64,000 nt of DNA from assembly GCF_020966775.1 (NCBI RefSeq), contig NZ_JAJKFV010000011.1, positions 299,023 through 363,022 on the forward strand. Reading direction: 5' to 3'. The notes under the pieces were generated by a model, which was not told the origin of the DNA, did not search any database, and worked only from the letters and a program-made list of their open reading frames with translations. This document shows, in pieces, positions 1 through 64,000 of the stretch. The position numbers were made by a program, and so were the translations under genes. How positions within the stretch are numbered: the first letter of the stretch is position 1; every line of letters starts with the position of its first letter. The DNA is from Rhodopirellula halodulae. GTDB taxonomy: Bacteria; Planctomycetota; Planctomycetia; Pirellulales; Pirellulaceae.

Positions 1-83
1 ACGACTGACGACTGACGACTGACGACTGACGACTGACGACTGACGACTGACGACTGACGACTGACGACTGACGACTGACGACT
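1..83. repeat. 7-bp tandem array (ACGACTG)n, cut by the window edge
   Basis: About 12 perfect copies of the heptamer ACGACTG fill the first 83 bases and the array may extend to the left. It is the first of three heptamer arrays with different units in or next to the polysaccharide locus (others at 17181 and 17793). A 7-bp unit changes reading frame with every gain or loss of one copy. No gene overlaps it here. Confidence 0.95.
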
Positions 84-116
84 CGCCTCTCGTTCACCCG
101 GCATCCATAGGCGTCG

Positions 117-353
117 CTACAGCGCCACTTCAAAAAAGCACTTATCCTCGCCAATCAAACACTGATCCCAAGCTAGTTCGCTGCCGCGGCGAACCATACC
201 AGTCCCCGGAATCGCCAGCAGTCGCATAAAAAGACTACCCGACCAGCGCAAGCAACTTTCAACAGCCGCAAGCTTGAAACATAAGCCCAAAGCCACGAAG
301 CAAGTCGACGAAGAAAACACTGCAGCGTTATAGAATCCAGTGCCTACAGTCAT
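117..353 (-). CDS. small hypothetical protein (78 aa), doubtful
   Basis: This open frame starts 15 bp after the stop of the acyltransferase on the same strand, which is the only argument for it. The product has a weakly hydrophobic first half with several cysteines and no motif I recognise. It could equally be a degenerate remnant or a chance frame in the 285 bp between the acyltransferase and the heptamer array. I assign no function. Confidence 0.25.
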   Translation of the reverse strand: MTVGTGFYNAAVFSSSTCFVALGLCFKLAAVESCLRWSGSLFMRLLAIPGTGMVRRGSELAWDQCLIGEDKCFFEVAL

Positions 354-368
354 CAGAAATTCAAAAGG

Positions 369-1436
369 TTATGAGGAACTCTTCACTGGAACCGTCTTCC
401 CAGCTAACCACCTGCGAACACGGGGATACACAACGATTTCCGCAAACACGCAAAAAGCAACTGTGATGGTCACATAAGCCAAGAGTTCTAACACTGGCGA
501 CCCCAGAAAGCTCAAGTACGTTGCGTGTACGATGCTGTTGTAGTGCAAAACATAAAGCGAGAATGAAATCGGCGCGACCGCCGAAAATGCACTAATCGTC
601 CAACCAAAACCAAACCAATTGCTTTGCCGCCATGCAAAAGCCAAAAGGACCAGAACAATTGCACCGATTAAGTGCCGTGTCTCAAGCACCGGATGAATCC
701 CCAAGAACAACGAATCACCTCGCCGAAATGCAGCTACACAAAGGACGATCATTGGAACTGATGCAAGAGCAACGTAGCACAAAGGCGTAACAATCTCCTT
801 CACCCGCACCTGCCCCAAATTTCGCATAACCGCCGCGGCATGCGCTCCAATCCACCAAATCCCGAAGTAGAGAAATATTCGGCTAAGTGGATTGGGCTGC
901 AACGCATAAGTTATCCCTCCAAGAACACAGATAGATCCGACAACGTGCGAACGCACACGCCAGTCTTTTACCAAGAAGACCAACGGAAACAACATGTAGA
1001 ACCACCACTCGTAATGCAGTGACCATAGCGGACTATTGCCATACAAAGGACCACAGATCGTAGCGGGCTTCGCACTCACAAAATCTTGCAACATAAAAGC
1101 ATTGCCCAAAAGACGCCTAGGTGTTTCGAAAACCAAACGCCCAGCGGCAATCGATGCCATTGTGAACATTGCAACCACCGCCAATGCCCATACCGAGTAG
1201 ATACGCGTGAAACGTTTCGCGAAGTACGTCCGAAACTTCTCGATTGGCATATTGGGCTTGGAAGTGGCCCAAAAAATGACAAAACCGGACAGCACGAAAA
1301 ACACCATAACCGCCTCCTGCCCCAACTTAAAAGCGTGAGCCACCTTCCCCAGTGATGGGTTCGCAAGCACCCAATGCCCAACGCAGACGTAAACGGCAGC
1401 AAAACCACGGGCTGCTTCAAGTCGATGAAACTTCAT
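369..1436 (-). CDS. acyltransferase family 3 membrane protein
   Basis: A 355-residue integral membrane acyltransferase of the type that O-acetylates surface sugars (acyltransferase_3, as in OafA-like proteins). The N-terminus has the family pattern: an Arg in LEAARGFAAVYV, then a His in VCVGHW inside the first membrane segment, followed by about ten hydrophobic segments and a basic tail. The length matches the single-domain family, with no SGNH extension. It is the last intact gene of the polysaccharide locus, 238 bp downstream of the ruined glycosyltransferase, so it probably acylates the exported glycan. The acyl group and the target sugar cannot be read from the sequence. Confidence 0.88.
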   Translation of the reverse strand: MKFHRLEAARGFAAVYVCVGHWVLANPSLGKVAHAFKLGQEAVMVFFVLSGFVIFWATSKPNMPIEKFRTYFAKRFTRIYSVWALAVVAMFTMASIAAGRLVFETPRRLLGNAFMLQDFVSAKPATICGPLYGNSPLWSLHYEWWFYMLFPLVFLVKDWRVRSHVVGSICVLGGITYALQPNPLSRIFLYFGIWWIGAHAAAVMRNLGQVRVKEIVTPLCYVALASVPMIVLCVAAFRRGDSLFLGIHPVLETRHLIGAIVLVLLAFAWRQSNWFGFGWTISAFSAVAPISFSLYVLHYNSIVHATYLSFLGSPVLELLAYVTITVAFCVFAEIVVYPRVRRWLAGKTVPVKSSS

Positions 1437-1882
1437 TATTCACTTTAAAAAAACAAGCCGGAACCAACCCCGTCGAGGGGATAAAGCGGTAAGAGCAATT
1501 GCCAAGATGCTAGTCGAATTGCACTTCCACAACCATCAAGTTGCCATATAGACAGAACACCGGGATAAAAACCTGCGTTCATATCCTAGTACTCAAAGGC
1601 CAACTGTCGCGATTCAAGCTTCAAAGACGCCTCCAATTATTGTACTAGGGGTGACTAGAAGGCTCGACAACTTGCTATCGTGCTTCCCGGATTTTGCAGT
1701 AGACCTGCGTAAAGTAGGACATCTTCAACAAAGCGAACACGAACCCGCGTGATCCATCCAGGAAGCCACGTATAAAGAGACAGGCGCCGACGAAATAACT
1801 GGCCCGGCGAGCGGTGACGTTACGATTCGGTACTTCAGCTTTTGCTTCCACGTCATCGACGCTCGATCTTCCTCCGGCCTAG

Positions 1883-2791
1883 GCACTGCCTCGCAATTGA
1901 TCTTTGAACAGAAAAACACATTTGGCAACCTCCTAGGTGTCTTACCACAGATACCCACGGAGGAAGCCAAATGTCACGCCATGATCTCACGGATGAGGAG
2001 TGGAACGCAATCCAAAATTGTTTGCCGAGTCGATCGCGTGGAAGGCCCTGGGCCGACCATCGTCGTGTCATCAACGGAATCCTCTGGGTGCTTCATACAG
2101 GCAGCCCTTGGCGAGATCTTCCGGCTGAGTTCGGGTGCTGGCAGATTGTTTACAACCGCTTTCGTCGCTGGATCTACGAGAACGTCTGGGATCGTATGTA
2201 TGAACGACTGATCAAGCGGGCTGATGCACTCGATCAAATAGATCGCTCTCTGTGGTGTGCTGATGGCAGCGTGGTTCGAGCTCATCGAGCGGCCTCCGGA
2301 ATGTTGCCGCAGAGCGATGAAAACGACGAATTGAATGCACTCGGACGGTCTCGCGGTGGATATTCAACGAAGCTCCACCTGTTGACCGATGCCAACGGAA
2401 TCGTTCTGGCCTGCACGGCGACACCAGGTCAGCGCCATGATTCGACAGAGTTTGAATGCTTGATGGCAAATAGCGTCTTGTCGATTCATCGCACCGACAA
2501 AAGGCCTCAAGGAATCTCAGGTGACAAGGGCTACAGTTCTCACGCGATCCGCGAAGCGATCACCAAGCTCGGAATCCAACCCATCACACCCACCAAAAGC
2601 AATGAGCATCCAAACCCGAATTTTGACAAAGAGCAGCACCGCAGACGCAATATCGTCGAGCGTGCAATTGGATGGCTCAAGGAATCGCGACGAGTGGCAA
2701 CCCGATACGATAAGCTGACGTCTTCCTACCTGACGTTCGTGCAACTCGCAGCGATGCGAAAGCTAATCAAACTATGCTTACGAGACAGTGC
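1883..2791. mobile_element. IS5-family insertion sequence, 909 bp
   Basis: The ends are imperfect inverted repeats: GCACTGCCTCGCAA at 1883 and, as reverse complement of the right end, GCACTGTCTCGTAA. CTAG flanks both sides (1879-1882 and 2792-2795), which fits the YTAR target preference of IS5 relatives. Excision of the element plus one CTAG restores the reading frame of the host glycosyltransferase gene, so these boundaries are well supported. The element encodes a single transposase on the plus strand, opposite to the host gene. Confidence 0.9.
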
Positions 2792-2795
2792 CTAG
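1971..2795 (+). CDS. IS5-family transposase (DDE)
   Basis: A full-length 274-residue transposase. The N-terminal DUF4096-like part (LTDEEW, then GRPWADHRRVINGILW and GSPWRDLP) is followed by the DDE_Tnp_1 catalytic domain: the first Asp lies in WCADGSVVRAH, the second in ISGDKGYSS, and the Glu in the RRNIVERAIGWLKESRR block. No frameshift is visible, so it may be active. The stop codon TAG is supplied by the CTAG target-site duplication just outside the element, so the 3' end of the protein depends on the insertion site. Confidence 0.93.
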   Translation: MSRHDLTDEEWNAIQNCLPSRSRGRPWADHRRVINGILWVLHTGSPWRDLPAEFGCWQIVYNRFRRWIYENVWDRMYERLIKRADALDQIDRSLWCADGSVVRAHRAASGMLPQSDENDELNALGRSRGGYSTKLHLLTDANGIVLACTATPGQRHDSTEFECLMANSVLSIHRTDKRPQGISGDKGYSSHAIREAITKLGIQPITPTKSNEHPNPNFDKEQHRRRNIVERAIGWLKESRRVATRYDKLTSSYLTFVQLAAMRKLIKLCLRDSA

Positions 2796-2976
2796 CTAGG
2801 AACCGCGCCGCTTCCCAAGAGGAATACTCGTTGTGTTTGGCAATGTAGTGGTGCAGCGGACGAAAGTCCCGGTGATCGATCTCGGATCGAATGGTCCCCA
2901 AGGTGCCATCGAAAATCGGATAGTCATGGATCCGAAAATCCATGTGACTCGTACCGCAGCGCCTGCAGAACGTCAT

Positions 2977-3804
2977 TCATGACGCTTTCTCTGCGTCTTG
3001 ATGCACTTGCATTTCTCGCATTTTAATTTTGATCAAGAACTCGTAGTACGCAATATTAACGCAATAAATGAAGCCTGGTGCTCCCTCTAGAAAGCCCAAC
3101 TTAATAATATAAGCGTGCAAGAAACGAATCAGTGGCCAACCGGGAACTCCAGTTAAAGCAAGCTTGATCGCTGGATTGCGAACAGATGGAGCCCTGTCAA
3201 ACATCGCACTAAGGGATTTTTCACTGGAAAAACGAGCCATAGCCTCATCGGTGGAATAGCGGTTGTGACGCGATATCCAATTCGACCACCCTTTCGAGAA
3301 GCCAAAGTGCAAGTAGGGTTCCCTTATATACCCAACTTCGCCCCGAAGATCGCACTCTTTCTGCCCATGCCCGAAATCTGTGAACCTAGCCATACCTTTC
3401 CGCAGCAGCCGAAACTGCCATTTTGGGAAACTGTCACAGCGTTTTAGCCACCGTGACTCCAGCATCATCTTCCAACAGCAATAAAACCCAGCCGTCTCAG
3501 TCCCGGCTGATTCAACGGCATCCAGAATGCTTAAAGAAAACTCTTTCGTTGCAACTTCATCGGCATCAAGAAACAGAATCCAATCATGCTTGAGTGCAAG
3601 TTCATCGAGTGCGTGGTTGCGTTGCTTCCCAAAAGATGCGAACGGATGATAGCTCACCTGGGCACCGGATTCCTCAGCAATGGCAATGGTCCTGTCTGAA
3701 CTGCCAGAGTCTAGAACATGGACGTCATCGCACCAATCCAACGCAGCGAGACACGCCGGAAGATCCCTTTCTTCGTCTTTTGTCAAGATAATTACCGATA
3801 TCAT
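2977..3804 (-). CDS. glycosyltransferase family 2 (WaaE-like)
   Basis: A cytoplasmic GT-A sugar transferase of about 275 residues. The start MISVIILTKDEERDL at 3804 forms an ATGA overlap with the preceding acetyltransferase gene; a longer frame upstream lies inside that gene and lacks family sequence. Visible are the nucleotide-binding strand with DSGSSDRT, the DXD-like ILFLDADE motif near residue 93, and the C-terminal ISRHNRYSTDEA and KLGFLEGAPGF blocks typical of WaaE/LPS-core enzymes. It is translationally coupled to its neighbours and probably adds one sugar to the lipid-linked repeat unit. Donor and acceptor are unknown. Confidence 0.9.
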   Translation of the reverse strand: MISVIILTKDEERDLPACLAALDWCDDVHVLDSGSSDRTIAIAEESGAQVSYHPFASFGKQRNHALDELALKHDWILFLDADEVATKEFSLSILDAVESAGTETAGFYCCWKMMLESRWLKRCDSFPKWQFRLLRKGMARFTDFGHGQKECDLRGEVGYIREPYLHFGFSKGWSNWISRHNRYSTDEAMARFSSEKSLSAMFDRAPSVRNPAIKLALTGVPGWPLIRFLHAYIIKLGFLEGAPGFIYCVNIAYYEFLIKIKMREMQVHQDAEKAS

Positions 3805-4391
3805 GACGTTGACCTGCCAGCTTTTTGAAGTCGACGTTTGCGGATCTCTCTCGCTGGATTGCCAACATAAATGCCGTTGGCATCCGCGTCCTTGAACAAG
3901 CACGCTCGTGCGCCAACGACAGCGCCATTCGCGACAGTCACTCCGGGACCGATGAACGCTTCCGCCGCCACCCAGGCACCACGGCCAATTTCAATGGGTG
4001 CCACCGTCAATTGGAAATGTTGATCGCCCACGTCATGGCTGGCGGCACACAAAGAAGCGTCTTGCGAAACGATGGCACCTTCACGCAGCGTGATCTTGCC
4101 CATGCAATAGCAATTGGATCTTGGCCCCAAACAACTTCGAGACTCCATCCTTAAGTTGCTGGGCAACCAAATACGAGCGTTCCCGTAGATGTTCGCATCC
4201 CAGGCAATATCCCCACCAAACAAACGAACGATCGCGACTCGGTAGTACCGAAGCGGCGGCGGCGTCCAAGAAGCGAGCAGTTTCCATGCAACCGTCCACA
4301 ACACGCGAAACAAACGATTGGACAGAGAGTAGCTGGGGCCACCTTCCAACGGTCTCGTAGAACTAGCATCGAGGAGTTCAGACTGACTCAA
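3801..4391 (-). CDS. WcaF-like hexapeptide-repeat O-acetyltransferase
   Basis: A 196-residue left-handed beta-helix acetyltransferase resembling WcaF of colanic acid synthesis. The N-terminal GPSYSLSNRLFRVLWTVAW segment is typical of that subfamily. Hexapeptide turns then lead to the catalytic-type His in CAASHDV and to GRGAWVAAEAFIGPGVTV and GNPAREIRKR at the end. It would transfer acetyl from acetyl-CoA to a sugar hydroxyl in the cytoplasm. Its stop overlaps the start of the GT2 gene by four bases. The locus holds two further hexapeptide acyltransferases, so the glycan is probably acylated at several positions. Confidence 0.88.
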   Translation of the reverse strand: MSQSELLDASSTRPLEGGPSYSLSNRLFRVLWTVAWKLLASWTPPPLRYYRVAIVRLFGGDIAWDANIYGNARIWLPSNLRMESRSCLGPRSNCYCMGKITLREGAIVSQDASLCAASHDVGDQHFQLTVAPIEIGRGAWVAAEAFIGPGVTVANGAVVGARACLFKDADANGIYVGNPAREIRKRRLQKAGRSTS

Positions 4392-4424
4392 GTTATTCTC
4401 CTAATACGCTCCAAGTAGGACAGT

Positions 4425-5415
4425 TCACAAGGTGGCGAACCAGGCTGTTTCACATATACCGGGTAATTTTTGCCACCACTCGCAGTTGCTCTTGTACCAA
4501 TCCACGCATTTCCGCAGGCCATCTTCTAAACCAACTTTCGGCTCCCAGTCTAGCAAGGCTTTCGCTTTCGCTATGTCGGCCCAAGTCGACTTCATATCCG
4601 CCACATGCGCGTCTTGATAATTCACGACCGCAGTTTTCCCAAGCATCTCCTCAAGACTCTTGATCACATGGTTGATTGAGATGGGCGTATTCCCTCCACC
4701 CAAGTTGATAATTTCATAGCCCACTTGTTTAGTCGCCAGAATAGCCCCCTGGCAATATCGTCAACGAAGGTGAAGTCACGCGAGTGTTCACCATCTCCAT
4801 AGACGGAGATTGGCGTACCCATCTCAATAGCGTGGATAAATCGAAAGCAACTCATATCAGGCCGTCCGGCAGGTCCGTACACCGTGAAATATCTCACCAC
4901 CGAAACATCGACCCCATAAAGATGGCGGTAAGCATACGCCATCGATTCAGCAGCTTTTTTCGTAGCCGCATATGGCGAAATAGGAGCATTTACAGGAAGC
5001 GATTCCAAGAACGGCATCGCCTGACCTGCGTAAAGCGATGAAGTGGATGCCAGGACAAACTTCTTGACACCTTGAAGGCGCCCTTTCTCAAGCAGATGTA
5101 AGCTACCCGTTGAATTTGTCTGCATATAGACATGCTGGTTGGCCATGCTGAAGCGGACTCCAGCTCGTGCTGCAAGATTCAAGACGACATCGAACTTGTC
5201 GTCTAGGAACACAGCGGAAACTGCATTGCGATCTCCGATATCGACGCACCGAAACTGAAAATGCTTAGACCGCCTCAATGATTCCCAGCGATGAAACTTC
5301 AAGGCCACGTCGTAGTAGTCATTAAGATTGTCAATCCCGACGACCTCGACCCCCTGGTCCAATAGTTGCTGGGCGACGCAAGACCCAATAAACCCTGCGA
5401 ACCGGTTACGAGCAT
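4425..5415 (-). pseudogene. UDP-glucuronate 4-epimerase-like gene with two frameshifts
   Basis: The protein is an extended-SDR nucleotide-sugar epimerase like WbpP/CapI, but it is encoded in three frames. It starts MLVTGS at 5415. A one-base loss near 5400, inside the GxxGxxG dinucleotide-binding loop, shifts to AGFIGSCVAQQLLDQGVEVVG. The middle frame carries NLAARAGVR, the active-site YAATK and the sugar-site VYGPAGRPDM. A second one-base loss at a run of five G on the coding strand (4745-4749) shifts to ILATKQVGYEIINLGGG and the C-terminal end at 4425. Sequence quality is otherwise that of a functional enzyme. Either the gene is recently dead or these are base-calling errors; one of the two sites is homopolymeric. 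Confidence 0.82.
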
Positions 5416-5612
5416 TTTTCTCACAGACTTATCACCATGCATCATGCACCTTCATGGCTACATCGACTCTCGGATATCCAAGCCGAGACAAGCTTGGCAA
5501 TTGCGATTGCGTATTAAACAGCGTTGAACAGATGGACGGTCAAATCCTACTAAGGAAGGTCAAATCGCTTGTCCCAGATTGAACCCAATTTATTGGGATA
5601 CGCTGAAGGCAT

Positions 5613-6731
5613 TTAGCCGGCCCCAAGTTCCTCATATTGGTTAACAACTCGCTCCAGCGTGAAGCGTTCTTCAACCAAGCGTCTAGCTTGCTTCCCTGCC
5701 TCTACCAGATCGGTACGCAAGCAGAACTCTTCGAGTGTCTGGTACAGTTCATCGGGATCCAGAGTGGTCTGGAGCCCCGCGCCCGTCTCGGCAACTTCGG
5801 GAAAATTACAGCCTGGAGTGACAATTGCAGGCACCTGCCAAGACAAGGCTTCGACAACTGCGTTAGGGAACCCCTCGCTGTGACTCGGAAGAACGAACCC
5901 ATCAGCAATTTGGAAGCACGCATTTTTGCGAGATCCGCTGACTTCACCTAGAAAGTGAACGTTCCCCTCATTCCCGCGTAGCAGCGTTTCGATACGCTCT
6001 CGATATGCATCATCGCCATAAGAACCAGCTACAACTAGGTGCCAGCGGGGCTGACGCTTGCTAAGTTTGAAAAATTGCGGAAGGAAGCGGTCGAGTCCCT
6101 TCTTGGGGTCAATTCGTCCTAGATACAGGAGTACCCGAGCATCACTGGGAACCTTGACACCTAGATTTCGGTAGGCTAAGTCCTGATCAAACTGCTCAAC
6201 ATTCGGCAAAACGACTCCGTTAGGTACTACCTTGACATTGGCTGTAGGATACATCGCTTGGATGTATCCCTGCTCAATGGACGTGTTCGCCAAAATGGAC
6301 GCTGCGCGATTCAGGTTTCGATTGACGTAACCAACTTTTGCGAGCCGTTTTTTCCACGGTGACTTGGATAAGATATAATTTTCAAGCATGCCGCAAGATC
6401 GAATATGCAGTTTGCCCGAGTCGACACCAGACAGCCTTAAAGCCAATCCGTCGATTGCCCCCCAAATCCCACTAACGATGATCGCATCAACCTTCTCGGC
6501 CAACTGATGTATTCGGCGACTCGCCCCAACCGCGGAGCGAACGCCAGCATCACCAGCAACATGTTCAAGTTTTATGTCACGTGATAATGCAACAGCTTCG
6601 GACTCAATTGGCACCGACGCAATCGTGACCTGATGCCCACGTTTGACCAGCTGATTCGCGATAGCTGCCGCCACGCGCGGAGGACCACCCGACTTGACAG
6701 CGATTCCCTCAACAATAAACAGAAATTGCAT
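5613..6731 (-). CDS. glycosyltransferase family 4
   Basis: A 372-residue GT-B retaining glycosyltransferase. The N-terminal fold opens with a glycine-rich loop (GIAVKSGGPPRVAAAIANQL). The C-terminal domain has LYLGRIDPKKGLDRFL near residue 205 and the GT4 Glu-rich motif HSEGFPNAVVEALS near residue 290. It is a cytoplasmic enzyme that would extend the lipid-linked repeat unit; the sugar is unknown. An insertion sequence lies immediately upstream and ends nine bases before the ATG. The short AGGT just before the start survives because it is part of the target duplication. The gene's promoter link to the upstream operon is likely broken. Confidence 0.92.
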   Translation of the reverse strand: MQFLFIVEGIAVKSGGPPRVAAAIANQLVKRGHQVTIASVPIESEAVALSRDIKLEHVAGDAGVRSAVGASRRIHQLAEKVDAIIVSGIWGAIDGLALRLSGVDSGKLHIRSCGMLENYILSKSPWKKRLAKVGYVNRNLNRAASILANTSIEQGYIQAMYPTANVKVVPNGVVLPNVEQFDQDLAYRNLGVKVPSDARVLLYLGRIDPKKGLDRFLPQFFKLSKRQPRWHLVVAGSYGDDAYRERIETLLRGNEGNVHFLGEVSGSRKNACFQIADGFVLPSHSEGFPNAVVEALSWQVPAIVTPGCNFPEVAETGAGLQTTLDPDELYQTLEEFCLRTDLVEAGKQARRLVEERFTLERVVNQYEELGAG

Positions 6732-6740
6732 TCTTTACCT

Positions 6741-8352
6741 AATTGCACTTTAGGCGATCGGATGTGACCAGGAAATTGATGTAGCCACGAAAATGGCCCG
6801 CGTGGAAAATGGAGGTTCTCATACACTCCCAAGTACCACGGGGCCAAGGATGGCGAAGCGTAAGCACAGCGGCAGACCGCCACAAGCTCAATCTGGTTCG
6901 AAGTCCAAACCGTCCCAGCACGACAAGCGAAGCCGACTGGGCAGACCCAATGCCGATCGCAGACGGACCACCGAGGCGGCCGTGCCGCTGACCGGAGGCA
7001 TCGCCACATTGGCTACCGCCATGAGTGGAATGCTGGATGCTCGGATCGGTTTTCGATTGCCGATCGTCGTCGCCGGTGCAATGCTCGCCGGTGGTGGCCG
7101 CACCGCGGCAAGCTGGTTTCGCCGAGCCAGTGTGAAGGACGACTGGGATCGGTTTTACTTGCTGTTGCGGTCGGTCGGCAAAGACGCCGCTTCGTTGATA
7201 CTGCCGATCTTGATGTTCATCCTCAGGAAGTTCGATCCTGCCGAGGGAGGCTACTGGACGGTGGCGATTGATGACTCCCCGACCAAGCGGTTCGGCCCAC
7301 AAGTTGAAGCGGCCAACATTCACCACAATCCGACACCTGGACCGGGTGATGGCGACTGGCTTTACGGTCACAACTGGGTCTGTTTGGCGATCGTACCTTC
7401 GCATCCGCTCTTCGGAGTGATTGCCTTGCCGTTGCTTTCGCGTTTGTACGTCCGGAAAGTGGACATCGATGCCTTGGTGGATCGCTATGTTTGGGAACTT
7501 CGCACCAAACACCAACTCGCGTTGGACCTTTGCCGGCAAGTGATCCGGCATCTCCGCGCCCTCGGCAGCAAAGCCGCCTTTGTAGTTGTTTTCGATGGTG
7601 CGTACGCAGCCAAGACGCTGGTGCGTCCGCTCTTGGATGAGGGTGCAACCGTGGTAACGAGGCTTCGTCGTGATGCCAAGCTGTTTGACCTTCCGGTGAA
7701 CAAAGCGGGTCAGCGTGGGCGTCCTCGCAAGTATGGGAAGAACCGAATTCGTCTGAGCAATCGTGCTAGGAATCGACAAGGATGGAAGACGATCACCTAC
7801 GCGTGTCGCGGCGTGATGGTCGCAGGCCGATACAAGACGTTCTTGGCGACCAGTCACATCACCGGCTGCCCGATCCGTGTGGTGTTGCTTGAGCCTGCCA
7901 GCGGAAACTGGGCGGCGTACATCAGCACTGACACGTCGATGGAAGTGGCAACGATCCTGAAGATCGTATCGGACCGGTGGACTATCGAAGAACACTTCCA
8001 CGACGTCAAAGAGATCTGGGGTGCCGGTGAACAACAGGTTCGCAATGCCTGGTCGAGCATCGGATGCTGGCACTTGTGCGGATGGCTGTACGCGATGGTC
8101 GAACTGGAATGCTGGGACGAGTCTTCGGACGAATTGGTCGACCGCAGCGACCGACCATGGGACAAGCCCGATCGTCGCCCGTCCCATCAAGACCGTCGGC
8201 GTCGAATCGCCCGCAAAATGCTGCACAAATCATTTTTGAGCGATCTGGAACCCGGCGCCGACCCATCGAAAATCAGGCAGCGACTCGATCAGTTGCTGGC
8301 CTTGGCCGCATGAGACAACACCACGTTACAAGCAATCACCTAAAGTGCAGTT
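6741..8352. mobile_element. IS4/IS701-like insertion sequence, 1612 bp
   Basis: The terminal inverted repeats read AATTGCACTTTAGGCGAT at the left and, reversed, AACTGCACTTTAGGTGAT at the right. The four bases ACCT are duplicated at 6737-6740 and 8353-8356. One transposase gene lies inside on the plus strand, against the direction of the polysaccharide operon. The element separates a GT4 gene from a hexapeptide acyltransferase gene that were probably co-transcribed. Confidence 0.88.
6793..8313 (+). CDS. DDE transposase (IS4/IS701-like)
   Basis: A 506-residue DDE transposase. The catalytic residues fit the first Asp in WTVAIDDSPTKR (about residue 157), the second in VVVFDGAYAAKT (about 268), and the Glu in DRWTIEEHFHDVKEIWG (about 400). 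The last block resembles the RWxIExxFxDxK signature of IS4/IS701 elements. A basic N-terminal stretch may bind DNA. A second in-frame start at 6850 (MAKRKHSG) is equally plausible. The frame is intact. A long open frame on the opposite strand is a composition shadow. Confidence 0.88.
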   Translation: MARVENGGSHTLPSTTGPRMAKRKHSGRPPQAQSGSKSKPSQHDKRSRLGRPNADRRRTTEAAVPLTGGIATLATAMSGMLDARIGFRLPIVVAGAMLAGGGRTAASWFRRASVKDDWDRFYLLLRSVGKDAASLILPILMFILRKFDPAEGGYWTVAIDDSPTKRFGPQVEAANIHHNPTPGPGDGDWLYGHNWVCLAIVPSHPLFGVIALPLLSRLYVRKVDIDALVDRYVWELRTKHQLALDLCRQVIRHLRALGSKAAFVVVFDGAYAAKTLVRPLLDEGATVVTRLRRDAKLFDLPVNKAGQRGRPRKYGKNRIRLSNRARNRQGWKTITYACRGVMVAGRYKTFLATSHITGCPIRVVLLEPASGNWAAYISTDTSMEVATILKIVSDRWTIEEHFHDVKEIWGAGEQQVRNAWSSIGCWHLCGWLYAMVELECWDESSDELVDRSDRPWDKPDRRPSHQDRRRRIARKMLHKSFLSDLEPGADPSKIRQRLDQLLALAA

Positions 8353-8405
8353 ACCTAAACTGCCTGAAAAATAAGCGGCTGTAACTTCAGCAACACAAAC
8401 CAGGG

Positions 8406-8987
8406 TTATGCATGATCTCGAAAGCGGATCAGCTTTGCGGGGTTACCACCAACAATAGACCACGCTTCAACGTCTTTAGTAACGATTGCCCCAGCACCAA
8501 CAATTGCATGGTCACCGATAGTAACACCCGGCAGGATAACGGCGCGTGTTCCAATCCAAACATCATTTCCGATAACAACAGGTCGTCGCACAGTTTCGCC
8601 TTGCTCTCGCATCGAGATATCCGAACGGCGAAACTCGTGGCTTGACGAGAGGACTGTAACCTCTGGCCCCAACATTACATCATCACCAATTTTCGTATCA
8701 CACGCGATTCGGCAGTGAATATTAATTGACGAATAGTCGCCAATCTCAATATCTTGACCGGCTCCTAAATGCACCAACTTATGAACTTTAACATCCGTAC
8801 CCATGCCCTTAAAAAACTGCCTCGCCAATGTTTTCCGAACCCACATACTTAGACTTCCTAACGGAAGTGGTGGGTCGGGAAGAAAGTTCGCGAACGCATA
8901 GAAAAGGAAAAGCGAAAGCGTGCTTCTAACACTCAAGCGTTTGCGTTTTAACAAAGATTGGCTGGAATCGTGAAATTGCTGTTTCAT
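8406..8987 (-). CDS. hexapeptide-repeat acyltransferase (maltose O-acetyltransferase type)
   Basis: A 193-residue left-handed beta-helix protein. A basic N-terminal region with one hydrophobic patch ([19 protein letters not shown]) precedes the repeats. The fold has [16 protein letters not shown], the acceptor-site region [10 protein letters not shown], then [19 protein letters not shown] and the closing [11 protein letters not shown] that marks the NodL/LacA/Maa group. It probably transfers acetyl from acetyl-CoA to a sugar in the repeat unit. It is 13 bp downstream of a second enzyme of the same fold, but the two differ in sequence and so may acylate different positions. Confidence 0.88.
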
Positions 8988-9000
8988 GAGCTCATCTCGA

Positions 9001-9618
9001 TCACCTTGTCCTCAATACTCTAGCTGGTGAACCAACTGCCACTGAATATTCCGGTATGTCCTTTGTGACAACTGAGTTTGCTCCGATTACAGCTCCATCA
9101 CCTATTTCAACACCACCAACGACCATGCACCCGCGACCAATCCACACATTTTTGCCGATCAGAATACTGCTGCCTGTGTAGCCCTGCTCCTTTATAGGCG
9201 TGCAACGATCTGAGAACGCATGGTTGTAGTCCCTTATACTAGTGTATTCTCCAATTGACGTACCTTCACCAACAGTGATCCCATACAAGGCAGTTAGAAC
9301 ACAACCATCATTGATCGTCACGTTCTCTTCGAGACGTATTGGAGCAGTCTTGCCGCCCTGAAAAACGCAACGTTTTCCGATCCGCACAAAATCATGCAAA
9401 ACGATTGGACAGCAAGGAACGACGAACGATGGTAAACCGTCAATCCTAACCCCCCTTCCGATCTGGGAGAAGCCGTAGCGGCCGATCGTCTTGAAGTAAT
9501 ACAGCCAGAATCGTTGGCGAACGAACCGAGACGCATACCACAGCAACGCGAATGGAAGCCTAACGCCATAACGACCCACCAAGTACTCAAGGTCCTGAGC
9601 AATTTGCCGCCCCCTCAT
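9001..9618 (-). CDS. hexapeptide-repeat acyltransferase
   Basis: A 205-residue acyltransferase with left-handed beta-helix repeats, ending in [10 protein letters not shown]. Visible motifs are [24 protein letters not shown], the acceptor-site [10 protein letters not shown], and [19 protein letters not shown]. The start overlaps the stop of the upstream GT4 by four bases (ATGA), so the two are translationally coupled. It probably acetylates a sugar during repeat-unit assembly; the specific substrate is not visible. Confidence 0.88.
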
Positions 9619-10823
9619 AGGTTTGCTTCCACATTCTTTTCGTTAACCACATCGCGAAGAGCCGCTTCATAGTTTGCAAACTGGAAATCGCGAATTGAAT
9701 TAAGTGAATTCGAGGCAATAGTATTTCGATACTCATCATCCGATGCCAGACGTCCAATCGCACCAACAAACCCATCAACATCGCCTGCTTCAAACTCAAA
9801 CCCATTGAAAGAATGTTGAACAACTGAACCCGTTTGCTTTGTAGTCACTACAGGCAAACCGAATGACATCGCCTCATAAGTTGCGACCGAAGAACCTTCC
9901 AGATAACTTGGTAGAAAAAACGCTCCAGCCTCAATCAACTTATTTTTCAGAGCGGGGTGCGGCAAAACACCAAGGTACTCAACGTTCGAATTGCCGTACC
10001 GGGAAGAATACGCATCAAATTCTTCAGACACTGACCCGGCGACTTGAAATACAATATTGTCAATCCGCCTCAGCACTTTAGCTACCCGAAAGAGATCTTC
10101 TAGCCCCTTTCGCCGTGCATCGTTGCCTACGAAAAGCACCTTCATTTTTGAACTTGTCCTAACCGGTAGCGTGGATAGTGGTTTGAAAGGAGTCCAGTAA
10201 GGGAGCACCCTGATTTTGTGCGTCGGAACACCGTAGGACCTTAGTTCGTCAAAGACGAATTGCGAGGGAGCAAGAATTAAGTCTGCCAGCTCCCACTCTC
10301 TACTTTCCCTTTCACCAAGGCTACGAAAGTGATCCCGCCACAAATCGCAATCGGACGGTTCACCGTACGCGGAGAGTGCTTTCGCCTGACTTTGTCTCGG
10401 AGCAACACACTGCTCAAGAACCTTCGTTTTGGCTGAGCAACTTTCAAACACCTCTTTGGCGGCCGTATCTAGGCAATAGACCGTGTCTGGCACGTGATTA
10501 CTAAGACCAACGGACCTGAGATAGCACTTAGCGAGCGACGCCGCTGCAGCTATTTGCATTTCGTACTTCCGATGCTCTGGCTTGAATCGCAGGTGATACC
10601 TCAACTTCAAACCAGCGACGTAATCACAATGCAGCGTACCACATTTGAGATCCACAGCGTAGCGATCAGCAGAAACGCGAGACGGCAAAGCAACCCTACC
10701 AAACAGATGGTTGCGAAATGCGATATCTGTGCACAAAACACCTAGTTGCGACGCCTTATCAAATACCTTTGCGACATCAAAAGACCGTCGTGGCGTGAGT
10801 TGAACCACATCGACCACAGGCAT
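9615..10823 (-). CDS. glycosyltransferase family 4
   Basis: A 402-residue GT-B transferase. The C-terminal domain carries KVLFVGNDARRKGLEDLF, the helix following VEYLGVLPHPALKNKL, and the GT4 donor-site motif PSYLEGSSVATYEAMSFGLP. The N-terminal half is divergent, as is usual for acceptor domains. The gene overlaps the downstream acyltransferase by four bases and touches the upstream polymerase through a TAATG junction, placing it in a tightly coupled operon segment. It would add a sugar to the lipid-linked oligosaccharide in the cytoplasm. Confidence 0.9.
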   Translation of the reverse strand: MPVVDVVQLTPRRSFDVAKVFDKASQLGVLCTDIAFRNHLFGRVALPSRVSADRYAVDLKCGTLHCDYVAGLKLRYHLRFKPEHRKYEMQIAAAASLAKCYLRSVGLSNHVPDTVYCLDTAAKEVFESCSAKTKVLEQCVAPRQSQAKALSAYGEPSDCDLWRDHFRSLGERESREWELADLILAPSQFVFDELRSYGVPTHKIRVLPYWTPFKPLSTLPVRTSSKMKVLFVGNDARRKGLEDLFRVAKVLRRIDNIVFQVAGSVSEEFDAYSSRYGNSNVEYLGVLPHPALKNKLIEAGAFFLPSYLEGSSVATYEAMSFGLPVVTTKQTGSVVQHSFNGFEFEAGDVDGFVGAIGRLASDDEYRNTIASNSLNSIRDFQFANYEAALRDVVNEKNVEANL

Positions 10824-12199
10824 TATAGAATCTCCTCTGGCGTATGCAGCTTGCTCGCATCCACGGTTCTGTTGCGGACTATTTTGCTACGCGCAACCAG
10901 CTTGGGAAACAAATATAGGCAAACATAGACAAGACATGTCCAAGGCAAAGCCAACACCGGGCAAGCTGAAAATGAATCATAAATAGTAAACGGAATAAAA
11001 ACTGTCAGGACGCAATAAATCAATCGCAACCTTGCGTCGTTGGAAGCAAAGCAGGTGTCATAGAGCTTGGCTACGAGCACACCAAAGGCGACGAAGTAGA
11101 ACACGCCAAACCAACCAAACGCCAAGAACGCGTCTCCAAAACCGAATCTTGTTAGGTAGAATTTACTATTTGAGTACGCAACATGAGAATCTGAAGCGGT
11201 CGCCCTAACCACATCTAAGTCAGGCTGCGGAAACTGAAACGCAGCCTTAACCGCATCACCGAACAGAGTAGAACTCACATACTGAAAAGTTATTTTATTA
11301 ATAAACTCAACGCCATATGAATAGCTGCCTGTCTTCTCTACGGCAGCCATATCTTTCGATACCTCAATCACTTCATTTGTCCCTTCTCCAGCAATGCCAC
11401 CTTGCAACTCATCTGAAAAGCTAATACTTGCCACTTCAGAGAACTCAAAATTGCGAGTAAATGCCCTGATCGACGGCAACAAAAAGAAAACAAACAGCAC
11501 AAAAAGAACCCCTAGCCCAATTTGCCTGGGACTAAGTGTTTTGCCGTTGATAGCCCATAGCGGAACCAGGATTGACAATGGCAGGAACAAGGTATCACTT
11601 CGCCGACCGGAAATAAAAATAAACGGCAATGACGATAGCACGCACACAATAAATATCGCCAGGCAATTCCTGTTGCGAGTCAAGAGAAAACCGCCCCAGG
11701 CGAGAACTTGTATTGGCCGCAAAAGCCTCGCGAAAAACAGAAAGATAGCAAAGCTTCCACCGAGCACGCTGCCGTATTCGGTCGGGTTGATCTGCGATAG
11801 CGACGCGAGTGCAACGAGCAAAAATGGCACCAACGACAAACTCAACAATGAACCCGAAATATTTCGCTTCGGCTTATCGGGTTTACTTCGAAATCGCCTG
11901 AATCTTTTATAGAAATGGATTGCTGACACCATGCAAATCAAAGCAAACCATGCGAAACGCAAGAATTCAGCGCTGGCCATCCGATCAGAATTGCCAAGGT
12001 TGGCTATGAGCGTCGGCAACACCATTACAGAAAACGTTGCCGAAATCAGGAACGGAAGCTGATACGCGAGAGCGGGGTTCTTCCTCGTGCGTAGCAACTC
12101 ACCTGTAACAACCCCGGTTAGCAGGAACACCGGTACGCATTTCAATACTGTATCGCTCAACATTAGCTGCACTATCATACTGACAAGAGCACTTCGCAT
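10823..12199 (-). CDS. Wzy-like oligosaccharide repeat-unit polymerase
   Basis: A 458-residue polytopic membrane protein with about 10-12 hydrophobic segments and no soluble domain. A larger periplasmic-type loop (around residues 250-330) is rich in acidic and polar residues. Such proteins share little sequence, so the call rests on topology, size and position between the flippase and glycosyltransferases. Wzy joins flipped repeat units into the polymer at the periplasmic face. Its stop is fused to the next start (TAATG). It could instead be another multi-span export component, but the locus lacks any other polymerase candidate. Confidence 0.7.
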   Translation of the reverse strand: MRSALVSMIVQLMLSDTVLKCVPVFLLTGVVTGELLRTRKNPALAYQLPFLISATFSVMVLPTLIANLGNSDRMASAEFLRFAWFALICMVSAIHFYKRFRRFRSKPDKPKRNISGSLLSLSLVPFLLVALASLSQINPTEYGSVLGGSFAIFLFFARLLRPIQVLAWGGFLLTRNRNCLAIFIVCVLSSLPFIFISGRRSDTLFLPLSILVPLWAINGKTLSPRQIGLGVLFVLFVFFLLPSIRAFTRNFEFSEVASISFSDELQGGIAGEGTNEVIEVSKDMAAVEKTGSYSYGVEFINKITFQYVSSTLFGDAVKAAFQFPQPDLDVVRATASDSHVAYSNSKFYLTRFGFGDAFLAFGWFGVFYFVAFGVLVAKLYDTCFASNDARLRLIYCVLTVFIPFTIYDSFSACPVLALPWTCLVYVCLYLFPKLVARSKIVRNRTVDASKLHTPEEIL

Positions 12200-12408
12200 T
12201 TTGTCCTAGATGGCAACTCTTCGCTGACATCACATAATCCAAAGCGAATCTGGTTCGACTACATCGCCTGAATCGCATTAACAGCGGTCAACCTGACTAT
12301 GGAAACACGCATTGAAATCGGCACTGTGTTTTTCTCTTGAGACCTGAAAAACAGCCAGCAGGGGGTAGCTTCGAATACTGGACTGGAACAAAGGAGACCG
12401 CCACAGCG

Positions 12409-13761
12409 CTATGTTATGGAGCGTTCAACCTTAGCCCACCTAGCGTCCCCCAGGATTCTATAGCACTCGTAGGCGGCAAAAGGAATAACCAGGAAATCGA
12501 AGAGAATCACTGACATAGCCGCTCCGGGAAGACCATTGGTCATCGTCAACTGATAGCAGATCGGAATGGTAACCAGGCATAACACGAGATACCAAAAAGC
12601 AAAACGTTCGTGTTCGTTTGACGCATTAATCAACGTCGTATAACCAAACCAAATCGCACTTGTTGGTATCGTAAGAACGAACAGACGCAGCACGGTTTGA
12701 TCAAGTTCGACCATCGATCCCGTCCATTGCTGATAGATCATTGGCCCGAAGAGCACTAGCGAAAACGAAGCAATCATTGCGACGACGCCGTTTAATAAGA
12801 GAGTGATCCTAAGAAGCCGTCTAACCTTGTCGAATTCCCCTAGCCCAAGCAAAGTGGTGTACTCCGGCCAAACCGATTGCCCTAGCAGGTTAAAGATTTG
12901 CTGAGCGGACCGGACAAGCGTCCGGCAAGTACTAAACCCAACCACCGCAAGTGGGCCGAGTGCCGAATTCACAACAAGGACAGTTCCCTGAAGTAAAAAT
13001 GCATTTCCCAACGGGAACACACAGTAGGCAAGCCCCTTCCGAAAGCAGCGGGTGAAATCGTTGTAATTGCAACCCGCTAGTCCGAGCTTCAATTCTGGGC
13101 AAATGCGCAACCCAAAGAATAGACCTGCGGAAGCGAATGCGATATTTGCGAGCAAGAGAGCAGTGGCGGCTGCGGAAACAGACCTAAAAAAGTGCAGTGC
13201 AATTACCAGCAGGCATAGAGTCACGAGTGGGCGTGTTGAACGCAACAAGATTGCAAGGTCAGCTCTACCTTTCGAACGAAATAACGCATCGCCAAGTGAT
13301 CCCTGGAGACCGACGATTGAAGCACAGCAAAGTACAATGAGTATCAATTTCAGTCTATTCTCCGAAATATTCGCCACGCCAAGGAGTCCGCCCCAGTTTA
13401 CCAATGGAACCCCAACAGCTACGATCGCCATAACAGCAGCAGAGACACTTATGATTCCCACAAGTGCCGAATGAAAGACTCGCTCTGCCGCCTTCCAATC
13501 ACCTGTTGCGGACTTCAGGGAGATTTCATTTGCAGCAACCGCCCCAAATCCTACGTCCGCCATCGAGAGCCACGCAGGAATCGATGAAAGAACGATCCAA
13601 ACCGCGTAAGTTCCCGGCCCTAGATAAGCTAAGAAAATCGGAACCTGGGCAACCGTCACCAGGCTGCCTGAGATCTTCCCAAACGAAGACGCCGAAATGT
13701 TTGACAATAGTCGTTTTTTTATTGACGTCTTTGAGCTCATCAGCATCCTTCTCTTATGCAT
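12409..13761 (-). CDS. Wzx-like polysaccharide flippase (MOP superfamily)
   Basis: A 450-residue membrane protein with 12-14 predicted spans. The N-terminus (ISASSFGKISGSLVTVAQVPIFLAYLG) has the pattern of polysaccharide_synt/MVF-type flippases, and the second half repeats it. It would move the undecaprenyl-linked repeat unit across the inner membrane. In-frame starts at 13743 or 13740 are alternatives to 13761. A 209-bp gap without an evident gene separates it from the polymerase, so a separate promoter there is possible. Confidence 0.85.
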   Translation of the reverse strand: MHKRRMLMSSKTSIKKRLLSNISASSFGKISGSLVTVAQVPIFLAYLGPGTYAVWIVLSSIPAWLSMADVGFGAVAANEISLKSATGDWKAAERVFHSALVGIISVSAAVMAIVAVGVPLVNWGGLLGVANISENRLKLILIVLCCASIVGLQGSLGDALFRSKGRADLAILLRSTRPLVTLCLLVIALHFFRSVSAAATALLLANIAFASAGLFFGLRICPELKLGLAGCNYNDFTRCFRKGLAYCVFPLGNAFLLQGTVLVVNSALGPLAVVGFSTCRTLVRSAQQIFNLLGQSVWPEYTTLLGLGEFDKVRRLLRITLLLNGVVAMIASFSLVLFGPMIYQQWTGSMVELDQTVLRLFVLTIPTSAIWFGYTTLINASNEHERFAFWYLVLCLVTIPICYQLTMTNGLPGAAMSVILFDFLVIPFAAYECYRILGDARWAKVERSIT

Positions 13762-13799
13762 AGCAGCGAAAGTCTATCGCTTCCATCGGACACTCGCCA

Positions 13800-14741
13800 C
13801 TAACGGTCAAGTTCCTGGACACTACACGCCCAGTCAAAATACCTTTCTATTTCATCACGCAATGTAGCCTCGCATGTAAAACCGATTGTCTTCAATTTTG
13901 TGCAGTCTGCTTGCCACTTTGCAGGATCTCCCGTTCTGCTCGCACCTGAAAATTCGAGACCGAGGTTTGTGTTGCTTGCAGCAAGCATGGTAGCGGCAAC
14001 GTCGCGAACAGTCGTCTGCTTACCGCTGGCTACATTGAACACAGAACTTGAGTTCTCAATATCGCATTGTGCGATATTGAGAGCTGCCCTGGCAATATCT
14101 GAAGCATGAACATAGTCCCGTGTCTCCTCTCCGGTCCCAAACAGGCCTATCTTCTCTTGCCCTGACCTGCTCGCCTCATTGATCTTCATCGCAATATCCC
14201 AGAGCAGTTGTTTGCGAAGTCCAGTCCCATAGGCAGAGAAAATCCTCATGACACTTACGCGAATGCCGTACAAACGGGCATATTCGGCGGCGAGAGTCTC
14301 GACTACCTTTTTGTGGATTCCGTAAGGCGAAATAGGGCAAAGAGGATGTTCTTCAGTTATTGGCAATTCGGTCGGTTCGCCATAGACCGCAGCACTAGAG
14401 GCGACAATGCAATGACAGTCGGCTTGATGCTTAGCAAGATACAGAAGCAGGTTAGCCGTCCCCGGCAACGCAGCTAAAAAATCTTGGTATGGGAAGTTAA
14501 CAGACAAAGGTACGTGACTGGACGCAGCCAAATGAAAACAAAACTTGAACTTGGTGTCAACAAACGCCTCCTCAAGCGAACAAGCCTCAAGGTTCCCGTG
14601 GACAAATCTCGCCCAATCAATATTACCCGGATCGTTACTCCTTGCTACGCAATACACACGATAGCCTTGCGCCAAGCAATGTCGGGCAATATATTTCCCC
14701 AGGAAGCCATTGCCGCCAGTTATTAGCACAGAATCATTCAT
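13800..14741 (-). CDS. NAD-dependent sugar epimerase/dehydratase (GalE-like SDR)
   Basis: A 313-residue extended short-chain dehydrogenase. The NAD-binding loop is TGGNGFLGKYIARHC at the N-terminus, and the active-site pattern is a Ser-rich strand (VASSAAVYGEP) followed by SPYGIHK with the Tyr-xxx-Lys pair near residue 145. It would epimerise or dehydrate a nucleotide-activated sugar for this polysaccharide; substrate cannot be fixed. It overlaps the upstream glycosyltransferase by four bases. Because the second epimerase gene of the locus is frameshifted, this may be the only working one. Confidence 0.9.
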   Translation of the reverse strand: MNDSVLITGGNGFLGKYIARHCLAQGYRVYCVARSNDPGNIDWARFVHGNLEACSLEEAFVDTKFKFCFHLAASSHVPLSVNFPYQDFLAALPGTANLLLYLAKHQADCHCIVASSAAVYGEPTELPITEEHPLCPISPYGIHKKVVETLAAEYARLYGIRVSVMRIFSAYGTGLRKQLLWDIAMKINEASRSGQEKIGLFGTGEETRDYVHASDIARAALNIAQCDIENSSSVFNVASGKQTTVRDVAATMLAASNTNLGLEFSGASRTGDPAKWQADCTKLKTIGFTCEATLRDEIERYFDWACSVQELDR

Positions 14742-15835
14742 TGATTAAAGTAGACCTCTGGGCTTTTGAGCATTTCACGCCATGTATCTTCATGTACGGA
14801 GCGGGACTGGTGGCAACTAAACCATGACTTCAAGCGTTGGTTGTTGAAAACCTTCCGCTGGATCCGATCGATAAACCTAATCAAGCCAGCGTTCAACGCA
14901 GTTCTCCCCGTTTCTACAACGAGTGCATCGTCGTTCTCAATCAAACAGTCCGCGATTGCGCCAACGTTGCAACTAAGAAACGGCAGGCCAACACTCGCGG
15001 ACTCTAGCAACACTAGAGGCAAACCTTCGGTTCGTTGGCTGGGGGCGACCAATCCGTGATAACTTGCAAGCAACTTCGAATATTCATCCCCACCAGGGTA
15101 CACTCCCTTTATAGCAACCGTCTCCGAGAGAAAAGCAGATTCTCCTATAGCGCTCCGAAGAGCACTCTCCTCCGGACCACGCCCCCAAATGTCAAGTGAT
15201 ACATCCTTCCTTCCTAGTTCAGACAAAGCAGCTAAAAGGACAGCTAGACCTTTGTTTGCAGCGAGCCGGCCGAAATACGCTAGTTGAATGTTGCCGGAGT
15301 TTTGCCAATTGTTCGCGAGTTGAGTGCTCACGTATATTTGATGGAAGCATGGCAGAGGTTTGAGCGGTCCGTCGTATTGCATTTTCGAGATGATCGGCTC
15401 GGACAACTTTTGAGATTGAACCGCAACTGCGTCGTATCCAGCTATCATTTCCTTCAGCAACTTGCTTTTTGGCTGATAGTCATCAGTGACTACCTGAAAA
15501 ATTTTGTAAGGTCGTTCTCCGAGAGCCCTTCCCATGGCGGCGTATCCGCGCCCGCAAGCGGTACTAATGAGTAAATCTGGATGAAATTTTTTCGCCTTAG
15601 CTATAGCGCTATACCAACTCAGTGTTTTAAGGAATTGGCCGGTCAGTTTTCCGTTTTTCCCAACCACACTTGCCGAGTGCTGTACCTTTCCATCTGGGTT
15701 TTGGTCTGAGTCGCGAATACAAATCGAAAACACTTCATGGCCTTCGTTTCTAAGAAACTTCACCAATTCATCGAAATGTACCTGGAGTCCTCCGTTAAGA
15801 CCTCCTGAACCTAACACGCATATTCTTTTTTTCAT
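14738..15835 (-). CDS. glycosyltransferase family 4
   Basis: A 365-residue GT-B enzyme. The N-terminus has the loop GSGGLNGGLQVHFDELVKFL, and the C-terminal domain has LAYFGRLAANKGLAVLL near residue 190 and the GT4 motif RTEGLPLVLLESASVGLP near residue 270. It is coupled to the epimerase gene through an ATGA overlap. It acts on the cytoplasmic face during repeat-unit assembly; the transferred sugar is unknown. A 208-bp non-coding gap separates it from gmd upstream. Confidence 0.9.
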   Translation of the reverse strand: MKKRICVLGSGGLNGGLQVHFDELVKFLRNEGHEVFSICIRDSDQNPDGKVQHSASVVGKNGKLTGQFLKTLSWYSAIAKAKKFHPDLLISTACGRGYAAMGRALGERPYKIFQVVTDDYQPKSKLLKEMIAGYDAVAVQSQKLSEPIISKMQYDGPLKPLPCFHQIYVSTQLANNWQNSGNIQLAYFGRLAANKGLAVLLAALSELGRKDVSLDIWGRGPEESALRSAIGESAFLSETVAIKGVYPGGDEYSKLLASYHGLVAPSQRTEGLPLVLLESASVGLPFLSCNVGAIADCLIENDDALVVETGRTALNAGLIRFIDRIQRKVFNNQRLKSWFSCHQSRSVHEDTWREMLKSPEVYFNQ

Positions 15836-16043
15836 CTGATTGAAATACGGATCCTGAACGGGTCGATGCGAATGGGCTGCGGGGATGCAAAGTTGAGAAA
15901 GAGTAACTTGAGATTTGTTCTTTCGACAGACTGCGGTATCGTAGCTAGAACAGTTGAGCTAACCCAGAAGCGTCGCTCCAAGTACCACAAAGCCCAAATC
16001 TAAATGCATTTCAGCTGCGAGCATGGCGGATGCAATTCTACGT

Positions 16044-17180
16044 TCACTCGACCGCCACGCTGACGCTATGCCCGTGTTTTTTAAGCAAGGCATGTCGCCT
16101 CGCAATGTCGAGGTCGCTTTCGACCATCTCGGCGCACATTTCCTCGACGGTGATTTCGGGGACCCAACCAAGACGCTCTTTGGCTTTGGCGGGGTCGCCG
16201 AGCAGGGTTTCGACTTCCGCCGGGCGGAAGTAGCGGGGGTCGACTTTGACAATCACGTCGCCGACGGAAATCGCGGGGGCTCTTTCGGAATCGGTGATCT
16301 TGGTGACGGTGGCGATCTCGTCGACACCCTCCCCACTGAACTCGACTTCCATTCCGGCCTCTTCCGCGGACATGCGGACGAATTCTCGCACGGTGATCTG
16401 CTTGCCGGTCGCGATCACAAAGTCCTCGGCGACTTCCTGCTGCAACATCATCCACTGCATTCGCACGTAGTCTTTGGCGTGCCCCCAATCCCTGAGCGCA
16501 TCCATGTTGCCGAGGTACAGGCAGGGCTCGAGGCCTTGAGCAATGTTGGCCATCCCTCGGGTGATCTTGCGGGTCACGAAGGTCTCGCCACGACGGGGGC
16601 TCTCGTGGTTGAACAGGATCCCGTTGCAGGCATACATCCCATAGGACTCGCGGTAGTTGACCGTGATCCAGTACGCGTACATCTTCGCGGCCGCGTACGG
16701 TGAGCGAGGGTAAAACGGCGTGGTTTCCTTCTGCGGGATCTCCTGCACCAGCCCAAACAACTCGGACGTGCTGGCTTGGTAGAATCGGGTCTTCTCCTCC
16801 AGCCCTAGGAACCGGATCGCTTCCAGCAATCTCAGCGTGCCCAAGCCGTCGACGTCGGCGGTGTACTCGGGGGATTCAAACGAGACCGCGACGTGGGACT
16901 GGGCCCCCAGGTTGTACACCTCGTCGGGCTGGACCTCGGCCATGATCCGGGTCAGGTTGCTGGTGTCGGTCAGGTCGCCGTAGTGCAGCTTGAAGCGAGC
17001 GTCTGAGCCATTTTGGGTGCATTGGGCCTGCGGCGACTGGTAGATGTGATCGACACGCTGCGTGTTGAAAGAGGACGCTCGACGCTTGATCCCGTGGACT
17101 TCGTAACCTTTTTCCAGCAACAGCTCCGCGAGGTAGGAACCGTCCTGGCCGGTTACGCCGGTGATGAGCGCTTTTTTCAT
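16044..17180 (-). CDS. gmd: GDP-mannose 4,6-dehydratase
   Basis: Converts GDP-D-mannose to GDP-4-keto-6-deoxy-mannose, precursor of GDP-fucose, rhamnose or perosamine-type sugars. The 378-residue protein has the Gmd signatures [16 protein letters not shown] at the start, the catalytic [12 protein letters not shown], the [12 protein letters not shown] block, and [14 protein letters not shown] near the end. The start is set at 17180 (MKKALITG), which matches the family; the frame is open for 83 more codons upstream but only because it crosses a 7-bp tandem array. That array abuts the ATG directly, so there is no Shine-Dalgarno sequence. No downstream fcl or rmd partner is visible in the window. 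Confidence 0.95.
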
Positions 17181-17313
17181 AGTTGCGAGTTGCGAGTTGC
17201 GAGTTGCGAGTTGCGAGTTGCGAGTTGCGAGTTGCGAGTTGCGAGTTGCGAGTTGCGAGTTGCGAGTTGCGAGTTGCGAGTTGCGAGGGGCGAGGGGCGA
17301 GGGGCGAGGGGCG
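17181..17313. repeat. 7-bp tandem arrays (AGTTGCG)n and (GAGGGGC)n upstream of gmd
   Basis: About 15 copies of AGTTGCG run from the base next to the gmd ATG to about 17286. Four copies of the related heptamer GAGGGGC follow to about 17313. Because three units make 21 bp, all three frames through the array translate to a 7-residue repeat, and on the gmd strand the frame stays open. Short partial copies of the same unit occur at 17730-17750 and 19668-19690. Slippage would change the leader length of gmd by 7 bp per event. Confidence 0.95.
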
Positions 17314-17359
17314 TTTTTCTCGTGTCTCGCGACTAGCCGCTCGCTACTTTCTCTAACCG

Positions 17360-17704
17360 CTACTCTCTTCTGTGTCGTTGAATCAATGCACCCAGCATTC
17401 GCCCGAGCTGCAAGGCTTCGTCTGCCCATTGCTGACCGTCGGGCTTTTCAATGTAACCGGCTTCGATTCCGATCAAAATCTGCGTCCGAAGTTCGCCCGC
17501 CGAACCTTTCGCGTAGGCTAAGAATCTCGCGATCTCTTTTTCGCTGTCTCGCTCGTAACCTTCGGCGATATCGGATGGAATCGAAAGCCCGCTACGAGTG
17601 AGCTGGTCTCGAAACCCGAAGTCCCTCAAGGCTTTCGTTTGCTGATAGAGCGTTGCAGAAAGCCGAGCCGAGCGTTTCCAAACTTCGAGGTTTTCGTAGG
17701 ACAC
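17360..17704 (-). CDS. four-helix-bundle protein (23S rRNA intervening-sequence family)
   Basis: A protein of about 115 residues of the S23/IVS family: helical, starting [20 protein letters not shown] and containing the conserved [20 protein letters not shown]. The start is set at a GTG (17704) because the conserved region begins there; a longer frame to 17788 only adds low-complexity basic sequence. Family members were first seen inside 23S rRNA of Leptospira and relatives, and the same fold serves as the Avd accessory protein of diversity-generating retroelements. Here it stands alone between two heptamer arrays, with no rRNA or reverse transcriptase nearby. Its role is unknown; such genes often sit in polysaccharide loci. 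Confidence 0.82.
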
Positions 17705-17751
17705 GGGACAGGACTTTGTTTTTTTGGATAGTTGCGAGCGGCGAGTTGGAT

Positions 17752-17777
17752 GTAGCCGGATTCGCCGAGAACTCGGA
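17752..17777. repeat. REP-like palindrome with GTAG foot
   Basis: GTAG followed by the imperfect stem CCGGATTCG-CCGAGA-ACTCGG. It belongs to the AATTC-core family found at 19789, 19933, 20246, 23888, 24080, 24361, 26018 and 26153. It lies inside the N-terminal extension that was rejected for the four-helix gene. Confidence 0.75.
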
Positions 17778-17792
17778 AGGGAGGACAAAGCG

Positions 17793-17848
17793 GTTTCTCG
17801 TTTCTCGTTTCTCGTTTCTCGTTTCTCGTTTCTCGTTTCTCGTTTCTT
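17793..17848. repeat. 7-bp tandem array (GTTTCTC)n
   Basis: About eight copies of GTTTCTC between the four-helix gene and the sugar-transferase gene. It is the third heptamer unit in this locus and differs in sequence from the other two. Together with the array at 17181 it brackets the four-helix gene. Confidence 0.95.
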
Positions 17849-17902
17849 TCTAAAAACTGACGACTAAAAACTAGAAACTCTTGCTGTATTTGCTCCGCAA
17901 AT

Positions 17903-19591
17903 TCAGCAAGCCCCTTCCCGGAAGAGGGCGGTTTTGATGGTTCGCCAGAGAATGAAGATGTCACCGGTGATGGACCAGTTGTGAAGGTAGAACCGGTCGA
18001 AGTGAATTCGCTGCTCGTAGGAGGTGTCGTTGCGGCCGCTGACTTGCCAAAGCCCAGTGATTCCGGGACGAACCATTTGATACATCTCAAAGACCTCAGG
18101 ATGGCCCTGAATGTATTCCCGGTCGTAGTTGCCACAATCAATGATCGGTCGGGGACCGACCAGGCTCATCTCGCCTTTCAGCACGTTCAGGAGTTGCGGC
18201 AGCTCGTCCAGGCTGGTTTTACGGAGGAAGTCGCCGACGCGAGTGATCCGGGGATCGTTTCGCAGTTTGTGCGTGGCCTCCCACTCGGCTTGCATGTCGG
18301 GATGGTTGTCGAGGTAGTCACGTAATTTCTCGTCGGCGTTGCAGACCATGCTGCGAAATTTCATCGCCTGAAACGGCCGGCGGTAGCGACCGACTCGGGA
18401 CTGACTGTAGAAAATCGGTCCAGGATCAAAGACCTTGATCGCGACACCAATGATCAGCATCACGGGCAACCAAAGCGGCAAAGTCCCCAACACCAAGATC
18501 AAATCCATCCCACGTTTGAGAAACTGCGCTTTCGGGCAATTCAGTGTGGTCCGACAATGCATTTGCACCTGACCGTCCGCCTCGATCAATCGCACAGATT
18601 CAGTGGGATGCTGCTCCAGTTCGGTTGGCACGGCAACGTGCGGAATGCCGTGAAACTGATGAAACGCGTTGCCCGCGAGGCGATTTCGTTCCGCGATCAC
18701 GATCCGACAAGCGCCCGAATCGTGAAGAACCTCCTCGAGCACTGCGATCGGGCCCATGTGCAATCGCTGCCCTCGACCGATCCGCTCAGCCATGGTTTGG
18801 CACCACGCCGCTTCTCGACGGTAGGCTTCTCGCCACGCGTGATCGCCGTCAGGCCGATCGGCCTCGCCTGCGTTGCGAGAGCCTTGCGCTCGCGTTGCCC
18901 AATGCGGCAGGGGATCAAAGACGATGCCCACAGGACGCACACCTTCCGTTTGGCAACTGAGCAGGCGATCAAACAAGCGTGCCGCCCGCTCGCCGTTGCC
19001 GACAACCAAGACGGGTTGCTTCCACCAATGAAACCGGCAGAACCAACGTCGCACCATCGGACGCACCGCACTGAGGCAGAACGTCAAGGAAGCACACAGC
19101 ACCAACCAACCCAACCAAGGAAAACGCACCAATCCGGTGGCAAAGAGCATCCCCAGCCCCAATGCGGAACAGACCTGGACGGAGGTTTTCAGAATTTGCC
19201 TGAACTCGATCGAGTAGTTGACACCGCACCCCGGGTAGAGCTCATGCATGTGATGCAGTAGCACCGACAGCACCACCACCGCGACGACAAACCACGGTTG
19301 CGCCAACGTTCCGGTGCCAATGCCACAAGCGAGTGACAACGTCGCGGCCAAGGCGGCGGCCAGCACATCGGCGACAATCAGCGGAACGGCGGTTTGCAGG
19401 TCATACCATGCTTGCCGACGGCCCATCTGAATTGCACCTTCGGTGCTGATCCTTTGGATACCGGCTCCAAAGAATTCGCCCGAACCAGTTTCCGACCTGC
19501 GTTCCAGGTGGCGGACCACCCGGTTGCTTGAGATCTCCTCTCCACGGAGGACTCCGGAATCGGTTGCATCGTCTAACGCGATAGCGCTCAT
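17903..19591 (-). CDS. polyprenyl-phosphate sugar-1-phosphate transferase (WbaP-like)
   Basis: Initiating enzyme of the pathway: it transfers a sugar-1-phosphate from a nucleotide sugar to undecaprenyl phosphate. The 562-residue protein has about five N-terminal membrane spans, a nucleotide-binding-like domain ([18 protein letters not shown] near residue 195), and the C-terminal bacterial sugar transferase domain. The latter shows [45 protein letters not shown] and [16 protein letters not shown]. The first sugar is probably glucose or galactose by family precedent, but this is not provable here. The protein has a long soluble linker between residues 235 and 340. Confidence 0.92.
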
Positions 19592-19788
19592 ACTGTTCTC
19601 ATCCTTGGATGAAGTGAAAGCGTGTTGACGGAAAGAAGTTGGGGGAGAAAGACAGAAAGTTAAAAGAAGCGAGTTGCGAGCGGCGAGTTGCCAGATTCGC
19701 TGAGGGAACTTCGTTGGCAGTTCCCAGCCTTACTGACGCGGCGTGTGTGACGCTTCGTCGCCGGGGTGGGATTGGTAGCCGAACTTTG

Positions 19789-19813
19789 GTAGCCGGATTC
19801 GTCAAGAATTCGG
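19789..19813. repeat. REP-like palindrome with GTAG foot
   Basis: GTAG followed by CCGGATTC-GTCAA-GAATTCGG, an almost perfect 8-bp stem with a 5-base loop. Same family as the copy at 26153, where the stem is perfect. Confidence 0.8.
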
Positions 19814-19932
19814 GAGGCTAGTTGCTAGCTAGCAGTCGATTACAGCCTGATTCGCATAGCGTTTCAGAAGCAAATTGACATTTGCCTTGCTAACGCGACG
19901 GGTTGTGTCGCTTCGTCACCGGGACGGGTTTG

Positions 19933-19957
19933 GTAGCCGGATTCGCGGAGAATTCGG
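19933..19957. repeat. REP-like palindrome with GTAG foot
   Basis: GTAG followed by CCGGATTC-GCGGA-GAATTCGG. The stem is the same as at 19789 while the loop differs, which points to selection or mechanism acting on the stem. Confidence 0.8.
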
Positions 19958-20130
19958 AACGGACTTGGTGAGACGTCGCGTTGAATGCTGGTGAGACGGC
20001 GACGGAGTTTGCACTGGAGGGGTGGGGAATCACAGGCTGGAAGCCTTTTTCTACCCCACATCTTTACGGAGCCGCTCACGTAAGGAATACAGGCGATACG
20101 AAGCCAAGCATCCCTTGATCAAAGAAACGT

Positions 20131-20165
20131 TAGTGTTCCCTTGGCCGCTCTGGCGGAACACTAAT
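20131..20165. other. hairpin with 10-bp stem upstream of the sugar-transferase gene
   Basis: TTAGTGTTCC at 20131 pairs perfectly with GGAACACTAA at 20156, and the 15-base loop contains a further GCC/GGC pairing. The right arm motif ACACTAATCT recurs at 20180. There is no U-run on either side, so it is not a standard terminator. A processed leader or a repeat element is possible. Confidence 0.5.
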
Positions 20166-20245
20166 CTCCGCTGATCAGACACTAATCTTCGGTGTTTCGA
20201 GATGTGGTGTTTAAAAAGGCTGGAAGCCTATGCCACAGGTGGGGT

Positions 20246-20269
20246 CCGAATTCTGGCGAATCCAGCTAC
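20246..20269. repeat. REP-like palindrome overlapping the stop codon of the kinase gene
   Basis: On the minus strand GTAG is followed by CTGGATTC-GCCA-GAATTCGG. The TAG inside the GTAG foot is the stop codon of the chain-length kinase gene, so insertion of the element may have set the protein's C-terminus. Confidence 0.75.
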
Positions 20270-22758
20270 GGGGTGGGGTGGCCGTTGGAGGATCCGTTGA
20301 CGACCGAGCCGTTGGTGGCGTGGCCGTTGGTCGAGGCAGCTTCGGGGATGGGGAGCGAACGGGTTGTCGCGGGCGTGGTTCGTTTGCTGGACGAACGTTT
20401 GCGACGTGGGGTGGAACCCGTATCGTCGTCATCGTTGGCTTCATAATAGCGCCGATAGCTGGCCACGTACCCGTATTGTTTTTTGCCGTAGTAGTCGTAA
20501 GAGCTATAAGCGTAGTGATTGCTCCGTGAATCGCGACTGTTGACGATGATCCCGTCGATCGCGATGCCCTTGTCCGTCAGCACTTCCGTGGCTCGCTCCA
20601 CCAATGTCCGATTGTTCTTTTCGATCCGCACCGTCAAGAAGACCCCATCGACTTCGTCGGCCACGATCGATGGATCAGCAACCGCCAGAAGCGGCGGGGT
20701 GTCAATCAAAACAATGTCATAACGCTCGCGAGCCAATTCAAGAAACGCAACCCATTGCGATGATTCCAACAACTCCGATGGCTCCGATGTTCGTGAACCG
20801 GAACTGCATAGGTACAGGTTTTCCTGTTCACATGATTGAATGCATTGATCCGCCACAGACGAATCGATTGCCCCCGAATGACCGAGCGCGTCCGACAATC
20901 CAGGAGAACGCTGGACACCAAAATTTGCGGCAACCGTTGGCCGCCTCATGTCGGCATCGATCAACAAAACACGTTTGCCGGTCTGAGCCACCGAGATGGC
21001 TAGGTTCGCAATTGTCGTGGACTTCCCGTCCGAAGGACTGGGGCTGGTGATCAGAAAGACCTTCTTTGATTGACTCTTTGCGGCGAAAAGAAGCGAAGTC
21101 CGAAGCACGCGAAATGTCTCCGACTCCGTCCCCCGTGGCAGGTGATGGGTCACCAACATCGGCGACATGACCGAACCCTCCGCAACCTTCTTTTTCAGTG
21201 ACGATTCCTTCAGGCGGGGCACATGAGCCAGAATGGTCGCGCCCACCACGCGTTCCACTTCCGCCGGATCGTGAAAGGTGCGGTCCGTCATCTCCGCGAG
21301 CAACGCCAAAGCCAACCCCAACATGCCGCCGGCAAGAATTCCCAAAGCGGCAATTTTCGATTTGGACGGCCAGACCGGAACACTCGCAGGCAGTGGCATC
21401 ACAATCAAGTCCGTAGCAAAACCGGAGTAATCATTCGTCAGATTGATTTCGTGCAGACGCTGAAACACCTCGTCGTAGCGAGCTTGAGCACGCTCCAAGT
21501 TTGCCTTCAGCGAGTTTCCCAGCAGGAAAGTCGTTTCGACTTCTTTGGCAAGCTTCGATTCCTTCTCCGACAACTCCAACAGTTGCTCTTCCCGCTTTTC
21601 CAATTCCGTGATGTCGCTTTGAAGCACACGGTAGTAGCTTGCGAGAATCTCGGCGGGCTTTGCCTCAACACGTTTCTCTTCTTCAGGACGAGCGGCACGC
21701 GTTTCCTCAACAAACCGACGCATGTTTTCCAGCTCGGTCCGCAAAGCACGGACGCTTGGATGATTTTCGCCGAACTCCGCCGCCATCAACCGTTCTTTGC
21801 TCGAAAGAGTCAACAACTGCTGATATTCAGTGCGGGTGGACTCTTGCATCACGGCTCGCGAGAGAAGCTCGTCGTTGGTTTGGTCGTCACGATTGGCGGA
21901 GATTGCCAGAAATGCATTGACCCGCGCGATTTCTTCTGAGTCCAGCAGCGACATCACGTGAACATCTGTCAGCGATTCCGGTGCCCTGTCTTTTACGAAA
22001 TCACGAATCACGACTCGACGGGATCGTGCATGTGACAGTGACTCGCGGATGCCGTCGAGCTGTTGTTCAATGTTGTTGAGACGCAAGCGATGAACATCCT
22101 CGAGTGAATCACCGCCATTCTCTCGCGATGAAATCAACGCCGGGACCGATGCGACGAACTCGCGATAGGCTTGGTCCGCTTCACGAAGCGATTTTTCGTT
22201 CTGGACCTGTGCTTTGGCAATCAGTTCCGCGGCCTCATTCCCCACGCTGCTTGTCTGATCTTCGATATAAGACTGATAGCTATCAAAGACCGCCTGTAAC
22301 GTTGTGGCAGCCATGTCCGGATCCGGATTTTGATAGGTTGCTTTCAGCACACTGGCACTCTTTGCCAGTCCATCGCCACCTTTGCTAACCGTCAAATTTC
22401 CGGCCAAGTCGCCAACGCCAATATTCAGGCCTGCATTCTGAATCGCTTGTTCGATGATTTTAGGACTCGCAAATAACTCCATATGAGTCGCCAAAACCTC
22501 CTCTTGCATGGACGCCATCGACTCAGCGGAATTTCCTGTTCCAGTGCTTGCTAGTTCTCCCGAACGCTGCCCAACGAGCACAGCCAATTTTGACTCGTAG
22601 ATCGGTACTTGATTCACGAAGTAGATGGTCGCCAATGTTGCGCCGACAAAGATTCCGAGCGCAATCAGGTGATAGCGTCGGCGAACAATTCCGAGCAGAT
22701 CCAGATCGATGTCTAGATCATCAACTTCGTGATCGTCGTGGGTGTTGCTGCGAATCAT
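20266..22758 (-). CDS. BY-kinase with Wzz chain-length domain (Wzc-like)
   Basis: Inner-membrane co-polymerase that controls chain length and couples polymer synthesis to export. From start 22758 (MIRSNTHDDHEVDDLDIDLD) the protein has 830 residues: Wzz domain with the first span near residue 30, a long coiled-coil periplasmic part, a second span near residue 440 (AALGILAGGMLGLALALLAE), and a cytoplasmic tyrosine kinase. The kinase shows Walker A SPSPSDGKSTT, Walker A' LLIDADMRRP, Walker B VLIDTPPLL, and a Tyr cluster at YAYSSYDYYGKKQYGYV. The frame continues 50 codons upstream without family sequence. A Pro/Ser/Asn-rich tail follows the Tyr cluster. It is the first gene of the locus. Confidence 0.93.
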   Translation of the reverse strand: MIRSNTHDDHEVDDLDIDLDLLGIVRRRYHLIALGIFVGATLATIYFVNQVPIYESKLAVLVGQRSGELASTGTGNSAESMASMQEEVLATHMELFASPKIIEQAIQNAGLNIGVGDLAGNLTVSKGGDGLAKSASVLKATYQNPDPDMAATTLQAVFDSYQSYIEDQTSSVGNEAAELIAKAQVQNEKSLREADQAYREFVASVPALISSRENGGDSLEDVHRLRLNNIEQQLDGIRESLSHARSRRVVIRDFVKDRAPESLTDVHVMSLLDSEEIARVNAFLAISANRDDQTNDELLSRAVMQESTRTEYQQLLTLSSKERLMAAEFGENHPSVRALRTELENMRRFVEETRAARPEEEKRVEAKPAEILASYYRVLQSDITELEKREEQLLELSEKESKLAKEVETTFLLGNSLKANLERAQARYDEVFQRLHEINLTNDYSGFATDLIVMPLPASVPVWPSKSKIAALGILAGGMLGLALALLAEMTDRTFHDPAEVERVVGATILAHVPRLKESSLKKKVAEGSVMSPMLVTHHLPRGTESETFRVLRTSLLFAAKSQSKKVFLITSPSPSDGKSTTIANLAISVAQTGKRVLLIDADMRRPTVAANFGVQRSPGLSDALGHSGAIDSSVADQCIQSCEQENLYLCSSGSRTSEPSELLESSQWVAFLELARERYDIVLIDTPPLLAVADPSIVADEVDGVFLTVRIEKNNRTLVERATEVLTDKGIAIDGIIVNSRDSRSNHYAYSSYDYYGKKQYGYVASYRRYYEANDDDDTGSTPRRKRSSSKRTTPATTRSLPIPEAASTNGHATNGSVVNGSSNGHPTP

Positions 22759-24253
22759 GGAAGTACTGACTCGATTGCCTATTGAATGGTGCGGCGGCGA
22801 AAACTGCCTAAAACGCAATGCTGGGTTGCTGCGGTCATCTCGCCACACAGTTTTGCGTTTGTGCAGCGAACATGCTTTCGATTGACGTGACGTAGCGAAA
22901 CTCGCCAAGACTTTCGTTTATCCGCGTCTTTCTAAAGTCACTGAGGAAACCTCGCCCCATGCGAACGATGCAGGTTCGAAACCCTATCCCGTAAAACTGA
23001 GCCGGGAAAAAATGAACTCACCCAACCTTTGTACAGGTTACCTGAACCCTCTCCAGAGCAACGCGAAATATTCAATCCTACCCCGCATTTTCGAACCACT
23101 TTGGCTTCGTTTTCAAAGCCGCACAACTTCTCACCAAGCCACAACAAACCATTTCAACGGAACCTTCACCGCCCTTGCGGCATCCCCACCTGACCGCGTC
23201 ACGAATCAAGATGGTGTCAAGCAATGATAGCGTGAAACGCTGTCAAGCCGCTCCAACAGCAGGTCACAAAGAGCGACCTGTGTGACCTGATTCGTCGTGG
23301 TGCCAGAGATCAAATGGTAGCTTGCTCTCTTTTTGCGCACACTTCGTGCTCTTGGGTGACCGAACACCCCACCCGAATGGACGGATTCAACAGTCCGCCG
23401 TTCCGCGATCAGGATAAACGGGACTCCCCAGTATTCAATAGGCAACCGGTTCCAATTGGGGGATTCAGAAATAACGGACGCCTGAGCGTGTGCATTGAGG
23501 GCGAACGGCGACCTTTCCGCCGAAAAGAGTTTCGCCTTCATTGAATTTTAAAGCGTGGCTGTTTGGGCAAAGTGTCCGCCAAGAAAGGTCCGCTACACCG
23601 CGGATCGGTCGAGTGACAGCAATTTGTTGCCGCCGGTGTAGCCGGAAATCGAATTTCGTGACATCCGGATATCCAAGTTGCCAAGCCGCCGTCGCGATCC
23701 GGCGAGGATCCCCTCATCGTGTCCGATTGAAATGGATGTCGCGGATCACTCCGTGGTCCAGCCTCGAGTGAGTGCAGTGGGAGAGGGCGATTCGTCACTT
23801 GGAAAGTGACGGCTACGTTGGCGAATGGCGTGTCGGGAGAGTCTGGAAGAACAACGTCGGGGTTGTTCGGTATTTCAGGGCGTGAGTCCGAATGCTTGAC
23901 GAATTCAGCTACGGGAGTAATGAACGTCGCGGATCACTCCGTGGTCCAGCGTTGGGTAGGCGGAATCGGAAAGGGAGATTCGTCACTCGGAAAGTGACGG
24001 CTACTTTGAGGGTGAACGGCGTGTCGGGATAGCTTGGAAAAGCAACGTTGCGGTTGTTCGGTATCTCAGGGTGTGGGTTCGAATTCTTGACGAATTCCGG
24101 CTACGAGGGGTGAGCGAATTCGGCGGCGGGATTGGGGAACCGTGAGGGAACGGGGCGGGTGATGCGCGGCGCGGGTTGGGTTCGGATATGCTGGTGGCCC
24201 CGGATTTTTGATCCGGATCCCCTCCCCATCTTTCCCGCCTTTGGAGCCCGCTC
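22759..24253. other. 1.5-kb region without a credible gene
   Basis: This divergent region separates the kinase gene (minus) from the oxidoreductase gene (plus) and should carry the locus promoter. I see no ORF with family resemblance. It holds an inverted repeat AGGTCACA (23261-23268) and TGTGACCT (23281-23288), a small hairpin AGCGT-GAA-ACGCT near 23230, and the 188-bp tandem duplication at 23735-24104. A weak frame at 23206-23541 on the minus strand has no support. Confidence 0.6.
23735..24104. repeat. 188-bp compound repeat in tandem, two diverged copies
   Basis: Copy one begins near 23735 and copy two 188 bp later. Each has the same order of parts: GTCGCGGATCACTCCGTGGT, then GTCACTT-GGA-AAGTGAC with a GTAG foot on the minus strand (23794-23816 and 23982-24004), then GGCGTGTCGGGA, then GTTGTTCGGTAT, then an AATTC-core palindrome (23888 and 24080). 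A third copy of the first part lies at 26198. The copies differ by scattered substitutions and small indels, so the duplication is not recent. Confidence 0.85.
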
Positions 24254-25945
24254 GTGACTCAACATGCTTTTCCTGAAAACGTTTCGGATCCTCGTCAGAC
24301 AACAACGATGGCTGACGGCGCGGTGAGCGCTCGACCGTCGTTGACAGCGAATGATGGGGGCCGAATTCTGGCGAATCCGGCTACGGTAGAAGGAGAGAAT
24401 CCGGGTACGACAGAAGAAGCAAATTCGGCGACATTCGGAGAGAATTCGGCGACGGTAGAAGAGGATCTAGCGACGACGATGATGAGGATTGAATGTTCGA
24501 CACCGGACGGCTTGCGCCGTTCCGCTAAGGGTTTCGACGGCGTGCGTCGGTCGGCTAACGGTGATGGAGAGTTGGCACGGCGGAGGTTTTTAAAGTCGGC
24601 GGCGGTTGTGGGTGGGGTGGCTGCCGGGGCGACTTTGAATGCTCGGGCGGTGCATGGGCAGGAGACGCCGGATGTGATTCAAGTCGCTTTGGTCGGTGCG
24701 GGCGGTCGTGGGACGGGCGCGGCAAATGATGCGTTGCATGCGGACAACGCTCGGTTGAAAGTCGTCGCGGTGGCAGATGTCTTCCCGGAGAACGTGGCTC
24801 GCAGTGTCAAAGCCCTCTCGAATGAACACATCGATGCACCGGAGAAAGTGGACGTGCCGGAGGAACGGCAGTTTGTTGGCTTCGATGCCTACAAGCATGC
24901 GATGGACACGCTGAATCCCGGCGACATTGTGATCTTGGCAACGCCGCTGGCGTTTCGCTGGGTCCACTTCGAGTACGCGATCGAGAAGGGGCTGAACGTG
25001 TTCATGGAGAAACCGCTGACGGCGGATGGTCCTTCCTCCAAACAGATGCTGGAACTGGCGGCCAAGGCGGATGAAAAGAATTTGAAGTGCGGCGTGGGAT
25101 TGATGGTTCGTCATTGCCGCGGTCGGCAAGAGTTGTTCAAGCGTATTCAAGACGGCCAGATTGGCGACATCATCATGATGCGAGCCTACCGGATGCACGG
25201 TCCGATCGCGTCCGCGTTCACCAAACGACGCTCGGATGACATGCCAGAAACGCTGTGGCAGATCAAGAATTTCCATAGTTTCTTGTGGGCCAGCGGGGGT
25301 TGCTTCAGCGACTTTTACATCCACCAGATTGACGAGACATCATGGATGAAGGATGCCTGGCCGGTGAAGGCACAGGCGTTGGGTGGCCGGCATTACCGCG
25401 GCGATTGGATCGACCAAAACTTTGACACTTACGCGGTCGAGTACACCTATCCCGACGGCAGCAAACTGTTCTTTGACGGCCGCTGCATGAAGGGCTGCCG
25501 CAACGACATGTCGAGCACGGTGCACGGCAGCAAAGGGTCAGCGATCGTGAGCACGTCGGGGCACACGCCGGGCAAGGTGCGGATCTTTGAAGGACAAAAC
25601 CAAAGTCGCCGCGAAGTGGCTTGGGCTTACCCGCAACCGGAGAAGAATCCGTATCGGTTGGAATGGACGGACTTGGTCGACGCGATCATTCACGACAATC
25701 CTTACAACGAGGTGCCACGCGGTGTGCAAGCGAGCTTGGTGACCAGCATGGGACGGATGGCGGCACACACGGGCCAAGAGATCACGCTGGATCAAATGCT
25801 GAATTGCCCGCACGAGTTCGCACCGGGCGTGGCGGAGTTGACGGTGGATGGACCGGCCCCGGTGATCGCGAATGCGGACGGGTCGTACCCGGTGCCTCAG
25901 CCGGGAATCCTGCGTGAGGCGGAGTACGAGTTGTTTGACGTGTGA
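24254..25945 (+). CDS. Gfo/Idh/MocA-family oxidoreductase with Tat signal
   Basis: An NAD(P)-dependent sugar or polyol oxidoreductase exported by the Tat system, as is common in planctomycetes. The Tat motif ARRRFLKSAAVVGGVAAG lies near residue 108, followed by the Rossmann loop VALVGAGGRGTGAANDAL and the EKPLTAD motif that holds the catalytic-type Lys. The C-terminal alpha/beta domain has GGCFSDFYIHQIDE. The first 75-100 residues are unlike the family and translate REP-type sequence (24361-24383), so the true start may be 24479 (MMRIEC) or later, giving about 488 residues. The substrate is unknown. Confidence 0.9.
   Translation: MTQHAFPENVSDPRQTTTMADGAVSARPSLTANDGGRILANPATVEGENPGTTEEANSATFGENSATVEEDLATTMMRIECSTPDGLRRSAKGFDGVRRSANGDGELARRRFLKSAAVVGGVAAGATLNARAVHGQETPDVIQVALVGAGGRGTGAANDALHADNARLKVVAVADVFPENVARSVKALSNEHIDAPEKVDVPEERQFVGFDAYKHAMDTLNPGDIVILATPLAFRWVHFEYAIEKGLNVFMEKPLTADGPSSKQMLELAAKADEKNLKCGVGLMVRHCRGRQELFKRIQDGQIGDIIMMRAYRMHGPIASAFTKRRSDDMPETLWQIKNFHSFLWASGGCFSDFYIHQIDETSWMKDAWPVKAQALGGRHYRGDWIDQNFDTYAVEYTYPDGSKLFFDGRCMKGCRNDMSSTVHGSKGSAIVSTSGHTPGKVRIFEGQNQSRREVAWAYPQPEKNPYRLEWTDLVDAIIHDNPYNEVPRGVQASLVTSMGRMAAHTGQEITLDQMLNCPHEFAPGVAELTVDGPAPVIANADGSYPVPQPGILREAEYELFDV
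24361..24383. repeat. REP-like palindrome inside the oxidoreductase reading frame
   Basis: On the minus strand GTAG is followed by CCGGATTC-GCCA-GAATTCGG. It is read in frame as part of the N-terminal extension of the oxidoreductase. Degenerate pieces with the same AATTCGGCGAC core follow at 24420-24460. Confidence 0.75.
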
Positions 25946-26541
25946 AGGATGTAGCCGGATTCATTCAAGACGTAGCTGAATTGGTCAAGAATTTGGGCGA
26001 GCGATGACGTGCGACATCCGAATTCTGGCGAATCCGGCTACGGGTGAGTGATATCGTCCGGTGGGAACCGGACCTACGAAGTCAGGTCCGTCTTGACCGG
26101 ATGAGACATTGCCGACAGGTTCACGTGTTTTTGGTAAACGCATTGAGCCGGACCGAATTCTTGACGAATTCGGCTACGAGCGTTGAATGGCATGAATGTC
26201 GCGGATCACTCCGTGGTCCAGCGTGGGATGGTGGGACGAGACCTGGAATTAACAGGTCTCGTTTCGAGGGTGATTGGGCTGAGTCCCCATGTCACGCGGG
26301 GTGAGTTGGTGTGCGAGATGGCAAGGCATTGCTGGATGCCTCGCTTCTGCGAAGCATCGGCTGGGTGCCATGTGAGACATGGCCTACAGTGGTGTTCCGC
26401 TTACCGGGTTGCTGCCGTGTTCACAGAGAATTCGGCGACGGTCGAGTGGCATTGGTGTGGTTGTCCGGTGGAACCGGACCTACGAAGTGAGATCGTCCGG
26501 TGGGAACCGGACCTACGAATTTAGGATAGGAAGACACAGGT
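25946..26541. repeat. cluster of short palindromes from several REP-like families
   Basis: About 600 bp without a gene. It contains AATTC-core elements at 25951, 26018-26041 and 26153-26177, GTCCGGT/ACCGGAC elements at 26056-26077, 26463-26483 and 26495-26516, the GGATCAC/GTGGTCC unit at 26198-26222, a 9-bp stem CGAGACCTG/CAGGTCTCG at 26237-26261, GATGCCTCGC/GCGAAGCATC at 26335-26361, and GCCATGT-GAG-ACATGGC at 26367-26387. Most carry CTAC on the right, which is GTAG on the other strand. Confidence 0.88.
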
Positions 26542-27372
26542 TTGTTTGAGTTGCGATGCACGGTTCGAAATTGCGGCCGCGTTCTTTCTGAGGTGGAACG
26601 TGGACTGAAATGCGAGCAAGGGCACCATTTCGATCGGGCTCGCGAAGGCTATTACAGTCTGTCCCAGCCTCAGGATCGCAAGTCCAAGATCCCCGGCGAC
26701 GCGGACGCTGCGGTGGAAGCACGGCATCGTTGGTTGCAACGCGGGCATGGAAACGGATTGATCGAGGCACTCAAGCCTTGGGTTGAATCGACCGCAGGAC
26801 AAAGCACCGATCGAACCGTCGATTTGGGATGCGGGGAAGGATCGTTTGGGCCGGCATTGTTTGCGAACATCCCACAACGCTACTGCGGCATCGACCTGTC
26901 GAAAAAGGCGATCAAACTGGCGGCGCGTGGTTGGAAAGAAGCGACTTGGGTGTGGGCCAATGCGGACCGGGCGTTGCCGATTGCGGACCGCAGCGTGTTA
27001 CGCGTGGTTTCTCTGTTCGGGAGAAGGCCAACGTCCGAGATGGCTCGCATCCTGACCCACGATGGGGTGGCAATCGTCGCGGTGCCAGGAGAAAAGGATT
27101 TGATCGAGTTGCGTGAACATGTTCAGCAATCGGGGCAACGACGCAGCCGTTGGCAGAAGGTGGTCGACGAGATGGCGGAAGCCGGCTTGCAACTTCGCGA
27201 GCATTGTTTGTGGAAGGACCAAGTTGAATTGGATGGCGATGCGATCGCGGATGCGATGGCCATGACCTATCGCGGCGTCCGGTTTTCGCAGAATGCTCGC
27301 GTGCAAACCGCCACCGCGATGCGCGTGACGTTGGCGGCTGATTTGATGTTGTTTGAGAAAGCCGCGACGTAG
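26542..27372 (+). CDS. rlmA: RlmA-like 23S rRNA guanine-N1 methyltransferase
   Basis: SAM-dependent methyltransferase that would modify G745 (RlmA-I) or G748 (RlmA-II) of 23S rRNA; which one cannot be told here. The 276-residue protein has the N-terminal zinc ribbon pattern (Cys at about 6, 11 and 25, His at 29 in RCTVRNCG and LKCEQGHHF), then AREGYYSL and DADAAVEARHRWL typical of the family. The SAM-binding loop is VDLGCGEGSFGPAL near residue 93. It stands alone between two palindrome clusters. Similar proteins in other bacteria give macrolide or lincosamide tolerance, so a resistance role is an alternative. Confidence 0.88.
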   Translation: MFELRCTVRNCGRVLSEVERGLKCEQGHHFDRAREGYYSLSQPQDRKSKIPGDADAAVEARHRWLQRGHGNGLIEALKPWVESTAGQSTDRTVDLGCGEGSFGPALFANIPQRYCGIDLSKKAIKLAARGWKEATWVWANADRALPIADRSVLRVVSLFGRRPTSEMARILTHDGVAIVAVPGEKDLIELREHVQQSGQRRSRWQKVVDEMAEAGLQLREHCLWKDQVELDGDAIADAMAMTYRGVRFSQNARVQTATAMRVTLAADLMLFEKAAT

Positions 27373-27396
27373 ATTCGGGTGTTGCAGCGGTGCGAC

Positions 27397-27467
27397 GTTC
27401 GGTGGAACCGACAGCATCGTTCGGTGGAACCGAACCTACGGGCTTTGTTCGGTGGGACCGAACCTAC
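27397..27467. repeat. three REP-like palindromes with a variant stem
   Basis: Copies at 27397, 27419 and 27447 in a 105-bp convergent gap. On the minus strand the last two read GTAG then GTTCGGT-TCC-ACCGAAC (or a near match). Compared with the GTCCGGT/ACCGGAC copies elsewhere, both arms changed together, which preserves pairing. The convergent setting suits a transcription-end role. Confidence 0.88.
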
Positions 27468-27477
27468 AGGAAACGAA

Positions 27478-29415
27478 TCAGGCGACTTTTTTGCCGCCGG
27501 GGGCTCTTAGGTCGAACAGGCCGAAGATTTCGTCGCGAGTGAGGCCGCCGGTCTTTGCGAGCGGGCCCGATTTGGCTGGTCCTTCGCCCATGGGATTCTT
27601 CGTCGGGTCCTTTTGATCCGCGAAAAGCATGTCGAACATTTCGCGTTTCTGATCCAGCACCGCGGCGATGCGTTGCTCAATGGTATTGACTGCCATCATG
27701 CGAGTCACGGTCACGCTGCCCGCCGCACCAATCCGGTGAGCCCGGTTGATGGCTTGGTCTTCAATCGCGGGATTCCACCATCGATCAAACAGGAAGACAT
27801 AACGGCAAAACTGCAGATTCAATCCAACGCTGCCGGCACCGTAGCTCATCAAAATGATGTGGCTGTTGGGATCGTTTTTGAATTGTTCGATCACGCCTTC
27901 GCGTTTTTTGTGCGGGACTTTGCCGTGGTATTCCAGTGGTCCGAATCGCTCCAGCGTCGGACGCATTTTTTCAATCGTCTTGGTCCACTGGCTGAACAAG
28001 ATTGCTTTTTGGCCGCTGGCGGCGACCTCTTCCATGTCGGCTTCCAAACGCTGCAGTTTGGCACTGGAATTGGTCACCGGATCGAAGTTGCAAATCTGTT
28101 TCAATCGCAGCACCAATTCAAACACGTGCTGCACGGTCAACGCTTCTTCGAGTTCCTCCAGGTGAACCACGCCTTCCTTTTCGGCGGATTCGTACCGCGA
28201 CCATTGCTCCGGCGTCAGGTCGACATCCGCATCGCGATACAACTTGGGCGGCATGTCATCGAGCACCATGTCTTTCGTGCGTCGAAGAATGTAGTCCCCC
28301 GCCATGCCAGCCATTTGCGACATCGGCATCCCGGTTTGCAGATAGCCGGGCGAGAGAAAATCAAAGATGCCCACCAAATCATCCGGCGAGTTCTCCACCG
28401 GAGTTCCCGTGAGCGCCCACGAGCGTGTCCGAGGAATGGCACGAATGATTTCGCTGGTGGTATTGTTGGTGTTTTTGATGCGTTGGGCTTCGTCCAAAGC
28501 CACCAAATCAAAATGCAGACCGCTTTCCAGAACAATGTCCTTGTCGCGCATCAGCAATTCGTAGTTGGCAATCTTGACCGGCACATTGGGTTCGCGCCAC
28601 TGGAACTCACGCTTTGCCGCGTTGCCTTCGATTGCGGCAACGGGAATCTCCGGGGCCCACACGCTGAACTCGCGCAGCCAGTTGCTGACCAAAGGCTTGG
28701 GACAGATCAACAGCACACTGCGAAGTTCGCCGCTGCAGAGCAACATTCGCATGGTGCTGACCGCTTGCATCGTTTTGCCCAATCCCATCTCGTCCGCCAA
28801 CACACAGGCGTACCGCGGAAAGAGAAAGGCGATGCCATCGAGCTGATAGGGAAACGGCTCAAAGGGAAAGTTCAACTGGCCACTACCCACCAACAAATCC
28901 AACGGCGGCTGCAGCAGGTAGTACAAACGATCCTGCAACTTCACGATGTCGTTGGGCGGCTTGATACGAGACCGCTTGCCGAGCGATTTGCGTTTCTTGC
29001 GAACCGCTTCGGTGACTTCGTTGGTCTCTGCACCAATCGTTCCGGCGACAGCGCCGGCCGGTGGGTCTTGTTTCTTTGGAATCCACGACGCGAACTCGGG
29101 GAACAGAAAGCCCGTGGTGCGAGCCCGCAGCGGCGGCAACTTGATCGGCACCCGCATCGGCTGCAGAGCGGGCAACGTCCACTCATGGGCTTCCGATGCA
29201 AACGCGGTGGCCAGATCCCAACTGTTGCCCGCATCGATCTCACACTGCATGGCCGGCCGCGAGGAGGCCGGGTGACTCACGCGCGATAGACTTTCGGCCA
29301 GAGAGTTTGACTCTGGAAATTTTGACTCCGGAGATTCAATACCAGCGTCGGGCTGTGAGTCAATTTTTCCGGATTCGGATGGAGCGGGGACCGAGGGAGA
29401 CTTTCGGAACCACAC
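27478..29415 (-). CDS. SNF2-family DEAD/DEAH-box helicase
   Basis: A 645-residue Swi2/Snf2 ATPase that translocates on DNA or remodels protein-DNA complexes. Motif I is LADEMGLGKTMQAVSTM, motif II is DEAQ in LVALDEAQRIKN, motif III is SWALTGTPVEN, and the helicase C domain has QKAILFSQWTK, MSYGAGSVGLNLQFC and AINRAHRIGAAGSVTV (motif VI with Arg). A 150-residue N-terminal part is unique and low complexity. The start is GTG at 29415, overlapping the stop of the preceding gene (TAGTG). The gene pair is probably one operon. It resembles bacterial RapA/HepA-type proteins but lacks their flanking domains. Confidence 0.92.
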   Translation of the reverse strand: MWFRKSPSVPAPSESGKIDSQPDAGIESPESKFPESNSLAESLSRVSHPASSRPAMQCEIDAGNSWDLATAFASEAHEWTLPALQPMRVPIKLPPLRARTTGFLFPEFASWIPKKQDPPAGAVAGTIGAETNEVTEAVRKKRKSLGKRSRIKPPNDIVKLQDRLYYLLQPPLDLLVGSGQLNFPFEPFPYQLDGIAFLFPRYACVLADEMGLGKTMQAVSTMRMLLCSGELRSVLLICPKPLVSNWLREFSVWAPEIPVAAIEGNAAKREFQWREPNVPVKIANYELLMRDKDIVLESGLHFDLVALDEAQRIKNTNNTTSEIIRAIPRTRSWALTGTPVENSPDDLVGIFDFLSPGYLQTGMPMSQMAGMAGDYILRRTKDMVLDDMPPKLYRDADVDLTPEQWSRYESAEKEGVVHLEELEEALTVQHVFELVLRLKQICNFDPVTNSSAKLQRLEADMEEVAASGQKAILFSQWTKTIEKMRPTLERFGPLEYHGKVPHKKREGVIEQFKNDPNSHIILMSYGAGSVGLNLQFCRYVFLFDRWWNPAIEDQAINRAHRIGAAGSVTVTRMMAVNTIEQRIAAVLDQKREMFDMLFADQKDPTKNPMGEGPAKSGPLAKTGGLTRDEIFGLFDLRAPGGKKVA

Positions 29416-29945
29416 TACGCCGCCCTCGCGATTTGGGATTGAGCTTCTCGGATCGCTTCACGAATCCGTTCGAACGGCTCAATCAAATCAGGAAAGTCGC
29501 CCAACTGCTCAGCGACTTGTTCGGCCGCCTCGACTTGTTCCATTGCCACCAAGACCTTTTCATCGCGAATTCGCATCACGCAGTGGCCGGCGTGTTCGCG
29601 AGCGATGGTCGCTTTGCCGTCGTTTTCCGGTGTGGCGACGAAGCCCAACGTGCAGTCGGCATCGTTCATGCGAAGCGATTCCGTTTGCTCGCACAACAAC
29701 ATGGAAATCGGCGTGCGGCATTTCTTCAGCAACGTCGGCCCGATCACGTCGCAAATCAAATGCTGACGCAACGTGTTGCCAAACAGGATCTCATGAGCCT
29801 TGGTGGGACGCAGTGGCAACGTGCATTGAAATTCCAGTGGTCGCCCGCCTCCATTGAGAACCAGCAATCCACCGGTCCACCCGGTGCGTTCTTGTTGAAC
29901 GGTCGTGAAGTATCCAAGCGTCGCAGGTGCCAATTTCGACTCCAT
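29415..29945 (-). CDS. hypothetical protein coupled to the SNF2 helicase
   Basis: A protein of about 176 residues beginning MESKLAPATLGYFTTVQQER. The start at 29945 is preferred because sequence further upstream, though open, is low in information and overlaps a region of inverted repeats. No known domain is recognised. The C-terminal third is a predicted helix or coiled coil (VEAAEQVAEQLGDFPDLIEP). The stop overlaps the helicase GTG start, so the two proteins are made together and may act together. A DNA-binding or accessory role is only a guess. Confidence 0.72.
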   Translation of the reverse strand: MESKLAPATLGYFTTVQQERTGWTGGLLVLNGGGRPLEFQCTLPLRPTKAHEILFGNTLRQHLICDVIGPTLLKKCRTPISMLLCEQTESLRMNDADCTLGFVATPENDGKATIAREHAGHCVMRIRDEKVLVAMEQVEAAEQVAEQLGDFPDLIEPFERIREAIREAQSQIARAA

Positions 29946-30278
29946 CGTGGATTCGATTGTGAATGTTTGTGTCAATCTGTTTGTGTTCGTCAAGGTGTGG
30001 TGCCGGAGAACGGACTCAACGGACATGCGGGTGTCCATCGAGTCCGCTCGCCAGGCAACAGGACGATCGATCGCGTCCCGGCTGGGTCGACGAACGAGCC
30101 TGGTGCGTCCGTGGGGATGCAGCCGGCTCGTTCGTCCCGGGACGAATCGATCGGTTGAGTGGAAACCTTTGACTTGCATCCGTGGGGCAAAACGGATGCA
30201 AACCAATGAGTCGCGATGACGGATCAGTCGATTCGCTTCCGGTTGCTCACGAGCTTTGCAGGAAGCGACTGTTTCCGA
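29946..30278. other. 333-bp stretch with two strong inverted repeats
   Basis: No gene is supported. GACGAACGAGCC (30089-30100) pairs perfectly with GGCTCGTTCGTC (30125-30136), and TTCGTCCCGGGACGAA at 30131-30146 is a perfect palindrome competing with it. TTGCATCCG (30174-30182) pairs with CGGATGCAA (30193-30201). The stretch lies downstream of the HtrA gene and upstream of the helicase operon, both on the minus strand. Termination of htrA plus a promoter for the next operon are expected here. Confidence 0.65.
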
Positions 30279-31802
30279 TCAATGACGAGTCAGTTGGCTT
30301 CCCTGAGAAGCGAGTTGCAAATGGCCATACAGCGTTTGGTCCTTTCGAACGAGGAAGAACTTTGCTTTGGAACCACGACGGATGTTGGGTTGTTCCAAGA
30401 TCTCCGCCAAATCTTCCACGGCGGCGGTTTGCCACACGTGGATGCCCAACAAGACGTCGCCTGCCGCGATGCCTTGTTCTGAAGCGGCGGAGCCCGGACG
30501 AACATCCGTGACGATCAATCCGCCGCGATAGTTGGTACGAAGTCGTGAGTTCATTCGGCGAACGAACGATTCGCCGGCCGGTCGAACCGAGACACCAATC
30601 ACTTGCCACGCCAAAGCCGACGCGGGATCACCAAATGCCTGGGCCGAAGCCGCCGTGGCAAGTTCCGTCTGGAAGAAGTCGCCGTCGCGTTCGAACTCCA
30701 CCTTCAACGGATCGCCCGGTCGCAATTCCAGCACGGACAGTGCGTAGTTCAATGGGTCTTCGATCGATTGTTCGTTCAGTCGCACCAGCCGATCGCCCCG
30801 TTGCAAACCGGCTTGGTAAGCCGACCCGCCATCGTCCAATTGTGTGACCTGGATTCCGCCACGCGAGGTGGGTGCCCCCTGCATTCCGATCACCATTCGG
30901 CGACTGTTGTGTCGGTCGATCATGTCGGTGACCGTTTCCAACACTTGATCAATCGGAATGGCAAAAGCAATCTGTTGAGCACCGACTCGAACGGCGACGT
31001 TGACGCCGATCATCTCGCCATCAATGTTCAGCAGTGGGCCACCCGAGTTGCCCGGGTTGATTCCGGCACTGGTTTGAATCAGGTCACGGTATTGCTGCGT
31101 CTCGTTGACCGGTACATCGCGGTGCAGTGCACTGATGATGCCTTCAGTGCTGGTGTGCACATAGCCGAACGCATTCCCGATCGCGATGACCGTCTCGCCG
31201 ATCATCAAGTCATCGCTGCGACCGCGAGGGATCGTTGGGAACGGGCCATTGCCTCGCAACTTCACCAATGCCAAATCGCTCTGGGGATCCGTCGCGATCA
31301 AGTCAGCTCGGGTGGCTTCCCCCGAATGCAAGGTCACGTTGAGATCATTGACGTCTTCCACGACGTGGTAGTTGGTGATCACGTATCCACGCGGGTCGAT
31401 GACCACACCGGTTCCCATTCCGTTGACTTGCCGGAAAGAATCAGGCGAAGCCCCCGCCATGTTGGCAGCGGTGTTGCGGATCGTCTTTTGACCGTGCAGG
31501 TTCACAACCGACGGTGACGCACGACGAATCGCGGTGACCGTGGGCGTTTCACGCATCGAGCGGCTGGACCGAGCGTTGGTTCGCATCTCACGAACGCTGG
31601 TCTCGGCGGCGCGATAGCTGGTGGCGGTGACGTTTTGTAGGTCGTCAGCGGTCACCGTACCGACGCCGGCACCACTGGCGGTGAAACCGGCCAGCAATCC
31701 CATCGACAACAACACGCCCAGGGATGGGGAACGATGCGCCGACACGTGGCGTGAAGGCGAATGTTTTAGAAACCAACGCATGCAATCCCCGCACTTACGC
31801 AA
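30279..31802 (-). CDS. HtrA/DegP-like periplasmic serine protease with PDZ domains
   Basis: A 507-residue envelope protease. After an N-terminal signal region (LGVLLSMGLLAGFTASGAG) comes a trypsin-like domain with the full triad: His in ITNYHVVED (about 147), Asp in DPQSDLALVKL (about 177), Ser in INPGNSGGPLLN (about 253). One PDZ domain is clear at about 325-400 (GGSAYQAGLQRGDRLVRL) and a second near 430-500 (PGSAASEQGIAAGDVLLG). It would degrade or refold misfolded periplasmic proteins. The start could be the Met at codon 8, which would leave a cleaner signal peptide. Confidence 0.93.
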   Translation of the reverse strand: MRKCGDCMRWFLKHSPSRHVSAHRSPSLGVLLSMGLLAGFTASGAGVGTVTADDLQNVTATSYRAAETSVREMRTNARSSRSMRETPTVTAIRRASPSVVNLHGQKTIRNTAANMAGASPDSFRQVNGMGTGVVIDPRGYVITNYHVVEDVNDLNVTLHSGEATRADLIATDPQSDLALVKLRGNGPFPTIPRGRSDDLMIGETVIAIGNAFGYVHTSTEGIISALHRDVPVNETQQYRDLIQTSAGINPGNSGGPLLNIDGEMIGVNVAVRVGAQQIAFAIPIDQVLETVTDMIDRHNSRRMVIGMQGAPTSRGGIQVTQLDDGGSAYQAGLQRGDRLVRLNEQSIEDPLNYALSVLELRPGDPLKVEFERDGDFFQTELATAASAQAFGDPASALAWQVIGVSVRPAGESFVRRMNSRLRTNYRGGLIVTDVRPGSAASEQGIAAGDVLLGIHVWQTAAVEDLAEILEQPNIRRGSKAKFFLVRKDQTLYGHLQLASQGSQLTRH

Positions 31803-32299
31803 TCAAGCGGAAGTCATTGAAACAATGAATCAGCCCTCCACCTTGGTGATGGGTTGACTCGCAAAGGACACAGCCGCGAACCGACAAAGCGGAAGCACGT
31901 GATGTGACCGGTACGAGGGTTAGCATCGGACATCGCCGCAAGATCGCTTGATGTGCGCCAGACCGCGCCGCAAGGTTTGCCAATCTTCACAATCGACGAA
32001 AAATGAGACTTTTCGGTGAAGTTCAAAGCGGTCGAGAAAACGCAGAGAAACGCCGCTCCGCCAATAAAACCTTCCAATATTGGACGTTTTTTGGCCTGTT
32101 TAAGTCAGCTCGATCACCGCGTCCACGTTCACTCTTTGGCGGCGACCACGCGGCAACGCAATAAGGTCTCGTCCAAAGATTAGCTACCGAATCAAATGAT
32201 AGCGGAAGGGCGCAAGCCCTCCGGTTTCGCGGCACCAGACGGCTTGCAGGCTGTTGTCTTATTTGCAGTTCCACTTGAACGGCAACTTGTTTACGGAAG
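31803..32299. other. 497-bp gene-free region upstream of the HtrA-like gene
   Basis: It lies between two minus-strand genes and should hold the htrA promoter. The only structure seen is a hairpin at 32204-32222 with GGGC-GCAA-GCCC as its core, just after the TPR gene, a candidate terminator without a U-run. Short open frames on both strands show no family resemblance. Confidence 0.6.
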
Positions 32300-34591
32300 C
32301 TATTGATTCAAGAAACTGAGCGGGCCGTCCGGTGGCACCACTCCCAAGCGACGTTGCCGGTCGGTTCGTTCCTGCGCCGAGCCTTCCGCGATGGGCAGCT
32401 CAACCTCGGGAAGTTCATCCAGTGTCTTTCCAGGATTGGCATCCAACCACGATGTCTCGAACAGTTTCAATTGTCTTTGCAATGGAGGCGAATGCGGCGT
32501 CAACTGAACCGCACGACGCTGCGTCCGAATGGCGGCGGGCAGATTGCCAGCGGCGTAGTAGCAACGACCGCAGGTATCCAGCAATGCTTCGCTGCCGGGG
32601 CTCAACTCCAACGAACGAATGCTGCGCTGCAGAGCCTTTTCGTAGTCGCCCTCCGTATTACTGACCAACCAAGCGTATTGGTTGTAGAAGTTGGCCAATA
32701 ACAAATCGCGGATCGCAACCTGGCGTCCTGAACGACCGTTGCCTGATTGGCGGAACGTTTCTTGAGTTTCTGCGATGTCTTCATCAATTTCGCTCAAGAC
32801 GGATTCGATTCGCGCCACCACCGACTCTTTCCAAGGTTCGTCCCATTCCAAACGATACATCGCGATCAGAATGTCAATGTTCTCGGTGTCCATTTCGAAC
32901 GCCGCCTGCAATCGTTTGCTGGCCGCGGTGGGATCCTGCTTGGCGGCCAAATCCAATCCAGCTTGAAAATCCAACAAGCTTCTCAACGATTGATAGTCAA
33001 AATCGTGCGCCATGTAGCGATGGCGAAAACTGTCATCCTTTTCCATCCGTTCCACCAGTGGTTGCAACACCTCGACCACTTCCGCGGGACGTTGCAGCTC
33101 AGCCAGATGTTCCGCCAACTCAGTGCGTGCCATGGCGGCCGAGATATTCGCTAGCGGCAACTGATCGACCATCATTCGGTATTCATCTTGTGCCCAGTCG
33201 TACAATCCGCGATCCAGCAAATCCGCCGCCGATCGCAGATGGGCTTGCTCGTTGTTCTCAAGCAAAACCGGATGCAGTTGGGGTGCGTCTTCCTCGTCGG
33301 CGTTGACCACCGGATTCAACTTCAACGCCATCTCAGCTCGCTGTTCAGCCAACTCCGGTTGGTCCGATCGCAACAAGGCCTCCGCCGAGGCGTACAGCAG
33401 CGGTGGCGACTTTTCAAACAGCGACTGATGCTTGGCGTGAGCCGCCGTCACCACATCAAACAGTTGGTGATCGATCGCCCACAAAGCAGCGTCGGTCAAT
33501 TCGCGGGTTCGTGACGGAATGACATCAATGTGCCGGATAAAGAAACTGGCCGCTTCGTCGGACTGGCCCAGCACGAGGGCTCGTTCGGCATTCAACCATG
33601 TCAAATGAAACAGCTCATCGCCTGTCACCACGCCCAGTTGCCACTGGGAATTCTCGGCGGGATCGGTTTGCCAATGAATCTCCATCTGCTCGATCAAGTC
33701 CGTCCACGCCTGCGGATCGAAGAGTCCCGATGTCAACTCATTGGCATACTGTTTGAGCCACTGGCTGGAGATGCGTGGGTCTTCTTCGAACACCACGTCC
33801 AAGTGTTTGGCCATGAGCGATCGGTCGTGTTCGCTGAGCCCTTTCCAACGAGACTCCTCGTCTTTCGCAATACCATCCGCGTTCGAGTTCGCGGGCAGCC
33901 CGTTCTCTCGCCCATCCATTTCGCGAACCGGTTGAGCCAACAACGCCAGCGCCGCGAAACGGCTGAGCGACGATTCCGGTTCGAACCGCGCCACTCGCAC
34001 CAACGCCGGAAAGGACTCCATGATTGGCAAACTGGCCAATCGACTGATCCGTTGCTTTCGGGCCATCACCGTTCGCGAACTGAACTCATCGAGGATCTCT
34101 CGCACTTCGTCGGAGTCCGAGCTGATCGCCCACTGAACCCGTCCGTCGCTGGTGAGCTTTCTGGCAACGATCGCAACTTCGTTGTCGGGGTGGTACCTGG
34201 CCCGTCGCAACGCATCAAACGCCGCCAAACCGATCCGAGACAACTGTTGACGGGAACGAACCCGCGTCGCGTAGCTATCGGATCCCAAGCCCTCAATCAA
34301 CGCGGCGATCTCTTCGTCGTCCGCGATGGGGACCGTGCTCAGCCATTCACTGTCAGCGTTTGCGGATTGGATCCAGCCGCCATTGCTGGCACCGCCGACA
34401 AAGCCCCCGACCCCCAAGATCCCAGCATCCCAGATTGCAGCGAGAGGGCTGAACAGACACCCAACCGCGATCAACACCGCCCAGCGTTGATCCGCAATCC
34501 AACGTCGATCGGCATCCCACCAAGTGATTCGACGAGTCGTGGGACGAGCAATTCGTTTCGGCTCGCGGGTGGGAGGGGCTTGGATTCGCAT
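32300..34591 (-). CDS. large membrane-anchored TPR-repeat protein, function unknown
   Basis: A protein of about 763 residues from the start MRIQAPPTREPKR (34591); 36 further upstream codons are open but unlike coding sequence. A basic N-terminus precedes one hydrophobic segment (AVLIAVGCLFSPLAAIWDAG). Residues 100-250 look like HEAT or alpha-helical repeats (SYATRVRSRQQLSRIGLAAFDALRRARY). The C-terminal half holds TPR-like helices, e.g. NQYAWLVSNTEGDYEKALQRSIRS and LLDTCGRCYYAAGNLPAAIR. It probably sits in the envelope as a protein-interaction scaffold. Proteins of this layout are common in planctomycetes, but I know no function. Confidence 0.82.
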   Translation of the reverse strand: MRIQAPPTREPKRIARPTTRRITWWDADRRWIADQRWAVLIAVGCLFSPLAAIWDAGILGVGGFVGGASNGGWIQSANADSEWLSTVPIADDEEIAALIEGLGSDSYATRVRSRQQLSRIGLAAFDALRRARYHPDNEVAIVARKLTSDGRVQWAISSDSDEVREILDEFSSRTVMARKQRISRLASLPIMESFPALVRVARFEPESSLSRFAALALLAQPVREMDGRENGLPANSNADGIAKDEESRWKGLSEHDRSLMAKHLDVVFEEDPRISSQWLKQYANELTSGLFDPQAWTDLIEQMEIHWQTDPAENSQWQLGVVTGDELFHLTWLNAERALVLGQSDEAASFFIRHIDVIPSRTRELTDAALWAIDHQLFDVVTAAHAKHQSLFEKSPPLLYASAEALLRSDQPELAEQRAEMALKLNPVVNADEEDAPQLHPVLLENNEQAHLRSAADLLDRGLYDWAQDEYRMMVDQLPLANISAAMARTELAEHLAELQRPAEVVEVLQPLVERMEKDDSFRHRYMAHDFDYQSLRSLLDFQAGLDLAAKQDPTAASKRLQAAFEMDTENIDILIAMYRLEWDEPWKESVVARIESVLSEIDEDIAETQETFRQSGNGRSGRQVAIRDLLLANFYNQYAWLVSNTEGDYEKALQRSIRSLELSPGSEALLDTCGRCYYAAGNLPAAIRTQRRAVQLTPHSPPLQRQLKLFETSWLDANPGKTLDELPEVELPIAEGSAQERTDRQRRLGVVPPDGPLSFLNQ

Positions 34592-34993
34592 CGTTGGATC
34601 TTCCGGTGAACGAGAGAATCGATTCAAAATTGGCACTCCGAATTGTAGCAATTTTCGATCTGCAAAATTGAAAATGCCCGTCGATACGGACTGGAACACA
34701 CCTGGAATGGCCGCGTGATGAACACTCGATGCGTTGCCTCACGCGGTCGGCCAGAGGGATCCCGTCACGAACCGGCAATCCAAACCCCGCGATGAAACAG
34801 GCGTATTCGACGACGCGACGCACACGCCCATCAAGAGTTTCGCGGCCCCTCCGCGAGCGGGAATGGCATCGATTTGGATGCTTGGGGGCGAAGTTTGATT
34901 CCCCGGATTTGTTTGATTCTGTCGTTGGCGACAACTAAGCTTGGACCGTCTGTTGTTCAACATTCCGCTCTTAGTCACAGGGTCCCCGTCGCG
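34592..34993. other. 402-bp divergent intergenic region
   Basis: It separates two divergent genes for TPR proteins and must contain both promoters. Open frames extend into it from both genes but lack family-like sequence. I see no clear operator, hairpin or repeat. Confidence 0.5.
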
Positions 34994-35776
34994 ATGAAGA
35001 TTCGCTTTGCCTCGCCACTTCTCCTTTTCGCCTTGGCGATTGGCTTTTTGACCGCCACCCAGACCAACACTTCGCACGCTCAATCCGCTGTTTTGGCCGA
35101 GATCTACGGGCGCGGAGTCCACGCCTACAACGCTGGGAACTACAGCAAGGCGTACGAGTTGCTTTCGATGGCGATCGACAACAACATTCGCGACCCACGT
35201 GCCTATTACTTCCGCGGGTTGGCCGCCAACGCCAGCGGCATGGGATACGCCGAAGGCGATTGGCAAATGGGTGCCGATTTGGAAGCCCGCGGTGGTGACA
35301 GCCGCTCGATCGGTCAAGCGTTGTCGCGCGTCCAAGGCTCGCAACGTCTGAAACTGGAGTCCATTCGCGAAAAAGCTCGATTGCAAGCCTTGGCATCGGG
35401 CGTGGCTCGTTCAAATGTTCGTGCCGGTGAATTGGGCATGTCCGCTCAACCCGCTCCTGTGCGTCCCACTCCAGGAGCTAACCCAGGTTTGCAGCGAACC
35501 GCCACCCCGCCACCAACTCCGGGTGCCGACGACAATCCATTCGCTGATGATTTGGCTTCGGAAGATCCCGTCGTCGAGTCAAACGATGCCTTCGAAGGTG
35601 CGATGGACAACCCGCTGGCAACCGAAACGGCACCTGCCGACGCAGCCGCCGCTCCCGCCGACGCTGGTGGCAGCCCGTTTGACGGTGGCGGAGCCGACGC
35701 ATCGAACCCATTCGCCCCATCGGGTGATGCGAATCCATTCGGTGCCGGTGACGACGATCCTTTCAAGGACTTTTAA
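34994..35776 (+). CDS. exported TPR-like protein with low-complexity C-terminus
   Basis: A 260-residue protein starting MKIRFASPLLLFALAIGFL, a standard signal peptide ending near SHA-QSA. Residues 30-100 form a TPR-like pair (GVHAYNAGNYSKAYELLSMA, then DPRAYYFRGLAANASG). The last 120 residues are rich in Pro, Ala, Asp and Asn, with repeated NPF motifs (DDNPFADD, SNPFAPS, ANPFGAG). It is probably periplasmic. The NPF repeats could be a binding tail or plain low-complexity linker. An upstream in-frame Met at 34874 would hide the signal peptide and is rejected. Confidence 0.85.
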   Translation: MKIRFASPLLLFALAIGFLTATQTNTSHAQSAVLAEIYGRGVHAYNAGNYSKAYELLSMAIDNNIRDPRAYYFRGLAANASGMGYAEGDWQMGADLEARGGDSRSIGQALSRVQGSQRLKLESIREKARLQALASGVARSNVRAGELGMSAQPAPVRPTPGANPGLQRTATPPPTPGADDNPFADDLASEDPVVESNDAFEGAMDNPLATETAPADAAAAPADAGGSPFDGGGADASNPFAPSGDANPFGAGDDDPFKDF

Positions 35777-35847
35777 TCCAGTCTCGATTTCACGTGCTGT
35801 CAGTTCTGTCTTTGAGCAGGGTCTGTCTGACAGCAGGCAAACATCTG

Positions 35848-35907
35848 TCGCCTTTCGAAGAGCGAAAGCGGTCTGAACAAAGACTGCTTTCGCGGAACGA
35901 AAGGCGA
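35848..35907. terminator. long interrupted hairpin, possible terminator
   Basis: TCGCCTTTCG pairs with CGAAAGGCGA, then after a 5-base internal loop CGAAAGC pairs with GCTTTCG, around a loop that itself holds GTCT/AGAC. It lies 70 bp after the NPF-repeat gene and well before the Nif3-like gene, both on the plus strand. The lack of a U-run makes a simple intrinsic terminator uncertain. Confidence 0.5.
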
Positions 35908-36052
35908 TCTCTGTTTTGCCCCCGGCGTTTCGCTCGTTCGAATCGAGTTTCTCGCCCGTTCCTTCCGATGCGTCCCGCTGGTTCAGCCGCGTGAGATTCA
36001 ACCATCCGCGAACCCGTTTGGCTTGCGGATAGCGATTCGACGTTCGTAAAGT

Positions 36053-36955
36053 GTGCTTTTCCCGCCACTTTCTCTGTTGAACGCGAATTCAGTGTCTTTG
36101 ACCATCGAATCCATTTGCCAATCGCTTTCCGCCATCGCTCCATTGAAGTTGGCAGAAGAGTGGGACAACGTGGGGTTGCTGATGGGCGACCGCTCGATGG
36201 AAGCCCACCGGATTTTGACTTGCCTGACGATCACCCCCGCCGTGGTGGAGGAAGCGATCGAACTGGCGGCCGATTTGATCATCACGCATCATCCGTTGCC
36301 GTTCAAACCGATGGCTCGGATCACGACTGATTCCGCGGCCGGATCGCTGGTTTGGAAACTCTGCCGAGCCGGCATCGCCGTGTATAGCGCCCACACCGCC
36401 TATGATTCCGCCGCTGGTGGGATCAACGACCAATGGGCACAGCGTCTGTCGTTGATGCAAATCAAACCGCTCAACCCGTTTCTCGAAGATCCCAGCGTGG
36501 GATCAGGTCGCTACGGGGAACTGCCCGAGCCGATGACCGCTCGGGAGTTTTTGGCTTTCGCGGCAAATTCATCTGGATCCACGCGGCCGAGGTTGGTCGG
36601 TGATTTTGACCGGCCAGTGCGTCGGATCGGCATTGGCTGTGGCAGCGGAGGCTCGTTTGTCGGAGCCGCCCGTCGTCGCGGTTGCGATCTGCTGCTGACC
36701 GGCGAAGCCACGCTGCACACGTGTTTGGAGGCGGAAAACACGGGATTAACGCTGGCCCTGGTCGGTCACCACGCCAGCGAACGATTCGCGATGGAAACGC
36801 TGGCGGAACGCCTGCTCCGTGAGATCCAGCCGCTGCACGAAAACTTCGCTGGCCAGACCACCGACACGCCGGCGTCCCCTACGGGCAATTGGGTCCGCAG
36901 CAGCCAAAGGGAACGAGATCCGATCGCAGTTGACCCAATTTCCCTGAACCCGTAA
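36053..36955 (+). CDS. Nif3-like dinuclear metal centre protein
   Basis: A 300-residue member of the NIF3/YbgI family, ring-forming proteins with a two-metal site, sometimes annotated as GTP cyclohydrolase I type 2. Family motifs are LAEEWDNVGLLMGD near residue 35, the metal ligands in LIITHHPLPFKP, VYSAHTAYDSAAGGIND, and GEATLHTCLEAEN followed by LVGHHASERFAMETLAERL. All expected His and Asp ligands appear present. A Pro/Thr-rich tail of about 35 residues is extra. It lies 69 bp upstream of secA on the same strand and may share its transcript. The physiological substrate of the family is unsettled. Confidence 0.9.
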   Translation: MLFPPLSLLNANSVSLTIESICQSLSAIAPLKLAEEWDNVGLLMGDRSMEAHRILTCLTITPAVVEEAIELAADLIITHHPLPFKPMARITTDSAAGSLVWKLCRAGIAVYSAHTAYDSAAGGINDQWAQRLSLMQIKPLNPFLEDPSVGSGRYGELPEPMTAREFLAFAANSSGSTRPRLVGDFDRPVRRIGIGCGSGGSFVGAARRRGCDLLLTGEATLHTCLEAENTGLTLALVGHHASERFAMETLAERLLREIQPLHENFAGQTTDTPASPTGNWVRSSQRERDPIAVDPISLNP

Positions 36956-37024
36956 CGTTGGAAGTTGGCATGGTTTACGTAAGCCGCACGCTTTCACCCC
37001 CCAATCGCACTGATTTGATCTTTT

Positions 37025-40744
<3,720 letters not shown>

Positions 40745-40770
40745 TGCCACACTCTCCGCCCAGCACAACG

Positions 40771-40848
40771 GTAGGTCCGGTTCCACCGGACAACACCACG
40801 TAGGTCCGGTTCCACCGGACAAACCCAACGCAACTCGGTTCCACCGGC
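40771..40848. repeat. two REP-like palindromes plus one decayed copy, secA-waaA gap
   Basis: Copies at 40771-40791 and 40800-40820 read GTAG then GTCCGGT-TCC-ACCGGAC on the plus strand. A third stem, CGGTTCCACCGG near 40835, has lost the foot. They fill most of the 192 bp before waaA. Copies after waaA are in the opposite orientation, so the gene is bracketed. Confidence 0.9.
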
Positions 40849-40936
40849 CCCGGAAAAACCATCCCGCAGCTTTCGCAAGGGAACCACCTGGTTCCCTCGT
40901 CGCACCACAAGGCCCGCATCGCCAAGGAAGGCAACC

Positions 40937-42250
40937 ATGTGGCTCAATCTCGCTTATCTCTTCGCATTGACCGCTGTCTCACCCGTGGTCGTTTACCGGA
41001 TGCTGCGGCACGGTCGCTATCGACGCGGCATCGGCGAAAAACTGTTCGGCATTTCCGCTGATCGAGGCAACCAATTGCGCGGCGGATCGAATGGCGTGCT
41101 TTGGTTGCATGCCGTCAGTGTCGGTGAAGTCAATCTGCTTCCGGAATTAGTCCGCCGATTGCAAAAACGATCACCGCAATCCGCCATTGCAATCAGCTCG
41201 TCAACGGACACGGGGTATGACTTGGCTTGCAAGCATTTTGGAACCGAACGAGTCTTCTTCTGTCCCTTGGATTTCAGCTGGGCCGTTCATCGCACGCTGA
41301 AACACTTGGGTTGCCAACAATTGGTGCTGGCCGAATTGGAATTGTGGCCCAACTTGATCCACGCCGCTGAATCGCACGGATGTCGAGTCGCCGTGATCAA
41401 CGGACGACTCAGCGAGACCAGCGCGTCGCGTTACCAACAGTTTTCACGTTGGCTGCGGCCGACGTTTGAACGATTGAACCAAGTTGGTTGCCAAGACACC
41501 GCCGCGGCGGAGCGTTTTGTCGCCTGTGGCGTGAATGAGAAAAACGTGGTGGTCACAGGATCCCTGAAGTTTGACAACGCCCCCACGACGCGAGACACGT
41601 CCGAGGTCAACGAGCGAATCAATTGGGCCGGCGTCGATCCGTGGCATCGCGTGTGGTGCTTTGGCAGCACGCAGTCCGGTGAGGAGAGCATGGGACTCCG
41701 CGTTTACCAACAACTTCGCGAGCGTCATCCTGACCTGAGGTTGATCCTGGTCCCACGTCACAAGGAACGATTCGACGAGGTGGCGTCGCAAATCCAAGAC
41801 GCCGGCCTGAAGCCGGTGCGTCGCAGTCGAAACGAGAGCCAATACGCGGACCAATGGGATTCCGACGAAGTCATCCTGATCGACACCATCGGCGAACTTC
41901 GTCATTGGTGGGGCGTTTGCCACATCGCCACCGTTGGCGGCAGCTTTGGTGACCGAGGAGGTCAAAACATGCTCGAGCCCGCTGGCTACGGGTGTGCTGT
42001 GTCGTTCGGCCCCAACACCAAGAACTTCGACACCATAGCCAAGCAGTTGCTCGCGGCTGAGGGTGCTGTTCGGGTGGCCGACGAGTTGGAGCTGACGCAA
42101 TTCGTCACGAAATGCGTGACCGATGTCGCTTCGGCGGACGCTCTGGGACAGGCCGCGGCGAAGTTGGTTCAACAACATCGTGGGGCGTACAACGAAACCC
42201 TGCAGATGCTTCGCGGGGAGGATCTTCGCAGCGTGGTACGAGCTGCCTGA
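40937..42250 (+). CDS. waaA: 3-deoxy-D-manno-octulosonic acid (Kdo) transferase
   Basis: Transfers Kdo from CMP-Kdo to lipid A precursor at the inner face of the inner membrane; its presence implies an LPS-type outer membrane. The 437-residue GT30 enzyme has the N-terminal membrane anchor (LAYLFALTAVSPVVVYRML), the catalytic-type Glu region WLHAVSVGEVNLLPELVRRL, and LAELELWPNLIHAAESHG. The second domain has GSTQSGEESMGLRVYQQLRE and GGSFGDRGGQNMLEPAGYG, all diagnostic. Both sides are packed with palindromes of the same family. Whether one or two Kdo residues are added cannot be told. Confidence 0.95.
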   Translation: MWLNLAYLFALTAVSPVVVYRMLRHGRYRRGIGEKLFGISADRGNQLRGGSNGVLWLHAVSVGEVNLLPELVRRLQKRSPQSAIAISSSTDTGYDLACKHFGTERVFFCPLDFSWAVHRTLKHLGCQQLVLAELELWPNLIHAAESHGCRVAVINGRLSETSASRYQQFSRWLRPTFERLNQVGCQDTAAAERFVACGVNEKNVVVTGSLKFDNAPTTRDTSEVNERINWAGVDPWHRVWCFGSTQSGEESMGLRVYQQLRERHPDLRLILVPRHKERFDEVASQIQDAGLKPVRRSRNESQYADQWDSDEVILIDTIGELRHWWGVCHIATVGGSFGDRGGQNMLEPAGYGCAVSFGPNTKNFDTIAKQLLAAEGAVRVADELELTQFVTKCVTDVASADALGQAAAKLVQQHRGAYNETLQMLRGEDLRSVVRAA

Positions 42251-42257
42251 GGTGCCC

Positions 42258-42336
42258 GTCCGGTGGAACCGGACCTACAACAACCCGTCCGGTGGAACCG
42301 GACATACAGTGGATCGTCCGGTGGAACCGGACCTAC
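42258..42336. repeat. three REP-like palindromes between waaA and holB
   Basis: Copies at 42258-42278, 42287-42307 and 42316-42336 read GTCCGGT-GGA-ACCGGAC followed by CTAC or ATAC. Spacing is 29 bp centre to centre, so they form a small direct array. They sit between convergent genes. Confidence 0.9.
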
Positions 42337-42386
42337 GTGGTGAGTTGGTGGAACTGGAGGGAGGCTGGATTAAGCGAGCACTCTTG

Positions 42387-43517
42387 CTAGCCGATGGCTC
42401 CGCGATCACCGGTGGTGGCCAGCGTTAGATCGGCGGCGTAGCAATCGACAAGCGTCCCCAGGTTCGCACTTCGATCAATTTCTCGAAATGTTCGCAGCGT
42501 GCGGTCCAAACGACGATGCGTGGCGGGATCGTACTCGCCGGACTTGGCATCGTTCCGCAATTGCCTGCGGTAGTGCTGCACGGCAATGGAAAAAACATCT
42601 CGCAGTGCGGCACGTCGCTTAGGAACGTCCTTGCTAATCGAATCCAGATGCCCATTGATCAATCGAGCGATCGCGACGGGATCGGGGACGGGAGCGTCCA
42701 ATTGGTTCCACAACGCTTCGCGAATTTTGTCACCGCCACCGCGAACCAGACGGATCGCAACGTGCATGTCGCCGGCGGACAATTCGATTGCCGCGTCCAA
42801 TGCCTCGTCCGATACCGAGTCAACCTGCAACTCGTCGTCTTCCGTTGCCGACCACTGCAACTGTTTGCGAAGCAGTTGGCGGCCATGTTCCCCGGTGGGT
42901 GATTGGAACCTCAGGACTTGGCAACGCGAACGAATGGTCGGCAGTTGTCGTTGCTCGCTGCTACCAATCAAGATGATCAACGCGTTGGCGGGTGGCTCTT
43001 CCAACGTCTTCAGCAAACAGTTGGCACCTTCTTCGTTCAAAAAGTCCGCGTCATGAAGAATCGCGACTTTACGTTTCGCCTGCATCGGTCTCAGGTGCAC
43101 GTCGTGGCAAAAACCTTCTTGCAAACGCGCGTCCACCGGGCCAATCAACAACTCCAACGGGATCAGAGTTTTGTCGTCGGGCTTGCTGACTTGAATGAAA
43201 TCAGGATGTGTTCCGGCACGGACCTGAACGCACGCGGGGCAGGTATTGCACGGTGCCATCTGTTCCGGCGAACTGCGTTCACACAGCAAGGTTTGCGTCA
43301 GCAAGACCGCGGCGGATGTTTTGCCCACGCCACTGGGTCCCACAAACAGCAGGCTTCCACCCAAGCGACCTTGCTGGATTGCAGCGGACAGTCCAGCGAT
43401 CAATCGGTCATGACCGATCAAGTCCGACCAAGCATCCAGCGGAGGCGCATCGATCGCGATGGCACGCGTTGTCTTGGCGGCTTTTGATCCGGAACCCGAA
43501 GCTTTCTTGGCGGCCAC
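42387..43517 (-). CDS. holB: DNA polymerase III delta-prime subunit
   Basis: Clamp-loader subunit that helps place the beta sliding clamp on DNA. The 376-residue AAA+ protein has DLIGHDRLIAGLSAAIQQGR, Walker A LLFVGPSGVGKTSAAVLL near residue 60, a zinc-binding cysteine set (CNTCPACVQVRAGTHPDF), ILHDADFLNEEGANCLLKTL and the LEEPP motif. The N-terminal Ala/Lys-rich stretch is extra. It lies three bases downstream of rpiB and shares its strand, so the two are probably co-transcribed. A tau/gamma protein is a possible confusion, but the size and lack of a C-terminal extension favour delta-prime. Confidence 0.9.
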   Translation of the reverse strand: MAAKKASGSGSKAAKTTRAIAIDAPPLDAWSDLIGHDRLIAGLSAAIQQGRLGGSLLFVGPSGVGKTSAAVLLTQTLLCERSSPEQMAPCNTCPACVQVRAGTHPDFIQVSKPDDKTLIPLELLIGPVDARLQEGFCHDVHLRPMQAKRKVAILHDADFLNEEGANCLLKTLEEPPANALIILIGSSEQRQLPTIRSRCQVLRFQSPTGEHGRQLLRKQLQWSATEDDELQVDSVSDEALDAAIELSAGDMHVAIRLVRGGGDKIREALWNQLDAPVPDPVAIARLINGHLDSISKDVPKRRAALRDVFSIAVQHYRRQLRNDAKSGEYDPATHRRLDRTLRTFREIDRSANLGTLVDCYAADLTLATTGDRGAIG

Positions 43518-43520
43518 CGA

Positions 43521-43994
43521 TCAGCCGTCGAGGTTGGAGTTGGAGGTTTCGCTACCGTCCAAAGCGGTGATCTTGTCGATGCGTTGCGCGTGACGGCCGC
43601 ATTCAAACTCCGTCCGCAGCCACATCAACACCAACTCATCGATGGGACGTTCGCCGATCAAATCACCGGGCAAGCACAGCACGTTGACATCGTTGTGACG
43701 CCGCGACATTTCGACGATGACTTCGTCGTAACAGGACGCCGCCCGAACACCGTGGAATTTGTTGGCGACAATGGCCATCCCGATTCCGGTACCGCAAATC
43801 AAAATCCCGCGGTCCAGCTTGCCGTCTTGAATCTGCTTGGCAACTCGGATCGCGAAGTCCGGGTAGTCCACCGGGTCGGTGGAATCCGTTCCTTCGTCAC
43901 ACACTTCAAAGCCTTCTCGTTGGAGCGTTTGCACCAACCGTGCTTTGATATGCACGCCGCGATGGTCGCTAGCTAAGCCTACTTTGATCGTCAT
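43521..43994 (-). CDS. rpiB: ribose 5-phosphate isomerase B
   Basis: Interconverts ribose 5-phosphate and ribulose 5-phosphate in the pentose phosphate pathway. The 157-residue protein has VGLASDHRGVHIKARLVQ at the N-terminus, the phosphate and active-site loop GILICGTGIGMAIVANKF with the catalytic Cys, and HNDVNVLCLPGDLIG with its conserved residues. The length fits the RpiB/LacAB family. It sits three bases upstream of holB and three bases downstream of the YrdC-phosphatase gene. No rpiA-type enzyme is seen in the window. Confidence 0.95.
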   Translation of the reverse strand: MTIKVGLASDHRGVHIKARLVQTLQREGFEVCDEGTDSTDPVDYPDFAIRVAKQIQDGKLDRGILICGTGIGMAIVANKFHGVRAASCYDEVIVEMSRRHNDVNVLCLPGDLIGERPIDELVLMWLRTEFECGRHAQRIDKITALDGSETSNSNLDG

Positions 43995-43997
43995 GCC

Positions 43998-45263
43998 TTA
44001 CTCCGAACCAACATTATGTGGCATTGGTTCGTCATCCGGGCCTTCGTCGGGACCATCAGACGGAAAAAAATCGGCGGGAAGTTGGCCCAGCCAACCTTCC
44101 AGTTCACCCACGATTTGATCCGCACATTGTTCGTAAACATCGACGGGCATGCCCACGGGATCGCTGATATCGCCCCCGTCACGTCGCAGGGTGAACACGC
44201 GTTCGGCACGATCCGGCCACGCCGCGACGATTGCTTCGCGGTGGCGGCGGGTCATGGTCAAAACCAAATCCGCCATCGACATCAAGGATTCTTCCAAGGG
44301 CTGGCTGGCGTGTCCCGTCAAATCCAACCCGCGTTTGCCCATCACTTGGACCGCCTGAGGACTGGCACCGCTGCCATGTCCCGCGGCAACGCCCGCCGAA
44401 ACCACTCGGGCCACGTCTTCGCGACCAAACTTGCGACGCAACGCTTCGCGGAGCAGGGTTTCGGCCATGGGGCTGCGACAGGTGTTGCCGGTGCAGACGA
44501 GTGCGATGACTGGTTTGACGAATTGATTCATAGCAGCTTGTTGGATGACTCCCGTTCGCTCGACGTGCCACTGATTGCCCGTCACGCGGACCACCGTTCC
44601 CTCATCACCATAACGACTGATGCCGTCGTCGAGCAGCAGTGGCAGCGTTTCCCCCGTTCCTTCCGCCAAAGCAGACTGAAGTTTTTCCGCCGTATTGGGG
44701 GGCGATTGGTCCGGACGCCCGATTTCGGCCCAAACCAACGGTGCGGATAAATAGCGATGGATGTGGCTCAGCAACCGATGTTCGGACACCCGAAAGGCGA
44801 CCGCACCACCGCCCGATGCGGATTCGCAACCGGCACCGACTCGAAGCACATTCGCGACGATTTCAGGCAAACAACTCGTCGCGGAAACGGCATCATCGCA
44901 TTGAGCGATCAACGTCAGCGGACCGGGAAAGCAGCGTTCCGACAACCGTCGAGCCAGCGGGGTCATCGGCATCAAGAAATCTCCCACCGCGTCACCACTG
45001 CGGACGGACAAAGCAATCGCCCCGGATTCTTGAGCTGGTGCAACGATCGTCGCCTCGTCATCTGCGTCGCCGTCGACTTTCCAATCGCGGCATGCGGCGG
45101 TCCACTTGGCCAATCGGCGCACGGCCGCCGGACAGAGAGAACTGGCCACCAAACCATAGACTGTCTCGCTGGGCACACCGATGACTTGGCCCTCGACCAG
45201 CGCTTGCACGCTGCGATGCACGATGTCACGCGGGTCGTCAGTGGTTTGCAGGTCGTAAATCAT
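43998..45263 (-). CDS. fusion of a divergent YrdC/Sua5 domain with a low-molecular-weight protein tyrosine phosphatase
   Basis: Residues 1 to about 235 resemble YrdC/Sua5 (threonylcarbamoyl-AMP synthase, tRNA t6A pathway): IGVPSETVYGLVASSLCP and RCFPGPLTLIAQC are clear. Residues from about 248 are a complete LMW phosphatase with the P-loop VCTGNTCRSPMAETLL (Cys-x5-Arg) and DPVGMPVDVYEQCADQI. In the YrdC part the usual KxR motif is not evident and the SAN-x-SG stretch reads WAEIGRPDQSP, so catalysis is doubtful. LMW phosphatases often act in arginine-phosphate removal or BY-kinase dephosphorylation; a link to the kinase at 20266 is speculation. The gene heads a minus-strand operon with rpiB and holB. 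Confidence 0.85.
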   Translation of the reverse strand: MIYDLQTTDDPRDIVHRSVQALVEGQVIGVPSETVYGLVASSLCPAAVRRLAKWTAACRDWKVDGDADDEATIVAPAQESGAIALSVRSGDAVGDFLMPMTPLARRLSERCFPGPLTLIAQCDDAVSATSCLPEIVANVLRVGAGCESASGGGAVAFRVSEHRLLSHIHRYLSAPLVWAEIGRPDQSPPNTAEKLQSALAEGTGETLPLLLDDGISRYGDEGTVVRVTGNQWHVERTGVIQQAAMNQFVKPVIALVCTGNTCRSPMAETLLREALRRKFGREDVARVVSAGVAAGHGSGASPQAVQVMGKRGLDLTGHASQPLEESLMSMADLVLTMTRRHREAIVAAWPDRAERVFTLRRDGGDISDPVGMPVDVYEQCADQIVGELEGWLGQLPADFFPSDGPDEGPDDEPMPHNVGSE

Positions 45264-45460
45264 GAGCTGTGCAAGAAGAGTTCTGCATCCGCGAATGCGA
45301 TGGACTGTTATGCTAGCGATTTGGGGTCGTGGATGGCAGCCTGCCAGATTGGTGGCAGGTTCGAACGCTCCGCCATCCTGCTACCCACCACGCTTCCGAT
45401 TCTCGTTTCCATCCCGAGCCACCGCCCTTGGACGAAACATCCGATCGACGAGACACCTGG

Positions 45461-46423
45461 ATGCCGCTGGATCGTCGTGATGCGATCCGGCGAATGTTGC
45501 TGGGTGCTGCCGGGGCGTTGGCAATGTCCCCGCTTTCAGGGTGCGTCGCGTCCGCGATGGGCGGAACCCCGGACCTCGTTTGGGGCCGACGTGGGCTGTC
45601 CGATGGTCGATTTCTGAAACCGCGTGCGATGGCGATCGATCCGGAGGACCAACTCTACATCGTCGACACGACCGGCCGGATCCAAGTTTTTGATGCTGAT
45701 GGACAACATTTACGAACCTGGAAGACGCCCGAAACCGCAAACGGGCGGCCTACTGGGATGATCTTTGACGGCCAGCGCAAACGCTTGCTGGTGGCCGACA
45801 CTCATTACTACCGAATGCTGGCGTTCACCGCAGAAGGCGAGATCGTTCCCGAAGAACAAATTGGCGGAACCTCGGGCGATGGCCCCGGCGAATTTGCCTT
45901 TGTCACCGACATCGCGATCGATGCGAGTGGTTGCCGCTACATCGGAGAGTATGGAGCTTCCGACCGGATTCAGCGTTTCGCCCCCGATGGCCAATTCATG
46001 ACGCAGTGGGGCGGAACGGGCCGCGAAATCCAACGCTTTGTTCGTCCACAAAGCTTGATGGTCGACGGTGATACGCTCTGGATCGCGGACGCCTGCAATC
46101 ATCGTGTGCAACGATACGACATCTCCCAAACCGAACCGAAATGGATCGGATCCTGGGGCCATGAAGGCAAACAGCTTGGCGAATTCTACTATCCCTACGG
46201 CATTGACATCGACGAGGACGGCACCGTGCTGGTTTGCGAATACGGCAACCAACGCGTTCAACGCCTGACCCCCGATGGCGATCCGATCGCGTCATGGGGC
46301 GCGCCCGGCCACGGACCGGGTCAGCTCTACCAACCATGGGGTTTGGTCATCGACTCCAAACGCCGCGTGCACGTGCTGGACAGCAACAACCATCGTGTTC
46401 AGCGGTTTTATCTACCCGGGTGA
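45461..46423 (+). CDS. NHL-repeat lipoprotein
   Basis: A 320-residue secreted six-bladed beta-propeller. The N-terminus has twin arginines (LDRRDAIRRMLLG) and a lipobox-like SPLSGC, so export by Tat with lipid anchoring is likely. Six NHL units follow, among them PRAMAIDPEDQLYIVDT, PQSLMVDGDTLWIADACNHR, YGIDIDEDGTVLVCEYGNQR and WGLVIDSKRRVHVLDSNNHR. The start is set at 45461 since the open frame upstream is not signal-like. NHL propellers bind ligands or, in some cases, act as lyases; here no catalytic residue can be named. It is divergent from the YrdC-phosphatase gene. Confidence 0.88.
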   Translation: MPLDRRDAIRRMLLGAAGALAMSPLSGCVASAMGGTPDLVWGRRGLSDGRFLKPRAMAIDPEDQLYIVDTTGRIQVFDADGQHLRTWKTPETANGRPTGMIFDGQRKRLLVADTHYYRMLAFTAEGEIVPEEQIGGTSGDGPGEFAFVTDIAIDASGCRYIGEYGASDRIQRFAPDGQFMTQWGGTGREIQRFVRPQSLMVDGDTLWIADACNHRVQRYDISQTEPKWIGSWGHEGKQLGEFYYPYGIDIDEDGTVLVCEYGNQRVQRLTPDGDPIASWGAPGHGPGQLYQPWGLVIDSKRRVHVLDSNNHRVQRFYLPG

Positions 46424-46509
46424 TTGGACCGTCTCGATCCAACAGGCGGCACTCGAAATCGATGCACTCAATCGACGGCCCGTGCGGAACGACCAATATC
46501 GGTGGTCGC

Positions 46510-47373
46510 TCAGTCGTGGGCTTGCTCACGAAAAACGTCAGTCAATCGCTGGCGGATCAATCCGCCCCAAAGGTCATACCCGGCTTCGTTCAAATGCAAT
46601 TGATCCTCGACAAACAAGTCTTCACGAGGCTGATTTTCGTGCGTCAAAAACGTTTCGGCGGTGGCCACAAAGTGGACATTGGGTTCGGTGAAGCAAACCT
46701 CACGCAACATCGCGTTGAGCTGGCGAATCTTCGGCCAAGCGTCATAGCGAGACCGCGTGGGAGTCACCTCCACGAGCAACACCGGTGCGTCCGGACGATG
46801 TTCTCGCGAGATGCGGACGACGTGGCGAACCAAGGGTTCGACTTGCTCCGGCGTGAAATCCGTTTCGCGGCCTGAGATGTCATTGCCAACGAAAATCACC
46901 ACGCCGCGATAGTCGTGGGGGGTGATCAATCGCTGGGCGAAAACCGCCAAGTCGGAATACTTTGCACCACCGTAGCCGCGTGGAATCACACGAAATGGCG
47001 AAAGGTCCTCCGCCGCCGAGTCCCAACGCCGAATGCTGCTGCTGCCGATCAGTAGGATGCCATCGGCGGGATCATCGGTCTGCTCATCGAGCGTTTCATA
47101 TTTGCGAATCTCCTTTTCCCAGCGTTTGGTGGCGGCTTCCACGTAGGGTGCCAAGACATCACTGGAGGTTGGCTGTGTGACTGACAGCTCTGTATTCGCG
47201 GATTCCTTCTCAGCGATGTCACCGCCAGCAATGTCATTGCCAGCCCGGTCCTGAGCCATCGCGGAACAGACCGCACATAACATCAAACCGACTGCCAACG
47301 TTTGACGGAAAACGCGTGCGAGCAGGAAACGGTCGGCACCCATTTCGGTGCGAGAGAGATTCAAGGAGGGCAT
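46510..47373 (-). CDS. exported SGNH/GDSL-family hydrolase
   Basis: A 287-residue secreted esterase of the SGNH fold, probably acting on acylated carbohydrates or lipids. After a signal region ending near CSAMAQ, block I is ILLIGSSSIRRWDS with the catalytic Ser, block II is near VIPRGYGGAKYSD, block III is VVIFVGNDISGRETD with the Asn, and block V is DQLHLNEAGYDLW with Asp and His. All four catalytic residues are visible. The start may be the second Met (MGADRFLLARVF). The gene is convergent with the NHL gene and divergent from clpP1. Confidence 0.9.
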   Translation of the reverse strand: MPSLNLSRTEMGADRFLLARVFRQTLAVGLMLCAVCSAMAQDRAGNDIAGGDIAEKESANTELSVTQPTSSDVLAPYVEAATKRWEKEIRKYETLDEQTDDPADGILLIGSSSIRRWDSAAEDLSPFRVIPRGYGGAKYSDLAVFAQRLITPHDYRGVVIFVGNDISGRETDFTPEQVEPLVRHVVRISREHRPDAPVLLVEVTPTRSRYDAWPKIRQLNAMLREVCFTEPNVHFVATAETFLTHENQPREDLFVEDQLHLNEAGYDLWGGLIRQRLTDVFREQAHD

Positions 47374-47672
47374 CTTGGCGGGGTTGCTGGGTGGGAAGAA
47401 TGCAAGGCGGGGAGGGCGAAAAGTTAAGATGCGTAGTTTAGCAGGTTTTGCATCGAGTTTCGCACGCGCCGTGCATGCACGTCACCGCTTGCCGAGACCA
47501 AACATTTGCGACGCGGGTCGATAATTTGCTACGGAAGAGCACCGACGAACACCTTCGCCGGTCAACCCGTCTTGTCACCTGGTGTTCAATCGCGAACACT
47601 GAACCTTCTTGTCCCGAATGGGCCATTTGTTCATGACGGCAACCCTGTTTTCCACGCCAAAGGCTACCACGA
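47374..47672. promoter_or_regulatory. divergent promoter region of SGNH hydrolase and clpP1
   Basis: About 300 bp between divergent starts. It includes a perfect 12-bp palindrome CGTGCATGCACG at 47470-47481. No consensus promoter boxes or CIRCE-like heat-shock element were found by eye. The palindrome could be an operator, but a single copy proves nothing. Confidence 0.4.
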
Positions 47673-48356
47673 ATGTCCGATCCGTTTGGTTCCCCGTTTC
47701 CGTCCCTGCATGATCAGAACCTAAACGCGCAACACGCCATGGCTTCGGATCATCTTCGCGCCAGCGCGGCTTCTTATCAAAGCTATCAACGCCAACGTCA
47801 GATGACGCTGGGCGATTTGCTGCTTGAAAACCGAATCGTGTTCATGCAAGGCGAGATTCACTACGCCAATGCAAACGAAATCGTGATGAAGCTGTTGTAT
47901 CTTCAGAGCGAAAACCGTCGCAAAGACATCCACCTTTACATCAATTCGCCCGGCGGCAGCGTCACCGCCACCTTGGCGATCTATGACACCATGCAAATGC
48001 TGTCTTGCCCAGTCGCGACCTACTGCGTTGGGGAAGCTTGCAGCGGAGCCGCCGTGTTGTTGATCGGTGGTGCCAAAGGCAAACGCTTCTGCCTGCCCAA
48101 CAGCCGCGTGATGATGCACCAACCTTTGGGCGGTGTATCTGGACAAGTCAGCGACATCGAAATCCAAGCCGCGGAAATGTTCCGTTACCGCGACAAGCTG
48201 AACGAGATCATCGCTAGCCACTGCGATAAATCAGTGGAACAAATCGCGAAAGACACCGATCGCGACTTCTTCTTGGACGCACAACAAGCCAAAGAGTACG
48301 GGCTCGTTGACGACATCTTGCTGGGAACTCCCGCAGGCGAAAACGAAGAGGACTGA
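47673..48356 (+). CDS. clpP: ATP-dependent Clp protease proteolytic subunit (first copy)
   Basis: Serine peptidase subunit of the Clp machine. The 227-residue protein carries a 40-residue N-terminal extension rich in Gln and Ser (may include a propeptide). It then has [21 protein letters not shown], the catalytic Ser in CVGEACSGAAVLLIGGA, the His in SRVMMHQPLGG and the Asp in IAKDTDRDFFLD. The Ser context CSG differs from the usual ASM, but the triad is complete. It lies 58 bp before a second clpP on the same strand, which suggests a mixed ClpP1P2 barrel as known in Mycobacterium and Listeria. Confidence 0.95.
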   Translation: MSDPFGSPFPSLHDQNLNAQHAMASDHLRASAASYQSYQRQRQMTLGDLLLENRIVFMQGEIHYANANEIVMKLLYLQSENRRKDIHLYINSPGGSVTATLAIYDTMQMLSCPVATYCVGEACSGAAVLLIGGAKGKRFCLPNSRVMMHQPLGGVSGQVSDIEIQAAEMFRYRDKLNEIIASHCDKSVEQIAKDTDRDFFLDAQQAKEYGLVDDILLGTPAGENEED

Positions 48357-48414
48357 TTCGGTCCCACTTCGGCATTCTCTTTCATCAACGAACTCAACCC
48401 ATTAGGACATCATC

Positions 48415-49002
48415 ATGCCCGTTATCCCTTACGTGGTCGAAAGCAACGGCCGCGAAGAACGCACCTACGACATCTACAGCCGGTTGCTCAAGGACCGCAT
48501 CATTTTCTTGGGCCAGCAGGTCGACGACCAAATCAGCAACGCGTTGGTCGCTCAGATGTTGTTTTTGCAAGCGGATGATCCCAAGAAGGACATCCACATG
48601 TACATCAACTCACCCGGCGGAAGCATCACCGCAGGCATGGCAATCTACGACACGATGCAGTTCGTTTCGTGCGATGTGGCCACCTACTGCATCGGACAAG
48701 CCGCCTCGATGGGCGCCGTGCTGTTGACCGCCGGTGCCAAAGGCAAACGCTTTGCACTGCCCAACGCCCGGATCATGATTCACCAACCGCTGGCCGGCAT
48801 GCAGGGAACCGCTCGCGAAGTGGAAATTCATGTGGCGGAACTGCGTCGTATCAAGCAACGCATGAACGAAATCATGATCGAGCACACCGGTCACTCGCTC
48901 GAGAAGATCGAAGAAGACACCGATCGCGACCGTTTCATGTCGGCTGATGAAGCACGTGAATACGGATTGATTGACAAGGTTGTCAAAAGCATCGACGACT
49001 GA
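48415..49002 (+). CDS. clpP: ATP-dependent Clp protease proteolytic subunit (second copy)
   Basis: A 195-residue canonical ClpP. It has [41 protein letters not shown], the catalytic Ser in [19 protein letters not shown], the His in [14 protein letters not shown], and the Asp in [16 protein letters not shown]. Unlike the first copy it has no N-terminal extension and matches the E. coli length. It is followed by a strong hairpin at 49020. No clpX or clpA follows in the window. Confidence 0.96.
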
Positions 49003-49019
49003 TCAACGATGATGTAAGG

Positions 49020-49042
49020 CGGGGCCGAATCCCTCGGCCCCG
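49020..49042 (+). terminator. GC-rich hairpin after the clpP pair
   Basis: CGGGGCCGA pairs perfectly with TCGGCCCCG around the loop ATCCC, 18 bp after the second clpP stop. It is followed by TCTTCG, not a long U-run. Position and 9-bp stem make it the likely end of the clpP transcript. Confidence 0.75.
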
Positions 49043-49078
49043 TCTTCGCATCGGTCGTCCAAGACAGGATGTCTCGCC

Positions 49079-49153
49079 GCCCCCTTCGTCTAGCGGCCCA
49101 GGACATCGGCCCATATCAGGCCGGAAACGCTCGTTCGAATCGGGCAGGGGGTA
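49079..49153 (+). tRNA. tRNA-Glu-like gene with abnormal anticodon arm
   Basis: Acceptor stem GCCCCCT/AGGGGGT with discriminator A, D arm GTCT-AGCGGCCCA-GGAC as in tRNA-Glu, T arm GCTCG-TTCGAAT-CGGGC, and a 4-base variable loop AAAC all fold correctly. The anticodon arm does not: TCGGC/GCCGG leaves a 9-base loop, CCATATCAG, or a 6-bp stem with loop CATATCA lacking U33. The normal tRNA-Glu loop would be 7 bases with TTC as anticodon. CCA is not encoded. Either this is a decayed tRNA or a tRNA-like RNA with another job; all other arms look preserved. Confidence 0.6.
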
Positions 49154-49246
49154 TTCTTGCGATTCTCGCTTCCAGACGCGTTCAGCACGTCGAGATCAAT
49201 TCCAAAGTGCTGCCCTCGCGAGCCTCGGCCGACAGCGACTCGAGAC

Positions 49247-50665
49247 TCACGCCTTCTCCAAACGCGATGTCCACTGCTGGATCTGCTCGCGAACTCGATC
49301 CGGTGCGGTCGAACCTTCGCTGCGGAACGCGGCGATCGCATTGGCGGTCCCCAACACTTCGTAAACCGATTCGTCGATCTGATCGCTGAGGGATCGATAC
49401 GTTTCGATCGGCAAGTCGGACAACGCGACGCCGGTCTTCATGGCTTCTTGCACGATGGCACCAACCAAGTGATGAGCGGTCCGCTGCGGCATGCCTCGAG
49501 CGATCATCCATTCCATCAACGTGGTCGCGTCGAGATAACCCTTTTCGATGCGTGCCGAGATCGATTCACGCTTCAGCTCCGCGCCGCGAACAATCGGTGC
49601 GGCCAACTCCAGCATCGCTCGCGTGGTGTCAAACGCGTCGAACAATGGCGGCTTGTCTTCTTGCAAATCACGGTTGTAGGCCAGCGGCAGGTTTTTGATC
49701 AGCAACATGAGTGTTTGCAGTGCACCCATCACCCGAGCCGACTTGCCGCGAGTCAACTCCAACGTGTCCGGATTGACCTTTTGTGGCATGATGCTGCTGC
49801 CGGTGCAGAAAGCTTGCGGGATTTGAATGAAGTCGTACTCGACGGTGCTCCACAAAATCCACTCTTCCGCCCAACCGCTCAGGTGAGAGGCGATCATCGA
49901 CATCACAAACGTCGATTCCACCACAAAATCGCGGTCGCTGCTGGTGTCCAAACTATTCGCGGTGATGCCATCAAAATCGAGCGCCGCGGCGGTGTGTCGG
50001 CGATCAATCGGCAACGTTGTTCCCGCGACCGCAGCGATCCCCAGCGACGATTGATTCACCCGTCGACGACAATCCGCGATGCGTTGACGATCCCGTTCGA
50101 ACTTTTCGATATAAGCCAACCAATAGTGCGAGGCGAGCACCGGTTGTGCCCGCTGCAGGTGCGTGTAGGCGGGTAGCACGATGTCAAAGTCATTTTCACA
50201 TCGCGAAAGAAAAGCGGCTTGCAGATCGACCAGCAACGCATCAATTTCATCGAGGGATTGCCGGATCCACATCCGGGTGTCCGTGCTGACTTGGTCGTTC
50301 CGACTGCGCGCCGTATGCAGCTTTCGTCCGGTGTCGCCAATGCGATCAATCAAAGCTTGTTCAACATGCATGTGGATGTCTTCCAGCTCGAACCGCATCG
50401 GCAACTCGCCTCGGTCCAGCTCGCCTCGGATGACCTCCAAAGTGTCCTTGATGAGTTTGAATTCCTCTTCCGTCAACAAACCAACTTCTCGCAGCATGTC
50501 CGCGTGAGCGATCGATCCGCGAATGTCGTGTTCGTACAACCGCGAGTCGAAACTGATGCTTTCGGCGTAGGCTTCCAGCCGGCTATCGGTTTCAGCTTGG
50601 AAGACACCACTTCGAGACGGACTGGCCACGGTTGACTTTCTGGGTGAGAGGTTTCGAATGTTCAA
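49247..50665 (-). CDS. argH: argininosuccinate lyase
   Basis: Splits argininosuccinate into arginine and fumarate, the last step of arginine synthesis. The 472-residue protein belongs to the fumarase/aspartase superfamily and shows the signature GSSIMPQKVNPD near residue 290, the DIHMHVEQALIDRIG and HTARSRNDQV blocks of ArgH, and the catalytic Ser in the flexible loop of the signature. The N-terminal 20 residues are low complexity. It stands alone, with a divergent gene starting about 30 bp upstream, so the two promoters overlap. No other arg gene is nearby. Confidence 0.96.
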   Translation of the reverse strand: MNIRNLSPRKSTVASPSRSGVFQAETDSRLEAYAESISFDSRLYEHDIRGSIAHADMLREVGLLTEEEFKLIKDTLEVIRGELDRGELPMRFELEDIHMHVEQALIDRIGDTGRKLHTARSRNDQVSTDTRMWIRQSLDEIDALLVDLQAAFLSRCENDFDIVLPAYTHLQRAQPVLASHYWLAYIEKFERDRQRIADCRRRVNQSSLGIAAVAGTTLPIDRRHTAAALDFDGITANSLDTSSDRDFVVESTFVMSMIASHLSGWAEEWILWSTVEYDFIQIPQAFCTGSSIMPQKVNPDTLELTRGKSARVMGALQTLMLLIKNLPLAYNRDLQEDKPPLFDAFDTTRAMLELAAPIVRGAELKRESISARIEKGYLDATTLMEWMIARGMPQRTAHHLVGAIVQEAMKTGVALSDLPIETYRSLSDQIDESVYEVLGTANAIAAFRSEGSTAPDRVREQIQQWTSRLEKA

Positions 50666-50697
50666 GATTCAGTGCCTGCAACGCGGGCACAAATAGA

Positions 50698-53600
50698 ATG
50701 TCGCAAGACACGGCTGGTGAAAACCACGCTGCCGATCCCCACGAGACTCTGATCATGCCTTCCACGTCGGAACAATCCACCCCCGTTGGCTTTTTGTTGC
50801 CCACGATTCTCACCGCAGCAGCCAGAGCGATCTCGGTGCTCACGCTGGCCAAACTGGGGGTTCTGTTGGGCGTTTGGTGCGGGTTGGGTGCGGGCCTCAA
50901 CCAGTCGTTTGCTCAATTTCCGTTTCCCATCGCTCCGGTCCAGCCGCCCCCGATCGCTCCCGTTCCATTTGGTGCTCCAGCCTCGCCACAACCGGGCGGC
51001 CCACCACAACCAGGCACCCCAACGATCGGTGTGGACGTTCGCGTCCAAGCGGTCGCGGGCACCCCGTACGGCGTGGCGGTCATCGAAATGCCACTGACCA
51101 ATCCGGTGGTTGGCCCCGGGCCCGGTCCGCTGACCATCGATGGCGAAGCAGCTCCGGCGAGCACACGCATTTTGTATCCCGTCAGCAATGACGTGCGAGT
51201 GACCACCGGCCGACCGCCATCAGAACAGCCCGTGCCCCGCATCGGCCGCGGACGGTTGCTGAACCGCATGGGCAACCTGATTCGCGAATTGGCATCGGGC
51301 GACGAAGCCACCGAACAAACGGTCGGCCGACGTGTCATGTTTTTGTTCACCGGCGACCAACCATTTTCCGTTCCTGTTCGAGACCACTTGGGCACGTTGA
51401 CGATGGTCGATGTCCGCCCCGTTTCCGATCCGGCGTTGGCGGCATCCATGCAAACCGCTTGGTGGGAAGAAACCACCGCCGTCGCGAAAGCTCAGATCGA
51501 CGCGACTGATACACCTCCATGGATTCCGACCTACATGATTGCCATGTTGTCGGGCCGACTGAACTTGCCACTGCCCGCTTGGTTTGGCCGCGGGAAAGAA
51601 TCCGAGACCAAGGATCCTTTGTTGAACACGCTGGAATGGATCGGCGGAGCAGCGGGCGTGGCCAATGAAGTCTTCGCCAGTGCGGCAGCAGGTGGGTCAC
51701 TGCAAGGCACCTTGGACGATCCTTCTCCCACCCAAGTCGCCGCGTTACCGCTACCGCAAGCCCCCGCATGGCAAGTGCCAATGACACCGGCGTTGGAAGA
51801 GCCGCCCGCGATGGAAACCATCGCCAGCTTCGTGCCACCGGAGTGCTTTTATTTGCGGTACGGATCCTTCGAAAATTACCTGTGGTTCCGCGATCTCACG
51901 CAGGAATACGGCGGCGACATTTCGCGAATGATCACGCTCAGCGGTGTCAGCAACGAATCGGCGCAGCGATTGGAAGAACAACTCGGCGTGCAAACCAATG
52001 CAATGAGTCGCTTGCTCGGGCCCAGCGTCATCGAAGACCAAGCTTTGATTGGTCGAGACATGTACCTGGATGACGGAGCCTCGATCGGTGTGCTGTTTCA
52101 TTCGAAGAATTTGTTTCTTCTGCGAAGCAGCCTGAACAATGACCGCAGCAAACTGGCAAACTCCGATGACTCACTGACGCTCAAGACAATCGATTTGCCA
52201 CATGGAACCGCGACCGTGATGCGTAGCAGCGATAACCGGGTGCGTTCCTTCATGGTGGAAGCCGACCCGTGCATTTTGGTGACCAACAGCCAAACGGTTG
52301 CGGATCGTTTCTTAGAAGTCGCTCAAACGGGGCAGTCACTGGCCGCCACCAATGACTTTCAACTGGCGCGTTCTTACATGCCACTGGAACGCAACGACAC
52401 CATTTTCGCGTACTTCTCCGCCGAGATGCTGCAGGGCTTGCTAGACCCAGCTTACCTGATTGAACTTCGACGTCGCATGCAGGCGGAAGCGGACATTGCG
52501 CTAGTGCGTTTGGCTCGCATGGCCGCCCAATCACACGCGACACAGGATCGACCCGCCGTTCGCGAAATTGACGCTTTGATTGAAAACGGTTTTCTGCCTG
52601 AGAACTTTGGCGATCGGGCCGACGGCACCGGGGTGGTCGCCTTCGCCAACCAATTGGTCGACACGCGGCGAGGAGCCCGCGGCACGTTTCTGCCGATCGC
52701 GGACAATCCAGTCGAACGCGTGACCGCCAGCGAAGCACGTTGGTACGGTCAGATCGCATCGGCTTATGACGATCAGTTCAGCTCACTGGACCCAATCGTG
52801 ATTGGCATTCAACGCGAATCGTTCCCGATTGATCCGAACGGACCGAGTAACGGCGAACGAAGAGAACGACTAACGATCCATGCCGAGATTGCTCCGTGGC
52901 AACCTGAAAACTACGGAAGCTGGGCCAAGCAATTGGGGCCGCCCACTCAAGTCGCGATGGAGTTTGCGCCGGATGACGTGGTTGCCCTGCAAGCTCACGT
53001 GGCATCGGAAACCCTTGGGCCGCCAACACACCTTTTCGCCGCCATCAAGGACTCGACGCCACCAGAACCCGAATCCATCGATGGTTTGCTGAGCAAGTAT
53101 CGAGCACTGAAAACACTACCGGGATACCTTGGTGCGTGGCCTCAACCCGGGGCTCTGGATCGCTTGCCGCTGGGGCTTGGCCGAGGCCAGCCGGTTGGTC
53201 CTGGAATGACTCGTTTGATTGGCGGTCTCTATCGCTACACCGGTGGCGGATTCAGTGTGCTGTCGTTTCAACCGGAAGTGTTGGACACATCCCTTCCGCA
53301 CCTGTCGGCCAACGAGGTGGACGATCCGGCTCAGGTGCGTGGCCGCATCGACAACCTCAACGGCACTCAGCTGGAAGGCTGGGTGAATCAACAACTCTAC
53401 GAACGAGCGGCCGCCGCCAGCCGGGCCGGAGCCGATTTTCTCAATTCGTTGATGTCACAGCTTGGCGTTCCCGTCGACGATGTCATCGATGAAGCCGAAT
53501 TGGTGCTAGGCGGGCGGCCGCAGTGCCCACTCGGCGGCGAGTATCAATTCGATCCGAACCGCCGTCGATTCATCAGCACCGCTTGGTCATCGGACCAATT

Positions 53601-53736
53601 GGGACCGTCTCCTTACGCTCCCAACGGCTACCAAACTCCACTGCTGACATGGTTCCGCGGTGCGGAGTTCCGATTGACTCAGTACACCAACCGATTGATT
53701 GCGGACGCCACGATCGAGATTGCCCGCGCTCAGTAG
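50698..53736 (+). CDS. large exported protein of unknown function
   Basis: About 1012 residues from 50698 (MSQDTAGEN); Met at 50755 (MPSTSEQS) is an alternative. A hydrophobic segment (ISVLTLAKLGVLLGVWCGLG) ending near SFAQ looks like a signal or anchor. A Pro/Gly-rich stretch follows (residues 75-125). The remainder is globular, mixed alpha/beta, without a motif I recognise; YLRYGSFENYLWFRDL opens what seems a conserved core near residue 390. The protein is probably periplasmic. It resembles large planctomycete-specific proteins, and I offer no function. Confidence 0.8.
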   Translation: MSQDTAGENHAADPHETLIMPSTSEQSTPVGFLLPTILTAAARAISVLTLAKLGVLLGVWCGLGAGLNQSFAQFPFPIAPVQPPPIAPVPFGAPASPQPGGPPQPGTPTIGVDVRVQAVAGTPYGVAVIEMPLTNPVVGPGPGPLTIDGEAAPASTRILYPVSNDVRVTTGRPPSEQPVPRIGRGRLLNRMGNLIRELASGDEATEQTVGRRVMFLFTGDQPFSVPVRDHLGTLTMVDVRPVSDPALAASMQTAWWEETTAVAKAQIDATDTPPWIPTYMIAMLSGRLNLPLPAWFGRGKESETKDPLLNTLEWIGGAAGVANEVFASAAAGGSLQGTLDDPSPTQVAALPLPQAPAWQVPMTPALEEPPAMETIASFVPPECFYLRYGSFENYLWFRDLTQEYGGDISRMITLSGVSNESAQRLEEQLGVQTNAMSRLLGPSVIEDQALIGRDMYLDDGASIGVLFHSKNLFLLRSSLNNDRSKLANSDDSLTLKTIDLPHGTATVMRSSDNRVRSFMVEADPCILVTNSQTVADRFLEVAQTGQSLAATNDFQLARSYMPLERNDTIFAYFSAEMLQGLLDPAYLIELRRRMQAEADIALVRLARMAAQSHATQDRPAVREIDALIENGFLPENFGDRADGTGVVAFANQLVDTRRGARGTFLPIADNPVERVTASEARWYGQIASAYDDQFSSLDPIVIGIQRESFPIDPNGPSNGERRERLTIHAEIAPWQPENYGSWAKQLGPPTQVAMEFAPDDVVALQAHVASETLGPPTHLFAAIKDSTPPEPESIDGLLSKYRALKTLPGYLGAWPQPGALDRLPLGLGRGQPVGPGMTRLIGGLYRYTGGGFSVLSFQPEVLDTSLPHLSANEVDDPAQVRGRIDNLNGTQLEGWVNQQLYERAAAASRAGADFLNSLMSQLGVPVDDVIDEAELVLGGRPQCPLGGEYQFDPNRRRFISTAWSSDQLGPSPYAPNGYQTPLLTWFRGAEFRLTQYTNRLIADATIEIARAQ

Positions 53737-53807
53737 TTCCCGGCGTCTGCAGTCATGACATTCGCTCACGTGATGCGCCACTCGGAGTCAACCGACTCGG
53801 GTGAACA

Positions 53808-55157
53808 TCACTTGGTGTTCAAACAGCAAAGCTGGTCGTTGATTCGCAGGAACAAACGACCATCGGCATAGGCGGGCGTGGCTCCGACGGGGCCGCCCAA
53901 GTCAAACTTGCTGATCGATCCCGGCTGATCGCTAGCGGACATCACGTACGCGGTCCCATCCAGCGAGATTGCCAACAACTGATCGCCAACAATGATCGGC
54001 GAAGCACCGAAGTTTCCGCCCAAACGCTTGCTCCAAACATTGCTTCCATCTTCCCAGCGGACGCAGGACGCGATCCCATTGTCGGAAATCAAAAACATCC
54101 AAGGACCTTTGACGGCTGGGGTGGGGACGTAGGGAGCCGCTTTATCAATTCGGAACACCTCCACCGGCTTTTGCGAATCATCCTGTGGGATTCGGACCGC
54201 AGACAAGTAGTTGCCTCCTCCGCCACTGCCGCAGGTTCCAAAGGCCAAATCACCGATGACCAACGGGCAACTGCAGCACCGTTTGTTGAAGACATTCAAT
54301 GACCACTTCAGTTTTCCAGTATCTGGATCCAATCCAAAGATCCCGTTACCGGTGCTGGCACCAATCAAGTAGCGTCCATCCGTGGTGGGAACACCATAGG
54401 AAGGGCGCGTGGAGGTCAGTGGTGACTCCCAGATGGTTGCTCCCGTCGATGGATCAAACGCCAACATGAAACTTTTGCCCGGCGTCTGCCAAGCTTCCAG
54501 GCTCTTGGATTGCTGGTCGTTGAACAACAACAGTTTGGAATCGATCACCACGGGGCTTGCGCCAAAACCATGCACACCCGACCAAGGGCCCAGATTTCGG
54601 GACCAAATCAGCTCGCCGTTCAGATCGTAAGTGAGCAACTCCGCATGGTTGGCGTCCGCGTAGGCAAAATGGACTCGCCCTTCATGGACCGCCGGAGTGC
54701 TCGAAGCAGCGGTGTTGCGACTGTGCCGGTGACGCTCGACGAAGGGATGCGAACGCTTCCAGAGCAACTCACCCGTCTTGGCATCGAGACTCAGCAAATT
54801 CAGCGACATCGATTCGGTGTCTTGCTCCGCCGACGTGCTGAGCAAAAACACTTTTCCATCGGCCACCACGGGTGACCCGACATGACGGGCGTTTAAGTCA
54901 GCCGTCCATGCATAGTCAGCCTCGGTCCATTCGGACGGCAGCGTGCCCGCACCGGCGTCACCGTGCGATGCCTCGCCGTGAAAACGACTCCAAGAATCTG
55001 CCACATTTCGCGGCGAAGACTCCTCGGCCAGCAAGGTTGCCGGAGCGGCCAGGGTGAGTCCCGCGCAGACAGCGAATCCTCGACAGAGGGAGGGCAAACC
55101 GAAGCGTTCGGAGACTCGCTGGACTGATTTCAGACGCATATTGACGGTGGTGGGCAT
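53808..55157 (-). CDS. exported PQQ-like beta-propeller protein
   Basis: A 449-residue secreted propeller of the BamB/PQQ-repeat type. After a signal region ending near TLLAEE come repeated blade motifs: AWTADLNARHVGSPVVADG, LLSLDAKTGELLWKRSH, MLAFDPSTGATIWESPL, IFGLDPDTGKLKWSL and GSNVWSKRLGGNFGASPI. There is no evident catalytic Asp or PQQ-ligand set, so it is more likely a binding or scaffold protein. A second in-frame start at 55139 (MRLKSVQRV) is equally good. It is divergent from the FemAB-like gene. A role in outer-membrane assembly is possible but unproven. Confidence 0.87.
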   Translation of the reverse strand: MPTTVNMRLKSVQRVSERFGLPSLCRGFAVCAGLTLAAPATLLAEESSPRNVADSWSRFHGEASHGDAGAGTLPSEWTEADYAWTADLNARHVGSPVVADGKVFLLSTSAEQDTESMSLNLLSLDAKTGELLWKRSHPFVERHRHSRNTAASSTPAVHEGRVHFAYADANHAELLTYDLNGELIWSRNLGPWSGVHGFGASPVVIDSKLLLFNDQQSKSLEAWQTPGKSFMLAFDPSTGATIWESPLTSTRPSYGVPTTDGRYLIGASTGNGIFGLDPDTGKLKWSLNVFNKRCCSCPLVIGDLAFGTCGSGGGGNYLSAVRIPQDDSQKPVEVFRIDKAAPYVPTPAVKGPWMFLISDNGIASCVRWEDGSNVWSKRLGGNFGASPIIVGDQLLAISLDGTAYVMSASDQPGSISKFDLGGPVGATPAYADGRLFLRINDQLCCLNTK

Positions 55158-55304
55158 ATTTTCAGGTGAGAGAAAGGGGATTGCCGCGTCGGGTTATGAC
55201 GACTTTGCGGGAGGTGGGAGGTGGAGTCGTGAAGACGCTGTGATTGTAAGTCAAAACCACTTGCCCGTCGCAACAAACAGACGGGGGGTGGCCTAGAGTT
55301 CGAC

Positions 55305-56642
55305 ATGATCCACATTGAAATCTGCAAAGCGCCCGAAGACTTGTTGGCCAACGTGAACGCCTGGGACGGTGTGGCGGGGGGGATCCCCTTTCGTCAATCG
55401 TTTTGGCTCCACTCTTGGTGGCAACAATTTGGTGATCCCGCGCGGGCTTACTTCCTGTTGGCTCGCGATGAGGATGACGTTTGCCGTGGCATCCTGCCGC
55501 TGGAACGATCGCCTGACGACCTGCGTCGGTTACAAACCATCGCCGCCGGCAACGTCTGTACCGATCACGTTTCGCTGCTTGTCAACGCGAAAGACCGTGA
55601 TGAGGTGATTCGTGGATTCGCCAACCACTTGCTCGAGGTCGCTGGCGATCGCGAATTCGGTTGGGACCAAATTGATTTCGACGGCACCGTGGCGGGTGAC
55701 CCGACCATGGAATCGTTTCTACGTTGCCTTCAAGACTTTGGCAACGAACCGTCCGTTCGGACTCGGATGAATGTCTGGTTCAATCGCTGCGAACCGACGT
55801 GGGACGATTTGCTGACCAAACGCTCACGCAAATACCGCCATCGAGTGCGGCGTCTGCTGAAGCAGCTGGACGAAAGCGATGGAGAACTGTTCGTACGAGA
55901 TGTAAGCGATCCGAACCAAGTCCACGAGGGTCTTTCAACGCTCGTGCGTTTGCATCAACAACGCTGGGAAGGCGTTGGTGAACCGGGGACCTACGCTGAT
56001 CCACGTCTTTTACGGTTTGTTACGAACGCCACACTCGAGATGAGTGAACGCGGTCGCTTGTTGTTGCCGCAACTGGTGTATCGCGGCGAAGTCATCGCAA
56101 CCGAACTTCACTACATCGGTGATGACCAGCGTCAATATTGCTATAGCACCGGTGTGAACCATGCATTCCCCGAATTGAAGCCGGGCATTCTTTTGAACTC
56201 ATACATGTTCCGCGAAGCCCATCGTCACGGTCGTGCGGGCATCGACTACATGCGTGGCGATGAGACCTACAAGAGTCGCCTGCATTCTCAGCCGATTCCG
56301 TTGCTAGAAATCACACTGTTCGCCAAACACGCCCGTGGTCAAATGCGACGTGCACAGGATCACGCAACACAAATGCTGAAGGTTCAGTGGCGGAAGATGA
56401 AAGAGCTGCCGCAATCGTGTGTACTGAACCTGGACGAAGCATTCCGCGACGAATACCGCGAATACTTACCTGACCAATCCGTCGCGAAAATGCCGTTGGG
56501 ACAGTATCAAACCTCCTCGAAGCTCCCCGTCGCGAAAGCGATGGAAGCCCACGCATCGACGACCAAAGCGATGGATTCGGTGCTGGAGCCGACTTCCGCG
56601 GGCGTCTATCCGGCGTTTGGTCTCGCTGCCGAAACGGTTTGA
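55305..56642 (+). CDS. GNAT-fold protein of the CelD/FemAB-like group
   Basis: A 445-residue protein with a double GNAT fold (Acetyltransf_6, BioF2-like). The C-terminal fold shows LVRLHQQRWEGVGEPGTY, the strand LVYRGEVIATELHYIG, then YYSTGV-type sequence CYSTGVNHAFPELKPGILL and AGIDYMRGDETYKSRL. Members are found in exopolysaccharide and cell-envelope loci and are thought to transfer acyl or aminoacyl groups. The gene is 12 bp upstream of a second GNAT gene, so they form an operon. The last 60 residues are extra and polar. Confidence 0.87.
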   Translation: MIHIEICKAPEDLLANVNAWDGVAGGIPFRQSFWLHSWWQQFGDPARAYFLLARDEDDVCRGILPLERSPDDLRRLQTIAAGNVCTDHVSLLVNAKDRDEVIRGFANHLLEVAGDREFGWDQIDFDGTVAGDPTMESFLRCLQDFGNEPSVRTRMNVWFNRCEPTWDDLLTKRSRKYRHRVRRLLKQLDESDGELFVRDVSDPNQVHEGLSTLVRLHQQRWEGVGEPGTYADPRLLRFVTNATLEMSERGRLLLPQLVYRGEVIATELHYIGDDQRQYCYSTGVNHAFPELKPGILLNSYMFREAHRHGRAGIDYMRGDETYKSRLHSQPIPLLEITLFAKHARGQMRRAQDHATQMLKVQWRKMKELPQSCVLNLDEAFRDEYREYLPDQSVAKMPLGQYQTSSKLPVAKAMEAHASTTKAMDSVLEPTSAGVYPAFGLAAETV

Positions 56643-56654
56643 GGCGGCACCAAC

Positions 56655-57374
56655 ATGCCCTTCACCCATCTCTACCGAGCGATCCGCCGATTACACGTGA
56701 TTGACGTCACCTGTTTGCTGCATGCGGATGCGAATACGGTCACGGACGCACCGACCGCGGACAGCCGGCTTCTTGATTCCGAGATAACAATTCAACAGAT
56801 CGCTCCAGCGGAACTCGCAAACCTGAAAAGCGATGATCGGATCCATCCCGTGGTCGGCTCCGGCATCGCACACACCGACGCTTCCTCCGATCACATCGCC
56901 GGAGACCAGTGGCTGGTCGGTGCGTTCGAGAACGAACGTGTGGTCGCGTTTGTCTGGGCCGCAACCGGATACATTCCCGCGTCTGACAACTACAGCCGCA
57001 GTGTTCATCTCGGATCGTCTTTGACCATGCCGCCTCACTGCGGTTTTCTGTTCAACGCATGGACGGATCCAAATCATCGTGGTCGCGGTCTGATGGGTGC
57101 ATTGCTTCGCGAACTCGTTGCGAAAGATCTGCTACAGCTCCGGCTCACCGATTGGTTCGCAACGACCGACTGGACGAACCATGCCTCCCAGCGTGTCTTT
57201 GCCAACAGCGGATTCGAAACGATCGGACGTCTCTACCGAATGGGGCGAGGCCAGATGCAAGCAAGCCTGGTGCCCGATTTGGAACGTCGTATGAATCAAA
57301 GTCTGACGAGCGACGATCCACGAAGCCGACCCTTGATCGCATCGGACGCACCGGGCCTGCGCCGGGCTTGGTGA
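56655..57374 (+). CDS. GNAT-family N-acetyltransferase
   Basis: A 239-residue cytoplasmic acetyltransferase. The acetyl-CoA pyrophosphate loop lies in DPNHRGRGLMGALLRELV near residue 140, and the motif B region in TNHASQRVFANSGFETIGRL near 175-195. The first 45 residues are not family-like. It follows the CelD/FemAB-like gene by 12 bp, so both may modify the same envelope component. The acceptor is unknown. Confidence 0.85.
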   Translation: MPFTHLYRAIRRLHVIDVTCLLHADANTVTDAPTADSRLLDSEITIQQIAPAELANLKSDDRIHPVVGSGIAHTDASSDHIAGDQWLVGAFENERVVAFVWAATGYIPASDNYSRSVHLGSSLTMPPHCGFLFNAWTDPNHRGRGLMGALLRELVAKDLLQLRLTDWFATTDWTNHASQRVFANSGFETIGRLYRMGRGQMQASLVPDLERRMNQSLTSDDPRSRPLIASDAPGLRRAW

Positions 57375-57405
57375 CCACTCGCCATTGGTTGAAAAAGCCA
57401 CGAGC

Positions 57406-58329
57406 TCACACGGGAAATTGACGCCTGATCCAACGGAGAGCGTGTTCGACAACGGGTCGATGGTCTTCATCCAGAATCCCGTCGTGCGGCAACCCTGATA
57501 GCTCGACCACATGCTTTTGTCCCACGTAAGCTGCATGAACACCTTGTTGGTACTCGGGCAGAACCAGAGTGTCTTTTTCGGACATCAGAAAGACGGCGGG
57601 CAACTTGCATCGCGCCGCCAGGTCCATCGCATCGACGCTCTTTGGCAGAACCGCCGACACGTGTTGCATCGCCGTGGTCGCTCGCCAACGAGCAGAAATA
57701 TTCAAGATGACGCGGCGTAGGTCAGGTGGATTCCGAACCCACAGCACGGCCGCAGGATGGTCCGCCTTCAGCGTGGCGGCGACGTGCATTGCGGGCAAGC
57801 ACCCCAAACTGTTGCCGCACAACCACACACGAGTCTGCTTGCCGTCTTCTCGTTTGCCCGCACGCGCCGCCAAGACTCGCTCGGACCAAGCCGCGGCAAA
57901 CTCGGAGAACGTTTTCAACGACGGCTTCCCGGGACTGTTTCCATACCCCGGCGGATTCCACGTCCAGACTTCCGCAGACCTGTCCGATTCGGCATTCACT
58001 TGCAAAGGAAACGGGGACGAGCGTTCAGCACGGCCTCCGGTGCCAGGGAATTTCAGCACCAGATCATCGGGACGTTTCAACGCTTCCCAAGACTCAAGAT
58101 GTCCCGGTTCCTCAATATCCCACGACGCTGCAGCCCCCAAGCGATGGACAAAACATTCGATCCATGGCGAGTCGCCATGTTTGGAATGCGATGACCTTGC
58201 CGCCAAAGGCACGCGGCATCTGATCTGGGGCCTGTAATCAATCGGCTCCGTCGTCGGTCGCAAAACAAAGCGGTTCAGCAAACCGAAACGAATTCTGCGA
58301 GACCAATTTCGAATCGGCTGCATGCTCAT
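57406..58329 (-). CDS. alpha/beta-hydrolase family protein
   Basis: A 307-residue serine hydrolase candidate. Conserved parts are LVLKFPGTGGRAERSS (oxyanion region), WNPPGYGNSPGKPSL, the nucleophile elbow WLCGNSLGCLPAM with Ser near 170, the acid region VFLMSEKDTLVLPEYQQ, and the C-terminal His in SGLPHDGILDED. The full triad can therefore be assigned. It is coupled by ATGA to the membrane protein upstream. Substrate is unknown; an ester in the envelope is plausible from the neighbours. Confidence 0.85.
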   Translation of the reverse strand: MSMQPIRNWSRRIRFGLLNRFVLRPTTEPIDYRPQIRCRVPLAARSSHSKHGDSPWIECFVHRLGAAASWDIEEPGHLESWEALKRPDDLVLKFPGTGGRAERSSPFPLQVNAESDRSAEVWTWNPPGYGNSPGKPSLKTFSEFAAAWSERVLAARAGKREDGKQTRVWLCGNSLGCLPAMHVAATLKADHPAAVLWVRNPPDLRRVILNISARWRATTAMQHVSAVLPKSVDAMDLAARCKLPAVFLMSEKDTLVLPEYQQGVHAAYVGQKHVVELSGLPHDGILDEDHRPVVEHALRWIRRQFPV

Positions 58330-59237
58330 GCCTCGACCGTCTCCGCGGTCGTAGCATTTCTGAAATCAGTTTCTGATTGCAGTTTGGAAGGGATCCATCC
58401 GGCCAGCGACAAACCGATCAGCGGACAAAGCACGGAGAACAGCATGAAATTCGAAAAAAGAGCAATGAACGTGAAGACACACGCACCGATGATGGCTGCC
58501 CATCGTGGCGGCAGCAACCAAATCCCCAAACCACCAATCGCCTCCACCAGCACGACTTTCCGGCTGTAGGCTGTGGCGATCGTTCGCAAGGTTTCTGTTT
58601 CAAAGGTGCTTCGCAGCCAGTTGAACACCCAAAAATCACGGTCAACGAAGTAGATTTCCCACAAGACTTCGCCGGACCAATATTCAGGCGTCCATTTGCC
58701 GGCTGCACCGCCCAGCAACACCACCGAGACAATGACGCGGCTTAGACGACTGGCTTTGCGTTGAAGTTCCCGAGCCGAGTCGACATTCAATCGAGTGCAG
58801 TACCAAAAGGCCCACAAACTGCACCACCAAAACGTGACAAATGTCATGTCGTTGTAGCTGCCTTGGTGCCACAGCATCACCGTCGCCGCCAACCAAGTGA
58901 TCGCCGAGGCAACCTTTCGCTTGAATGCGTCTTCCGTGATCCAAGCCAATACGATTGAGATTGCCGCGATCACATAAGCCGCACGGAGGACCGTCGCGGA
59001 TTGCAGCCACTGCGGAAAGAACGTGTGCTGGATAGGAATCGCGTGATAAACCCGATCGGCCAACAAGAAGAATGACCACTTCCAAAACAGCCCGAGCATC
59101 ATGCCCGCCCACGTCAGATGCAGCGGCGTGAGCGATGTCCACTTCACCGTCGCCAGCGGATGGCGATCCATTTGGGCATGAACCGACATGGACCGATTGC
59201 TATCGTTTGCTTCCAGTGCGGAGTCCATCGCGTTCAT
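58326..59237 (-). CDS. polytopic membrane protein, HTTM/DoxX-like, unassigned
   Basis: About 303 residues, with the start set at 59237 (MNAMDSALEAND) where ATGA overlaps the stop of the upstream gene. It has six to seven hydrophobic segments and Trp/His-rich patches such as TWAGMMLGLFWKWSFFLL, ATVMLWHQGSYNDM and LLGGAAGKWTPEYWSGE. The layout recalls HTTM (vitamin K-dependent carboxylase-like) and DoxX-type proteins but I cannot confirm either. It is the middle member of a three-gene coupled operon with a hydrolase and a small anchored protein. Confidence 0.75.
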   Translation of the reverse strand: MNAMDSALEANDSNRSMSVHAQMDRHPLATVKWTSLTPLHLTWAGMMLGLFWKWSFFLLADRVYHAIPIQHTFFPQWLQSATVLRAAYVIAAISIVLAWITEDAFKRKVASAITWLAATVMLWHQGSYNDMTFVTFWWCSLWAFWYCTRLNVDSARELQRKASRLSRVIVSVVLLGGAAGKWTPEYWSGEVLWEIYFVDRDFWVFNWLRSTFETETLRTIATAYSRKVVLVEAIGGLGIWLLPPRWAAIIGACVFTFIALFSNFMLFSVLCPLIGLSLAGWIPSKLQSETDFRNATTAETVEA

Positions 59238-59758
59238 GGCCGGTCCTCTTCGCGGAGCACCATTTGCCAAACGCCCGCTTCATCGCGAGAGAGCTGATAG
59301 GTCGACTGCAGAAACTCGCCTCGGTAGTGCGACTCTATCACTAGCCAGCGATCAGCGTCTTCTTGCAGATAACGCACTCGACCGTTTGCGAACGTGAATT
59401 CGCGCGTCGGATAATGATTGATTGTTCGTGACGCGACCACGCCGAGTTCATCGGACGTCTCCTCCAGCGGAGTAAGCCAAAATGGATCGACCAACCCGGA
59501 AAGTTCATCCTGAGGCGGCAGGTCTCGAACCTCGGTGGTGTTTTTGAAGTTGTACATGGCCGGAATCGGCGTCTGCACCGCCCACTGCACAAACGATGGC
59601 GTCCGCAGATGAAATCGGTTCATCGTGGAGTGAATAATGGGTGGGCACCACGGCATCAACAACAACCATCCCGCCACCAAAACCGCGACGCTCATCAGCA
59701 GACGATAACCCCAATCGGGTTTCGACGTTGAGCGGCTGGATTCTTCGGAAGACTGCAT
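59234..59758 (-). CDS. small membrane-anchored hypothetical protein
   Basis: A 174-residue protein with one N-terminal membrane span (LLMSVAVLVAGWLLLMPW) and a soluble C-terminal part expected outside the cytoplasm. The soluble part is rich in beta-type sequence (REFTFANGRVRYLQEDADRW, LQSTYQLSRDEAGVWQM). No family is recognised. It leads the operon with the multi-span protein and the hydrolase and overlaps the former by four bases, so it is likely a partner of that membrane protein. Confidence 0.75.
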   Translation of the reverse strand: MQSSEESSRSTSKPDWGYRLLMSVAVLVAGWLLLMPWCPPIIHSTMNRFHLRTPSFVQWAVQTPIPAMYNFKNTTEVRDLPPQDELSGLVDPFWLTPLEETSDELGVVASRTINHYPTREFTFANGRVRYLQEDADRWLVIESHYRGEFLQSTYQLSRDEAGVWQMVLREEDRP

Positions 59759-59971
59759 GGCCCCGACGCCAATTGATGTGGTGCATCGACTTGATCGACT
59801 TGGACCGCGAAACGATCTGCTGTCGAAAGATACTGAAACGTACCCTATCCACCATCATCGGCAGTTTTCGCGTCCGATCTGCGACTTCCCACCGCCCCTG
59901 AACCCGAGCCCTCCGCCAGCCCAAACCGGTTGTGCGGATTGTAGCGGCGGGCGACTTCCTGCCTCTGCAGG

Positions 59972-61465
59972 TCACATCTTGGCAATCAGATCCATCAGCA
60001 ATTGCCGGACTGCCTGCGGCGAAGCGTTGGGATTTTTCTTCTTGGCTTGACCGATCAAGGCCCCCACGGCCTGCTGCTTGCCACCTTTCACGTCCTCAAC
60101 GACTTGTGGATTGGCCGCCAACAATTCCTGGCACAGCGATTCCAATGCGTCGTCGTCAACGGCTTCGATCCCCAACGATTTGGTCGCTTGCTCGATCGAT
60201 TCATCGTGTGTCAGCAAATGTTCAAACACATCGCGAGCTCGATTGTTGTCAAGCTTACCGTCGCTGATCATGCGAATCAGTTCGCCCAACTTCTCTGCCG
60301 AAACCGGAAATTCGCGAATGTCGACGTCGCGATCTTTCATCGTTCGCATAACGTCTTGCATCATCCAGGAGGATGTCCGACGTCCATCACCACTGACACC
60401 CGCCGCGGTTTCAAAATAATCGATCAAGGCAGGCCCTTGATTGACGATCACATCGGCATCGTAAGGTTTGATCCCGTGCTGCGTTTGCAAACGTTCGCGA
60501 GTGACCGCCGGCAATTCGCCTAGCGTTTGCGAAATGGAGTCCACGAAATCACGCGGCAATCGCACGGGCAACAAGTCCGGATCGGGGAAGTACCGGTAAT
60601 CGGCCGACTCTTCCTTCTCACGCTGGGCAAACGTTTGCTCGGCCGAATCATCCCATCCGCGGGTCGTTTTCGGAGCATCGTCGATGGTTTGCCGGTTTTC
60701 TTCCCATGCGATCAGTTGACGCTGCACCTCGTAGTCGATCGCCCGCTGGACGTTTCGGAAGCTGTTCAGGTTTTTGATTTCGACGATCGGAGTTGCGATC
60801 TTCTTGCCTTCCACATCAACGTGCAAGTTCACGTTGGCGTCGACACGAAGGCTGCCTTCCTGCATCTCGCAGTCCGACACATTCAGGTGCGTCAGCAACA
60901 ACTTTAGCTCGCCGAGGTAAGCCTTGGCTTCTTCGGCCGAGCGAAGGTCGGGCTGGCTGACAATTTCCAAAAGCGGCGTGCCGCATCGGTTCAGATCGAT
61001 TTTGGTATCGCTGACTCCGGACGCTTCATCATGCATGCTTTTGCCGGCGTCCTCCTCCAAGTGAGCGCGTACGATCCCGATCCGACGTTCCGTTTCGCCT
61101 TCGTCGGTGCTGATCTCCAAATGACCATCGGCACAGATCGGTAAATCAAACTGACTGATCTGATACCCCTTCGGCAAATCGGGATAGAAGTACTGCTTTC
61201 GATCCCATTTGGTCAGCGGAGGGATATCGCAGTTGAGCGCCAAACCAGTTTTGACCGACAACGCGATTGCTTCACGGTTCATGACTGGCAACGCACCGGG
61301 CATTCCCAAACAAACCGGGCACACCTGCGTGTTGGGAGGAGCCCCGAACTCGGTGGTGCAACCACAGAACAATTTGGTTTGCGTTTTCAGTTGGACGTGG
61401 ACTTCCAACCCGATGATGGTGGTCACAGGGTATTTCTGGCAGGCCAAAATCGCGGAGGCGGTCAT
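59972..61465 (-). CDS. gatB: aspartyl/glutamyl-tRNA amidotransferase subunit B
   Basis: Binds mischarged Glu-tRNA-Gln (or Asp-tRNA-Asn) and activates it for amidation by GatA. The 497-residue protein has the zinc-binding start IIGLEVHVQLKTQTKLFC with Cys pairs in FCGCTTEF and CPVCLGMPGA, the kinase-fold blocks KGYQISQFDLPICADG and LEEDAGKSMHDE, and the C-terminal YqeY-like helical domain (residues 350-497). It implies that Gln-tRNA or Asn-tRNA is made indirectly. gatA and gatC are not in the window. It is followed by a 213-bp gap without a gene. Confidence 0.96.
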   Translation of the reverse strand: MTASAILACQKYPVTTIIGLEVHVQLKTQTKLFCGCTTEFGAPPNTQVCPVCLGMPGALPVMNREAIALSVKTGLALNCDIPPLTKWDRKQYFYPDLPKGYQISQFDLPICADGHLEISTDEGETERRIGIVRAHLEEDAGKSMHDEASGVSDTKIDLNRCGTPLLEIVSQPDLRSAEEAKAYLGELKLLLTHLNVSDCEMQEGSLRVDANVNLHVDVEGKKIATPIVEIKNLNSFRNVQRAIDYEVQRQLIAWEENRQTIDDAPKTTRGWDDSAEQTFAQREKEESADYRYFPDPDLLPVRLPRDFVDSISQTLGELPAVTRERLQTQHGIKPYDADVIVNQGPALIDYFETAAGVSGDGRRTSSWMMQDVMRTMKDRDVDIREFPVSAEKLGELIRMISDGKLDNNRARDVFEHLLTHDESIEQATKSLGIEAVDDDALESLCQELLAANPQVVEDVKGGKQQAVGALIGQAKKKNPNASPQAVRQLLMDLIAKM

Positions 61466-61531
61466 GCGTGAAGCCGATGAATCAGGAAAACGAGTGTTCG
61501 TCCGGCAATATCCCGCATCCTTTCGATGGGC

Positions 61532-62395
61532 TCAATCCCCAGCGGATTCACCGAGCCGCGTCACCCAACCCACGAGATCGCGAAAGTAGGGTCTCGGGTC
61601 GGGCTCGAACTCGAAGGTGTGAGCCGCGTTGTCGTAGCAGGTCACCTCACGGTGGACGCCGGCCGTCCGATCGAACCAAGCTCGTGTTTCCTCGTTGTCG
61701 ACGATTCGATCCTTTCCCGCCAACACCAACCAGCTCGGCACAGAGATCTTCTCCGCGATCGCACGGGCCCTACGGGTCAGCTTGCGATCCTCCAACGCGA
61801 AGCGAACCGACACTTTCCGCAGTGTCAGTGAATCCTTTCGAATGAACTCTTGCCAGCGCTGGACGCCCGTGAACAACGACGGGTCCTTAAGCGGAATGGG
61901 AACACGCAAGCGGGCCAATCCCGCCCGAGCCAAACCGCCCAAGATCGCGTACTTGGCCGGAGACGGAAACTGAGCGGCATGAATTCCGGGGCAAATCAGA
62001 GCCAAACCGTCAAGCAAATCCGGACGCTCCGCCGCCAACACCGCAGCCAGCTTTCCTCCCCAGCTGATCCCGCCCAGGACCAGTGGTACATCGCGTGGTT
62101 GTGACTCCAAAAAGTAAACCAGATCATCGATCCACAACCGCCAATCGCTCACATCGCCGCGACGATCTGGGTTTCCCCCAGAGCCTCGCCGATCCAAAAA
62201 CCGGACGTCTACCGATGCATTCGCCAGCGCGTCACAACTGGCCAAGTACCAACCTGAATGGCTGACGATGCCGTGCACAAACACAACGCGTGCTCGCGGT
62301 TTGCCCACGGCCCAACGTCGCGACATCAACAATGCTCCGTCGTCACCATCGACCATTTCGATTCGCCCGCGTTGCGAGTCGGCATGCAGACTCAT
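61532..62395 (-). CDS. alpha/beta hydrolase, lysophospholipase-like
   Basis: A protein of about 287 residues. The start at 62395 (MSLHADSQRG) overlaps the stop of the enolase-superfamily gene (ATGA); a longer frame upstream lies inside that gene. Signature parts are VVFVHGIVSHSGWYLASC, VRFLDRRGSGGNPDRRGD, the elbow LVLGGISWGGKLAAVLA with Ser near 117, LVLAGKDRIVDNEET with the acidic residue, and the His in YDNAAHTFEFE. The arrangement resembles monoacylglycerol lipase or lysophospholipase. The operon context with a dipeptide-epimerase-like protein suggests a shared catabolic or cell-wall role. Confidence 0.87.
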   Translation of the reverse strand: MSLHADSQRGRIEMVDGDDGALLMSRRWAVGKPRARVVFVHGIVSHSGWYLASCDALANASVDVRFLDRRGSGGNPDRRGDVSDWRLWIDDLVYFLESQPRDVPLVLGGISWGGKLAAVLAAERPDLLDGLALICPGIHAAQFPSPAKYAILGGLARAGLARLRVPIPLKDPSLFTGVQRWQEFIRKDSLTLRKVSVRFALEDRKLTRRARAIAEKISVPSWLVLAGKDRIVDNEETRAWFDRTAGVHREVTCYDNAAHTFEFEPDPRPYFRDLVGWVTRLGESAGD

Positions 62396-63579
62396 GTTGC
62401 CTCGCCCCGTACGACCAAGTGCGACTTTGAGTTGCTTTGCAGCCAATCTTCGCGAATGGTCACACCCAATCCGGGCTTCGTGATCGCGGGAGCCCGACCA
62501 CCGTATCGAAACGTGATGTCCTCTTCCGTCGGCAGTGTGCTCAATAGGTGCCGATCGTAGGACCCTTCCATGTAACGTATGTTGGACACGGAACTGGCCC
62601 AATGACGACCGGCGGCCGAGAGAACACCGGACTCACCTGGATGGCAACCAAGCTGATATCCCAACCCGGCTCGTTTGGCCAAAGCTGCCAAACGCAGACA
62701 ACTCAAAAAACCACCGCATTTGGACAAGCGAAGATTGAACAGGTCGCAGGTTTGACTCGCTATCGCATGCTCCGCGTCCACAAGACTGGTGAGTGATTCG
62801 TCCAACATCACGGGAACACCAATCGCATCTCGCATCGTCGACAACGCATCGACTTCCGCATGTGCCACTGGCTGTTCGATGCACGTCACACGATACCGCC
62901 GAAGCGGCTCCATTTTGCGAACCACCTCTTCCGGCTTCCATGCTTCATTGGCATCCAAACGCAGATCCACCCCGCGACCGATCCAACGTCGGATTCGGGC
63001 CACGCGAGAGGGATCGTCTTGGCCTTCCACGCCAACTTTGATTTTGCACTGTGCAAACCCATACGCACGCATCTTCAACGCGGACACACGTTCGCTTTTG
63101 GCACCGGAGGAAGTGATGGTGGTGCTGTATCGGACTTGAGACTGAGGCAGATAAATGCCGGCCGCTTCCGGTACATGCTGAACCAAATCACTGATCGGTT
63201 GCCCAAAACATTTTCCAAAGGCATCCAGCAAACTCAATTCCACCGCACATCGCAGCGAATTTGATCCACAACCACGTGGGTTGTCGGTCTGCTTGTGAAA
63301 TTGCAAGGCATCGCAGAGCGTGATCACTTCGTCCCAATTCGACGCCGATAAGTCAAATACAGGATTGAGATTGGAACCTGCCAACTGCTGGAGACATCCT
63401 TCGGGCGTTTCGCCGGTGACATACGGTCGCGGAACGCCTTCTCCCCAACCGATCGTTCCGTCCGCTAATCGACATCGAATCAGCAGGTTGATGCTTTCCG
63501 TGCGAGTGAACGATGCATGCTTGATTTCGCGTTTGAGCGGTAGCGGCACCAAGTACGCCGTGAGCTCAGCAACTCGCAT
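62392..63579 (-). CDS. enolase-superfamily enzyme (muconate lactonising / dipeptide epimerase group)
   Basis: A 395-residue (beta/alpha)8 enzyme. The capping domain ends near residue 130. The barrel has the Lys-x-Lys-type motif AQCKIKVGVE, the metal ligands in LRLDANEAWKP and TCIEQPVAHAEV, and the third ligand and general base region in VPVMLDESLTSLVDA. This layout is closest to MLE-type enzymes and L-Ala-D/L-Glu epimerases. The product cannot be fixed without a specificity analysis. It overlaps the epimerase-type gene upstream by 14 bases and the hydrolase downstream by four. Confidence 0.88.
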   Translation of the reverse strand: MRVAELTAYLVPLPLKREIKHASFTRTESINLLIRCRLADGTIGWGEGVPRPYVTGETPEGCLQQLAGSNLNPVFDLSASNWDEVITLCDALQFHKQTDNPRGCGSNSLRCAVELSLLDAFGKCFGQPISDLVQHVPEAAGIYLPQSQVRYSTTITSSGAKSERVSALKMRAYGFAQCKIKVGVEGQDDPSRVARIRRWIGRGVDLRLDANEAWKPEEVVRKMEPLRRYRVTCIEQPVAHAEVDALSTMRDAIGVPVMLDESLTSLVDAEHAIASQTCDLFNLRLSKCGGFLSCLRLAALAKRAGLGYQLGCHPGESGVLSAAGRHWASSVSNIRYMEGSYDRHLLSTLPTEEDITFRYGGRAPAITKPGLGVTIREDWLQSNSKSHLVVRGEAT

Positions 63580-64000
63580 TTTCGTCCGCCCACTTCAAAG
63601 CGTCTTGGATTCCTTCGCGAAAATCGACCTTCGGTTGATAGCCCAACAATCGCTTCGCCTTTTCGATGCTGAAGTCCAAATTGAGCGTCATGAATTTCAT
63701 GGTCGCTCCGGTCAACAACGGCGGTTCACTGGCACCACGCAGGCGACCGTAGGTTTCCAATACCGGACGAGCCATTTTCGCGAACCACAACGGAACGCGT
63801 TTGGGCGGTGGCAGCTCCAAGTAGTCGGCCACCGCGCCGAGAAACTCTTCCCGAGTGACCAAACGCTCATCCCGAATGTTGAACGTTTCGCCCACGGCCT
63901 CGTCTCGTTGCATGCACAAGAACAGACCGTCGATCAAGTTGTCGATGCAGGTATTGTTGAGCTTCCGCTGGCCGTCACCGATCATGCGAATCGTTCCGTT
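63566..64000 (-). CDS. NAD-dependent epimerase/dehydratase, 5' end outside window
   Basis: Only the C-terminal part (about 145 residues) is present; the gene continues past the right edge. The tail NTCIDNLIDGLFLCMQRDEA, then GETFNIRDERLVTREEFLGA and SIEKAKRLLGYQPKVDFREG is typical of extended SDR sugar epimerases and 3-beta-HSD-like proteins. The Rossmann fold and active site lie outside. It overlaps the enolase-superfamily gene by 14 bases, so it heads the same operon. Confidence 0.88.
   Translation of the reverse strand, partial: NGTIRMIGDGQRKLNNTCIDNLIDGLFLCMQRDEAVGETFNIRDERLVTREEFLGAVADYLELPPPKRVPLWFAKMARPVLETYGRLRGASEPPLLTGATMKFMTLNLDFSIEKAKRLLGYQPKVDFREGIQDALKWADENASC

Follow-up and report, generated by a model that had tools for sequence, protein, structure and literature searches.

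A conserved tRNA-Glu-like gene with an aberrant anticodon arm in Rhodopirellula and its relatives probably carries glutamate for a non-protein use

What is a bacterial tRNA gene for, if its body is that of an intact tRNA-Glu and its anticodon arm is not that of a decoding tRNA? This question is raised by a 75-nt gene at positions 49079-49153 (plus strand) of the window, i.e., the whole stretch of 64,000 nucleotides of Rhodopirellula halodulae DNA analysed here. An earlier note on this DNA had described a clean tRNA-Glu cloverleaf with an anticodon arm two bases too long, and had offered three meanings: a pseudo-tRNA, a frameshift-suppressor-like tRNA, or a tRNA kept for charging by GluRS outside translation. 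Sequence and fold confirm the description. We conclude that this is a real, conserved, non-decoding tRNA-Glu lineage, and that the odd tRNA probably carries glutamate for a non-protein use, most likely heme production.

ARAGORN placed one tRNA exactly at 49079-49153 and labelled it tRNA-Ile(TAT). The gene has no encoded CCA and forms a cloverleaf with arms of 7/4/5/5 and the T loop TTCGAAT. The 5' strand of the acceptor stem (49079-49085) pairs with 49146-49152 and includes a G1.U72 wobble; the 3' strand together with the discriminator base A73 spans 49146-49153. The glutamate determinants named in the excerpt of PMC9976931 used here are U34, U35, C36, A37, U11-A24, U13-G22:A46 and the absence of base 47. 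The segment at 49088-49104 carries identity elements of this set, and the augmented D helix (U11-A24, U13-G22, A46, no base 47) is present in the window gene. The variable loop AAAC (4 nt, 49125-49128) contains A46 and lacks base 47, an arrangement with the ending A46-C48 that recurs in 44 of the 46 odd-loop rows described below. The T arm (49129-49145) has a derived stem, GCTCG/CGGGC, with a U51.G63 pair; GCTCG is found in 27 of the 46 odd rows, and the T stems of normal CUC genes differ from it (e.g., AGGGG).

The anticodon arm can be read in two ways, both given in the earlier note, and both hold. In the 5-bp reading, the strands TCGGC (49106-49110) and GCCGG (49120-49124), whose pairing is kept by two-sided changes among relatives, enclose the 9-nt loop CCATATCAG (49111-49119), with U35-C36 at 49116-49117. 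Alternatively, an outer C-G pair is added to the stem and the 7-nt loop CATATCA remains, which has no U33. The minimum-energy fold is a full cloverleaf of the latter kind (loop CAUAUCA, closing stem CGGCC/GGCCG, -30.1 kcal/mol); as its z-score is -1.09, the folding energy by itself is not distinctive and is no proof. Bases 34 and 37 are both A in the 9-nt reading, so that the GluRS determinant U34 is missing, and in the 7-nt reading A33 and C37 stand where a decoding loop of 7 nt would have U33 and a purine.

The Rfam tRNA model did not report the window gene at its gathering score, at E<=10 or in a scan of the whole genome, which gave 75 other places, and it had no hit on any of the five odd-loop loci tested, i.e., the window gene and four relatives (L001, L004, L006, L009 and L013). 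Two normal genes served as controls: the model gave 59.3 bits to the tRNA-Glu(UUC) gene from the window's genome (L031) and 58.0 bits to a relative's tRNA-Glu(CUC) gene (L015). This silence, the extreme changes in the anticodon loop and the absence of the gene from some relatives would suit a slowly decaying tRNA-Glu(CUC) pseudogene, the first of the three meanings. However, decay should damage all arms and let them drift at the rate of the flanks. Among the 13 genomes of the window's genus (g1; 78 genome pairs), the RNA outside the anticodon arm has a mean identity of 97% (minimum 92%) and the anticodon arm one of 82%, in comparison to 52% for the 100 bases upstream and 46% for the 100 bases downstream; for shuffled sequence the aligner reaches 38%. 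The stem also covaries. In 29 distinct anticodon stems 98.6% of the cells are in standard pairs, against 79.0% (sd 2.1) and a maximum of 86.9% in 2000 shuffles of the stem partners, the observed set being slightly favoured since the length of the variable loop was picked from three by pairing in the parse. Moreover, the gene occurs in several genera, including all 13 genomes of g1 and 13 of 14 of g86, and two of its loop positions never change (see below). Thus, a pseudogene seems very unlikely, and the odd tRNA is, as far as sequence comparison can tell, neither decay nor an accident of one genome.

Which parts of the anticodon loop are kept? The loop set consists of 46 odd-loop rows from the pattern and BLAST-type searches, after identical repeats of 17 further genomes had been dropped, and it holds 23 distinct loops, nine of 7 nt, seven of 8 nt and seven of 9 nt. 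With positions assigned from the 3' side and a 5-bp stem, U35-C36 is present in 23 of 23 distinct loops and in 46 of 46 rows, and UC stands at 35-36 in all nine 7-nt loops, which are free of register ambiguity. Since the family search patterns left the loop unconstrained, the search itself cannot have produced this constancy; the order-wide 7-nt-loop pattern, which fixed TC, was excluded from the count. Other positions vary: over the 23 loops base 34 is T in 11, A in seven and C in five, base 37 is C in 11, G in six and A in six, and the second loop base is T in 12, C in nine and G in two, and six of the nine distinct 7-nt loops lack U33. Bases 32 and 38 are pairable in all 23 loops, which only one of 2000 shuffles reaches; the normal loops TTCTCAG and CTCTCAG are pairable there as well, so this trait is old.

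A parsimony count on the GluRS tree, built from 40 genomes of which 38 have such a gene, gave 7, 6, 8, 0, 0, 11 and 6 changes at positions 32 to 38, respectively, and seven changes of loop length. The contrast of 38 changes at five loop positions with none at 35 and 36 has a chance of about 3e-6 under one rate for all seven positions. As 35-36 are constrained anyway on decoding branches, the count was repeated on 25 odd-loop rows (29 changes elsewhere and none at 35-36; 6e-5) and on 19 rows unable to decode in the usual way (25 and none; 2e-4). All three probabilities are crude, as they come from one gene tree, midpoint-rooted and with one long branch, and assume equal rates. In this pattern, the body, U35-C36, A46 and the absent base 47 show the mark of purifying selection, and loop length, U33 and bases 34 and 37 do not.

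Anticodon loops of 8 and 9 nt resemble those of +1 frameshift suppressors, and ARAGORN reads the anticodons of 14 orthologs as Ile (three), Met (three), Asp (seven) or Asn (one). The gene could on these grounds be a decoding tRNA with special coding, either a suppressor, as the earlier note had suggested, or a tRNA for GAU, AUA or some other codon. However, because the labels vary in this way, the apparent anticodon is not conserved; it differs even between sister species. Genomes that decode with such a tRNA should share its anticodon, and the 13 genomes of the genus have seven distinct loops, with 7-nt and 9-nt forms side by side. Together with the frequent absence of U33 from the 7-nt loops, this makes special decoding highly improbable. 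tRNA-Pyl, which does decode, has a 6-bp anticodon stem, as has the window gene in one of its readings, but the window gene has no CUA anticodon. In g86 the loop CTTTCCG keeps U33 and UUC, and this tRNA might still be able to decode.

As for its occurrence, the odd tRNA is carried by 13 of 13 genomes of g1, at pairwise identities of 84-100%. A BLAST-type search of 60 related genomes gave matches in 45: the best match was the odd tRNA in the 12 other g1 genomes and in one genome of g12 (G023), and 12 of 23 order-level genomes had a tRNA-Glu match. A pattern scan of named genomes produced ten records, from Rhodopirellula solitaria, R. europaea, R. rubra, R. sallentina, Neorhodopirellula pilleata, Aporhodopirellula aestuarii, Rubripirellula obstinata, Roseiconus nitratireducens, Stieleria tagensis and Planctomycetes bacterium K23_9. 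With the body fixed and the anticodon arm open, 109 of 241 family genomes matched; a relaxed pattern, given to 79 of the 132 non-matching genomes (mostly the more complete ones), matched 47 of these. A further BLAST-type search covered 23 genomes, 22 of which had so far given no match, and detected the gene in all ten g86 genomes among them and in G201. The figure for g86 thus consists of three genomes found by pattern and ten by BLAST-type search, the fourteenth (G239) lying outside both. This group is Stieleria-like, since the S. tagensis sequence (L074) is identical to that of G241. The other matched members of the family have an ordinary CUC loop (TTCTCAG, CTCTCAG, CTCTCAC or TTCTCAA) or are of the UUC type. 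The earlier note had proposed a search for the same arm in other planctomycetes and had made its idea depend in part on the conservation of the intact arms in related genomes; the arms are conserved throughout the genus, and related odd forms are found in other genera of the family.

In g11, all ten genomes searched with the relaxed pattern gave UUC-type matches only, and in G211 (g82) the relaxed pattern and the BLAST-type search gave only a chance match, which means that not every member of the family needs the odd RNA. In the case of G211 an assembly gap is possible, since its UUC gene was likewise unmatched. Among 396 genomes of the order, loops of at least 8 nt on the odd-tRNA body occur in 13 and 7-nt loops that lack U33 and keep UC in six; all 19 genomes belong to the 113 family members of this sample and none to the 283 outside the family, in scans whose patterns require the D arm of the window's family.

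Several groups show further peculiarities. In g82, which is Rubripirellula-like, the odd tRNA with the derived T arm is found in some members; others combine different T-arm types with the normal TTCTCAG loop, and the searches of G211 gave no CUC-lineage gene. The ten g86 loci L118-L127 all combine the odd tRNA with an expanded D loop (GTTGGCC, GTTTGGCC or GTTAGGCC) and the T loop TTCAAAT. Within the window's genus, five loci (L008-L011 and L014, from G009, G003, G012, G008 and G006) have U1.U72 and the discriminator G73, in comparison to G1.U72 and A73 elsewhere.

The place of the gene shows its origin. In the window it begins 76 bases past the stop codon of clpP2 (48415-49002, plus strand), which is preceded by clpP1 (47673-48356, plus strand), and argH (49247-50665, minus strand) points toward it, as the convergent downstream neighbour here and in the nearest relatives; the three names were given from sequence, and the two clpP genes served as syntenic anchors in tblastn comparisons with relatives. 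With the window ClpP1 and ClpP2 as queries, tblastn located the odd tRNA behind clpP2 in g1, g12, g76 and g82, and the ORF list of a g80 genome (G190) has clpP2 and clpP1 beside it. At the same place after clpP1-clpP2, a genome of g14 (G025) carries a normal tRNA-Glu with the anticodon CTC, so the odd RNA descends from tRNA-Glu(CUC). By gene order, it is the positional ortholog of a CUC-type tRNA-Glu that is still ordinary in a related genus.

The same arrangement would also suit an RNA that donates no glutamate, be it one that binds GluRS as a decoy or regulator, or one that marks the end of the clpP transcript for processing; the conserved contacts to GluRS are as compatible with binding as with charging, and a tRNA stands after clpP2 in all six of these groups, in normal form in g14. 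Nevertheless, tblastn found no ClpP match in the examined flanks of Roseiconus, Stieleria and eleven g86 loci, and genes other than clpP2 lie beside the odd tRNA at the g86, Roseiconus and g79 loci. In addition, the acceptor stem is intact, the discriminator base is present, and a decoy would presumably need less conserved T and D arms. A function without glutamate donation is therefore rather improbable in our judgement. Consensus scanning found no sigma-70-type promoter or terminator for the window gene; a G+C-rich hairpin without a T run lies right after clpP2 (49014-49047). In one genome (G163, g79), the odd tRNA, with the loop TCTACTCGA, adjoins a gene for MnmH, tRNA 2-selenouridine(34) synthase (L157:1671-2771, NCBIfam). 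The target of MnmH is U34 of tRNA-Glu, tRNA-Gln and tRNA-Lys.

On the GluRS tree, odd loops turn up in two regions of the family, split by a starred branch (99/98). In the region that includes the window, the genus g14, whose loop and T arm are normal, sits inside a set of odd-loop genera (92/97, unstarred, for placing it with g80 and g82), so that decoding was either lost several times or regained once. A lineage-wide split, with tRNA-Glu(UUC) for the ribosome and a second GluRS-charged tRNA-Glu for tetrapyrroles alone, arisen at least twice in the family and with U35-C36 kept each time, has in our estimate an even chance of being correct.

Could such a tRNA still be charged with glutamate? 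Of the determinants, U35, C36, A46 and the absent 47 are kept in the odd tRNAs, and U34 and A37 are lost, as are the decoding features of loop length, U33 and purine 37. Because U34 and A37 are not conserved, charging may be weak, which speaks against efficient charging of the E. coli type. The GluRS of the window's genome (TIGR00464, 450.6 bits, cut-off 289.95; NCBIfam) is canonical, and its alignment to solved enzymes spans both domains. Its R399 aligns with R358 of T. thermophilus GluRS, the position is Arg in 40 of 40 GluRS sequences, and R358 was reportedly found by Sekine in 2001 to read C36. The genome also has GlnRS (TIGR00440, 681.4 bits, cut-off 425.8; NCBIfam) and GluQRS (NF004315, 258.9, cut-off 250; TIGR03838, 259.0, just below the cut-off of 276.7). 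A dedicated second GluRS was considered and rejected: among the matches listed for the 46 genomes searched, one GluRS-type protein is present in each of 40 genomes. G160 and G173 had no PF00749 match among the matches listed. A short GluQRS-type protein is absent, among the matches listed, from G162, G163 and G179 (g79) and G252 and G255 (g3), all of them odd-loop genomes; as it is missing from some odd-loop genomes and present alongside the normal tRNA, it does not track the odd loops.

U35-C36 are determinants for AspRS as well. In the five genomes with G73 and U1.U72 (G003, G006, G008, G009 and G012) the loop reads A34-U35-C36, and an excerpt of PMC9976931, on a related enzyme, gives G73 and the anticodon as Asp determinants, so that a shift of identity to aspartate might be imagined in this subgroup. 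Yet these tRNAs have A in place of G at base 34, they retain the augmented D helix specific to Glu and they lack base 47, and we give such a shift almost no credence. The tRNA-Glu of E. coli likewise has G73.

The conserved GluRS contacts combined with the loss of decoding are what would be expected where glutamylation is needed and ribosomal use is not. We hold with considerable confidence that the gene is under selection, does not decode, and acts as a glutamate carrier or a ligand of GluRS, and the third meaning of the earlier note, charging by GluRS outside translation, is well supported by sequence, through a conserved body and U35-C36 next to a drifting loop length, U33, base 34 and purine 37. 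The rest of the explanation we favour somewhat, in its full form: a former tRNA-Glu(CUC) has left the ribosome and is kept as a glutamate acceptor, with GluTR as its main user. The odd tRNA would be expressed and charged by the canonical GluRS, proper pairing in the ribosomal A site would be impossible for it, and GAA and GAG would be read by the separate, normal tRNA-Glu(UUC). Its Glu-tRNA would then pass to a non-ribosomal user, most likely glutamyl-tRNA reductase, the first step of the C5 tetrapyrrole pathway, and heme precursors would thereby draw on a pool free of competition from EF-Tu and the ribosome.

A normal tRNA-Glu gene is at hand: tRNA-Glu(UUC) lies at G000:C29:750486 of the window's genome. 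Two more genes, labelled Glu (TTC and CTC) by ARAGORN, stand in an array on contig C2, and their sequences are unlike the chromosomal type. This array (L203, G000:C2:386800-396400) holds 35 tRNA genes by ARAGORN in 9.6 kb on a single strand, with Rfam scores of 15 to 66 bits; its contents, which include Ile(TAT), Glu(CTC) and Glu(TTC), run parallel to the chromosomal set, and it looks like a tRNA array of mobile-element or phage type.

GluTR is chosen as the best-known non-ribosomal user of Glu-tRNA in bacteria with the C5 pathway. It is encoded in the window's genome (hemA; TIGR01035, 345 bits, cut-off 209.55; NCBIfam) and in all of the 46 genomes searched. However, the same holds for relatives whose CUC gene is normal or missing, so co-occurrence does not single GluTR out, and no tetrapyrrole gene was recognised beside the odd tRNA among the ORFs of nine loci, read by eye. 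The charged tRNA might instead hand its glutamate to another non-ribosomal user, such as a peptide, lipid or cell-wall transferase or an unknown enzyme. Up to charging this reading shares all the evidence of the GluTR explanation, and the derived T stem GCTCG/CGGGC may tune escape from EF-Tu. On the other hand, no candidate enzyme was recognised in the ORFs of the nine loci, and in a limited search for a LanB-type user Lant_dehydr_N (PF04738) matched in none of the 46 genomes, the control genomes being equally without a match, so that this zero does not speak against such a user. We consider another user unlikely and retain GluTR as the main one.

Dedicated tRNA copies that feed a non-ribosomal pathway are known from the non-proteinogenic tRNA-Gly of Staphylococcus, which serves peptidoglycan, although amino acid and enzyme are different there and the anticodon loops are ordinary. 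The closest precedent, by analogy and as far as the excerpts of the two papers go, is the aberrant plastid tRNA-Glu (trnE) of Balanophora, in which the anticodon arm is altered, the determinants for GluRS and GluTR are kept and a tetrapyrrole-only role is proposed (PMC13128298, PMC10268348). The planctomycete gene resembles it, on this partial account, in its altered arm, in its kept charging determinants, all but U34 and A37, alongside lost decoding features, and in the decoding by other tRNAs. It differs in that Balanophora has a strongly reduced organelle genome and the bacteria have large ones (6.6 Mb for the window's genome) with a second, normal tRNA-Glu; moreover, in the planctomycetes a normal-loop positional ortholog is still present, and decoding can be followed through more than one loss. 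In the excerpt seen of PMC5423948, heme synthesis is argued to be the main role of tRNA-Glu2 (CUC) of Coxiella burnetii, whose deletion strain grows more slowly. That gene is likewise a second bacterial tRNA-Glu of the CUC type, but the same text regards it as probably acquired by transfer, with an ordinary CUC anticodon, and decoding is not structurally abolished. For Acidithiobacillus ferrooxidans, the consulted part of PMC4284751 describes competition of EF-Tu and GluTR for Glu-tRNA and isoacceptors that differ in use; it reports no altered anticodon loop, and the specialisation is opposite, as GluTR does not accept one of the four isoacceptors. No earlier description of such a bacterial gene was found in the open-licence literature searched, with part of the search directed at GluRS identity or tRNA-Gly, and the portion seen of a review on missing tRNA genes (PMC8007984) shows none.

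For annotation, these genes are a hazard: the ARAGORN names of the 14 orthologs are Ile, Met, Asp or Asn, the Rfam tRNA model reports none of five tested, and wrong isoacceptors may stand in automatic annotations of these genomes. For the biology of the family, if our explanation is true, tRNA-Glu would have had its roles in decoding and in tetrapyrrole synthesis separated naturally in bacteria with large genomes. The family would then offer a graded series of forms, from the normal CUC loop through C37 forms, 8-nt loops and 9-nt loops to loops without U33, which shows which anticodon bases persist once decoding no longer constrains them, and the partition of Glu-tRNA between EF-Tu and GluTR would become testable by deletion of a single gene.
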